Shown: in pieces, positions 1 through 64,000 of the stretch
Layout of the letters: each line of letters begins with the position of its first letter
Position numbering within the stretch: the first letter of the stretch is position 1
Assembly (NCBI RefSeq): GCF_042453785.1
Contig: NC_091673.1
Location: forward strand, 3,107,501 to 3,171,500
Reading direction: 5' to 3'
From: Malus domestica
Lineage: Eukaryota; Streptophyta; Magnoliopsida; Rosales; Rosaceae
DNA length: 64,000 bases
Program-made: the position numbers and the translations under genes
Notes under the pieces: generated by a model
The model's input: the letters and a program-made list of their open reading frames with translations, nothing else
Databases searched by the model: none
What the model was told of the DNA's origin: nothing

Positions 1-1416
1 CATATTCCCTTCTAGTACACAACTCATCAGCCTTGACATCATCTTCAATGATCTGTGTACCTTAATTACAGTTGAGAAATTCATGCTCTGAACTCGACCC
101 AGAGCTTCAGTCATATAGAACACTAAATGTACAGACAAGAACATGTCACAAGTCCAAAATTTCAAGACTGTCAAACGTCACTGATAGTAAGAAGTAAATT
201 AATCCTAAATTAAAAAACAGATATAAAGTTCCTTGGGGATTCAAAATTATATTTAAACATTATGTTCCAGAAACTTGCTATCAGTGAGCATGCCACTCAT
301 ATCTCAGCACCGGTTTAGTCTGTAAGCTTATGTCTTAGTCCTTACTTCGAAAATGCAGATAAAACATATAAATATCAGCATCTTAAAAGGCCCAATACAG
401 ATTTGACAGCACTCAATAAAGAAGCAAACCTTCAGTTTCTTCAAAACTGCTAGAGCTTCCTGTTGAGTAGAATCCACGGCAACAGGAATTATAATGCGTT
501 CAAGCTTCTCCACATATGCTGAATTAAAAAAAGAAGATACGTAAGAAAACCTCTGCGAATTCATCAGTATAAAGACAATTTAGACATAAAAATAAAATAA
601 AATAATAGGGTATTTCTTAATAGCTTAAGAAATGTTCAATTTAATGTACCTGAAGTAACATTGTCGCTATCAAGAACAGGTAGTCCCTGGACTTGCCTCA
701 GTGACCGCGGCATCCTCATCCAATGCTCCTTGGTTAGCAGATTCAGTATCAGATCCCCGACTCAATATCCCGTGAACAGAATGCAATGGACTCGTAATTT
801 GAAACTTAAAACCTACACAAATAGAACAATGTAGTATGCCCAACACACAATTTAGCAAATGCCCGACCATATAAAACCACTAGAGCTGTTATCCTAAAAT
901 CAAGTAACCAAATTAACCCAATTGGAACAGCAATTCACTAAAAAGGAAACTTAATCACTAGTAACCCATCAAAAGAGCCAATAAGTGAAAATGCAGACCT
1001 CTTTTCGACCGCGAAAAGTGAGCAATGGCGGCAACTATTACCGCCAGTGAAGCCCCAATACCCACAATCACAATTTTAGGTAACCCTGCAACAACCCAAC
1101 AAATTAACACAAAAGTCTTAAGCTTTTATGTGAAGTTGTGCGAAATTCATGATTAATTCAGACCTGGACTTCTGCGGGGAAGCGGAGAATCGACAATTTC
1201 CCAACCGCCATAGTCGCCGTCGTCGGATTGGTCCAATGGGAACCATGAAATGTCGAGGTTTCGCTGGGCGAGCGAAGCAGAGAGGCGCAGTCTGGGCCTT
1301 GCGGATTTGGGTTTCAAGAGAATTAAGGTCGGGGAGAGAGTACGGCGTCGTATAAGTAAGAAAGTGTACGTGGGAAGGAAAATGGAGGAAGAAGGAGGTG
1401 CACAAGAGGAGCACAT
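1..1416 (-). CDS. SLH-domain (S-layer homology-like) plastid-type protein, 5' part, runs off the left edge
   Basis: Five exons fit by phase: 1164-1416, 999-1085, 650-812, 430-518 and 1-52 (continuing outside). The N-terminus is rich in Ser, Arg and Leu like a plastid transit peptide and is followed by an acidic-aromatic stretch (GDYGGWEIVD). Exon 2 encodes a short hydrophobic helix (KIVIVGIGASLAVIVAAIAHF), likely a membrane anchor. Exon 4 reads VEKLERIIIPVAVDSTQQEA and exon 5 reads KADELCTRREY, both typical of the Arabidopsis At5g23890/At5g52410 SLH-domain proteins, whose role is poorly known. The ATG at 1416 is the first in the open frame. Oddity: exon 3 does not keep frame. Its upstream part reads to DEDAAVTE, but the part that joins exon 4 (GLPVLDSDNVTS) is in another frame, as if one extra base lies at about 696-697. 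The gene may be broken, or the assembly may have an indel. Confidence 0.75.
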
Positions 1417-2281
1417 GGTTATTGATAGCTGAACGAGATTTGGGGATTAGGGTTTTGAATTTGCGGTGGGAGGTGAGAAATGATGAAGCTTTGTAATTGC
1501 AGAGAGGGAGAGAGAGTTTGGGGTCGGAGAGTGGGATGTGGGATGTAGGAGGTGGCAGTGGCATCTGTTTGTTCGTTCGTTTTTATTTTATTTTTTTTTT
1601 TTCTGGAAATATGGCATCTGTTTGCATGGTCTACCCAATTTATGACATATCTAACCACATCATCCGTAACGCAGTACTCACACAAATATTTGGTCTACCT
1701 AATTTAAGTCGGTGCCTATCGAAGTTTTTCTCATTAATTTTTGTTCTGGCAATGGAGAGGGTGACGCCTTTGCACTAGGTGCAGCATCTTATGCTTATGT
1801 ACCCTCCTCCTCTGCTTCTTGTTTGTTGCGTTCTTTGTAGCTTGCCTTCTGTGGGCTTCTTTGTTTGTTTGACTTTAGCCCTGGTGTTATTTCAAATTTT
1901 TCAAAAAAATAAAAATTAAGATTAGTCGCCGTTGAACTCATGATTGATTGCTAGCCATTGATATAATTAGGCTTCAATGTTGATGCACGACTAATCCTAG
2001 CAGCCCTCATAATGACGGCAATCTTAACCTTGGTTCTTTTTTTTTTTTTTTTTTTTTTTTTGGCATAAGACTGAAGTGAATGATTTTTTCATAACATAAG
2101 ATTGAAATAGATAAATTTTTCTAATAAGTAATCCATCTTCTGCCACAATTCTTTCATTTCTTCTTTCTCTTAACTTCGAACAATAGTGAGTTATCCAATT
2201 CAGTCTAATCCTTGACACCGAGACTGAAAATGTTTTGTCAACTGGGCTAATTCATACACCAACTTGGATCAAACATTTACC
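1417..2281. other. Spacer between the SLH gene 5' end and a transposon
   Basis: The promoter and 5' UTR of the minus-strand SLH gene should lie just above 1416, where the plus strand is rich in GAGA runs. A poly-T tract occupies about 2038-2060. I see no gene. The small open frames here have no recognisable protein features. Confidence 0.6.
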
Positions 2282-2292
2282 ATCACCAACAA

Positions 2293-2781
2293 GGTTCTAA
2301 AAATCGCTAGGCGCTAGTCGGGCGGCGGGCTGGGGCCTAGCGCCTAGGCGGCTAGGCAGGGCCTAGGCGGGAGCCTAGGCGGACTAGTCGGATTTAAGTA
2401 AATCTATCATATTTAAGGTAAATAAGTGTCTGCTTCTACTTGAAATATATATAATTTCATCATAAACTACAAAATAGAATGCATATATATCATGAAGTAT
2501 TGGAACATAATAAAAACATGTGAAATAAGGATATAATGTTTGTTCATTCAAGTATGCAACAAGTCTCTTACAATTTATTGGAAAAAAACAAAATGCAAAA
2601 TGAAAGTTATGTATTTTCTGTCTAAGTGAGTTGCAACCTAGGCGGGTCTAGGCGGGTGCCTAGGCGGGCTAGGCGGGTGCCTAGGTGGTCTAGGCGGTGG
2701 GCTGGGGCATAGGCATTAATCGGGGCGGTGGGCTGGGGCCTAGCGCCTAGGCGGCGCTAGGCGGGGATTTTTAGAACAGTG
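2293..2781. mobile_element. Nonautonomous TIR element with CTAGGCG-rich ends, 11-bp TSD
   Basis: The ends are inverted (GGTTCTAAAAATC at the left; the reverse complement of the right end reads CACTGTTCTAAAAATC). It is flanked by a perfect 11-bp direct repeat, ATCACCAACAA, at 2282-2292 and 2782-2792. Both ends are G+C-rich and built from CCTAGGCGG-like units; the core at about 2400-2630 is A+T-rich. No coding sequence is present. An 11-bp TSD suggests the Mutator-like superfamily, but the family is not identified. Confidence 0.75.
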
Positions 2782-2872
2782 ATCACCAACAAATTAACAT
2801 TTACAGACAGAGACAGTAAAACACACAAACCCAGATTGCAGTAAAAAAACTACAAAACAAAACAAAATTTGA

Positions 2873-4506
2873 TTAAGAAGACATGCATTTTTTGCCATCT
2901 GACGAGTAAATGAGTTTACTTTGAAGGGCTTGGTATTTAGGCGACACTGCAGCCAAAATTACAATGCCGCTGACCAATGCCAGCCCCAGTCCCAAACTAT
3001 TCACAAGCATCGACTCGGTACAGTGTTTAGACACATTCCTCTTCGTTTGTAAGAATGTCAACTTCTCCAAAAGCCCCGTTTCTGCAGTTGCCACAGCCAG
3101 ACCGTACGTGTAGAGTCCAAGGAAGATGTGCCACGGCAACACCCTTAGCCTCACCGAGCGCACTTCCCCTCGATGCCAGAAGCTCAGGAACCCCATCAAC
3201 CACTGCAAATCAGAAATCTAATAAGTATTGCCCTCCTTTGTTTTTTTTTTTTTTTACACAAGGAGCATGAACAAGTATTGAGCCTATTAACCACGGCAAC
3301 AGTAAGGTCGAGGGACGTTTGTGGCTACTTCTAAGATGAGCGACACTTCTGTTTATAACTGCGTCAAAATTTTTATTAAAAATTCAAGTGCTTCACGATG
3401 TAGCATCTCTATAAAGCACTTTTACTATCCGAAAACATTTTAGCACCTCCGTAAAGCGCATTTACTACGTTTTTAGGTTATATTAATAATTGCTTTCCTC
3501 TGGCCCATTTGATAAATTATTTCACTGATATGATTGAGGGTTGATGCTACTGTACAGTCAAGATGGCCTACATGCTTCCTAAACCTCCAAATCAGTAATT
3601 ATCCTAAAAATAAATATTGCTTTTGTGATTAAACCGCTATGTTAAACAACAATGTAGTTTCCCATAAATCAAATAATTGCATCAAATATGAGTTAAATTT
3701 AGAAGTATGAAGAATTTACCTGAGCTCCAAACAAGAGGATGCAGATCAACCCCATCCAAGAATGCAAACTATAGAAATTAGACACCATGCCCTTCTTCCC
3801 TTGAAATTTAGTCCAAATCCCAACTATCCCGGAAGCCAAAGCCACGCCTTGAAGGCACAAATGCACTGATTTCTTCAAACTCCTTGAACCAGGCAACCAC
3901 CTATGGATCAAAATTGCTGCAGAAAATATAACAAAAATAAATAAAATATTCAAAACCCAACTCATAAAAGTGTCTCCTTTTATCAATGGGAAATGATTTC
4001 CGTACACATTTCCCGTTTATTTCTGTCCGTTGATTCTTCTTTGATTCGTTCAATCGAAAGACCAGAGATAAACACGCATGCAAAATGGAGAAAATGGGTG
4101 TGTGGAAATCACTTCTCTTACCAACTGAAGGGTTTGCTTCAATTTTTAAACATGTTGCTAAAAAACTTCCATTACCTTCTCCACTAATGAGAATAAACCC
4201 AATGACCATGAACAGAGGATGAAGAGCCTGCAAAAACAACAACCACCCTTTTCAAATTTTTTAGCTTCAAGAAATGATCAATTGAGATATTATCTGGGTT
4301 TTGAGAGTAAATTAAGAGGTGTGAATAGAAGGAGTGGAGAGGATTCATACTGAATAAATGAGGCCTTGGTCTTCTTGTGGGGAAGAATGAGGAAGGAAGC
4401 TGGACTTGAAGGAGAAAGCCCAGAAAATGACCAGAGCTGCAACTGCAAGCCCTGAGATTCTGGCAAAGAAGAGGAGTGGAACTAGTGATGGTGTGACTGT
4501 CGCCAT
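2873..4506 (-). CDS. Cytochrome b561, probable transmembrane ascorbate ferrireductase 4-like
   Basis: Four exons (4351-4506, 4176-4227, 3720-3916, 2873-3202) join in phase to a 244-residue protein, the normal length for the family. Cytochrome b561 proteins move electrons from ascorbate across a membrane to ferric chelates or monodehydroascorbate. The four expected heme-ligand histidines are visible: H55 (ALHPLFMV), H88 (KKSVHL), H121 (YSLHSWMG) and H160 (LPWHIFLG). About six hydrophobic helices surround them. The sequence closely resembles what I recall of Arabidopsis At1g26100, including GEVRSVRLRVLPWH and ATAETGLLEKLTFLQ. The start MATVTPSL at 4506 fits the family; an in-frame upstream extension does not. 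In Arabidopsis the next gene is DCP5, also present here but about 20 kb away. Confidence 0.93.
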
Positions 4507-4691
4507 GGATTTGATACTTGCAGCTCCAACACTCTGAGAGCGAGAGTCAGTGCACCGACAGCTGAAGTCTAGATCTACTTTGGCACAAAATACTGGCAAT
4601 TTGCGCAAAAGTTGCTTTCTTTCTCGAATTTCATTATGCGGAAAAAACAGATGCTTTCACTCAAAGACTGTCCCACTACACGTTCTTTTCA

Positions 4692-4836
4692 AGGGAATAT
4701 TAAAATTTTGAATTTTAACGATAAAAGTAAAATAAAAAATAAAATAAATAGTATCAAGATTAATTTTTTAGTGTAAAAATATGATTTTTCGTTAAAATAA
4801 ACAGTACCGAAAGTTTTTTGTTAAAATTCCCTTCTT
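4692..4836. repeat. Short MITE-like repeat, family K, copy 1
   Basis: About 145 bp bounded by imperfect inverted ends (AAGGGAATATT and AAAATTCCCTT). The core carries TAACGATAAAAGTAAA, TTTTTAGTGTAAAAATATG and TTTTTCGTTAAAATAAACAG. The same core recurs at 37675-37821, 38009-38164 and 46403-46556, the last two in the opposite orientation. It is noncoding. Confidence 0.7.
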
Positions 4837-4872
4837 TTTAAGGCTTTTTCGTTTTTTATGCAATTTCTGTTT

Positions 4873-4971
4873 GGATAATGCTTGTATTCTCCCGTGCAGA
4901 ATTTCTTTGTTTCGCATTATTATTAAATGATGGAACAAGAGGTTTCGCCGTGAAAAAATACAAGCATTATC
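4873..4971. repeat. Short Tourist-like MITE, GGATAATGCTTG ends
   Basis: A 99-bp element starting GGATAATGCTTGTATTC and ending CAAGCATTATC, a near-perfect inverted pair. It looks like an internally deleted member of the family found as three longer copies between 50189 and 51633. Confidence 0.6.
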
Positions 4972-6056
4972 TTTTATGTTTTCATTTGGTGTCTCAAGTT
5001 ATTCTATTTCGTCAAGTTGGTTGAAAAATAATTGATAATTTGACACTTAAAGAATTAGAGCCATAAAACAGAAAAATGCCAAGTTTCAAGCAAACCGACA
5101 GGTCCAAATATGTCAAATTAACAATTTCATAGACAAACTTGACGAAATAGAGTAACACGAGACACAAAATAAAAGATTTGTTAGTCTGCTAGTTGCATAA
5201 GAAAGATCAAGTACTGTATTAGGGCTGTTCTCAGTGGTTTTTTTTTTTTTGTTTTGTTTTACTTTATGGCTTTTTACTCTCGACTTCTCGGAGTTTGATG
5301 GCCGATAACCCTTGTTAACCCTAGCTAGCATACAACCTTGATTTCTAGTAACATGCCAGCTAAGGAAAAGGACACTATTCGGCATTTTATATGTGCGGAG
5401 TCATTCTTACTTGTATGTGAATTTATATCTGATACATATTACTATAGTGATTAAAAGTATGTTTGATATTGCTTTTAAAAAGGGCTAAAATCACTTTTAA
5501 AGAGCTAAAAATGCTTCTGAATTTGAGCGAAAAAACTTAAAAGTGTTTCTGTATCATAGAAGCGCTTTCTAAGTGCCCTTTAGGAAGTACTTGGAGTTTT
5601 ATTAAAATTTGTGGCGCAAACAGTCCCAAACCAGCCCTAACTGGTTAAATTGATGAATTGTGATATGGCCAAAGTTTTTTTCCATTGTACAATCAATTTA
5701 GGTTATACAGCTTGTCTTATCTTTGTATAAAGTATCTATATGCCTTGCTAGGTGCCCTATACAGTATTTTTCTGTATATTATTCTGTGTTTGGTGGTGAC
5801 TGACTTAGTAATTATCATACATTTTTTATAACTTCTAGTCTCAAATTTGGAATGAGGATCTTCTCCGGATCCTCTTTGTGGGGATTTTGGAGATCCTTCA
5901 ATCATGTATGTTGTGTTCACACGTACATTGTGCGGTTAATTTTTGTTAGTTACTGTTTATATTTAATTTTAAATAAAAAATTTACAATAATTTATGGTCG
6001 CACGATATACGATGAACGGATGTGATTGGAGGATTCTTTAAATTCTCACAAAGATA

Positions 6057-6227
6057 GGAAATTTTTAGTTGTGACGGAAACACAAGTGGTACACCACGTG
6101 TTTTAATAGAAATGGTGAGAAATTTTATTTTTGAAGTTATTAACTTTTTAGCACACATATCTCACCATTTGTTTAGTGACACGTGATGTACCACATCGTA
6201 TACCGATCACACCGAAAAATCTCTCTA
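6057..6227. mobile_element. MITE inserted in the copy-A promoter only
   Basis: About 171 bp absent from copy B. The ends form a long imperfect inverted repeat: GAAATTTTTAGTTGTGACGG at the left against GAGATTTTTCGGTGTGATCGG on the reverse complement, followed in both arms by GTGGTACACCACGTG-like sequence. The flanks (ACAAAGATAG and ACAAATAG) resemble a target-site duplication of about 9 bp, so a Mutator-like MITE is likely. The insertion lies about 150 bp upstream of the TATA box. Confidence 0.7.
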
Positions 6228-6382
6228 CAAATAGGATTCGGAGAATCCTAATTCCAAATTCGAGGTACCTCCGCAAACATAACCAATAAAAAAAGAATTA
6301 TTGCGTCGTATTTCAACATATAGCAAGCAAAATGACATACAAAGCATCCAAAATCAGCCGGTGAGTATCATATCCCCACCAC

Positions 6383-6391
6383 TATATATAA
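6383..6391 (+). promoter_or_regulatory. TATA box of the copy-A dioxygenase gene
   Basis: TATATATAA, 63 bp upstream of the ATG at 6454, is conserved in sequence and spacing class in copy B. Confidence 0.55.
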
Positions 6392-6453
6392 CCCCTTCGA
6401 ACCTAAACACAAACACGCCCATAAATAAATACCAAGTTAGAGAGAGAGAGATT

Positions 6454-8020
6454 ATGGAGCCCTTCACCAAAGACTTCAAAGTAGGAGAGTGCGAAGGCCA
6501 AAAGGTGGTGGATGGTGAGACCATGCCACTGGTGCTGCAGCCTCCAGCACCCGAAAACAACGATGTGGAGTCACTTATTTTGGCTCTTCAGAAGAACAAG
6601 GACTGGTTTGATCAGATGCTTCTCAAGAACAGCGCTATCCTTCTCCGAGGTTTCAATGTGCAGAACGCTGAGGAGTTCAACGACATCATAGAAACCTTCG
6701 GTTGGGATGATATTCGCTATGTAGGACCGGCGCCAAGAACTCATGTGCACAAGCGAGTTTGGACTGCAAATGAAGGACCTCTCTCAGAGTTCATATACTA
6801 TCACCATGAGATGGTCTTGGTAAGTGCATATATATACATCACCATGAAAAATCATCATATTTCTAGGGACATAGGTTGTCAAAAATATTGGAGGAGTCTC
6901 CTGGCAGTTTCATTTCTGTTTTCTTAGGTGACAAGGCTCGGCCTAGAATGGTTGTTTCTTGTAACCGAAAAACAAAAGAACTCGTTTTTGTTGCATTAGG
7001 ATCGGAGACAGGTATCGAATTCATCGCTAGGAAGTGTGAAATTGATCATGTTTTCTGCAAACATATACTGTGTCAGTTGCTTCCCTTCCCATCACCAAAG
7101 CACAGAGAGATTAATAAGTTAATTAACTGTCATATATCTTGATTTAAGCAAACATTTTTTACTTGAATTTTTTAAGCCAAGTCAAAACATGGACTCATTC
7201 CAACCTCAGTATGTTTCCTGCAAACATGGACCGATGACTCTTGTATCGTAAACTAAAATTCGAAGAGTTGACTCTATATAATTAATTAACCCTAATTGAC
7301 TATGTCTAACTAATTAATTAACCTGCAGATTAAGGAATATCCCAAAAAGGTCATCCTATTCTGTGAGATACCTCCACCAGAAGGCGGACAGACCCCATTT
7401 GTTCCGAGCTTCCGAGTGACGGAGAGGATGCTGGAGGAGTTCCCGGAAGCTGTGGAAGAATTGGATGCAGGTGGCTTGAAATACACCTTCACAGCACCAA
7501 GTAAGAACAGCACAGGTTCTATGAGGGGCAGGGGTTGGGAGGATACTTTTGCCGCATCAGACCGTGCAGAAGCTGAAAAAAAGTAATACATTCATATTTT
7601 AGTATATTATATAATGTGTCGATCGACATCATTGTCACCAGCTAAAATGGACAGTGTTTGTTTACTTGTGGCAGGGCTAATGCTTTAGGCATGGACGTCG
7701 AGTGGCTATCAGATGGGGGAATCAAGACGATATTAGGACCGAGGTCGCTGACGAAGGTGTTTGAAGGAAGAAAAGGGAGGAGAATGTGGTTCAACACGAT
7801 GGTAGGCATGCATGGGAAGGAGAACAGCTCGGCCCTGATGGCGGACGGGACCGAGATTCCGGCAGAGCTGGTGAACAGATGTGAGCAGATAATCGAAGAA
7901 GAAAGCATCCAGTTCAAGTGGGAGAAGGGTGATGTTCTCTTCCTTGATAACCTGGCTTTGCTTCATGGAAGAAGGCCTTCTCTTGCTCCCAGAAGAGTCT
8001 TGGTTGCCACATGCAAGTAG
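6454..8020 (+). CDS. TauD/TfdA-family Fe(II)/2-oxoglutarate dioxygenase (clavaminate synthase-like), copy A
   Basis: Exons 6454-6819, 7329-7582 and 7675-8020 give 321 residues. The protein resembles Arabidopsis At3g21360, a clavaminate-synthase-like protein of known fold but unproven substrate. Visible hallmarks are the iron-binding H117-x-E119 (in YHHEM, an HxE rather than HxD variant), the distal H304 (LLHGRRP), and R313/R314, one of which should bind the 2-oxoglutarate carboxylate. ILLRGF, GGQTPFV and GDVLFLDN are further family blocks. No targeting peptide is evident, so a cytosolic place is likely. Splice sites are canonical; the second intron splits a Lys codon. The encoded protein is identical to copy B; the five exon base differences I find are all silent. 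The 5' UTR has a short GA run. Confidence 0.92.
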
Positions 8021-8642
8021 AGATCTCAAGATATGATTACCACAATATCTTCTACTTCCATCAAAGTTGTATGCAACTATGCATGCTATGCATTTACAAT
8101 TAAGCTACTCGATATCGGAGTCATTAAAGTACGTATATGTAATAAGATCTCAATTTGTGATTTCAAATTCAATTGGGTGAACTTGAAAGGCATGAATATG
8201 ATATGCAATTAATTGGGAAAGAAATAAACACTTAATCTATGTGCTTTTATTTTGTGTCTCGTGTTACTCCATTGATTAAAATTTTATTCATTTTCAATTT
8301 TTGATCAAGATTTTTAGGTTTTAATAAACATCATTAATTATTTCAATAATAAAATATTTTTTATTTCTAATATATTCATTTAGTGTTAGAAATTTTACAT
8401 TTGGTATATTTATTTTTATGACTAAATTTGTTATCAAATATTTTTATTATTAGTTTGTACCTATTTTTAATTTGCAACCTTTTTTTTTATTTGTACCAAT
8501 TTTCTTTTCAGTTTTAATTTGTACCTGTTACATCCCACATCGCCCAGGGGTGAGGATCCTCTAAACCTTATATGTAAATTCTCATATCTACCTAGCACGA
8601 GGCCTTTTAGGAGCTCATTGGCTTCGGGTTCGGTAGCAACTT

Positions 8643-8705
8643 TGAAGTTAAGCGAGTTCGTGCGAGAGCAATCCCAGGATGAGTGACCCATTGGGAAGTT
8701 ATCGT
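8643..8705 (+). repeat. 5S-rRNA-like block in the left Cassandra LTR
   Basis: GAAGTTAAGCGAG, GCGAGAGCAATCCCAGGATG and GTGACCCATTGGGAAGTT follow the 3' half of plant 5S rRNA (internal promoter region) with scattered substitutions. It is part of the LTR, not a functional rRNA gene. Confidence 0.8.
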
Positions 8706-9379
8706 GTGAGTTCCCAGAAACAAAACCGTGAGGCTATGGTGGGGGCCCAAAGTGGACAATATCATACTACGGTGGAGTCGAGCCCGGGATGTGGTGGGGG
8801 CCTAAAACGAACAATATCGTGCTATGGCAGAGAGCTTGGGATGTGGTGAGGGCCCGGGCGGGGATGTGACAATTTGGTATCAGAGTCAATCCTTAGTCGG
8901 AAATGTGCCAACGAGGACGTCGGGCCCTAAGACCATCTCCAATGGTGACCTAAAACCTAAAAATATTTAGCCTATAAAATTTAGGTTTTGGCCCAGAAAC
9001 AATTTTTCTGATCTAGCCATTTTGGCCTAAAATTTTAGCTCGAGATTATCAAAGAATGGATTAAGGCTATTTTTTTAATTAACTTTTAAAAAAAAAAATT
9101 ATGTAGACTATCATAAATTAATTATATGAACATTTTAACATAAAAATATTTAAATTCCGATAAATTTTGAAAAATCACTAAATCAATACATGAAAATCAT
9201 GATAAACCACATAAACTTAAAAATAAAAAATTTAAAAAAAAAGACAATTAATAAACCACATAAACTTAATACAATCGAAAACTCATAAACTTAATAATGA
9301 TATCCACCATCTTGACTTGGTGATGGACTTGGGTGATAGTTTTGAGATGAATCGTCATCTTGAAATATACTCCTTGTGG

Positions 9380-11690
9380 CACTCCTTCATAAAATGTCAT
9401 TTTGCTTACCACGTAAGTATTTCTTCCTCTCTAGAGTGTATTTGTCCAGGTCCTCCACCATCAAATTAATTTCGAACCTTTCTTGCTCTCTATCCCCTTG
9501 TTCCTTCATGGCCAAACGCATTTGGGCTGATTTTTCTTGCCGAGGTTTTCATTCATTCTTACCATTTCACTAGCAAATTGTGCACATATCGGATCTTGGG
9601 ACTTCCCTTTTCTCTTTGCTTCCTTTTGCTTATCTCTACCCGGGGGCCTTGCAAAAGAAATTGGGGTTATTTGTTCGACACCTTCATCGTCGGCAAAATT
9701 CACACCTTCATTGACATCATTTGGGGGTGGGGCTTCACTATGAAATAATTTTCCCTATTGTTGGTCCGCATTGGTTCCCCACCTCGGACAATCCTTGAGG
9801 ATGTTCCAAGCATGATGCAACTTAAAAGCTTGATTTTTTGGTGTAGTTCTTATCTTGTAAATTGTCATTGCTTTGTCACCCTATACAACAAATACATAAA
9901 AACAATTACTTGCAAAATACTATTATGTACATGTGTTGACCCTAAAAACTACCAAGCCTACGTGGCGCGCAAGCCGGGTAATCTATAAGCTAACTACGTC
10001 ATTCGGTTGAATGCGGGGCGTGCCAACTCGTCGACCGAGCTCGGCCGAGGAGTAAAATTTGTTGATGTTGCGTTGGGTGCGAGGATGACTTCTGCGTCTC
10101 ACGATTGCGACCGAGGAATGAACACGTCTCGGCCTCTTGGGTTCTCGAACCTGAAGACAAGACTACTATTCTTACAAAGTTCACAAATCGTCGTCGTCGG
10201 ATTCGGTCACAGTGATGGTATTCACCAGAGTAAACTCACGCCAAATAGACACCAAGGTGTAAGGGCACAAATACTCAAAGCGGATATATGTCTTAACAAT
10301 AAACATGGTTCGGCCGTCGGAATGCCAAACTCTAAATCTCACTTGAGAGTATCCAATCATAAACTAACTCGGCGTGTAACGTGCTGAGCCTAATAAACGG
10401 TAACACCTCACTTCGCCGAGAAGGCTAATGAGATGACCTCGACCAATAAGGATTCGAAAATTCTTCTCGACCGAGACTTGGATAGATAACCAGTCACCCT
10501 CGACGCAGTGTTATCTATGCCGACTGAATATGCTCCGCAGTTGGCTGATTCTACGACAACAGTGTTGTTTATCCAAACTGAAGATGTGTTGGCGAAAAAG
10601 AAAATAAAAAAATCTCAAAGTTGTTGAAAGGGTTTGCACAGGGCAATTTTGTGTGTTGAATTGGAGGTCATTTGAATGTTGCACCGAGTCTTGTATTTAT
10701 AGTATTGATTTTTCTGCTTGGCAAAGTCTGATAACATTGTAGAGTTTAATTGCAACTCTAATTCCTGAAGTTGATCCACGTCAAAAGCCAAGCATATCCT
10801 CAGATTGTAGTTCGTGACTTCAGCTCTCTAACTGTTGCTGCTGACCACTCATTTATCCCATGCATAATCATAATAAATAAAACTCTGACCAGTTTATCTT
10901 TTATGCACCTACAGTCACTCCTTAGACCTTATCACATCAATCAAAACTTAATCCCATCAAAATAACCACCATTATATATATATATATATATATATCAATA
11001 TAATCTGGGAGATGCATGCAGACTATACAGCCTACATATATATATATATAACTTGTAGCTTTTCACACGACATGCAAGTCTTCCATCATTTGACAACATC
11101 CTAGCCCGTTTAGGTCCTATCCACCATTATCTTCGGCTTGCAGATCCATGTTAGGCCAAGTGAAGAGTCCAAGAATCTCTATAATTTATTTTGTACAAGA
11201 AAACTAAGATAATTTATTAAAAGATAATTATTATGCTTAAAAACCATCATATTATCTCTTAACAATAGCAAAATATCTTAACTTTCTTATCCGACGATTA
11301 AGAACCATGTTTACTCAACGACCTCGATTGCTTGGGCCGATGGCGTAAAATCAGGTCCAAACAACATGACAAATAAAATATCAACAAAGAAACTCACAAT
11401 TTATGAGGCGCCCCTTCCACTAGGCATGTCAACCATGGCTCTCTCCAATCTTCCCTTCCACAAAGTGCACGCTTTGTTGATAATCTTCCACCGATCATAA
11501 ACACCACCAACTTCCCTTTGACCGGCGTTGGAGTTTTCATGGAACTTATCAATGATTTTACCCCACAAAATCTTTCTATTTTGATTCATGCCAACGGCAC
11601 CATCTTCGCTAATAGAAATCCATGCCAAACATAAAGCAATATCTTCGTCAAATGTCCAATTACGACCTCTAACATGCTCTTTTGCCATCT
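9380..11690 (-). pseudogene. Harbinger ORF1-like Myb/SANT protein, broken
   Basis: The first exon (start near 11690, MAKEHVRGRNWTFDEDIALC) reads like the trihelix/Myb-like domain of plant Harbinger ORF1 proteins, often labelled glutathione S-transferase T3-like, through to VYDRWKIINKACTLWKG. Downstream, past an intron that now holds a solo LTR, AFKLHHAWNILKDCPRW and then PPGRDKQKEAKRKGK continue the family's C-terminal half. An in-frame TAG follows the CPRW block, and a frameshift precedes the AMKEQGDREQERFE block. The gene is therefore dead. ORF1 proteins bind DNA next to the transposase; no transposase is seen here. Confidence 0.72.
9934..11363. mobile_element. Solo LTR (1430 bp) inside the Harbinger element
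   Basis: It begins TGTTGACC and ends CCAAACA (TGTT/AACA ends) and is flanked by perfect ACATG copies at 9929-9933 and 11364-11368. No second LTR or internal region is present, so it is a solo LTR left by unequal recombination. It sits in the intron of the ORF1 relic. (TA)n runs lie at about 10974-10993 and 11036-11049. Superfamily is not decided. Confidence 0.82.
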
Positions 11691-12442
11691 TGAAAATTTT
11701 GGAAATGAGAAGAAATGGTAGAAAGAAAAATTGGAAGAATTGTAGGAGAAAAGTTTGTTTTGTGTGGATGTTTGAACAAATACATAGGTATTTATAGAGT
11801 TTTTGGTTGAATTTTAAGTTAAATAATTTTTTTAAAATTATTTTAGCCGTTGAATTTAAATTTGGACCGTTAGATTTTTTTTTTTTTTTACCGTTAGATT
11901 TGATCATATTCGATCTAAGCCGTTAGATTCAATAAATATATAAATATTAAAAAAAATATTTGAATGTGGACCGTTGTATTAACCAACTGTCCAATTAAAC
12001 TGGCTGTTGGATGAACAAAAGTAGCCGTTGGGCTACAATGTGGCTGACAACAGAGGGGACCAACCCACGTGGGTGGGCCTTCGGCTAGAAAAAAAAGGGC
12101 GCGTGAGGCGCGTTGGGGGGACTGGGTTTTGGGGTGTGGGCTTCACAACCCACTTTTCACTCTCACCCGTGGGTCCCATTTTATTTTGTGGGCTAAATTA
12201 TGGCTAGTATTTGCCTTCCTTTTAGGTTTGGTTTAGGTTTTGGGTTGGAGTGGGTTTGGGGGGGGGGGGGGGGGGAAGGGGAGTTTTAGGTTATAAGCCA
12301 CCATTGGAGATGGTCTAAGGGGGTGGATTGTTGGATCCCACATCGTCCAAGGGTGAGCATCATGTAAGCCTTGTATATATATTCATATCTCTACCTAGCA
12401 CAAGGCCTTTTGGGAGTTCATTGACTTCGGGTTCCGTTGGTA

Positions 12443-12515
12443 CTCCAAAGTTGAGCGAATTCGCGAGAAAGCAATCCCATAATTGGGTGACCCACTGGGA
12501 AGTTCTCGTGTGAGT
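12443..12515 (+). repeat. 5S-rRNA-like block in the right Cassandra LTR
   Basis: CAAAGTTGAGCGAATTCGCG and GTGACCCACTGGGAAGTTC repeat the 5S-like pattern of the left LTR. They differ from it by several substitutions, so the element is not very recent. Confidence 0.75.
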
Positions 12516-12628
12516 TCCCAGAAACAAAACCGTGAGGGCGTGGTCGGGACCCAAAGTGGACAATATCGTGCTACGGTGGAGTCGAGCCCGAAATGTGGTG
12601 GGGGCCCGGGTCAGGATGTGACAGTACC

Positions 12629-13035
12629 CATATATATATATATATATATATATATTTTTTTTGTCCCATATTTTTTAAAGTTTTATTTGAATTTTTACTC
12701 ATATTTTTTAATTTTGCTAAATGTACCCACGCTAATTATATGTATTTATTTTATGTTTTAAAATATATCAGTAGTTATTTTTTAAAATATGTTAATAATT
12801 ATGTGGGTACATTATTTCTTGCTATAATTTTGTGAAGAACAATATTACTCTAATATTTATTTTAAAGTATTTATTCTATTTTAAAAATATTATTTGAATT
12901 TGTTTAAATTTTATAATTTGTGGAACATTAAATGTATAAATGCATGAGTTAGATCTCTTAAACTATGTCAAGGACTTAGATCAACATATTTAAACAAACA
13001 ATATCTCAGTTTAACAATTAGATTAATTAGGGATT
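12629..13035. other. A+T-rich spacer between Cassandra and the LTR element
   Basis: It starts with a (TA)n run at about 12631-12655 and holds no gene or recognisable element; the short open frames are low-complexity Tyr/Ile/Phe runs. Confidence 0.6.
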
Positions 13036-13040
13036 GGAAC

Positions 13041-13376
13041 TGTTGATGCACAAAACCGGAGGTCTTGGAACAACGTAAATCCGACCGTGAATCTGCATGA
13101 AATGTAAATAACACAAGATGTATCGTGGTTCACCCCAATGTTTGGGCTACGTCCACACTGATTGTATTATATTTCTCTGTTGAAGAGGGAGAGAGAGCTT
13201 AGAGCTTAGGGGATGTGAGGAGGCTTAGGGTTTATGAGGGTGAGGATGCCCTTTTATAGAATAAGGGCTCATCCCCTAATTACATATTTGCCCATTCCTT
13301 TATTACATAATTACATTTAAGTCTATCGAGTATTTATATGAGATCTAAATACGAGGCCCTAAATATGGTATAAACA
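13041..13376 (-). repeat. 3' LTR (in element orientation) of the gene-carrying retroelement
   Basis: TGTTGATGCAC to TATAAACA on the plus strand, a direct repeat of 18870-19205. The sequence TTTTATAGAATAAGGGCTC inside it recurs with variation at about 13600, 13725 and 13800, so parts of the LTR-proximal region have been tandemly copied. Confidence 0.92.
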
Positions 13377-14173
13377 GTAGTCCCCCAAGTCTTCAGTCAA
13401 TAGAGTCTTTTGGCTGGAGACTTGAAATTCAGTCCATGTGTGGGCCGAAGTAACTAGATGTTGTCTTGAACTAATGCTCGATATGAGGCGGTGCTCAATC
13501 TGAAATGATGCACAACTAGAAGTAGCACATGATGCTAGGCTGCTCGGCTCGTGGCTTATGTTGCCTTGGTTAGCTCGGCTTGTGGCGTTGAAGGTGAGGG
13601 AGTCCCTTTTATAGAATAAGGGCTCGCTCCTCAATACATGAATGATGGGCTAGAGTGATACTCGCGGCGAGGCGGTTGCTCAGCTGGCGGCGTTGCTCTC
13701 TAATGATGGTGAGGGAGTCATTTTTATAAAATAAGGGTTCGCTCCTCAGTACATGAATAATTGGTGCTCTCTAATGAAAGTGAGGGAGTCCCTTTTATAG
13801 AATAAGGGCTCGCTCCTCAATACATAAGTAATGGGTTAAGTCCCTCAAATATTTTTCATGAGGCCCAGTTGAGGCCTAATATATGGTACATAATGTAGTC
13901 CCCTAAGTCTTCGGTCAATAGAGTCTGTTGGCTGGAGACTTCAAATTGAATCCATGTATGGGCCGAATGGGCGGTTGTTCGGAGGTGGTATTTTTATACC
14001 CTGCACTGAAGCTTTGTAGGTGAAGCTTTGCAAGTGAAGCTTTAAAGCTGGAGCTCTGTAAATGAAGATTTTGAAGCTAGAGCTTTTGTGTAAATGAAGA
14101 TTTTGAAGCTAGAGCTTTTGTGAATGAAGTTTTTGAAACTAGAGCTCTGTAAATGAAGTTTTTGAAGCTAATT

Positions 14174-14413
14174 GACATGAGTGATACTCATGAATGTTTA
14201 TGTTGATTGACATGAGTGATGCTCATGGATTTTGTCATGAGTGATGCTCATGAATGTTAACATGAGTGATGCTCATGAATGTTGACATGAGTGATGCTCA
14301 TGAATGTTGACATGAGTGATGCTCATGAATGTTTATGTATGATTGTCATGAGTGATGCTCATGAATGTTAACATGAGTGATGCTCATGAATGTTTATGTA
14401 TGATTGTCATGAG
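14174..14413. repeat. Tandem array of a CATGAG-N5-CTCATG hairpin unit
   Basis: About nine units of 23-35 bp, each holding the perfect palindromic arms CATGAG and CTCATG around TGATG or TGATA. The ninth unit is cut by the element at 14414-15505; it is completed at 15506 and a tenth unit follows at about 15540. Upstream (14010-14170) is a related array of GAAGCTTTGAAG/AAATGAAG units. Confidence 0.8.
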
Positions 14414-15505
14414 CATAGATGAAAATATCGATAATATCGGCGAAATATCGCCGATATTATCGTTTTTTTCATATAACGATATTTCGTGAGTATTTCTTTA
14501 ATTATCGTTATAATATCGCGAGATAAACCTAAAAATATTTGAAAATTTCTGAAAAGTCTCAAACTTGCACATAAAGGGATTCGAACCCCTCCCATCTAAC
14601 TCCTTCAGCGCCTTGACCACTATACCACTTACGTTTTTGTGAAAACATGCTAAACTATTTATATATATGGTTTTGTTTTGAATTCTTTTTGCAAGAAACA
14701 AATTTGCCCATATTCCAAATTTTTTGTGGTATTATATTTTAAATTGTGTCAATTAATTACTTAGTCAATGGCATGTGGTTTTTAATTTTTCTATTTTTTA
14801 TTTGGTCACTTATATGTATGGTTGGAAAAAATTCCCGAAAATCCCAAACCAAACCAAAAAAGTCCCAAACCAAAACCATCCCGAAAAATACCGAAATTTT
14901 CGATATGGGATTGGTTTCCAAATCCCATTTGTTTGGTAATCCCGAAATCCCAAAAAATACCGAAGTATTCGGTTTCCTATTGACTTTTGGGTTTCGGTTC
15001 TTGAAAGCCATTGTCATGGTTGCTGACTACTCTTCACAATACACTTACTCTACACATAGAGATGATGAAGATAGTGAAAATTTTGAACCTCATAGGAACT
15101 CTATGTGGTACTTAGTCACTCATGTATCTTACCATGCAATGTATAAAGTGTAAAATATTGTACTAATTCATTATATATAAATGATTATGGTGTGTTTAAA
15201 CTTCTTTCATTAATTACTACATATTTTCTACACTCACAATGTTTGCCAGCTCGCTATATAATCAACTTAAATCAGTTAAATCCATCATGCAATGCATTTC
15301 CTTTCAATTTTTTGTGATAAACTAATAGATAATTGACTAAATAAACATCCTGCAAAGTTTCAATAAAAATTTCCAAGTTTTTCTTACAATTTCCGTGGTT
15401 TCCATGTAATTTTTATCGATATCGATATTATCCCGATATTTCCATCGATATTTCCGTATTTTCGGACTACCGATATTTCCGATATTACCGATATTTTCTT
15501 CCTTG
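14414..15505. mobile_element. hAT-like nonautonomous element inserted in the hairpin array
   Basis: The left end CATAGATGAAAATATCGATA and the reverse complement of the right end CAAGGAAGAAAATATCGGTA form imperfect inverted repeats rich in GATATTATCG. GTCATGAG, an 8-bp duplication, flanks it (14406-14413 and 15506-15513), fitting hAT. Inside are a tRNA-like relic (14563-14632) and a palindromic TCCCGAAA/TTTCGGGA-type repeat at about 14825-15005. No transposase is seen. Confidence 0.75.
14563..14632 (-). pseudogene. tRNA-like relic (A and B boxes present)
   Basis: On the minus strand, GTGGTATAGTGGTCAAGG is a good A-box region and GGGGTTCGAATCCC a perfect B-box/T-arm. The intervening part does not fold into a clear anticodon arm that I can assign, and no acceptor stem pairs well. 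It may be a tRNA pseudogene or the head of a SINE carried by the hAT-like element. Confidence 0.5.
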
Positions 15506-15564
15506 GTCATGAGTGATGCTCATGAATGTTTATGTATGAATGACATGAGTAATACTCATGTATA

Positions 15565-15906
15565 ATTTGGAGTACTGGGTGTACTTTTGATCACCTGGTT
15601 GGTGGCATGAAAGAGAGTACGGGTTGTACATTTCATCACCTGGTTGGTGGTATGAATGGCTAGTTGCCAAATGATATTAGAGTACGGGTTGTACATTTCA
15701 TCATCTGGTTGGTGGTAATAGCGGCAGGTTGCAAAATAATTTTGGAGTACTGGGCATACTTTTGATCACCTGGTTGGTGGTAATAGCGGCGGGTTGCCAA
15801 ATAATTTTGGAGTACTGGGCATACTTTTGATCACCTGGTTGGTGGTAATAGCGGCGGGTTGCCGAATGATTTTGGAGTACTGGGCGTATTTTTGATCGCC
15901 TGGTTG
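15565..15906. repeat. Tandem array of a unit of about 64 bp (CACCTGGTTGGTGG core)
   Basis: About five units share TTTGGAGTACTGGGCATAC, ATCACCTGGTTGGTGG and TAATAGCGGCGGGTTGCC. The array belongs to the retroelement interior. The hAT MITE at 15907-16729 interrupts the last unit, which resumes at 16730. Confidence 0.8.
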
Positions 15907-16729
15907 TAGGGGTGGGCACTTAAAACCGAAAACCGAAACCGAAACACGAACCAAATCGAACCGCACCGAACGGTTTGGTTTTGCGGTTTTGAAATGGTTT
16001 CGGTTTTGAAACCGAACCGCAACATAGAAAACGGTTTGGTTTCGGTTTTGGCCTTTGAAAACCGCACCGAAACCGAACCGCACCGCAAATATTAATAAAC
16101 ATTTAATTAAATGTCCATATTATATTTCATGTTTTAATTGGTCGTTTGTTAAAATTCATACACTTAGTATGGACTCAACCACACTAGAATATCATCATTC
16201 ATCACTTTCTTTTGTTCATTAACTTGAAGGACCTTTGTTATTTTATACCATCACACACACATATATGTACAAGGGTGGACTAATCTTGTTATCAAGAGTT
16301 GAACAATGATCTACTAAAAGCCACTCATTTGAAGCATGATATCACATATTCTAGTATGAAAATTTCGCTCACGTTTAATGAATTCAAATTTATTCAAATT
16401 GTTTTATGAAAAATATTGTAAGGGACACCTTTTTGTTGCACAAACATGTTTTAACATCACAACTACATGCAACATGCTAATTGTTTACATAACAAATGTC
16501 ATTTTCCTATTACTATTGGGAAATGCTTTTTAATATGTTAAATTGCAAATTGTACATTTTTTCTTAAAAACCAAACCGAAACCGTTTGAAACCGCACCGA
16601 ACCGAACCAAACGGTTTGGTTTCATTTTGGTTTTGGCTTCAAAACCGCACCGAACCAAACCGCAAAAACTTGCGGTTTTGGTTTTGGTTTCACTCAAAAC
16701 CGCACCAAACCGAACCGCGCCCACCCCTA
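15907..16729. mobile_element. hAT MITE with TAGGGGTGGGC ends
   Basis: The 823-bp element starts TAGGGGTGGGC and ends GCCCACCCCTA and is flanked by the perfect 8-bp duplication CCTGGTTG (15899-15906 and 16730-16737). Near both ends it is built of AACCGAAACCG/CGGTTTTGGTT repeats, so each end can fold back. It has no coding capacity. Confidence 0.88.
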
Positions 16730-17179
16730 CCTGGTTGGTGCTATTTTGGGCTCATGGGCCTTCGTCCTCCACAACATGCCAACCCATTTATTTTGGGCTT
16801 TGCCGTTTTTTTTTTTTTTTTTTTTACCCTCTGATGGGGTTTATACATATTACCATCTGATGGAGTTTATACAGATGTCTCCGAAAAATAAAATAAATTA
16901 CATCATTCTAGTGGGGTGTTTATTCCTTACTTTTGTAGTGTCCCCATGTGCCTCTCTTTTTCTTTTCTCTTTTGCAGATGGCAGACAAGGAATGATAAGT
17001 ACATTAATCTTACCTCCGTTTTTGCACTATTTCTCATGATCACAGCCTCCACCACCTCTCCATACTTCCTGAATTATTCCTTGAGCTGTTTCTCATATGT
17101 GTCCCAGGGAATCCCCCTTTTTTCTTTTTATTTTTACTTTCCACTTTCCACTACACCTATGTCTCTATGTTGCTACTCA

Positions 17180-17720
17180 ATCGTGACAAGAAAGCATAAA
17201 GTGATCAGCACCAAGGCTTCGATTCCAAAAGGGATGCTTATCAGAAATGACGTTGACATAGTCGATGACAGCTCATTTGATGGGCTGAGTGTCATGGGAG
17301 TCGGCCACGTATAGGTACTGCATCGACATCACCACGCTGAAGGGAAGAAAATAAACGAGGGCCTCATATGGATCTCTTGTTCTGTAAACATTCTCCATTT
17401 CCATTTCATGGATAAATCTCCCTTCTGTCGAATATATGCTTTTGCATGGACCAGCTGATGACTTTTCTTCAGAGGTGGATGTCTCTTCAGGTGCATGAGA
17501 ATATGTGCTGTTGGAATGTATACGGAAACTTCCAAATTTGAGTGTTTCAGGATGATTGCTTTGAGCATAAACAGGCAGTGGCTTTGAGGAATTTGCTTCA
17601 TTGGGATTTGGAAGAATGGTTTCAGAGCTATTTGCCTCTGAGCTTAATTGGGGAGAAGACGAATCAGCAAATTTTTCATAACCAAGAGCACTAAATGGAT
17701 CTCCTTCAGATGTGCAGGCT
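17180..17720 (-). pseudogene. GT47 exostosin-like fragment carried by the retroelement
   Basis: Reading the minus strand, GRFIHEMEMENVYRTRDP, EALVYFLPFSVVMSMQYLYV and [20 protein letters not shown] are hallmark blocks of plant GT47 exostosin glycosyltransferases (At5g25310/At3g07620 type, Golgi enzymes of cell-wall synthesis). Stop codons interrupt it after HDTQPIK and after LSCHD. The Ser/Asn-rich stretch above 17560 (DSSSPQLSSEANSSET) may be the variable stem region or another source. Only part of the gene is present. Confidence 0.75.
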
Positions 17721-17722
17721 CC

Positions 17723-17947
17723 CTAACCACGTTGATCATTTCTGGCATTGTGTATTCCACTAGGTGAGCCAATGTAAAGGCTGCCTCTCGAAACAACCTT
17801 TTCAGCAACCTCCTCACTGTACCCATGTTCAGCAAACTGCTTAATAGCACTCCGGAAAATTGCTTGCAAATAAGATAGTAGTAGTTCTTCAAGCTGGCAC
17901 GTAATTGGGTCATCCCAATCTGCACACTCAGAAGCTCCCACTTCCAC
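17723..17947 (-). pseudogene. RF298/MIP1-type E3 ubiquitin ligase N-terminal fragment carried by the retroelement
   Basis: The minus strand reads DWDDPITCQLEELLLSYLQA followed by IFRSAIKQFAEHGYSEEVAE and KVVSRGSLY. This is the conserved N-terminal block of plant RING ligases of the RF4/RF298/MND1-interacting-protein 1 group (typically DWDDPIACQLEELL). Only this block is present; the coiled coil and RING are absent, and the frame runs into a stop at about 17725. Confidence 0.78.
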
Positions 17948-17956
17948 TTCTTCTGG

Positions 17957-18124
17957 CTAAACCACCGGAATCCATACAGGACTGTATCGATCTTGTTTGG
18001 AGTCGGATATTATCACCGGAGAATCGAAATGGTGGCCGCAGATCACCACGACGGCGATGATCGACAAAATGCAGAAACGAAGCAGTACGGACGCAGATGA
18101 GTGCTTCACATGGAAGCTCCCCAT
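17957..18124 (-). pseudogene. Unidentified N-terminal fragment with signal-anchor-like helix
   Basis: The frame begins MGSFHVKHSSASVLLRFC and has a strong hydrophobic run (ILSIIAVVVICG) like a signal peptide or type II anchor; it stops after SPVWIPVV. It lies between the HD-Zip and E3-ligase fragments in the same orientation. Type II anchors are typical of Golgi glycosyltransferases, so it could belong to the same source as the GT47 fragment, but this is speculation. Confidence 0.4.
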
Positions 18125-18194
18125 CTCAATTAGTATCAAATGCTTCTCTATTTTGATTTTCTCTCTCTATAGGAATTGAATCGACTGTTTGGTT

Positions 18195-18620
18195 GCCAAG
18201 ATTATTTTTGGAGGTCTCACAATCCTCTTCGTCGTTGAGGCCTCGAGAGCAGTCCCTCTCAAGGTCGAGATCTTCGCCATTGGTGTCTCTCTCGCTCCGC
18301 TTGCCACTCACGGTCGACACGGTGCTGTTGGGGGAGGACACCCCCACTTCTTCTTCGCAATCGCCCGTCGGTGGCAGCTGGTTCACGTCGATGCCCCGCA
18401 GGAACGATCGGGGCCCGCCCCGGCACTTCTCTGAGTTAGAATTTAGATCTGAAGAAGGCAAGGGATCGTTCCATAGGGGCTTTTGGGGAAGAACGCCAGA
18501 AGGGGAAGCAGCAGCAGAAGTTGGGAGGAGAGAAGGCATCAGATTCAGCTGAAAGTGGCTGCCGCTTTGATTGTTATAGGTGTGAGGAAAATTCAAGCTG
18601 AGATCGAGACCCAAACGTGT
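18195..18620 (-). pseudogene. HD-Zip class II (HAT3/ATHB4/HAT4-like) N-terminal fragment carried by the retroelement
   Basis: The minus strand reads LGLDLSLNF, SFLRGIDVNQLPPT, VGVSSPNSTVSTVSGKRSER, DLDLERDCSRG and NDEEDCETS. These are the conserved N-terminal blocks of HD-Zip II transcription factors up to the edge of the homeodomain, including an EAR-like LxLxL. The homeodomain and leucine zipper are missing. The frame is open through the whole fragment, so it could still be translated as part of a chimeric transcript. Confidence 0.82.
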
Positions 18621-18869
18621 ATGCTTCCAAGTGGCTGTGACTTTGGTGCTGCTTTGGTGTAATAGTATGATGGTGACAGATGTAGTAGTCAGATTCACGA
18701 TGCTGCAGTGGTGTAGTAATATGGGTTTTGCAGTAACTGTGTAGGTGTTTGGTTCTTGGGTTTCTGCAGATTCACGGTGGAGTGTGGTGAGGTCTCATGG
18801 TGGTGAGATGGAAAAAATGAAAAAGGACTGACATAGTTTTTCGTGTCGATTCCCACAGACGGCGCCAAA

Positions 18870-19205
18870 TGTTGATGCACAAAACCGGAGGTCTTGGAAC
18901 AACGTAAATCCGACCGTGAATCTGCATGAAATGTAAATAACACAAGATGTATCGTGGTTCACCCCAATGTTTGGGCTACGTCCACACTGATTGTATTATA
19001 TTTCTCTGTTGAAGAGGGAGATAGAGCTTAGAGCTTAGGGGATGTGAGGAGGCTTAGGGTTTGTGAGGGTGAGGATGCCCTTTTATAGAATAAGGGCTCC
19101 TCCCCTAATTACATATTTGCCCCTTCCTTTATTACATAATTACATTTAAGTCCCTCGAGTATTTATACGAGATCTAAATACGAGGCCCTAAATATGGTAT
19201 AAACA
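18870..19205 (-). repeat. 5' LTR (in element orientation) of the gene-carrying retroelement
   Basis: Direct repeat of 13041-13376 with about seven differences. TTTGGCGCC lies immediately inside it on the minus strand, marking this as the 5' LTR. Confidence 0.92.
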
Positions 19206-19210
19206 GGAAC

Positions 19211-20584
19211 CAAAATGATCCTTTAATAAATTACATTTGTGTATTTATTACACAGATAAAAAATAGTTTCTTACAAACGAAGCAAGAAGCGTCTAACAAA
19301 TTCTTTGTTTAGATTTTAAATTCTGGTTTCAACTTTAAATAGGATGCTTTGTGTTTTGTCACGTGCCTTGTGTTGTAATTTTGTGAGATTATCAAGTAAT
19401 TAAGTTAATCTGTGGATGCCATGTGTCAGTTTTCTGTAAACATTGAGTGTTTGCTAATGTGCGCACATGACGCATAAATTTTGAAATGTGATATCCACAT
19501 ATCTCTTTTTACTGCTTACACATTTCTAATTTTCGATCGTCGGATCAGATGAATCAAATAAAATCAAAGAATAAAAATTAATAGGAGGTGGGCAAAAAAT
19601 AAAAAAAAAGATGTGTGGATAACACACCCCCTAATTTTTCAATGGCCCTAGATTTATGTAGATTTGCTGCCTAGGGACTTTGTCCGTGTCAATGGGATGT
19701 TAATTAAAATTTTAAATACACTTTCTTAATGTGGTTTTTTAATCATTTATTTATACGTGTTAGCTAACTTGTCTATTGATGATATAAGAATATTCAGTGT
19801 ATGTATGGGGAGCTTTAAGATTGAATAAGATCCTTTTCGGATCTCCATGTTTGAAGCCAACAGATTTAGAGATTTGGACTTTTAAACCTTGCAGTCTTTA
19901 TTGGTACCAAGACGCACGGTGCTCTGATTTTTCAGAATAAGAAGGGATGGAGAAAATGCTTCGAGCCAATGTTCGAGTACCATGCGTCACGGCGCTGAAG
20001 TAATTCATGTCATACTCTGAAGAAAAACTCAAACGACCTTCAACAAAATGGTATATGTACTCGGAATCAACACAGGTGGGTAGGTAGCCCATTTCACTGG
20101 CTCACCTCACATAAACCAAAAGTTTGAATCTCTATTTCTCTTTGTTCAACGACTTAGATCTCTAAATCCTTAAGCTCCATACACAGAGATCAAAAAGAGA
20201 ATCTGGACTCACAAAGATTAACAAAAAACATAAGTAGCATATATCTACATGGCCTATAAAATTGCCAAGTGGAGCATAGCAGCAGATGTGAAATGCCCCA
20301 CGACCAGAAAAGCTTGAAATGCAAAGGCCGGACGGCCGGCTTGATTACATCCTTGTATGCGGACGTAGAGGCATTGTAGAATTTGAAGCAGAAAAAAGAC
20401 GAGAATTTGTCAACTTGTGTTTGGGTTTAAGCACATTGCTTCGTCCATAACGTTATGGAAACGAAAGGAGGTATCAAAAATTCACTCATACGGGTATACC
20501 AAGGCCTTCAGAGATTCCAACAATGGAACGGCAAATCGCAAATTAGATCAAGGTAACTCGAAAGCTCTTTCTGAGATGTCAAAC
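19211..20584. other. Spacer between the LTR element and duplication copy B
   Basis: No gene is supported. The open frames at 19898-20092 (minus) and 20417-20638 (plus) match nothing I recognise. Confidence 0.55.
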
Positions 20585-21575
20585 AAAGATTTGTTAGTCT
20601 GCTATCTGTTGCATAAGAAAGATCAAGTACTGTATTAGGGCTGTTCTCTGTGTTTTTTTTTGTTTTACTTTATGGCTTTTTACTCATCGCCGATAACGCT
20701 TGTTAACCCTAGCTAGCATACAACCTTGATTTGTCGTAACATGCCAGCTAAAGAAAATGACACTATTCGGCATTTTATACGTGCGGAGTCATTCTTACTT
20801 GCATGCGAATCTATATCTGATACATATTACCACAGTGATTAAAAGTATGTTTGAGATTGCTTCTAAAAGGGGCTAAAATCACTTTCAAACACCTAAAAAT
20901 GCTTCTAAATTTGAGCGAAAAAACTTAAAAGTGTTTCTGGATCATAAAAGTGTTTTCTAAGTGCTCTTTAGGAAGCACTTGGAGTTTTACTAAAATTTGT
21001 GGCACAAACAGTCCCAAACGAGCCCTAACTCGTTAAATTGATGAACTGTGATATGGCCAAAGTATTTTCCATTGTACAGTCAATTTAGGTTATACAGCTT
21101 GTCTTTACTTTGTATGAAGTATCTATATGCCTTGCTAGGTGCCCTATACAGTATTTTCCTGTATATTATATTGTGCTTGGGGTGGGGGACTGACTTAGTA
21201 ATTATCATACATTTTTTATAACTTCTGGTCTCAAATTTGGAATTAGGATCTTCTTCGGATCCTCTTTGTGAGATTCTGGAGATCTTTCAATTACGTTCGT
21301 TCATCGTACATTGTACGGTTAATTTTCATCAATTATTGTTTATATTTAATTTTAAATAAAAAATTTACAATAATTTCTGACCACACGATATACGATGAAC
21401 GGATGTGATTGGAGAATTCCCGAATCCTTACAAAGAGGATCCGGAGAATCCTCATTCCAAATTCGAGGTACCTCCGCAAACATAACCAATAAAAAAAGAA
21501 CTATTGCGTCATATAACTAGCAAAATGACATACAAAGCATCCAAAATCAGCCGGTGAGAACCATATCCCCACCAC

Positions 21576-21584
21576 TATATATAA
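21576..21584 (+). promoter_or_regulatory. TATA box of the copy-B dioxygenase gene
   Basis: TATATATAA in the same context as in copy A, 81 bp upstream of the ATG. The added distance is due to the (GA)n expansion between them. Confidence 0.55.
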
Positions 21585-21625
21585 CCCCTTCGAATCTAAA
21601 CACCAACACGCCCATAAACAAATAG

Positions 21626-21664
<39 letters not shown>

Positions 21665-21666
<2 letters not shown>

Positions 21667-23237
21667 GGAGCCCTTCACCAAAGACTTCAAAGTAGGAGAG
21701 TGCGAAGGCCAAAAGGTGGTGGATGGTGAGACCATGCCACTGGTGCTGCAGCCTCCAGCACCCGAAAACAACGATGTGGAGTCACTTATTTTGGCTCTTC
21801 AGAAGAACAAGGACTGGTTTGATCAGATGCTTCTCAAAAACAGCGCTATCCTTCTCCGAGGTTTCAATGTTCAGAACGCTGAGGAGTTCAACGACATCAT
21901 AGAAACCTTCGGTTGGGATGATATTCGCTATGTAGGACCGGCGCCAAGAACTCATGTGCACAAGCGAGTTTGGACTGCAAATGAAGGACCTCTCTCAGAG
22001 TTCATATACTATCACCATGAGATGGTCTTGGTAAGTGCATATATATACTATCACCATGAAAAATCACCATATTTCTAGGGACATAGGTTGTCAAAAATAT
22101 TGGAGGAGTCTCCTGGCAGTTTCATTTCTGTTTTCTTAGGTGACAAGGCTCGGCCTAGAATGGTTGTTTCTTGTAACCGAAAAACAAAAGAACTCGTTTT
22201 TGTTGCATTAGGATCGGAGACAGGTATCGAATTCATCGCTAGGAAGTGTGAAATTGATCATGTTTTCTGCAAACAAATACTGTGTCAGTTGCTTCCCTTC
22301 CCTGCACCAAAGCACAGAGAGATTAATAAGTTAATTAACTGTCATATATCTTGATTTAAGCAAACATTTTTTACTTGAATTTTTTAAGCCAAGTCAAAAC
22401 ATGGACTCATTCCAACCTCAGTATGTTTCCTGCAAACATGTACCGATGACTCTTGTATCGTAAACTAAAATTCGAAGAGTTGACTCTGTATATTCTAATT
22501 AATTAACCCTAATTGACTGTGTCTAACTAATTAATTAACCTGCAGATTAAGGAATATCCCAAAAAGGTCATCCTATTCTGTGAGATACCTCCACCAGAAG
22601 GCGGACAGACCCCATTTGTTCCGAGCTTCCGAGTGACGGAGAGGATGCTGGAGGAGTTCCCGGAAGCTGTGGAAGAATTAGATGCAGGTGGCTTGAAATA
22701 CACCTTCACAGCACCAAGTAAGAACAGCACAGGTTCTATGAGGGGCAGGGGTTGGGAGGATACTTTTGCCGCATCAGACCGTGCAGAAGCTGAAAAAAAG
22801 TAATACATTCATATTTTAGTCTATTATATAATGTGTCGATCGACATCATTGTCACTAGCTAAAATGGACAGTGTTTGTTTACTTGTGGCAGGGCTAATGC
22901 TTTAGGCATGGACGTCGAGTGGCTATCAGATGGGGGAATCAAGACGATATTAGGACCGAGGTCGCTGACGAAGGTGTTTGAAGGAAGAAAAGGGAGGAGA
23001 ATGTGGTTCAACACGATGGTAGGCATGCATGGGAAGGAGAACAGCTCGGCCCTGATGGCGGACGGGACCGAGATTCCGGCAGAGCTGGTGAACAGATGTG
23101 AGCAGATAATCGAAGAAGAAAGCATCCAGTTCAAGTGGGAGAAGGGTGATGTTCTCTTCCTTGATAACCTGGCTTTGCTTCATGGAAGGCGGCCTTCTCT
23201 TGCTCCCAGAAGAGTCTTGGTTGCCACATGCAAGTAG
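21665..23237 (+). CDS. TauD/TfdA-family Fe(II)/2-oxoglutarate dioxygenase (clavaminate synthase-like), copy B
   Basis: Exons 21665-22030, 22546-22799 and 22892-23237 match those of copy A in length (366, 254, 346 nt) and encode the same 321-residue protein, with H117-x-E119, H304 and R313/R314. Exon differences from copy A are two in exon 1, one in exon 2 and an adjacent pair in exon 3, all synonymous. Introns differ at a few more sites. The promoter differs: no MITE, and a long GA run in the leader. Expression could therefore differ between copies while protein function does not. Substrate is unknown. Gene conversion or a recent duplication would explain the identity. Confidence 0.92.
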
Positions 23238-23461
23238 AACAACCATCGATCTCATGATATGATTACCACAGTATCTTCTACTTTCATCAAAGTTGTATGC
23301 AACTATGCATGCTATGCATTTACAATTAAGCTACTCGATATCGGAGTCAATAAAGTACGTATATGTAATAAGATCTCAATTTGTGATTTCAAATTCAATT
23401 GGGTGAACTTGAAAGGCATGAATATGATATGCAATTAATTGGGAAAGAAATAAACACTTAA

Positions 23462-25113
23462 ATTGTGTGTGCATTCCCTATATTATATCTCAAACTCTTA
23501 TTTAAAACTCATAAGCTTACGGCGTGAGACATAAGTACAAGACTTGGGAGATGTTTTTTATTGGATGACCATTCAACATTACGAGAGAAAGAAACACATA
23601 ATTATATACGTGCATATATACAATCAGTAAGTTTTAGAGTAGATGAATCTACAAGTGCCTTCTTCTCCTTCTCTTTCAAACTCAGCTTATTCTTTGGCAA
23701 TCAGCGTCTCACTTGCCCGTTTTCCGAAATCATCTTCAGAGTCTGCACCTCTGGGTTGATCAGCCTTCTTCCTTGTCAGCCATTGCTAATATGTAATCCA
23801 AGTCTCCGGTGGCCGTATAAGATGATGCTGCTTTCGGAATATTGTAGTTCAATAATTCCTTTCTACCACCACTTTTGAAGGCTTATTTAGCTGTTCTAAC
23901 GGAATTTGTGTCTAAAAGAACATTGCTTGTAATGGAAGAGCCCTTATAGTAGAAACCTTAAATTCAAGTTTTTTATGATTTTATGTAATAATTTGAGTAG
24001 GTACAAAATTTTAAAATAATTTAAATTACATTGTTGTAAAATATTTTTGTAAATATTCAACAACAATAAATATTAAATTCACACATCAATTTTTTTTTCT
24101 TCACAGTAACTAGAATGACTTCATTATTGGGTTATGTCATGACATGTGTCATAGCTTATGGCATGGTCAATTTTTATTTTTATTTTTAAAAGGAACAACT
24201 GGTAGCAAGTCACGGTTATCCATAATTTTCAGGTTGGAAAGACTTACAGAGGCATTTCAACATCCCTCTGACCACAAGTCTGGCTTCCTTCAAATTAAAA
24301 ACTGAAGGTCTTGGGTTCGAAACCCGCTGCTGATAGGATTTCAACTCTTTACGATCATTAAATTAAAGTTTCCTGTCTCAATCTCCTCCATTAGATTGTA
24401 TATTTCTTGTTATCATTTCACTTATAAAAGTGAGGTCCTTGTATGTCATACTAATGTCATGATCAATTCTTTCTTATCAATATAAGATTTCAACTCTTAC
24501 AACCATTAGATTAGATTTTCTAATCTAAATCTCATCCGTCGAATTGTTACCTCCTTTTTTAGTCTTCCACCATAAGTCTCCATCTCTTTCCCATTCAACA
24601 TATTTCTGGGAATTGGGTTTTATAATCTGCCGAGAGAGAGGTCATTGATGGTTGAGTAGTCGCCTGCAAGGCCGACACCGGTGCAGGCGGAGGGGTGGGG
24701 TGGTGGTTGGCTAGGGAACACCACACACATTATACATGCAGAATTCTATCCGAGTGACTTTAACCAGGACCAACACCGATATCAGCTACGACTTCAGTCG
24801 AATGCCAATAGGGTCGTCAGTTCAAACCCCCGACTGCCAACGGGTGCCATGAATCAATCAACGAGGAGAAATTAAACAGAAAGTTTTCTTTCACTAAACT
24901 CGGTGCTTCTTGATTTGGTCAATAAAAAGGAATGTCAAGTCAGGTTGAAGAAACACATACAGACCGACCGGCAATTTGATACTGAAAAAAAGGCATTTAC
25001 TTCTACTTATTCTCTGGACAAGCATAAATAAAGAAAAAAGCACAACACTAGCATAGCCCTAAATCTCTTTGCTGTTCTGAAAGGCAAGATGAGGCTTTGA
25101 ATGTTTACCAATA
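23462..25113. other. Spacer downstream of duplication copy B
   Basis: No supported gene. A tRNA-like B-box (GGTTCGAAACC, about 24316) followed by A+T-rich sequence hints at an old SINE near 24240-24360 but is too weak to call. Sequence near 24660-24860 is G+C-richer and unassigned. Confidence 0.5.
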
Positions 25114-29401
<4,288 letters not shown>

Positions 29402-30444
29402 GGCCTCCGATTTCGAAACCCTAGCGCATACAGATTACAGAGTGAGAGGGAGGAGAGAGAGGGAGAGTAGGGTTTTGGTTTTGGGGGTGCCTTTGAGATT
29501 ATCGGGTTCTCTCTCTGTTCGTGGGGGAGAGGGAGATCTGCCTGCCTATTTAAGCCCTGTTGATTTTTTGCGTTTTTTGGTAATTTGACGATGTTGACGA
29601 TCAGGCCAATGAGGATTTGACACGTGGGTGGTTTGGGACTTGTTGGTCTTTTTTGTTGGAAACTGAGGAGAAGTTGGTCCGTTGACGAAAATGTTCCTAA
29701 TCCATGACCAATTCTGTTTGTTCTAACAAACTAATTATTTAATTTAATGACAATGAGTTATTGGCTAATTTATTGAATTTAACTGTAAATAGGATATTGA
29801 AAATGAAGCAAGACTAGGTGGTTTAGATTAAACATGTTCTTAAACAAATATAATCTTGCATAATAGCGAACCAAATTCTTTATCAAACGACAATATCAAT
29901 TCATCATGATAAATTGCATCAAATTTATTTAAATTAGTGTAGAACTTAGCTTAGAGAAATTTATAGAATTTCAAAGGAAAAGTTATAGAAGAAAAGATTG
30001 GGTAGAAAAATTTATGGAATCTTCGCTCTCCATCGATTAATGTAAATATTATTGTTTGGTAAAAAAATTTTTACAAATTAATATATATTTTATTTGGTCA
30101 GTATTCAACTTAAAATCATCAGGATAGCAACTAACAGAGAAATCGGGACATCAGCACTGTGATGACACAAGTACCCTTAAATTTTATGGGAGCCGTCGTC
30201 AATTAGTAGTGTCAGTAGAGGGGTAAAATCGCGATAAAAAACCGCAAGCCGAAATCAAAACAGGGAAGGGGAGAGCATTCCTCGCTAATTTCCGTTGCGA
30301 TCGCAGAGTCGAAAGCACTGAGAAAAATCCAAATTCCAATAGCCGTTGTACGGACATTCGAATTAGGGTTTTCAAGAACTCGCCCAATTTAATTTCTTGT
30401 ATTGCTACTCATTGTTATACGGAATTAGGGTTTCGTCGTGGCGG
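29402..30444. promoter_or_regulatory. Divergent intergenic region between DCP5 and CRWN
   Basis: About 1 kb separates the two divergent start codons and must hold both promoters. GAGA-rich leader sequence lies next to DCP5. The two genes are not neighbours in Arabidopsis, so the join of the two synteny blocks falls here. Confidence 0.6.
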
Positions 30445-33400
30445 ATGATGTTCACGCCACAAAGGAAGGCGTCGACGGCGGCTCTGTTGCTGACGCCGAG
30501 GAGCGGCGGCGTCGTTTCGAACCCTAGGAATACTGGGAAGGGTAAAGCGGTGGCGCTTGTCGATGGTCCGCCTCCGCCATTGGGCTCGCTGAGTGAGAGC
30601 GGGCCTTATACGACTGCGGGATTAGATACCGGTGATATGGACGACTGGAGAGCGTTCAAAGAGGCTGGCTTCCTCGATGAGGCGTCTATGGAGCGCAAGG
30701 ACCACCAAGCGCTCGCCGAGAAGGTCTCTAAGCTTCAAAAAGAGGTTAGCCACTTGATTTTTGGTTTATCGAACCAGATTAATAGAACCGTTATTAATAT
30801 CTTGTGCAACATTTATACACAACGCAAATTTGTAATATTCTGAATATATAATGATATATTTGTTGTTGGGCAGCTTTTTGATTACCAGTATAATATGGGG
30901 CTTCTCCTGATTGAAAAGAAAGAGTGGGCATCGAAGAACGAAGAATTGAGTCAAGCATTGGCGGAAACCCAGGAGATTCTTAAACGCGAACAATCTGCAC
31001 ACTTAATTGCAATATCTGAGGTTGAGAAGCGGGAGGAGAATTTACGGAGAGTATTGGTTGCTGAGAAGCAGTGTGTAGCTCAGGTATGCGAGCTTTCTTG
31101 TTTGTCAATTTGTGTAATGAAATTTTGTTTGTCAATGTGTATTAATTTTTGTCACTGCAGCTGGAAAAGGCTTTGCGTGAAATGCACGAGGAGCATGCCC
31201 AAATAAAGCGGGAGTCTGAAGCAAAGATGGTTGATGCAAATTCATTAGTTGTGGGAATTGAAGAGAAGTCTTTGGAGACAGATGCAAAGTTGTGTGCTGC
31301 CGAGGCCAAACTTGCTGAGGTCAATAGAAAGAGTTCAGAGTTGGAGATGAGATTGGAGGAGGTGGAGGCACGTGAAAGTGTGCTTCGAAGAGAGAAGCTT
31401 TCCTTAAGTACAGAGTACGTTTTTACGACCATGACACTTGCATTTAGGATGTGCAGGATCCTAATATATATAGTTGCTCTGTTCTTTGCTGAATGCGAGA
31501 CATCTTCCATTTATGATGTAGTCCGTGTTTATATTCTGGAGCATTTGGCTTTTAAATTTAATTTGACTTGTTCCTAATTTTGTTAGGCAAGAGGTACACA
31601 AGACAACTTTTTACAAACAAAGGGAAGACTTGAAAGAATGGGAGAGGAAGCTACAAGAAGGGGAAGAGAGGTTATGCAAGCTTCGGAGAATTTTGAATGA
31701 GAAAGAGGAGAAGTCAAATCAAAATGAAATGAGTATGAAGCAAAAAGAGAAGGGCATCGAAGAAGGGCAAAGGAAGATTGAAGCTTTGAACACTATGTTG
31801 AAAGAAAAGGAAGCGGATGTGAATAAACGGCTAGATGACTTAGCATCAAAGGAAAAGGTGTCTCTCGTATAGATGAGTTTTTATTTTTTCATTTTTTTTT
31901 CAGAAATGTATATTTGCAGCTTTGTTCATTTGACTGATGTCAATTTGGTTGCAGGAAGCAAATTCTTTGAGGAACATATTAGAGTTGAAGGAGAGGGAAT
32001 TACATGAATTTGAGCAAAAACTAAGTTCGAGAGAAAATGTGTGTCCTAACTCTTAAACTCCTGATATTTATTTTTATGTAACTTATGACTAATAAAATTA
32101 TATCTTCTGTTTTTCAAAGGGTTATATATTTGTTTTCTAAATGGGTACGTTCATGTAAAACGTATTGAATGAATGCAATGTAAATGGGCTACATTTATGA
32201 GACCTGATGCCATTTGTCAAAAAAAAAAAATTCTGTTTAGAAGGGCTTGAATGTTTATTTTCATACAATTTGTCTAGAAATCTGATATGGTCTCTCACAG
32301 GTGGAGATTCAAGAGGTGCTTGAGAAGCACAGATCCATTCTCAATATGAAAATGCAGGAGTTTGAGTTGGAAATGGAAGAAAGGAGGGAGTCTCTGAACA
32401 AGGAACTAAGGATTAAGGTTGACGGGGTGGAACAAAAGGAGCTGGAAATCAGCCACAGGGAAGAAAAGTTGTTGAAGAGGGAACAAGCGCTGCATGAGAA
32501 ATCAGAGAGGTTGAATGAGAAAAATAAGGAACTTGAAACAAAGCTGAAAACTTTGAAGGAGAACGAGAAAACCATCAAAGTTGATGAGAAAACTTTAGAG
32601 GTGGAAAGGCAACAACTACTTGCTGATATAGAGTGTCTTCAGAATCTTAGAGATGAAATTCAGAAGATAAAGGATGAAAACCTTCAACTGGAGCTCCATA
32701 TTCGTGAAGAGAGAGAGAAGCAGGTAATTACCCAGGAAGAGAGGTCAGAGCACCTCCGTTTGCAGTCGGAATTGCAGCAGGAAATAAAGACTTATAGACT
32801 TCGAAATGAGTTGCTCTTGAAGGAAGCTGAAGATTTAAAGCAGCAGAGGGAAAAGTTTGAAGAAGAGTGGGAGGATTTGGATGAGAGAAAAGCTGAAATT
32901 AGCAGAGATCTGAAGAAAATTGTTGAAGAGAAAGAAAAATTAGAAAAATTACAAGGCATGGAGGAAGAAAGGCTGAAAAAGGAGAAAGATGCAATGCAAA
33001 ATTACTTACAGAGGGAGCGGGACAGTCTCAAGCTTGAGAAAGAATCATTTGCGTCTAAGATGAGGAATGAGCAGTTAGCGTTAGCTGAAAAGGCCCAATT
33101 TGAGCATAGTCAAATGGTTCAAGATTTTGAGTCACAGAAGAGGGATCTTGAGGCTGATATGCAGAATAAGGAGCAGGAAATGAAGAAACGCCTGCAGGAA
33201 ATGGAGAGAGCATTTGAGGAGGAGAAGGATAGAGAACATGCTAAAATTAATTACTTGAAGGGAGTCACTGATGAGCAAAGGGAAGAATTAAGATCTGAAA
33301 GGCATAGAATGGAAAAGGAAAGAGAAGAACTTGCTCTGAACAAGAAGCAACAGGAAGTTAACCAACTTGAAATGCGAAAAGATATTGGTCAGCTTGCTAT

Positions 33401-35952
33401 GCTTAGCAAAAAGATCAAGCAGCAGCGGGAACAGCTTATTGAGGAAAGACGACACTTCCTTTCTTTTGTTGAGAAGCTTAAAAGTTGCAAGGACTGTGGA
33501 GAAATGACAAGGGAATTTGTACTTTCTGATCTCCAAGTACCGGGAATGTACCAAGTTGAGGCTGTTTCTCTGCCAAGGCTCAATGATGAACTTTTAAAGA
33601 ACTCTTCGGCTGATTTAGGTGTTCCTGATTTGGAATACACAGAATCAGGATGGGGAACGTCTTTGCTGCGCAAATGCAAGGCAATGGTTTCCAAAGTATC
33701 TCCAATAAAAAAAATGGAGTATATTACTGATGCAGGGTCTTCGGAGTTGCCCCCACTATCCGCTATTCAGGTTAATGTTGAAGAGAAAAGAATCGAATCT
33801 AATATGCTTATCAATGAGGGAGAAGGAGGGCACATCAGTCATGAAGATGAGCCTGGGCCATCTTTTAGGATGCTTAATGACTCTAGTGCTCAACCACTAC
33901 CATCGGATAACACTTCCAAAGAAGTGGATGATGGGTATGCTCCATCAATTGATGATCATAGCTTCATTGACAGTAAGGTTAAAGATGTTCCAGATGATTC
34001 CGGGCAATCTGAGATAAAGAGTGGTCGGCAACAACCAGCTAGGGGACGCAAGTCCAGACTGTCTAGGACACGCACAGTGAAGGCAACAGTTGAAGAGGCA
34101 AAGAAATTTCTCGGAAATACTCCAGAAGAACCATCAAATGCAAGTATGCTGCCTAATGATAGTAGTTACAATTATGAAGAAATTCAGGGAGCTTCCAGTT
34201 TTGCTGAGAAAGCAAATAGTAGCATTGGGAGAAAACGAAGGCGTGCTCAGAGCTCTAGGATTACTGAAAGTGAGCAAGATGATTGTGACAGCGAAGGACG
34301 TTCGGGCAGTGTCACAACAGCTGGTGGGCGCAGGAAGAGGCGACAATCTATTGCTTCTTCCGTGCAAACACCTGGAGAGCAGCGATATAACCTTAGACAT
34401 CGCAAGACGTAAGTTGCTTAATGTGTGTATGAAATTATGTGGCACGGTGACGGCTAAATGTGGAAGTTAATTAGTGTTTGCAGTTTCTGTGGCGTGATCA
34501 TAATAACTTGAGTCAAGGTTGTATATCTATATAGACTTGTTGTCAGTCTGTCATTCTTCATGCATTGTTGCATTTGTTTCCAATCAACTTAAGGTTTAAC
34601 GACAATTGGATATCAACATGGTTGAACGCTGGATATATCTTTTTGCTTTGAGTGGTTATGTTTATATAAAATTGTTGGGCTTTTTTTTTTTCCCTTATCA
34701 ATTTTAGTTTGAGACTATTGATATTGTGATGGATACACTGAGTACGGATTTGAATGTCAAACTTCTGGTAAATCTTATCACTGTAGTCTATTTGATTCTT
34801 TTCCTTCTTGGGTTACAAAGAACCGTTCTTTGACCCATTTCTGTTCTTGCTATGGAATATTAGGTGAGCACTTCAATTGTCCAGGTCCCTTCAGTTAATG
34901 CATGAAATAGAATGTTTGTTAGATCCCAGAATAATCTATCCAATAGTCTTCACTAGGTGCACGTTCTGTTGTCCAGACAAATATTTTCCTAACCAGCTTC
35001 GGGTTAGTCCTGGAGTGACAATTTCACTGACCGTTATTCTGAAATTATTGTTCCTTGATCGGGGAAAATCATTCGGAAGTTCCATCTAAAAAGAGAAATT
35101 TTTAGTTCAGTTATTTGTTACTATATTGGTATGGGGAACACATTTTGTTCTTTCTGATATTTTGGGAATATATATAATCGTAGAATTTTTTTTAAGGAAG
35201 AAGGTAAACAGGGATAAACTTATACAGCTAATCATTGAACTACCGAAGTATCTGTATGCGGAAGACGTGAATTTTTACGGTTTTACTTGTGACCTCATCT
35301 GTCATAAACTGTCCAATCAAGGGATCTTGCATGATGTGTCAACTGTGGGCATTTTCTATGCTGTGCCATGTGAGGAAGTGTTTGGTTTTTCTAAATTTGT
35401 CTATGGATGTTGATCAGTGCAGGATCGGTCACAGCAGCACCAACCGCGGCTGACCTGAAGAAGAGAAGCAAGGAAGAAACTGGAGGTGGTGGTATAGAAC
35501 CAATTCCGGAATCTGTTTCTGTGTCATCGTTGGGGACGGCTGGTGAGAATGGGCAAACTACACAGTTGATGCAGGTCACTACGTTAAAAGGTGCGGAATT
35601 CTCACAGGAGCGGGTTGTGAGGGTAATGTCCCCCTTACCTTTTACGTGTCTTGTACTTTGTGACGGTTATATCTGAAACGTCTAAAACGATGTGAATAAG
35701 GTCTGTTAACCTCTGTTTCTTGTACTGCAGTTTAGAACACCAACAGCCACCGTCGATGACAATGCTGAAGCCGATGCAGCCAAATCAGTTGAAAATACAG
35801 ATATGAGCGTGAAAGATATTGGTACACCGGAATCTGGTTGCGGCAACAATACAAATGGCGAGAGCGACGATGACTATGATGACGAGGACGTTGAAGAGCG
35901 TCCTGGCGAGAAGTCAATAGGAAAAAAGATCTGGACTTTCTTAACGACGTGA
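30445..35952 (+). CDS. CRWN: CRWN/NMCP nuclear-lamina-like coiled-coil protein (CRWN2/3 type)
   Basis: Exons 30445-30744, 30874-31083, 31161-31414, 31587-31857, 31955-32038, 32301-34408, 35418-35622 and 35731-35952 give 1217 residues, normal for CROWDED NUCLEI proteins. These coiled-coil proteins line the inner nuclear envelope and set nuclear size and chromatin order. It starts MMFTPQRK like Arabidopsis CRWN2/3, then [21 protein letters not shown] coiled coil of about 600 residues follows. After it come the conserved [17 protein letters not shown] block, a basic segment ([26 protein letters not shown], nuclear localisation), RYNLRHR, an acidic tail and the conserved C-terminus [10 protein letters not shown]. 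Exon 7 uses the AG at 35416-35417; the next AG (TGCAG) four bases on would break the frame. The LRR gene downstream is also its neighbour in Arabidopsis. Confidence 0.95.
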
Positions 35953-36631
35953 TGGCGAAAACCAGTTTCTAATTTACCATATTTTTCCGAAAACTTTGTA
36001 ATGACTAGCTTCAGTTTGTGTGATTTCTTAGCTTCTTTTTGTTTTCTCATTTTCGTTGTAATTCCAATGTTGAAATGGCGATTTCTTCGCCCTTTTCAAG
36101 TCTTTTTAGTTTTTGCTCTTCTTTTGGACGGGTGGAAACATGGCTGAAGATATTATTACCAGCTTGTAACGGGTTTATTGCTAAGTAGCGTCTCGAATCT
36201 TGATTCAAAAATATAATGTCATGTGTTGTAAACATCAGACGAGTATAAGATATTCCCATCCCTTTACCAACACAAACTAAGGAAAAAAAAACCGTATAAT
36301 TGTTCAATAATTACAATCCTCAAATAAATACCAATAAAGAAAGTCTCTAACTATTAATTATGGAGTCTAATTTAATGGGATTAGTGAAAACAAACATGAA
36401 AGATGAAACTACAAATTAAAGACCCATCCCTCTACTCTTCACATTTACCTGCAAAAGCTTGCGCTGAAAAGTATTTATCATCCTATTGTACTAGGCCTGC
36501 CCAGGAAACAATTAAGTAGAGTTTGGGCTATGCCTTCTGATAGCCCTCCATTTTTCTCCCTCCCTCCCTCGGTTCCCACTCCTCTAGTCAGACACTCTGG
36601 TCCTCTTCACTTCACCCCTCCTCTCCTCCCC
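35953..36631. other. CRWN 3' flank
   Basis: 3' UTR and spacer; a C/T-rich stretch lies at about 36550-36630. No gene is seen. Confidence 0.6.
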
Positions 36632-36634
36632 TTA

Positions 36635-37647
36635 GAGTAAGTCCACCCCCTAACGACTTTGCGCCAGCACCCAGCGCATTTATCCACTCAAGTAAACAGT
36701 AATAGACTAGAGTGAACAGTAATAGGCCAAGGCATTTTCATCTCTAAAAAAATACGCTGGCACCCAGCGCATTTATTTGGTGTGTTTTTTTTTTTAAGTT
36801 TATTTCGAATAAGATTTTTAACCAATTTCGGATAAAATTTCAAATAAACTTAAAAAAAATACACACTAAAGTAAAATTACATACTCATCAAATAAACTTA
36901 AAAAAAAACACACTAAAATGAAATTACATAAACTCATCAAATAAATTAAGGATGAGCTTTTTGATATATTTTTTTCACACAAAAAGTATATGAAAGTACT
37001 CTCTGGACTCCATTCTTCTTTTTCTTCCCTGATTTTCCAACTGTGTTGTCAAGCACAGTTTCACCACTTTTTCTTCCCTTCTTCTTTTTCTTCTCTTCAA
37101 ACCGCCAAAACCCATGTGAGATTAGCCAAGTTTGGCCCTACCCCACGAGCCGCAACCACCAAACGAACCCAACGACCCGCAATCCCACCCAACCCTCCTC
37201 CCCGATCCCCTCACCCACTGGTGCGCCAACCAAAACTGCAAACCCTTTGCCGTCGATCCTCTCGATCCCCGGAGCTCCTTCGATTGCGACTGATCTCCGA
37301 CGCCGCCTCCGATTCAGACCATGACGTCAGCTACTTCGTCACCGATATATTCAATCGTTGCAGCTCCGAGCAACAGCCCAAGACCAAGAGGGAGGGCTTT
37401 GGATATGGAAGCTCGAGTTGGGGTGGTGGTGCAAGGAAAGCAGAGAGCTTCGAATTCAGCTCAAGGAGGGGTGGCGGTATCGCCTGGCATCATGTAGGCC
37501 GGGCAAAGGCTCAGCACATTCTGAGCCGGCCTAGAGACCAGCTTGGACTGGGTGCCAGCCTATCTGCTCGGCTGGAGTGGATTGGCTAGGTGCCGGGCCA
37601 ATAATTTGGCTGGGTGCTGGCCTAAAGGTTCCCCGGTGGAACTGCTC
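36635..37647. mobile_element. Harbinger-type nonautonomous element with GC-rich interior
   Basis: The left end GAGTAAGTCCACC and the reverse complement of the right end GAGCAGTTCCACC are inverted repeats. TTA is duplicated on both sides (36632-36634 and 37648-37650). The interior at about 37080-37480 is C- and then G-rich with an open frame of 199 codons (36990-37589) that I cannot assign. It contrasts sharply with the A+T-rich ends and may be captured host sequence. Confidence 0.75.
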
Positions 37648-37674
37648 TTAAAAACCCAAAAAGTGCTTTTATTT

Positions 37675-37821
37675 TAGGAAAAATTAAAAAAAATGACTTG
37701 AAAACTTTGAGTTTATAACTAAATAAAAAGTAAAGTGAATAGTATCAAGATTGACTTTTTAGTGTAAAAATGTGGTTTTTCGTTAAAGTGAACAGTACCG
37801 GAAACTTTTTGTTAAAGTTCT
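37675..37821. repeat. MITE-like repeat family K, copy 2
   Basis: It shares AGTGAATAGTATCAAGATTG, TTTTTAGTGTAAAAATG, TTTTTCGTTAAAGTGAACAG and TACCGGAAACTTTTTGTTAA with copy 1. Confidence 0.7.
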
Positions 37822-37849
37822 CTTTATTTTATGGCTTTTTAATGGTCAT

Positions 37850-38330
37850 GAGATTGACATAATTTGATTATTGAGATTTAAAATTGATAGAAGTGGTCTT
37901 TAAGTTTGTCTATCATAAATCGTTTTGATCCTTGAAAAATCTATGCTAAATAAGAATAAAATGATAAAAATATCCTCAATTTTTGTCAAATCATTTTGCC
38001 TATTGTTTATTGGGAACTTTAACACAAAGCTCTTGGTATTGTTCACTTTAACGAAAAACTATATTTTTACACTAAAAAGTCAATCATGGTACTATTCAAT
38101 TTACCCTTTATTTTATCTTTATCGTTAAAATTCAAAGTTTTCAAGTTCTTTTCATTAGTTTTCCTTTGTTTATTAGATTTGGGGTATTTTTGTCATTTGA
38201 TCCTTATTTAATAGAGATTTTTCATGGAATAACCAAAATGATTGATGGTGGATAGAACCACTTCTATAGATTTCAAATCTCAAAGATTAAAGTGAAGAGT
38301 TATGCCAATTAAGAATCATTTTGGCTAAAA
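37850..38330. repeat. Palindromic MITE interrupted by a family-K copy
   Basis: The arms (ATTGAGATTTAAAATTGATA and AGAAGTGGTC on the left, GACCACTTCTATAGATTTC-like on the right) are inverted relative to each other. The family-K repeat at 38009-38164 lies between them, so this looks like one MITE inside another. Exact ends are not resolved. Confidence 0.5.
38009..38164. repeat. MITE-like repeat family K, copy 3 (inverted)
   Basis: GGGAACTTTAACACAAAGC through ACTTTAACGAAAAACTATAT and TTTACACTAAAAAGTCAATC; reverse orientation to copy 2, about 190 bp away. Confidence 0.7.
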
Positions 38331-38702
38331 TGCCCTTTTTTTTTTAATTTTTCCACAGTTGCTTGTGCTTCTTAACCATTATTTCCTTCATATTCCTCTT
38401 CTACCAAAATACAAACTTGTACATACAAATTGATTTCATATAATTTCATGACTGAAATTCAAATTATTTTCCATTTTGGTATGGGAGTAGTGAGTAAGTA
38501 GTACAATTATGTTGATGTGTTTGTCAACATTCCAATGAGAGGTATATGTTTAGGACAAAATTATATGCCACCTTTAAGCTAATCATCAACTATTATACTA
38601 GAAAGTTAAAAGTATGCCATATCTATTTAGTTTGGAATACCGGAATACCATCAAAGTTCTGTTTTTCTCACATTTTAATTGTATAATTACATCTTTCAAA
38701 CG

Positions 38703-38872
38703 AAAGCGAGTCTTGGCACAACGGAAATGTTGCTTCTTAGTGACCAAAATGTCACGGGTTCGAGTTGTTGAAAAACTCTCTTTGCAAAGCAAAAATAAGG
38801 CTGCATACGATAGACATTCATCTCCCAACTCTAACAAAGTCGGGAGCCTTCGTTGGATTGGGGTCACTCTTA
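38703..38872 (+). mobile_element. Au-type tRNA-derived SINE
   Basis: A tRNA-like head (GCGAGTCTTGGCACAACGG, then CACGGGTTCGAGTT as B-box) is followed by CTCTTTGCAAAGCAAAAATA, AAGGCTGCATACGATAGAC and GTCGGGAGCCTTCGTTGGAT. This is the order of blocks in the plant Au SINE family. It is diverged, with no clear target-site duplication seen. Confidence 0.75.
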
Positions 38873-40224
38873 ATTATTTATTTCAAACAAGGGAAGGATG
38901 TTGTTTTCTTGGTTTTGGTAATGAAGATAGGAATAGGTGGAACAAATAGTAAATACCATGGTTCAATTCCAAGATGCACCATAACAGTATGAACTTGAAG
39001 CTGTTTCTATGTCCCATCTCAGCCATACAGTTTTTGCCCATCCTTTTTTTGGGAGATTCAATGCAGCATTTGTCTTGTTCCTCCGTGTTTCAGAAAGCTC
39101 TTAAAAGCCCAAAAGCAGAAAGCCCCAACCTAGAGAAGAATCAGCATTGAGAGATATGAACTAACTTTTTGTCTTGCATGTACTTACGTGCACCACCCTC
39201 CTCTCTCTGTCTTTGCATGGACGTCGGTCCCCTATTTCCTCTATGCCCTAACTCCTGCCAAACCCTAGAAATCCTCACCCCTTTACCATAACTAATCTCA
39301 CAATCTTAACAACCCACCTCCAACTACCACACCCTTTTAACCGACTAAGGTAGCCATTTTTAATGGATATAATGATGATACAAGACAATTAACTTTTACT
39401 TTTGACGAGACAATCTCAATTACGAGAAAGAATTGAACTTGAATGCAGTGCGATGAGCTCACTGTTTTAAATAAAGAATCTAAACGCATGCATGAGAAGT
39501 CAATTTATAAATTTATCGTGTAACTATATTAGTTGGAACACAAACTAATTAAAGTAGAGTGACACCTCTCTGAACTCAAAGTCAACACAAACTCTATTTT
39601 TTATAATTTAATTCAAATTAATTTAGAATATTACTCGGTTAACGTGGGAGGATAATCAATAACAATTAACTAAAAGTATGACAAGACTATGACGAGATTG
39701 AAAGAAGAGCCGAATGCCTTTCGCTTTCTCCTTCAAGTCCTTTAGGTACTCGTGCTACTGTCTTCTGATAATAATAACTATTATTTCTTTGATGCTCTTC
39801 GAGAACTGTGCTTTTGATCCTCTCTCTCTCTCCCTCTCTCTCTCTGCCTGTATACTTTCTTAGCTTTCCCATAAACATAACGAGTAGACTAGAGAGCTCA
39901 GCTTTGTTTCTGCTTCTGCATTTTTTCTCTTCTCTTCTTCCCTTTTTCCTTCAAACCCCTTTGGGATCTTTCTCACATTCTGCTTGGAGCCTTGGGCCCC
40001 AAACCACGCGTGATTTTCTACATATATGTACATGCACACACACACACATATATATAAAAGGGACGCGTTGATATTTCTCATGAAAATCACATCCATGCTT
40101 GTAGTTTCTGCTTCCTAAATCCATTTATATTTTGGGTCAGTTTCTCATGTTTTCTTCTTCCCACAAACTCTAATCAAATTTCCCTCTGGATTTACCCTTT
40201 TGTATTGACTATTACCTCAAATCC
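38873..40224. other. Spacer and promoter upstream of the LRR gene
   Basis: No gene up to 40224. A TC-rich run at about 39818-39846 and a TATA-like TATATATAAAAG near 40050-40061 lie in the last 420 bp and probably belong to the LRR gene's promoter and leader. Confidence 0.5.
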
Positions 40225-41896
40225 ATGAAGGGTTTTACTCCCATCAGTGTTGTGATTTTGGTAACCTTTCTGTTCTCTGTGGGTGCTTGGAGTTCTGAGG
40301 AAGTAGATGAAGGTGTAGCTCCAATGGAGAAAACGGAGCAATTCGCTCTGTACTCTGCAATCCAAGGCTTTGTGGGTAAATGGTGGAATGGCTCAGACCT
40401 CTATCCGGATCCTTGTGGGTGGACTCCTATACAGGTACTTTTTTTTCACCCCCACCACCACCACTCTGTACTGTTTCTCTGCAACGTTGCTTAAATCCAA
40501 AGTTACCAGCTATATATTCCTTTTTTGGTTTTTAGTTGTACGGTTGTACTTGACATAAGGGTAAATGGCAATGTTGTATTTAACGGTTAGATGTGAACCG
40601 AAGAGTTTCAAGTTAACTGGTGAACCCGAATCACTTAAAAGACAATGTATAGTATGGTAGGACTTTAAAACAAGTCCCAATTATTTATACGGGTTTTTCA
40701 TTTGAAGTCGATATATATTTTCAATGTTAGGGTTCGGTCAGTTAACACTTTGAGGGTTCGGAACAGGTCGAAAGTTTTAAGCATTTTTAGTTTTGATACG
40801 ATGAGGTTTTAAATTTCTATTGCAGGGGGTGTCTTGTGATTTGTTTGATGGGGTTTGGTACGTGACCTCCATGAATATTGGACCTATTCTTGACAACTCC
40901 CTTGGTTGTTCCCCAAGCGCAAAATTTAGACCACAGCTGTTTGATTTGAAGCACCTAAAGTCCCTGTCCATTTTCAATTGCTTCCTCTCACCCCACAAGC
41001 ATCCAGTTCCGATCCCCTCAGAAAACTGGTGGAAGGTTGCCGGCAGCTTAGAATCACTAGAGTTTCGATCGAACCCGGGCCTCATTGGACAGATTCCTAC
41101 AACCTTTGGCAGCCTCAGAAAGCTCCAATCATTGGTACTAGTGGAGAATGGATTAAGAGGTGGATTACCAACAAATATCGGTGAATTAGTCCGATTGAAG
41201 CGGCTAGTTCTTACCGGAAACTGGTTTACGGGCCAAATCCCCGATGGGTTTGGTGAATTGAATCAGCTGCTGATCCTTGATTTAAGTAGGAACTCACTGT
41301 CTGGGCCTTTGCCAATCACCATTGGACGTTTGACTTCACTCTTGAAGCTTGACTTGAGCAGCAATCAACTGGAAGGGCAGCTGCCAATAGGTTTTGGTAA
41401 TCTAAAGAAGTTGACTTTATTGGACCTCAGGAGCAACAATTTCTCGGGTGGATTGACCAAATCACTTCAAGAAATGCATTCCTTGGAGGAAATGGTTTTA
41501 TCCAACAACCCAATTGGTGGAGACCTCAAAACCCTAGAGTGGCAAAACATGGAGAGTTTGGTATTTTTAGACCTCTCCGGATTAGGTCTAATTGGTGAGA
41601 TTCCAGATTCATTTTCAAACCTAAAAAAGTTGAGATTTTTGGGTTTAAGTGACAACAAGCTCACAGGCAACCTCTTGCCAAAGATTGCAACTTTGCCCTG
41701 CCTCAGTGCACTCTACCTCCACGGCAACAACCTGACAGGGGAGCTTAAATTCTCTGAGTCGTTTTATCACAAAATGGGGAATCGTTTTGGTGCTTGGAAC
41801 AACCCTAATCTCTGCTACACCAGTGGAATGGTGCCAGCAGAGCATGTCCCAATTGGGGTGAGGCCATGTCAGCAGGAGGGGGAGGAGGTCACTTGA
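40225..41896 (+). CDS. Secreted leucine-rich-repeat protein, PII-2-like (At1g13230/At1g68780 type)
   Basis: Two exons (40225-40434, 40826-41896) give 426 residues. An N-terminal signal peptide (MKGFTPISVVILVTFLFSVG) precedes a Trp/Cys-rich cap (GKWWNGSDLYPDPCGWTPIQ, GVSCD). About nine LRRs of the plant extracellular LxxLxLxxNxLxGxIP type follow (for example LDLSRNSLSGPLP, LDLSSNQLEGQLP), then a C-terminal cap with paired Cys (NPNLCYTSG, RPC). No transmembrane helix or kinase follows, so the protein is secreted or loosely membrane-bound. The best-known relative is PIRIFORMOSPORA INDICA-INSENSITIVE 2, needed for response to a root endophyte. In Arabidopsis this gene type sits beside CRWN2 and CRWN3, as here. 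Confidence 0.9.
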
Positions 41897-44800
41897 TTTA
41901 TAAAGATACCCCTTCTTTTTAGAACTATAGAATATAACTTCTCTAGTTAGAAGCAACCGTAACTTAGAATTTTATTGCTTGTTTTGTAATGCTTTATTTT
42001 GCCTCTTGACATGAATCAAATCAATATTTATGCTTTCCTGTTCTCGATCAAATCAATTTTGGACTGGACACAAAACCGACCGGATTAGAGACCTTGTGAG
42101 TGGTTTGGTTCGCTTTTAACATTAAAATCATAATATTGGACTAAAGAAATCTGCATTGCTTAGCAGTTAAAAAAGTTGGTCACAAAACCGGCCAAACTTA
42201 GGGATGGACACAAAACTAACCGAATTTGGCTCTATTTTTACACAAAATATGTGTAATCTTTAACGAAACCAAACCGTATCACTTAACAGTTAATAGATTT
42301 AGTCGTGATTTGGTGATGACATTAATTCAAATCCAACCGTGACCATCATTAGTATATGAAGCGGGATGCCAACTCTGCTGCACATGTAAAAAGGATAATC
42401 TGGTATCACAGAAAATAAGAACATATGATTGGGCGGTTGCTCTGCAGACCAATATACAGATGGCAAAAATTCATTTGGGTTTCTTGCTAAACAGAGCAAC
42501 CCCAACTAACCGTAAATGCTGGGAATTTTTACCAGCAGAGGAAGTGCCTTCAATGGAAATATGGGCAAGTGTGATCCTTTTATTGCTTTTTCAAAAGGAT
42601 AAAAAGGTGCAAATAATGGCACGACTTTAATACACTGAAAGTGAACTTTGGTCACTATTGCTAGGTATTAAAGGTTGTAGCTTCCTGCTTCCTGCATGGC
42701 TTTGTACTCTTGTGGCAATGGGTAGACTTTTGTAGGCTGTGGAAGCACTGTCCACAGAAGTGCTTTTGTAGACCTTGACTACTAGGTTGGATCCATAAAT
42801 ACAATTCCAGACCCAATTGAATGTAAATGCTGTGTCCACCATTCTCTTTGTTCTAGGACCTAGGTGAGGTCAGTTTCTTTTTATTTTCTTGGGCTTGATT
42901 GAGTGGCTTCTGTGGGAGAAGCTGAATATCCCTTTGGGAAACTATATGGCTTCCATGTCTTTCCGAGTCTTCAACACTTAATACGCTCAGTTCAACAAAC
43001 ATGTTGTATACGTGCATGAGTTTCTTTCGCATCGCATGAGCGAGCGTATACAATTTCTGAAACGCAAGAAAATAACAGCACCAAGAAAAACAGCCACACC
43101 AGCAGCTTGACCCGAGTCCCCCGTCTCCACGGCTTTCCTTTTAGCGACTCTTTCAACCGCTCTGACATCCATCATCTTCCCGCTTTGCTCACCCAGTATC
43201 TGTTGATTATTCTCCCCCTTCCACACGATGAGTGGACGGGAAAACCCCGACCCAACGTTACACGTTCTCCAAGTCCGAAGGGATCCAGTGCCCAACTATC
43301 GACTCCTGCCGAAATTGCACAACTTACCAGACAAAGCCAAGATGAACCCGTCGGCAAAAGCGAGCATACTTAAATAGCTCAAGCTTACCAAGCCTAATCT
43401 ACTTAAACAAGGCTCAATTTCTCTTTCAAACGTTGTTACTACTACTCTCTTTTTTGCCCTAGTGCTACTAACCACTAAGTACTGCTTTTCTGATGGTTTT
43501 GCCGCATAATTGAAAGGATATTCTTTAAACATGAGCATCATTTATATACAAGAGTTCATATGTTCAAAGTATAATAACTACAAAGAGATTTATATAGTAG
43601 GATAGTGATTTTCACGCTCTCGTAGTTTTCTCCAACACTATTTCATCTTTTATTTCAATTTATTTTCAATTTTGATTCATAATAGCTAAAATAGCTAAAA
43701 AACAAAAGTAGGAGTGCAAAAAGAAAAAACTGGAGTGTAGAACTCACTTCCCCTAAGAAATTACGAGAGCCTTGGAGTGCGAGGCGAGAGTATAATTAAT
43801 CACTGAAAACTTGCTTTCCTGATAAGTACATATTGCGCACATTTTCAACGTGTTGACAATGCAATTGAGAAAATTCAATTGAAACGCTTGAATGCTTTAT
43901 TTAGGAGACATTCGGTGGGAAACGGAATTGTTAGACTTTTTGTAAAAACTATAAAACACAAGTTTTCTTTTAAAATGGACCGTATAGTGGTTTTGTCACA
44001 TTAGTTCATCTTTTCAGGGATCAAAAAGACTCATAGTGATATTTCAATTTCTTATGGCCACCATCGTGTGATTCACAAGCGCCAGAAATCGAATTCAGGA
44101 CATGCCGTGTGAAATACGCACCTAAAATTCATCATTAACCACTGACCATCATGTGGTGGTTATAAAATACAAGTGTGGAGAACATTGAATTATGTTATGT
44201 GAGTTTGATTAGGTAATATGCCGATGTTATTAAAGCTTATTTTGATGTGGTTTTCCATAAAGTTTTGATTCCTTATTATCTTAAAATTTAAAAGTCCAAT
44301 AAAAGAATATGTTTCCAAATTGGAAATATTAGATGTTGCTAGAGGAGCCATTATTTCAATCTTAACCTAGATAAGTATAGTGACTGATTGACAGTTGCTA
44401 GTGTTTTGTGTTTTGGTAGAAGAATGCATTGTATATTATTGACTTTTGCATCTTTGAAATGAAATAAACTTGCATGCAACAGGGTTGGTCGATACACGAC
44501 TTCTCGACTTAATAATTAACAAGAATGTGTGAGAAGTAAAAATAAATTTGTGAACACTATCCTAGTAATACTGTCAACTGTGTACTATTTGGGGAGGCTT
44601 TCTCTAATGCACGTTAAAAGTGTACAATTAAGTTACACATTAGAATAAAAGTCGTTAAATATTTTTCTATAACTGGACCTAACGGTTCTTATTTAGATGG
44701 GTAATCACTTTTAATGCAAGAAAAATCGGTATTTGAGGAAGACAAAAAGGATTTTACAGTTTATGGCGTTTTTGTGTTGGGCCTTGTTGGGATTCACCAA

Positions 44801-46402
44801 TCAGCCCAACTTAATCCATTTGGTTTGTCGTGGGCTGCCGCAGAAAGCCAGGTCCAAATTTGAGGCGGAGCGGATGTGAGTTATTAGCAAAAAAGTTGGA
44901 GATGTGACTCGCCATATTCTAAATACGACAAGACCCCATGACTCAACAAACAGGAGTATTGAAATGGACGGTCCATAAGTGAGCAAACCACCACATTAAT
45001 GGCCATGGGGTTTGTTTTTTATAGTACTCTCTAGCCACTATGCACACAGCCAATTCATGCTAAATTGGTGTGACAATATGTCACATAGTACGAGTACCGT
45101 AATATTTCCACTAGTACGACTGTACGAGTACTGGTCCCAAAACCTTAATTCTAACTTTCTTTTTGGGGAAACCCTAATCCTAACTAGTATGAATCTACTT
45201 TGACTTTTAGAATTTTGATGACTTTAGGGTTTACACCAAAACTTACGCTATTTATTCGACGATTTTGAATATTATTGTCAAGTGTTAACGAACAACAACT
45301 AATCTCCGGATGCCGGTCTCAACAGGTAAGGTATCTTACGTTGTTTTCCATTTGTCTAATGTTTCTTTGATTTTGGATTTATTTAAACCCTAATCCAAAT
45401 CCTAAACGTAATGCGGTGGCCAAACACTGGCTAATTAAACTGATAATTTATATATAGTGCAGCAGCAGCTAGCACCAATTCATGAGCATGCATCACATTG
45501 ACGTTTGACATGGAATTTTTTTAATTAATCTTAAATTTCATTACCAACCCAGATGGCATTTGTCACACATTCAACACGCAAACCCTCCTTCCAAAGTCTT
45601 TGATTTCGACCCATTTACCTGACTTCTTGATATATTCATCAGTCCATGAGTCGTCTTACATCATTTTTGAAAATAATAGTCAGCTAGATACAACATTATT
45701 TTGGTCAATTAAGGTGTATTACTTAGATTGTTGATTCTACTTTCAAAATGGATATGCATATGAAATATATGTAAATCAAGGATGGAGGACGTGTTATTAA
45801 TGTTAAATTTGTATCGATTATCCAAGTGTAATTTACATATTTTATAAACTTATCAACGTCATATTAACAGTAAAGAATGAAAGTTGCGTTCAGAAGAAAA
45901 CATGTAACTTAATCATTTTCTTTATTTGTACATGTATTGTTATCACAACTCACAAGTGAGATTATGTACCAAAAACAGGTATCCGTCAATGTCATACGAA
46001 TGAAAGTTAAACAAAGAAATTAGTGGACCCGTTCAAGTCTTGTATTCTTGCCAGACCTTCGCACGCAAAAGATCATCACCATCATCCATTCATCCCTCAT
46101 CCTCATATGACTCATCGTTCTAAAAAAAAAATTTCATAACGGTTAAAAATTCCTGATAATAATTTAAGCCTTAATTATGGACATAACAATCATAATTAAA
46201 TGATGATTTATACCAAAGCTGAGGGACTTGGACTATACCGTCTACGTACGTTAATTAATTAAGTCGTCATAAACTTGATTAACATATGTAATTGTTTCAT
46301 TAATTCTGTTGAAAATGTGATCAATTGATTAATTAGAGGGCCAATATGGAGGTTAATTACTAACTTCATTATATAAGTAGATCATCTTATACATATAGTA
46401 TT
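41897..46402. other. Long spacer between the LRR gene and a MITE
   Basis: No strong gene. A minus-strand frame at 42987-43295 (KMMDVRAVERVAKRKAVETG, then a short hydrophobic stretch) continues upward through an in-frame TAG into 43296-43541. It looks like a decayed or spurious frame and starts without ATG. A repeat at about 43990-44170 (CATCGTGTGATTCACAAGCG) has a diverged relative at 60640-60800. Confidence 0.5.
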
Positions 46403-46556
46403 GGGAACTTTCTCGAAAAGCTCATGATACTATTCACTTTAATGATAAACCATATTTTTACATTAAAAAATCAATATTGGTACTATTCACTTTACCCTTT
46501 ATTTTGTCCTTATCGTTAAAACTTAAAGTTTTCGAACCCTTTTCATTAGTTTTCCT
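46403..46556. repeat. MITE-like repeat family K, copy 4
   Basis: GGGAACTTTCTCGAAAAGC, ACTATTCACTTTAATGAT, TTTACATTAAAAAATCAAT and AAAGTTTTCGAACCCTTTTC, in the same orientation as copy 3. Confidence 0.7.
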
Positions 46557-47357
46557 TATAATATTGGCATGCTAACTTGCCGTCTCTGAAGTCCAATTTT
46601 TGCTGCGTGTGAGAGAAGATTACTTCCTGTCCCCAAAAATTAGAAAAATGTAAAGGAATTCCATTATTTCAAGCACCCAAAAGCTACTATTTTCTATTAT
46701 CTTTCTTTGGTTCAGAGCTGAAAAGTTACAACACACAAACAAACAAACAGCCTTGCCCAAATCGCGGCTTAATCAAGTGCACCACAACACACTTATTCTT
46801 AGCACTTCTTCTGCGTATCTAAAGCAAGGTGGTCCAAATTTTTGTTGAAGAATGTAAAAATCGATACATCGGAAAATCAATAAATTAAAATACAATATAT
46901 TGTGAATTGTTTTATTACTAATCTTATGGTGATCTCTCGAGATAAAACCTCACACATGTCTTACTGCGTATATAATATATGCAAGTTAAGAACAATATTA
47001 ATGTGATTAGTATTAAACTGCTGGTCTATTTCTCCCAAAACTTTGACAATTTTAATTCACAAAGTGGGTGGTGTTTCCTAGAAAAATCTTCACTCATATT
47101 TGACCCGAAAGAAAGAAATTGGGAATTTGGAAGGTGAAGTATTGAAAAAAATTATATAAAAGAAATATAGGCAAAATGCCAAGTCTTTAGCCGGCACCAA
47201 AAATATACTTTGTGTGCCAATATATTATTCCAAAAGAGTTGACATTCAAATTCCCATTAGTCATTAGCGTGCAATTCACTCCTCCTTCCCCTCCCCTTCT
47301 CTTTCCCAGTCTTTGCAATGCCGAACGCCAAACTCTTTCCTGTTTCCCCATGCACAT

Positions 47358-47368
47358 GTATATAAAAT
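47358..47368 (+). promoter_or_regulatory. TATA box of the IDA-like gene
   Basis: TGTATATAAAA about 140 bp upstream of the ATG, followed by a C/A-rich leader. Confidence 0.5.
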
Positions 47369-47498
47369 ACACCAAACCCCCCTCTCCCTCCTCAGTAAAT
47401 AAAAAAAAAAAACCGAAAACTTCTCTCATATCATTCCTTAAACCCTGCAAAACTACATCAAAAACTCAAAGATCATAGTCCGCACTGCAATCTCCGCA

Positions 47499-47810
47499 AT
47501 GGCTTTGAATCCCTCATTGAAATCGAAACACCTTTCGTCGTGCAAAACCGTGTTTGTTCTTCTTCTCGTTCTCAATCTTCTTACGGGGTCCTGCACTGCA
47601 ACGAGGCTAGCGAAGACTGTGGTGGTGAGGCTCGATGGGAAGGCTTTGATGAATCTGGATCACGCGAAAACGTTTAATCCCCGAAAACACGAGACGGGTT
47701 TTCGATACAGAGGTCAGATATTCAGCTACTTCCCCAAAGGGACTCCCATCCCTCCTTCTGGTCCTTCCAATAGGCACAACTCAGCGGTGGACTCTACACC
47801 TAGAAATTAA
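47499..47810 (+). CDS. IDA: IDA-type (INFLORESCENCE DEFICIENT IN ABSCISSION) peptide precursor
   Basis: A single-exon 103-residue prepropeptide. It has a basic start and a hydrophobic signal sequence (about residues 16-33, KTVFVLLLVLNLLTGSC), a variable middle, and the C-terminal EPIP motif with core PIPPSGPSNRHN (83-94) followed by nine residues. IDA peptides are secreted, Pro-hydroxylated and bind the receptor kinases HAESA and HSL2 to trigger organ abscission and lateral-root emergence. The Arabidopsis IDA core is PIPPSAPSKRHN, so this one has Gly for Ala and Asn for Lys; the RHN end is intact. The extended motif FSYFPKG also fits. Position next to the LRR/CRWN pair matches At1g68765 (IDA) beside At1g68780/At1g68790. 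Confidence 0.92.
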   Translation: MALNPSLKSKHLSSCKTVFVLLLVLNLLTGSCTATRLAKTVVVRLDGKALMNLDHAKTFNPRKHETGFRYRGQIFSYFPKGTPIPPSGPSNRHNSAVDSTPRN

Positions 47811-50188
47811 GTTTTTATATACACTTCTGTTTTTTGTAGCTTTTTCTTTCTTGTTGAATTGTATTTAGTAAAGGGTTTCAAAGTTTTTCCGAATCGGATT
47901 TGAACCTCAATGGTGGGATCAGATCAGAAGGAGATGAGTTTCTTCGTTTTTTCTTTCTAGCTTTGTGATAATTCCCAGTATACTGTATATAGAAAAGCTT
48001 TATTAAGTTGCAATACCTTTCAAATTAATGCCGGCACTTTTTTTTGTGATTTGAATTCTATGATTCTTCAAAGTATCGATATTTTGAGGTTTCAACGGTT
48101 AGATCTCTCAGATTCTGAGCAGAGTAGGTTTCATCTTTCTCTGGTTTTGACTTCTTGTGATGCATCATGCATCAGCATTTGGACATATCTTCGCCATGCT
48201 TTTGGTTGATTGAGAAGAATAGCTTATAATATTGGCTCCCCAAAATCCATTCCACACAGTTGCCTTTTAGTTTTGGTATTTGACTTTTTGGTCGCTTGGC
48301 CCGCCACTTTTTAGCCTTCCACCATTCATTAGGTGATTTTTGTTTTCATGGAATATGTCTAATCACATCTTTTAGAAAAAGTTGAGGGAACTGGTAAGTT
48401 CAGTTAGTTAATCAACACAACGTTTATGTATTTTTACATTTAATATCATATTTTTAATCGATAAATTAAAGGTTTACACTGTCACTTAAATTCAAAACTA
48501 AACAAAAATAGCAATGTTGAGTTCCTCAATATTAGCACAAATATCTTTTCGTATGGCACCATTGTCTCAAATTTTGATGAAGTTTGGTCTTAAAAAACAC
48601 CTACGATGTATTGAAATTTAATTTGTGCAGGCGCATGGCCCTCAAAGAGTGGCATAAACTTCAATTGAAAAAAATTGGTAGGTTTACTCAGTTACTCCAC
48701 GATGGTACCAAAACTACCATAATTCTACGTACCAACCCCCATTTTATACCAACAACCTTTTGCTCATTAAACCTGCCAAATACCCAGCCTGAAAAATGAG
48801 CAATATGGTTTTTTATTGTCAAAAGGTAAGAAAAATGAGCAATTAAATAAGTACTTATAATTCTCGAGAATTGATAACTTATATTAGGAGAATATTTTAA
48901 TCCATTGCCATGTTTGTCACCTTGATCACGAGGTCCATGATCATATACAGAAAATCTATTAAAACAATATACAAAATGGAGGACATCTTTGATAAAAAGA
49001 AGATACGTTTCCTTATTAATTCCCTAAACGGGGGTTACCAATGTGCTTAATTTGGACATGATGAACTTTTGAAGCTGCGTAGGCTTTGTTGAACTTTAAA
49101 TGTAAATTAAAGACCATTTCTTAGATGCATCCCAACATATTTTTTGGCCTGCCTAATTAATGAAACTAATAGGCGCCGAACTAGGCAATTTCGTTATTAT
49201 AATCAATGTGTAACGGTGCATACAATTTGTTTGTTTCTGAAAATATTTTATCGCCTAGACGTCATAGAGAATTGCGAATTCTAATTTGTGTAAATTCTAT
49301 AAATAGACATAGAAATGCATCTTTTTGTAATGGGAATGAGGTAAACAGTCAAGTTGTGGATAAAAGCAAAAAATATATGAAAAAAAAACTTATTAAATTA
49401 AAGCTATTTCTTTGACCCAATTATCGATTAGAAGATTTATTGTAATATTTTAGATCGTTAAATGGACTTATTTGAAAACAATTGTATGATAACAAAATTA
49501 TCAAACATAAACATTGTTTGAACTGTTAGATCATTCATCAAAATTTAAACACTATTCATTTGCCATGCATATTCTTGCTTTTTACGAGATAAGATTCTCG
49601 TTATTTTAATTTGAAAACAAATATCACAAGTTGTTGTATTGAGACCATTAATTAAAGAGTATTAGTTCCTTGACTTGTGATTGGCAAAATAAGCTTGGAA
49701 AGGTGTGCATTCCTCACCATTCTCGAATTTATACGTGAAATCCAAATCTCAAGAAAGCAAACTATTGTCATTGACGTTTTTCATGGTCATATTGTTTTCT
49801 TGAGGAGCAGTTAATATCAAAATCTGCTGCGAAAATTCATAAACTCATTGGGATTTGTTTCCTGGTTTCACCTCATCTGGAGTTCGTTGTACGGTGTTTT
49901 TTCTTTTCTTAGTTTCCAATCTAACCACGAGGTTTAGAGAGTTGACAAAGTAATAGGGCATTGACATTCACACTCAAAAGTGAAAATTGTGGGAGTAAAG
50001 GGATAAAGTTGCATGCAAGTTGGACCGTAAAAATGGTGAGGAACTTTCTCTCTGCATGAGGAAAGGTATTCTGATTGTATCTCAATGAGAGGAACTTTCT
50101 CGGCAGCAAAATCAAAACTCTTCATATTTGAATATTATAACTAGTGCGCGATTAGTTTTAACATTTCATTTGCAAGATATTTGTGTAG
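47811..50188. other. Spacer downstream of the IDA-like gene
   Basis: 3' flank of the IDA-like gene and A+T-rich spacer. No open frame here has recognisable domains. Confidence 0.6.
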
Positions 50189-50573
50189 GGATAATACTTG
50201 CATCCACATAAGGGGATGCACATGTCCTTTTATTTACGACTAATGTATTTTGAGCATATAAACTCGACGATTGGGATAGTTTAAATTCTTCTTCATCATT
50301 TGAAGATCACTCTCACCAAAAATCATTCGAATAAAAAATTATTTAATTATTCAAAAATATCAAATAAATGAAGAGTTCATCATAAATATGTTACTTGATA
50401 CTTATATCGTTGATTTGTTCTATACATTTCAATGACTAAACGATCTCTGATTCAAATTAATTTGTTCTTTTATAGTGATATTTGAATAAATAAAAAAAAT
50501 TGAACTGTTCCAATTATAAATTTTGATAAAGGAGATGAGCTCATCCCTTCAAGGGATGGACACAAGCATTATC
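50189..50573. mobile_element. Tourist-like MITE, GGATAATGCTTG family, copy 1 of cluster
   Basis: It starts GGATAATACTTGCATCC and ends GGACACAAGCATTATC, inverted. The interior carries CATTTGAAGATCACTCTCAC and ATCATTCGAATAAAA, shared with the next two copies. Confidence 0.7.
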
Positions 50574-50878
50574 TTTTTGTAAAGAGAAAAGGAAAAGCAC
50601 TTTTATTTAAAGTTTAAGCAGATTAATTTAAAGTTACATTGGGCAAGTGACAGTATCTTTTCATTTTGTGCAAATCTGCATGCACTTGTATAAACTTCTA
50701 TGCTTTTTCTCCTTTTTTTCGTATGATGAAGCAACTCGTGTTTGACTTTGAGGACATGGGACTTCCATGAATAATGATTTTATCCTAAACACCGCCAATC
50801 TGAAGGACAGCAAGGCCTTTCTGTTTTTATACAAAGGATGAAATTAATTTCTCGAACGTATAATATTATTTTTATTTA

Positions 50879-51213
50879 GGATAATGCTTGTATTCTCCTT
50901 TTTCGAATGAGCTCATTCTTTCACTTACAAATAATGAATTATCTTCATTGTAAAAACTTCATAATCTGAACTGTTCAATCTCTTAATTATCATTTAAATA
51001 TGATTCATTCAAAAAATCATTCAAATTAGAGATTGTTTAGCAATCCCTATGTATCAAAATATATCAATGGTGTAGATGCTAAAAATTCTCCGATTTGAAT
51101 ATTTTTTTTGTAGAGGTGATCTTTAAATGAAGATTAGGAGTGAATGGTTTCGATTATGAAGTTTTAACGGTAACAATACGTTATTTGCAAGTAGGGGAAT
51201 GCAAGTATTATCC
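50879..51213. mobile_element. Tourist-like MITE, GGATAATGCTTG family, copy 2 of cluster
   Basis: A 335-bp element with ends GGATAATGCTTGTATTC and GAATGCAAGTATTATCC. TTA is duplicated on both sides (50876-50878 and 51214-51216), the PIF/Harbinger (Tourist) target. Confidence 0.78.
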
Positions 51214-51222
51214 TTATTTTTA

Positions 51223-51633
51223 AGGGTAATATGCTTGTGTCCTCCCATGGAGGGACTTACTTGTCTCTTCACTACGATTGATGAACCGTTATCATCCGAA
51301 TATCATAATCGGAACCGTTCATTCTCTTTATCATCATCTAAAGATCATATCTACAAAAAATCATTCAATATGAAAATAGTTTAGTAATCCATAAGTGTTA
51401 AACCAATCAACAGGTTTGATAACAAGTAGCGTCCTCATGATAAATCATCTATTTGTTTTATGCATATAAATGGCTAAAATATTTTAAAATTAAATAAATA
51501 TTTGCATATATGATGCTTAGGCAATGATAAAGAAAATGAACTATTCTGATTATGATGTTCGGACAATAAATATTCGTTAATCATAAATAAGATGACAAGA
51601 AAGTTCCTACTAAACGGACACAAGCATTATTCT
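51223..51633. mobile_element. Tourist-like MITE, GGATAATGCTTG family, copy 3 of cluster
   Basis: It starts AGGGTAATATGCTTGTGTCC and ends CGGACACAAGCATTATTC, with interior CATCTAAAGATCATATCTAC matching its neighbours. Only about 10 bp separates it from copy 2. Confidence 0.7.
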
Positions 51634-52799
51634 ATTTATAATACAAACTACTACTGCATGCCACGACTTTTGATCGGAATGCTTCATTTGTATTTATAAT
51701 TTTTAAGTTTAGTATCATATGGGGGCAGCATGGAAAGTCTGCACTTGGAAGAAAGACAGATAGATATATATAGTGGTATGTGAACATATTGTTGTTTATT
51801 ATTTGCTCTTAATTTCTTACATATTTGAAGACTTGAATTACATGTGCGCGTTCGGCTCACGAATGATATTCAACGCAACAGCCACGAGCTATGAGTCCAT
51901 GCCATTCTTCTTATCAAAAGAAAGAAAACCATATATTGTTTACTTGCAGATCATCAAAGTTTGAAATGTGTACACAAATTTACTTATGATTAAAGACTAA
52001 AAAATAAAGTAAAAGAGAGAAGATTGTGTTTAAAAATAAAGTTAAGAAGTCAAGTGCATGTGTTTTACCGACAAGAACAAAGTCAAAGTGCGTGTGCACA
52101 GTACACTGTTCAAATAGAAGCGTAACAATTTTCAACCACATCAAATTGTAATTAGCAAGTAAAGAAAAACGATTACTTCCATAAAATCCCAAGCGAAAGA
52201 GCCAAGTATCTTCGCTAAAGTATTCGTAGGTTGTCTTGGAGTTTTGACATAATGTACTGGAGCATGCAGGAGCCAGCTACCATCTTATCAGACATGGGGA
52301 GAGCAAATCAGGTACAGTTGGATAAAATTGGCATGCAGCTGTTGCCGTTTGATAGTTACCAAAACAAAACGCAAGCGGTGACAGCCAAAACAAAACGCAA
52401 GCGGTGACAAGTTTTTCATTTGATTCTCTTGGTGTGATGGGATTGTTGTCTGTGGCTTAAATTTGGTCATTGGATTTTTCCTAATTTCATTCTCTGCAAC
52501 GGTACATTACGGTTGACATTATCATAATTTATGATATCACTAAAGACATAAGCAATATGGATTAGGCTAGTTGACTAGCGTGTTCATTCTCTTGCACTTG
52601 AGTCTGTATTCTTATGTTCGTAGTTTTTGTTTTGAGAAATAATATAACATACACTAAATAACTATGAAGAAGATAGTTTAAATTTAGCTGTAGACGGTGG
52701 AACACATTACTTCAACCAGTTTGATTAGACTCACTCAGGTCTACTCTTTGTCCGTAAATTATATTAGTTTGAAATATCATTTGCTAAAAACTAAAACCA
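51634..52799. other. A+T-rich spacer with a small tandem duplication
   Basis: No gene. At about 52360-52410 the sequence CAAAACAAAACGCAAGCGGT is duplicated in tandem (about 25-bp unit). Confidence 0.55.
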
Positions 52800-52802
52800 T
52801 AA

Positions 52803-53175
52803 GACTATCTCCAATGGTTGGGCTAAAAGCCAAATATTTTAGCCCGGAAAATTTAGCTTTTAGCTCAGAAACAGCTTTTCTGCTCCATCCGTTCTACCCT
52901 AAAATTTTAGTCTGGGATTATTAAAGAATGAACTTAGGCTATTTTTTTTGTTAAATTATTATTTTTTAAATAAATATGTAGATTATCGTAAATTAATTTT
53001 ATGAACATTTTAATCTAAAAAAATTTAAATTCCGATTTCTGGGCTAAATTTTGGGGGGAATCTGGCCTTGGTTTAGCATTTAGCATTTAGTCCAAAATTT
53101 TCTCTTGGGTTGGATTGAGTTTGGGAGGAAATTTTGGGGGGTAATTTGACTTTTAGCACACTATTAGAGTTGGTC
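52803..53175. mobile_element. Harbinger-type MITE related to the element at 8931-12318
   Basis: A 373-bp element flanked by TAA (52800-52802 and 53176-53178). Ends are GACTATCTCCAATGGTTG and ACTATTAGAGTTGGTC. Sub-terminal sequence (CAGAAACAGCTTTTCTG, CCTAAAATTTTAG, TTATTAAAGAATGAACTTAG) parallels the left part of the 3.4-kb element, so it is probably a deletion derivative or cousin. Confidence 0.78.
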
Positions 53176-53178
53176 TAA

Positions 53179-54285
53179 CAGTACTATAATGACAATTATT
53201 CATTTTACGCAATCCAAAATGAAAATGGGTTGGTTCACCAAGCTTAGCCCAAGCTTAACCTGCACACATAGTAGGTTGAGTCAGGCCCCTGAAGACTTCA
53301 AACTTGGGTTGTGTTGGTTCGGCAGCCCACAGTCCTTTGTTCAAATGGATTGAAGTTCATTGGTAAAGACCAACAAAGCCAACATATGATTTGGGAGGGT
53401 TTTTAATTGCAAAATATTATTATTATCATTTATTTCTACCATCACTTGTATCATCTTTCTAAAAGAAATGAGACCCACATGTATTTTGTGGACCGTGTCT
53501 CTATTAGATAAATGATACAACTAGTTATACAAATAAATGGTAAATGTAACACTACTCTTTTAATTGTTCAAGTCCACCACATCACATTTGCCCCACTCAC
53601 ATATATATACGTATGAAATATTATATTCACACACTCCAAATTACTTCCCCACACCTTTTTTATTTTTTAATATTTTTCTATCAAATGTTAGTGATGTGTA
53701 GAATATTAAAAAAATTAAAAAGATATGATAAAAGTAATTTGAGTTGTGTGAATATAATCTCTCTATACATATATAAAGAAACAAAGTTTTTTTTTTTTTT
53801 TTTTTGGGTCAAATAGAGAGACAAGTTTGAATGTCCCAAAGTTCCAACATTGTCCTTTTTAATGTTTAAAAATGATCGATTTGGACCAAACCCCATCAAA
53901 TTAAGTGCATATGCATATGCAAAAACAAAAGTTACAAACCAAAAAATAATAATTTCTACTTTCCCATCTGTCTGTTTATCTGGTTTGGCCTTGTGGAAGC
54001 AGCAACAGAGATATCGGAAACAGGCTTTCCACTTTTCTGTTTTCCTTCTTCCATGGAAAAGTTTTAGTATGACAACTGACTAATGAGAGTCTCCATCTAG
54101 CCGTTTAAACAGTAATTCATCTCATACTCTGATATACTGTAGATATAACAAACGATAGTGCACGAGTCTAGATGGTTTTGAAACACTATTTTAAAAGACG
54201 AGGCGTTTTATAGATAATCTCGCTTAGACGAAAGTCTTGAGATTTGAGGTGTGAGGTGTGAGGTGAAGTTCTAATGGGATCTAAG

Positions 54286-54332
<47 letters not shown>

Positions 54333-54492
54333 GTATACTATACTACTTTGTAAAGCAAATTAAGCAATCGTTTAAGCAATCATATTGACTAGTGAACCAA
54401 TTAAAATTAGAATACTAAATCAAACTTGAATTTGGAACAAATTGAGATATGAAATTGGGGTAAAATTGAAACATGTGATTGGGGAGAATTTA
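53179..54492. other. Spacer with microsatellite
   Basis: No gene. A poly-T run lies at about 53789-53805 and a (TA)n run at about 54286-54329. From about 54185, TTTTAAAAGACGAGGCG matches in inverted form sequence near 55680-55705, suggesting an outer element around the MITE below. Confidence 0.5.
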
Positions 54493-55505
54493 TGGCCCGT
54501 ATATGTAACCGGAATCAAAACATGAGAAATTGAATTGATGAGGAATTGAAATGAGTAGGAGTTAGAATCGGATTCATGTTGAAGTCGTTTAATTAAATAT
54601 TTTGGAATCAAAATAAAAAATAGTATTGAATTCATATAAGTTGCTTACTAATTCACCTGAATCGGAATGAAAATTAGTGTGACTACTATAATGCCCTTCT
54701 TCAAAAAATTAAATTTTGTATACAAATTTATGAGAAAATCTCTGCAAATCTCATCATTCCCTAACTGTGCTTTTTACCAGAGCCACGATTCGCTTTTCTT
54801 CCTCAGGGAGACCCGTGATATCAATAATGCCCTTATTCAAACCCAGTTGAATAGAACACTCCTCTCTCCCTGCAATTATTCGTATCATTTATCCCTGCCC
54901 TCACCTCCATCTTCCCCATCACCCTACCCCATAGGCGCCACCTCTTCTCCTTGCAGAGTATTTCATAATGTTTTGGGTTTTTGAGTGGTTGCTTCCCTGC
55001 ATTTGTGGGTTTGGGTTTGGGTCTGGTTTGAATTGTTTATTTTCAGGGTTTTGGTGATTGATTTTTGAATCCGGTTTCGGGATACGTGGATGGGGTTCTT
55101 GAGCTGGTGGGTTGGGTAGTGGAGGTTGCACGAGGGTGAGCTAGTGTGTTGGATAGTGAAGGTCGCACGGGGAGATGGAACTGGAATGTGAGGTGTGCCG
55201 CATGAAGGAATAGTGTGTAGGGAGCAATGGGGAGCGGTAAGTTGAGTGACAAACTTGAAAGTTTAAAAATAATCAGAGGGCATAATAGGCAGGAAAAATG
55301 CATTCCCGTTACCTCACTCTCTTGGAACTCGAATACCACATCTATGTAGGGAGTTCAATTCCTCCAATTTAGGGAGTTGGAATACCTCTTTCGTATGGGC
55401 CCCACCACACTTTTGATTCCTCCAAAATTAGTAAACGGTTCAATACTCCGTAATCGAAATTCAGCTCATTATTTTGATTTCGATTACGGGTATATAAACA
55501 CGCTA
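54493..55505. mobile_element. Harbinger-type nonautonomous element with imperfect TIRs
   Basis: The left end TGGCCCGTATATGTAACCGG and the reverse complement of the right end TAGCGTGTTTATATACCCGT are similar inverted ends. TTA lies on both sides (54490-54492 and 55506-55508). The interior has GGTTTGGGTTTGGG-type low-complexity sequence. No protein is recognisable. Confidence 0.55.
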
Positions 55506-55508
55506 TTA

Positions 55509-57347
55509 GGGTTTGAGGAATTAGGGATTGGATGAATTGTGAATAAGAGAATTGGGTAGTGGATTGACGAAGAGTCTTGGGAATGCCTAGGCAAATGCAG
55601 GCGCACCTCGACCACGTCTAGGTAAGTTTAAGCCTTCTACCAAGCAAAGGTGGTTCCACCACTGCCCCGCCTCCAAAGTTGCCTAGGCGCGTTTTCTAAA
55701 ACATTGTTGTGCACAAACAAATTTTAAAGATCTCACCCTACAAACATTAGTGCATTCTATACACTGATACGCATTTCATGGAAATCTCACCCTAAGCTAT
55801 CACCAGAGACTTTTATTTTGCTTCACAACTTTGGTGAAACTGATAAATAAAAGAGCTTATTTAGGTTAGGCCGCTGCTGCTGCAGAAGTCATGAACTGAG
55901 TAGGCACGCTGCAGGGTGACAATAAAGGGAAAGACAGAGATGGCAGTTTTTTCAGCATGAGACAAACGAGGAGCAATATCTTTTGAAAATAATTGAGTTC
56001 CAACCAAACGGTCCCTGACCAATTAAGCTTGCTGAGGGGAATCCCAATGGATTTGTTTGCCCTGCCTGTAACCAACAACCCCTAAAAGAAAAATTACCTT
56101 CTCCTTTTTTCTTTCAAATTTCCAACGAGATAGAGACAGAGAGATATAGACACAGAATGAGACTGGGACAGAGTTTGTTAACCTAATTAGTACCTATATT
56201 AATCCATGCTTTTGCAGCCAATTAAATAAAGGAGATTGTCATTGCGTGTTGAATATAATTAACATGATCCGATGACTTAATTAATCAGTTGGTTTTATAA
56301 TTAGTTCCATAGCCCTGATGCAGTAATTGCAAATAACATTGCTTGTTAGTCATGGGTAGTGATAACTTGTATCTTTACAAAGTGATTTTCGCACTTCCCG
56401 CATTCTTTCATTTTTTTCTTTCTAGCTGCATGGTTGAATAAACCGGAGGATTAATAGACTAATATAGCTTGTACAAGGGAAAAGCGCATAAAGAGAAGCT
56501 GAAGACGTGCAAATAAGAGTGAAAATTAAATCACTACGCTATCTTTTTTTCAGAATCCCATGATTATCCTGGATTCATGATACGAACTGCAAAGTAAAAC
56601 TTTCCATTCATATAATTACACAAAAGTTCCCATGATCATCTGATTTTCCCATCATGCACTATGAAAGAGGTACAAAGAGAGCTGCAGCCTGCTTAAGCAT
56701 CCCAAAGCGGCAAAGTCTCTTTCCTTCGTATCACTTTCTTAGATTGAGAGAGACTACGTAGTGCGGTAGTGGTAATTAACTCCCAAAATTGAAAGGGTTG
56801 AATTCTAAGTTTCCAACATTAACACAATCTAATGTCAAAGATTTTTAACGCTCAAAATTATAGCGGACCTGAACTTAGTCAAATAAGTTAGTATGCTTCT
56901 AACTCCACACGGAAATTCAGATCTTGCTCTCGTAGTTTACATAAAGAAGAAATTATAACAATGATCCATTAATTTTAACCTAACCAGAGTAATCGTTTTT
57001 TAATTAAAAATTCATGATCATTGGTCGCTTAACTCATTAAAACGTTCAACTATAGTTATTTTCGTCAACTCCATTAGAACTTACGTCAACATGAGCTGGT
57101 TTTTTATTTTGAAGAATACGAAAAAAAATTCAAACTTGAAAGACCATGAGCTTCTTTCTAATAAGTAATAAAGCATAACACCTATACATAAAAACCCACA
57201 ATCCCACATTCTTAATTAGCTCCAAAATTTGAAAGAGAGAGAGAGAGAGAGAGAGAGATACATGGGAGAAAAACCCAACCTCCAAATTTTCATAACTCAA
57301 TCACAAAATTAAGCAGAATATGGATTAATCGAGCCTAATTAATTAAG
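55509..57347. other. Spacer upstream and downstream of unrecognised small frames
   Basis: It includes the right arm of a possible outer element (to about 55705). The minus frame at 55866-56078 has no recognisable domain. The MIZ1-like 3' UTR begins near 57340, with a (GA)n run at about 57235-57259. Confidence 0.5.
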
Positions 57348-58145
57348 CTAAACTCTAAGCAAATAAATGCTAAGCTCAGGACCCCCAGAGCCATCAGGGT
57401 TCATCATGTAAAATGCCTCAGAGTCCTTGGACCCCGCAACCCTCTCAAACTTAGCTCTCATGTACATGAGCTCCCCCTCCGCCCCAACGCCGTCGTCACT
57501 CGCCGGCAGAACTCCCGCCCCCATTGAAATCGCCTCCAGAGCTTTCAACACCTTCCACTCCTCACCGCCGCACTCCCGCTTCATAGCAAACCCGCATTTC
57601 TTCCCGTTGCAGTAAGTCCTCCACAGCGGCTCCTCCAGTAACTTAAAACCCTTCTTCTCCGCTTTCTTCTCCGTCTCCAGCGCTATCCGCACCAACCCAG
57701 ATGCCATTTCTCGCACCAGAACGCTCGTCGGCGTCGCCAGCTCGATCAGGAAGGCGGGCGCCGACTTGGGCTCGTCTTGAAATGCCAGGTGGACGTGTCC
57801 ACGGCGGTAGCCGAACAGAGTGCCCATCACTCTGCGGCCGAGTACGGGGCGGTGGGAGCGGTGGCTCTTTCCAAACACCGTGAGAGCCGAGCGGAGCTTG
57901 GAGACCGACATTAAAGAGTGTTTCTTTGGTGGGATTACTGCAGTTTCTGCCGGGGCGACTGGGATTCTGAGCTCCTCGTGATTTTCTTTCTCCGATGATT
58001 CTTCCGAGAAATGCAAGTGGCTGAAGTTTAAGATTTCCTGGTCGTCGTCCTCCTCGTCCTCAGATTTCTTTTTCCAGTGGAAGTACCTCCTGGAGAAAGA
58101 GAGTGATGAGTCGTGAAGGGTCTTTGCTGCCATGATTGTCCTCAT
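57348..58145 (-). CDS. MIZU-KUSSEI1-like protein (DUF617)
   Basis: A single exon of 265 residues, typical for this intronless plant family. The DUF617/MIZ1 domain spans about residues 105-264: GRRVMGTLFGYRRGHVHLAF, PAFLIELATPTSVLVREMAS, EEPLWRTYCNGKKCGFA, ELMYMRAKFERVAGS and the C-terminal FYMMNPDGSGGPELSIYLLR. The N-terminal third is acidic and variable. MIZ1 itself is an ER-associated protein needed for root hydrotropism; functions of most paralogues are unknown, so the name is only a family label. MRTIMAAK is the first ATG; MAAK four codons later is an alternative. The upstream region is an unusual mosaic of repeats. Confidence 0.9.
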   Translation of the reverse strand: MRTIMAAKTLHDSSLSFSRRYFHWKKKSEDEEDDDQEILNFSHLHFSEESSEKENHEELRIPVAPAETAVIPPKKHSLMSVSKLRSALTVFGKSHRSHRPVLGRRVMGTLFGYRRGHVHLAFQDEPKSAPAFLIELATPTSVLVREMASGLVRIALETEKKAEKKGFKLLEEPLWRTYCNGKKCGFAMKRECGGEEWKVLKALEAISMGAGVLPASDDGVGAEGELMYMRAKFERVAGSKDSEAFYMMNPDGSGGPELSIYLLRV

Positions 58146-58384
58146 CTGGGAAGTTTTGGAAGAGAGTAGTGAAACAGAGGAACACTAATAAATTTGGTTG
58201 GTTTGACTCAGAGGGAGTGATGGGAGAGAAGAGGAGAGTAAAAACGATGGAAGATTGTGATTGTGTTGTGTGTGATTTTATTGTTTGCTTGTAACACTGT
58301 CTGTCATGATATGTGGCTAACTTTAGAGAATCCTGACAAAAAGAAGGTGAGCAGTCCCCACCTAACTGTAACTAAAAGGAAATA

Positions 58385-58415
<31 letters not shown>

Positions 58416-58439
58416 AGAATAGGTTAAAGGTGAAATTGG

Positions 58440-59041
58440 GGAGGGATGGAAATGGACAATTAATGGAGAGATGATTGATATAATTTGATGGTAGAAGCAG
58501 AGTAGACAAAGCCTTGTGCTAACTCTTTGTCATGTGAAGCGTTCATTTTTGCTCACTACTTGAGAATATGAGAGAGAGGAATAGGTGTAAAGTGAAATTA
58601 TAGAGGGATGGAAAGAGGAGGTAGGTTATTTGCCCTCTCACTTTTCGTGCCCTCCTGTTTTGTATGGTTACAGTTAAGTTATGTCAACCTTTTATATTAC
58701 TATTCTGTTGACGTGGCTTAACCGTGACCACACAAACAGGAGAACACGGGAAGTGGGAGGGTAGATAATCTGTCTCCATGGAAAGATGATTGATATAATG
58801 TTTTGCGCCTCTATATTTATTATAGTTGAATTAGTTTAAATTTTGATATTTTTATCTGTTTATTACACAGATTTTGAAATTTAGACATATCTAACAATAA
58901 TAAATAGAATATTTCTGTCATGGAAGGCAAGGGGTGGACAATTGATGGAAAAATGATTGATATAATTTGATGGTGGAAGCAGAGGAGACAATGCCCAAAT
59001 TCTTTGTCATGGGAATATGCATTTTCGCTCACCACTCGAGA

Positions 59042-59080
<39 letters not shown>

Positions 59081-59400
59081 ATAGGTGAAAAGTGAATTTG
59101 GAGAGGGATGGAAAGATGATTGAGATATAATTTGATGGTGGAAGCAGAGGAGACAATGCCTTGTGCTATTTCTTTGTCATGTGAAGAGTGTATTTTTGCT
59201 CACTACTCTCAAGTGGTGATAATACTGTCATATTTATTACAGTTGGATTAGTTCAAATTTTGAAAATTTTGACTATCCACTACACAGATCCCGAAATTTA
59301 GACTTATCTAACAATGATAAATAAGGTAATAAACATTAGCATCACTTGAAAGTGGTGAGCAAAAATATATCTGTCATGTGAAGGCAATGGGTGTACAAAG
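58440..59400. repeat. Irregular tandem repeats upstream of the MIZ1-like gene
   Basis: Units around GATTGATATAATTTGATGGT, AAGCAGAGGAGACAATGCC, TTTGTCATGTGAAG and TTTTTGCTCACTACT occur at about 58470, 58960 and 59115. A second unit (ATTTATTATAGTTGAATTAG, GAAATTTAGACATATCTAAC) occurs at about 58810 and 59230. (GA)n runs at about 58388-58415 and 59046-59077 punctuate them. Confidence 0.75.
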
Positions 59401-59587
59401 AACACTACTTGGTTGCTTATATATAAGGTCCTCTTTTACGGAGGATTAGTTTGGTGTGTCATGTGTGCATCCTCTTAGAACATTTTCCCGAATCGGAAAC
59501 AAGGGAAACCTTGATAAATCGGGGGGAAGCAGGGCCTGCAGTTTCCACTAATCCAGTCGCTTCCCAGAAGTAAACTAGTATGTCTAA

Positions 59588-59620
59588 ATCCCCCCCCCCA
59601 CCCCCCCACCCCCCCCCCAA
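59588..59620. repeat. C-rich homopolymer tract
   Basis: Almost pure C with two single A interruptions; a likely sequencing and assembly trouble spot. Confidence 0.85.
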
Positions 59621-61640
59621 GTCGTCTCCTTACTGTAGCAGTTAGATGAAATCAAATTAAATTAAGATGTGAAATTTGAGATTATGTGTGATATATGGAT
59701 TTTGTGAGTGTGATTGTTATAAAATATTGTTGAATCAAGCTCAAGCAGTCTAAAGCCCTTATTTGACAATCAAATTGCACAATTCACTAGGGCTAAGGAA
59801 TCATTACATGTTGCATATAAATTTCAATCCATCACGTATATAAAGTAAATTGTTATATGAAAAAATAAAAAGGTTTCTACACATGTATTAAATTGTTAAT
59901 TGTCTAAAATGCCTACATGCATGCATAAAATAGAGTGCATTTAACGTATCATCTCATTAATTATCATTAAATTAAATCAAAATTCATCTAATAATAATAA
60001 ATCAGATTAGAGAGCAAAAATTATTCCCATGAAATAAGGGGTGTGTGACTGTGTGGTATGGTGTAGACATGGAATGGGAATGACTGACTATTGCATTGGA
60101 AACAGTTAAGGCCACACCACCGTACTGGCCATTTAGTCCTTTCATGCCCCCACCACGCGTAACAATGCACCAACACACGTACCCAGGAGCCACCATTAGC
60201 CCTGTAATGTTTTGTGTTCCAATTTGTTATCTTCTGTTTTCCCTTGTTTTTTATGTTTGCATCTGAATATCTGTTAATTTCTCTCTCTGGTTCAATAGAA
60301 TGACTGGTCTGTGAGTTGCAGACATTGTTCACAAACAGTAGTTTTATGAGATTATTCTGGCTATCTTTAAGTTTTGGATTATCTGTTACCTTGCAGTGAT
60401 TCTCAAATTTGAATGAAAGAGAGAGAGACCAAAACTTTTTTTCAAAAGTAGTTACCTTATATGTACTTTTTGTAGACAAATCATCAAATTGTGTATAAAT
60501 TCTTTGGATTTTCGCTATGTCAAACTGTCATTATAGTTAATCATAAATAATTGTTTATGCGTAAGGAACAATAAGATCATATTCCAGGCCTTGTTAAAAC
60601 TTAATAGAAGACCACATTTGAGTGCCTCTCTAGCAGTCCATTTTTTCTGGGCCAAGAAGACTTACATGGACATTTCAGTTTCTACTTGGCCATTATCGTG
60701 TGGTTCATCAGTGCCAAAACTAAACCTAAAATGTGATATGTGAAATATAGGTCTAAAAATCGTCTCCAACTATTAATATTGGTCAACGAGTGTCTACTGG
60801 TTCACACTAGAGCACTAGGCCTAATTATCCAATCATGATGGCTAATAACATTGAGCCGATAAACTTCTTTCTGCCAAAGGATGTGCTAGATTGGCTACGT
60901 ATCACCATCATTAACAACTACTTAATTAGGTTGAATAATTTTAATAGGCCAGATCCCTAGGTAAGAGGCCAATCCTTAGAATTTTGTCACACACCATGAT
61001 CTGCGTATGCTCTACATGTGAAGTTGGACCATCTATTATTTAGGTCAAAACTGGTTGAATTCTGGGGCAGCTTTTCTAAAAGTCCACTAATCCACAGAGA
61101 AATGTTATAATAGGATTCCTAACTTGTAATATGGACCGACCAGATATAATCACGGATCAACTAACAAGGACCCGCACCAACAACTTGAAGTGAAACAATA
61201 ACAGATTTAGATATAACAACTTACAAACATATTATTTTTGTTACGAGCTAACATCATCATGCTATTAGCATAATCTATGTGCATTATATGTTTAATAGTA
61301 CAATATGGATGTCCTAACAATATGTGCTTATAAAGTATACACATTTTCTGCTACATTGAGAAAGATGACGCTAGAAGAACCCAAAATAGTAATCTAGTTA
61401 ACCAACTAAAAACAAACTTCATCACAATCCACAATATAAGACTAAGGACTTGTTTGAAACTGATAATTCGAATATCAAAAGCACTTATGGGAAGAAGCAC
61501 ATGTTATGTGCTTACTTATAAAATCACTTTAAATATTTTTGTTGGAGAAGCATATGAGAGATCTTCAAACAATTTTCTATGTGATTTTTAGCAAAGCATA
61601 TGCGAGGTTTTGGGGGAAACAAGAAACTCGCAATGTCAGA
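59621..61640. other. Spacer between the C tract and the F-box relic
   Basis: No gene. 60640-60800 is a diverged copy of the repeat at 43990-44170. 61441-61540 resembles the AAGCACTT-type repeat also present at about 5450-5620 and 20850-21000. Confidence 0.5.
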
Positions 61641-61679
61641 AGTTGTAATTGTTAAGGTGAGTAAACAGCGGAGCTTGAT

Positions 61680-62270
61680 AATGGACGAACGCGAGCCAAC
61701 CGGTGTGCATTGCACATAAAGGACGAACGACAACATGGCTGTAGAGCCTCCGTAAACTAATATATAGTCTCCCCCTTAACGGACAATCTAGAGTAACCAG
61801 GCTACGTGCGGCAATGGCCTCCATAATGAATCCTTACCTAATATAAAAATATTCAACATAAACCTGTAATCATCCAGAACTTCGATAACCTTATACTCGT
61901 TCGTAGGAGGACTGAAACCACAAAGATATGCAGAGCTTAATTGCCAGTGTACTACAAAGTTCGATACACTCTCTAGTGCTAGGATTAAATATAAAACCCT
62001 GCACATAATTGACGCAGACCAAGCCGTTGATACTTTGCTCCCTTGAGAAAGACGTAGTATGTGGAGTAATGTCTGGAAGTTGGGTGACAGGTACTGAATC
62101 CGTACTTTGTTCAACTATTTCTGCGGAGGAGTACCACCCCTGCCAATAATTATGGAATAGGTGGTTTGTAGTATTATTGTTGTTGTGATAGTTCTGGTGA
62201 GCGTTCACAAAGGAAGGGTTGCGGATGAGGGAGAACCAAGACTTGCATACGCACTGGCCGGCACTGGCTT
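61680..62270 (-). pseudogene. F-box protein with F-box-associated (FBA) domain, frameshifted
   Basis: The minus strand carries the end of an F-box (CVCKSWFSLIRNPSFVNAHQ). The family's YWQGWY/INGLVCVNYVQGFIFNPST block follows, then, after a frame change, GFSPPTNEYKVIEVLDD and IFILGKDSLWRPLPHVAW. These are the usual landmarks of plant F-box/FBA substrate receptors of SCF ubiquitin ligases. The N-terminal half of the F-box is not in frame, at least one frameshift separates the FBA parts, and the C-terminus is lost. Such relics are common in this fast-evolving family. Confidence 0.75.
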
Positions 62271-62449
62271 GTCAACTTCCATGTACATATGTACTTCTTA
62301 CAAAAAGGCAATTGGGACAAGAAGAGACGGAGGGAGCGCAGTCGGAAAAAAAATTGACAAGCAGAAGCTAAGAAAACAAAACGCATGCTGAGCGGTGATA
62401 CATAGCGGTGCACTGCTGCTAGGTTTTGACCTAAATCCATATTAGTTTT

Positions 62450-63224
62450 TTATTTGACCTTTGATTTTGGGCGCTAGGAAAAGGAAAAAATGGTTTTACT
62501 TGCCAAAGAGGAGGACAGGAGTCCTCTAAATTCGAGTAGGATATGGGGATGGTGGGTTGGGCTACAAAAGGCCTAAGGCCCTATGAAAAAAGGAAACAAA
62601 ACAGACGCGATCAATAAAGAACAGGAAATAAAACAGCATGCACGAGGAGTTGGTCAGAAAAATAAAAAATAAGACCAAAAATGTTTTTTGAAATGCCTTA
62701 TGAGAAGATGTTTGTATACATCACTTACTAAATTATGTGGTATTACCGTATTAAGATATGTGAGTATCATATAGCTAGAGCTTTTTTTTATACATTCAAG
62801 TTAAAATTTCTCTCAACGAGGCAAAATAGTTTGAAATCTTGTTTTGTATGAAAAAATCATGGACCAAAATTGGTCTCAAAACATAATATCTCTAACATTT
62901 AAACTCACTATATGTTTGTTTGCAGGTGACAAATTCCATCAAGTCCTGAGGTCATTAGTTTTGCGTATGATTGCATCACTGCTTCATGCCATGCACGCCC
63001 GTGCGTTTTGGAAGAAGGCAAACCTAACTAAATATGGCGGGCACAATCGCAAATACTACGGTTGGATAACCACATCTATTTTTATCCGAATCAAATTCTC
63101 TTTAAAATATATGTAAGTACTTTCGAGAAGGGACTTGGTTGACTCCGTACTGTTGCAATTCTTTGATATATATGTCAGGATTGAGGGACACATTTTGACG
63201 TATATTTTGATACATGTTTTTGTA
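62450..63224. other. Spacer with an unassigned small frame
   Basis: The plus frame at 62844-63116 (FHQVLRSLVLRMIASLLHAM) has no recognised domain and is probably chance. Nothing else is seen. Confidence 0.5.
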
Positions 63225-63520
63225 AGGTTCATTCTGTAATGAATGTCAATAATTTAATCGTTTATCTTTTATACGTCTTACCTTAAAGACTATGTCTACA
63301 AAAATATAGACAGTTCATATTTTTGTAGGGCTCATTTTGTAATGTATTTCAGCGATTTAATCGTTTATCTTTTACGTCTTACCTCAAAGACCATGTCTAC
63401 AAAAATATAGACGGTTGAGATTTTTTTAGGGCTCATTTTGTAATGTATTTCAATGATTTAATCGTTTATCTTTTACGTCTTACCTCAAAAATCATGTTTA
63501 AAAAATATAGACGGTTTAGA
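63225..63520. repeat. Tandem repeat, three units of about 110 bp
   Basis: Each unit holds TTTTGTAATGTATTTCAATG, ATTTAATCGTTTATCTTTTA, CGTCTTACCTCAAAGAC and TGTCTACAAAAATATAGACG. The last part, TGTCTACAAAAATATAGACG, is itself a near-palindrome. Confidence 0.85.
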
Positions 63521-63730
63521 TCGTTGAAATATATTACGAAATAGATCTTACAAAATGACTGTCAAATGTGCATCAAAAGTATGTACCGAAATGTTGAACG
63601 TTCGTGTGTCATGACATCATCTAATTCCAAATTTGCTAATTATTTTATCATTTACCATACTATTTTAAGAAACCAATATGAGAAAGCATTTTTATTGAGG
63701 TAATCGAATAAGCAGAACTACCATTCGTTC

Positions 63731-64000
<270 letters not shown>

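Follow-up and report, generated by a model that had tools for sequence, protein, structure and literature searches.

How does a retroelement without an intact gag-pol come to hold pieces of several host genes, all in the sense orientation, and do its relatives hold the same pieces? The question is raised by an element at 13041..19205 of a 64,000-nucleotide stretch of the Malus domestica genome, which we call the window. We consider it likely that this element is one copy of a non-autonomous LTR family whose centres have been filled with copy-specific mosaics of host RNA by template switching.

Architecture and cargo of the window copy

The element lies between a 3' LTR at 13041..13376 and a 5' LTR at 18870..19205, both on the minus strand and 336 bp long, which differ by 7 substitutions and 0 gaps over 336 bp (97.9% identity). 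A 5-bp target site duplication, GGAAC, is found at 13036..13040 and again, as a perfect match, at 19206..19210. Directly inside the right LTR is a primer binding site, TTTGGCGCCGTCTGTGGGAATCGA (18846..18869), and directly inside the left LTR a polypurine tract, CTTGGGGGACTAC (13377..13395), both read in the letters of the minus strand. Therefore, the element runs from right to left on that strand, and a plus-strand reading is excluded by these two features. The earlier note had described LTRs, duplication, primer-like site and polypurine tract in just this way, without an intact gag-pol, and all of these points were borne out: the longest stop-to-stop frame within the element is 222 aa, and no gag or pol domain was found in a Pfam scan of the centres of this and 15 related copies. 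Having no gag-pol of its own, the element is non-autonomous. TIRs with long duplications and Helitron ends are absent, LTRs and 5-bp duplications being present instead, and LTRs of 336 bp are not those of a LARD, in which they are several kb long. The LTR divergence (K = 0.021, or 2.1%), taken with the grass substitution rate of 1.3e-8, gives the window copy an age of about 0.8 million years.

Next to the left LTR, a conserved 3' block is broken up by two later insertions. Its first part (13377..14415, minus strand) consists of partial LTR-like duplications and 25/30-bp tandem arrays and is found in other copies too. There follows a nested insertion with an inverted repeat (14416..15507, ends approximate), which none of the 15 other copies was found to have in its 3' block, and then the second part of the block, a 65-bp tandem array (15508..15906, minus strand). 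A nested MITE (15907..16729), in whose letters the ends TAGGGGTGGGC and an 8-bp duplication, CCTGGTTG, can be read, presumably belongs to the hAT-like superfamily. The third part of the block (16730..17000, minus strand) is the start of the common 3' half. At the other end is a leader (18641..18869, minus strand), the first ~60-150 bp of which are common to the family.

Between leader and 3' block, the element carries sense pieces of five host genes in the order HD-Zip II, GT47 paralog A, RF298, GT47 paralog B and an hnRNP-type RRM gene, all on the minus strand. The HD-Zip II piece (18199..18615) is N-terminal, with an intron removed (Pfam HD-ZIP_N, 2.1e-26), and is 93/91% identical to C6:7930964-7931700. 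GT47 paralog A (17956..18209) contributes 5'UTR and N terminus, at 85% identity to C15:9353497-9353722 and, in a protein comparison, 76% to P0016; paralog B (17168..17452) is 93% identical to C10:621352-621636 and 91% identical in amino acids to P0018. Pfam gave Exostosin_GT47 at 6.2e-13 with stops read as X, and at 0.013, below the cut-off, for the open piece alone. The RF298 piece (17453..17966), which has a spliced tail and has lost two internal stretches, matches C3:35788499-35789150 at 96/92/96%; compared with four Malus/Pyrus RF298-type proteins, it shows 77-81% identity over 77-78 aa, and a second stretch shows 87, 68, 86 and 63%. The RRM piece (17022..17115; Pfam RRM_1, 5.3e-6) is 91% identical to an exon-sized match on contig C11. 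Stop codons and frameshifts are present in the captured pieces. These Pfam and protein matches uphold the earlier identification of HD-Zip II, RF298 and GT47 pieces in sense and the capture of unrelated genes, and the previous count of at least three rises to five with the second GT47 paralog and the RRM.

The host loci were obtained by searching the 651-Mb genome (19 contigs) with window positions 17000-18640; the best 40 of 50 candidates were scored, with 48 matches. Among the matches listed, the closest loci lie on separate contigs (C6, C15, C3, C10 and C11), and we take them to be the probable donors or close paralogs of the donors. The note had allowed that the fragments might be colinear neighbours, or that the LTRs might flank a segmental duplication with no other copies and no target-site logic; the closest loci are not neighbours, and further copies have target duplications of their own. 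A segmental duplication of neighbours was rejected on the strength of the donor-like loci on other contigs and the element's own GGAAC duplication.

The whole mosaic of the window copy was not found elsewhere among the matches listed (best 40 of 50 candidates). The RRM piece is common to the window copy and six other copies, one of which also has the 59-bp RF298 tail, and the HD-Zip piece is common to the window copy and two elements on contigs C1 and C2, which have 652 bp in common at 94.8% identity. HD-Zip-like matches at L051-L054, L057 and L058 are part of a different repeat and were set aside. The same HD-Zip junction is seen at 94% identity in P0122, the predicted protein of a 927-base contig built from sequence reads (RNA or DNA), so that at least one further copy, slightly diverged, has this join.

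Common ends and copy-specific centres

A search with the LTR gave 3,654 candidates, of which the best 40 were scored; the copies examined are therefore those family members that come closest to the window's LTR. Of 20 regions fetched, 15 had two LTRs in the same orientation and were used, L021, L022, L023, L025 and L026 being dropped as inverted, single or cut. Together with the window, this gives 16 complete copies of 3,901-6,255 bp, with LTR identities of 0.931-1.000 (the LTRs of L009 are identical to each other) and perfect duplications in all except L020 (15/16). The hallmarks of LTR retrotransposons, namely paired LTRs, 5-bp duplication, primer site and polypurine tract, are present in the window copy and the 15 others; in these, the primer site has an equal position and is altered in some, and the polypurine motif is likewise changed in some.

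LTRs, primer site, short leader and 3' block are common to 16/16 copies examined. In 14 copies, the opening 50 bases beyond the LTR are matched in 13-15 of the 15 others; for the remaining two copies, the numbers are 6 and 10. Coverage by other copies is mostly 15/15 in the 3' block and mostly none in the centres. These centres measure 1,385-2,361 bp, and the longest match between any two of the 16 is 138 bp; matches between them lie mostly near the centre ends, one of 94 bp (L013/L014) being internal. The family ends were matched at at least several tens of loci in searches with the LTR, L009 and L016 (best 40 scored in each). The family thus has fixed ends and copy-specific host-gene mosaics, with different sense cargo in the 16 copies. 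The mobile family that had been proposed is supported by other copies with their own target duplications. Its expected sign, copies sharing the same captured fragments, did not materialize in the 15 others examined; single pieces or, in the case of L009, a whole mosaic recur in no more than a minority of further loci.

Pfam host domains occur in sense in 11/16 centres. When the 15 other centres were scanned in three sense frames each at E<=0.01 (the window was scanned in other cuts), 16 separate domain stretches were found in 10 of them. Ten stretches are above the Pfam cut-off (AAA, K-box, RINGv, Band_7, ANTH, RING, GH3, Biotin_lipoyl, Cyt-b5 and Ank) and six below it (SWIB, TPP_enzyme_N, Pkinase, 2OG-FeII_Oxy, Methyltransf_7 and bHLH-MYC_N). 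No Pfam domain was found at this threshold in the three sense frames of the L011, L012, L017, L019 and L020 centres, and the antisense control gave a domain in 0/48 frames of the 16 centres.

A search with the L009 centre (best 40 of 494 candidates scored) found it again at 97% on contig C2 and at 97-98% near 4.125 Mb of C3. The sibling on C3 is missing exactly 123 bp, GTGAGT...ACAG, and aligned pieces of its upstream LTR are 77-100% identical to the window LTR, compared with 97% for L009's own LTR. The C2 sibling has a different upstream sequence, with no LTR found within about 700 bp, and loci on C15 and C9 have only 3' parts of the L009 cargo in common. At least one mosaic has therefore been copied, spliced and recombined. 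The L016 centre was found once in its own-genome search (best 40 of 101 candidates).

As a separate observation, the annotated M. domestica protein P0243 is a SAM-synthetase start joined to an AAA-ATPase, and two other annotated proteins match the AAA part of L009 behind different starts. As protein matches, these three are of relevance for annotation.

Intron losses, junctions and the route of capture

Donor-like loci were searched and matched for three centres (window, L009 and L016), and their cargo matches today's host loci at 85-99% identity. The order at the HD-Zip locus is CTTCTTCAG, then GTTTGT...GCATGCAG, then ATCTAAATTC; in the element, the flanks are joined exactly and the 317-bp GT-AG intron is gone. 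The RF298 piece is without 98 bp of its donor locus, GTAAAG...TTTGCAG, and the ANTH piece of L016 without 97 bp, GTCCGC...TACAG. A further 70 bp missing from the RF298 piece start with AT and finish with AG in this genome's locus, a loss that would fit splicing only if the template began with GTA, as the P0005 and P0019 proteins suggest it may have. Ordinary exon/intron loss was rejected for these three gaps, which fall in coding sequence, and we therefore read them as cryptic (exitron-like) splicing. The RF298 tail departs from its donor locus between GAAGAG and GTAACC, and the RINGv piece of L009 between AACAA and GTAAGT. The RING piece of L016 has also lost 145 bp that are not GT-AG and whose ends have only 2 nt in common. 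The GT47 paralog B piece extends 9 nt beyond a GTAACA site of its donor, so that at least one template looks unspliced there; save for these 9 intron-like nt, the host pieces are exon-only and in sense, as in Bs1-like elements.

The junction between GT47 paralog A and RF298 falls inside GGTGGTTCAGC, 11 nt found in both loci, and that between ANTH and RING in L016 inside CATGGATAT, 9 nt common to both donors. For random bases, the chance of at least 11 or at least 9 shared nt would be ~2e-6 or ~3e-5 per junction, respectively. Among the junctions with DNA on both sides, two share 9-11 nt, one shares 3 nt and another falls within an A-rich run. Together, the exact GT-AG losses and the junctions inside shared nt form what we regard as the signature of a reverse transcriptase switching between spliced RNAs.

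Other routes have to be weighed against this one. Genomic fragments could have been joined at the DNA level, by repair or nested insertion, as in Pack-MULEs and Helitrons, and the 9 nt of apparent intron in GT47 paralog B and the 145-bp RING loss with just 2 nt common at its ends would agree with that. However, this route is already strained by the spliced HD-Zip piece, and given the other exact GT-AG losses, the 0/48 antisense frames with a domain and the spliced sibling of L009 on C3, we find it quite unlikely. Sense, spliced cargo would also result if transcripts had run from the element into neighbouring genes and carried flanking RNA along, and a 2026 review classes Bs1 under transduction (PMC13317346). 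We judge such read-through very unlikely here, since one copy joins pieces matching loci on several contigs, and these pieces are internal and joined in 9-11 shared nt. Highly improbable, in our view, is a single ancestral capture followed by decay and recombination, with centres that differ merely through age: it would account for the pieces that are shared (RRM in six copies, HD-Zip in two elements, part of the L009 cargo), but the ends still align at ~90% and more where the centres of the same copies do not, and the cargo remains 85-99% identical to present host loci.

A 30-base LTR-end/primer pattern occurs at 4,613 places genome-wide, with 0 in the control. Eight of these, all perfect matches on C1 from the first 100 listed, were fetched; seven are alike and of a gag type, and one (L077) is of the mosaic type. 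The 4,613 places were therefore rejected as a count of the mosaic family. Retrotrans_gag was found in both gag-type places scanned (L071, 6.8e-12; L074, 4.3e-5), and its frame in L071 is open over the 608 codons read. The mosaic LTR has a 47-bp block in common with two gag-type LTRs (81-83%) and also shares the LTR end (15 bp identical in one of the two), and mosaic and gag-type elements share 26-27 bp of the primer region. With its matching primer site, this gag-coding family is a candidate helper, and the shared site points to a possible Ty3/gypsy placement of the mosaic family.

We suggest that particles supplied by a gag-coding partner would package element RNA together with host transcripts. 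While the minus strand is being made, the reverse transcriptase would jump to host RNAs, most of them spliced, and back to element RNA at short shared sequences, and the chimeric cDNA would then be integrated. Transcripts of the mosaics would in turn undergo host splicing, recombine with other element RNAs and be inserted anew, and cargo would thereby be gained, trimmed and exchanged. Co-packaging, the helper's identity and ongoing capture are the parts of this scheme that we infer. We also lean towards the view that capture is a standing property, several host mRNAs being habitually copied per lineage, with the centre an exchangeable 1.4-2.4 kb filler between end/packaging signals.

Known systems and biological meaning

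Exon shuffling via LTR-element RNA is already known from isolated cases and gene counts. Bs1 of maize has a low copy number, and Pack-MULEs and Helitrons are mobile families whose copies contain different joined pieces of host genes. The present family is like the latter in that its copies also have different joined host gene pieces; its LTR ends, sense-only cargo and removed introns set it apart and point to a route through RNA, unlike that of Pack-MULEs and Helitrons. Bs1 is an LTR element that contains parts of three host genes and a chimeric ORF but no full gag-pol (PMC13317346). Our family resembles it as an LTR element with several host genes and without a full gag-pol, but Bs1 is one mosaic, whereas here there are 16 copies with 16 different centres as well as spliced and recombinant siblings.

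Gene-carrying TRIMs such as GmaRetroS15 of soybean have LTRs, 5-bp duplications and exon-only pieces of no more than three genes; there are 30 elements in seven subfamilies, 1,172-1,449 bp long, mostly with several copies of the same cargo (PMC4717578). In contrast, the present copies, at 3,901-6,255 bp, are not of TRIM miniature size and have copy-specific cargo. In rice, sorghum and maize, 672, 1,343 and 424 host genes, respectively, lie inside full-length LTR elements; these were counted per gene over many elements, and the available part of that study describes no variable multi-gene family (PMC3726574). Veju and BARE-2 are chimeric LTR elements that arose via switching between packaged RNAs (PMC13317346), and they switch between retroelement or unknown sequences, whereas here host mRNAs are involved. 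Transduced genes, according to a review on additional ORFs, occur in one or a few copies and usually in the sense of gag-pol (PMC7264820). We found no LTR family with copy-specific multi-gene centres in the literature searched, preprints and subscription papers being mostly outside its scope.

Copy-specific, datable mosaics of several donors, with the host loci in one genome, make the mechanism countable, including switch sites, donor choice, splicing of element RNA and the birth rate of chimeric transcription units. If capture is indeed a standing property, a single genome may contain hundreds of host-exon mosaics of independent origin, sense-oriented and LTR-driven, with cargo gained, spliced and swapped from one cycle to the next, and the family may act as a natural gene-shuffling machine.

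Surroundings and interior of the window element

The minus-strand LTR retroelement (window 13041-19205) sits between two copies of one stretch (5172-8243 and 20585-23469), which are 96% alike over about 2 kb and 87% alike over a further 0.9 kb, and which contain a gene that we take to encode a TauD/clavaminate-synthase-like oxygenase. Within the element, a nested insertion with ATATCG-rich inverted ends (window 14413-15507) is located in a 25-bp tandem array. TCATGAG is possibly its target duplication; this assignment is ambiguous, because the array itself contains the word.

Related and separate repeats

Another complete copy of the mosaic family, L009, has identical LTRs and, internally (L009 3411-5064), a third LTR at 77% together with a second set of 3' arrays. 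Its AAA-ATPase piece was also seen, behind differing starts, in the annotated Malus domestica proteins P0242, P0243 and P0245, the start of one being S-AdoMet_synt_N. A 124-bp HD-Zip-like piece (~84%) is also present in a different multi-copy repeat (loci L051, L052, L053, L054, L057 and L058), with 97-98% mutual likeness over kilobases, from which the mosaic-family LTR and leader are absent.

A candidate autonomous partner

At L071 (C1:56373-58200), a sampled locus, a gag frame runs uninterrupted through all 608 codons read, preceded by the same primer site as that of the mosaic family. We consider L071 a candidate autonomous partner of this non-autonomous family.
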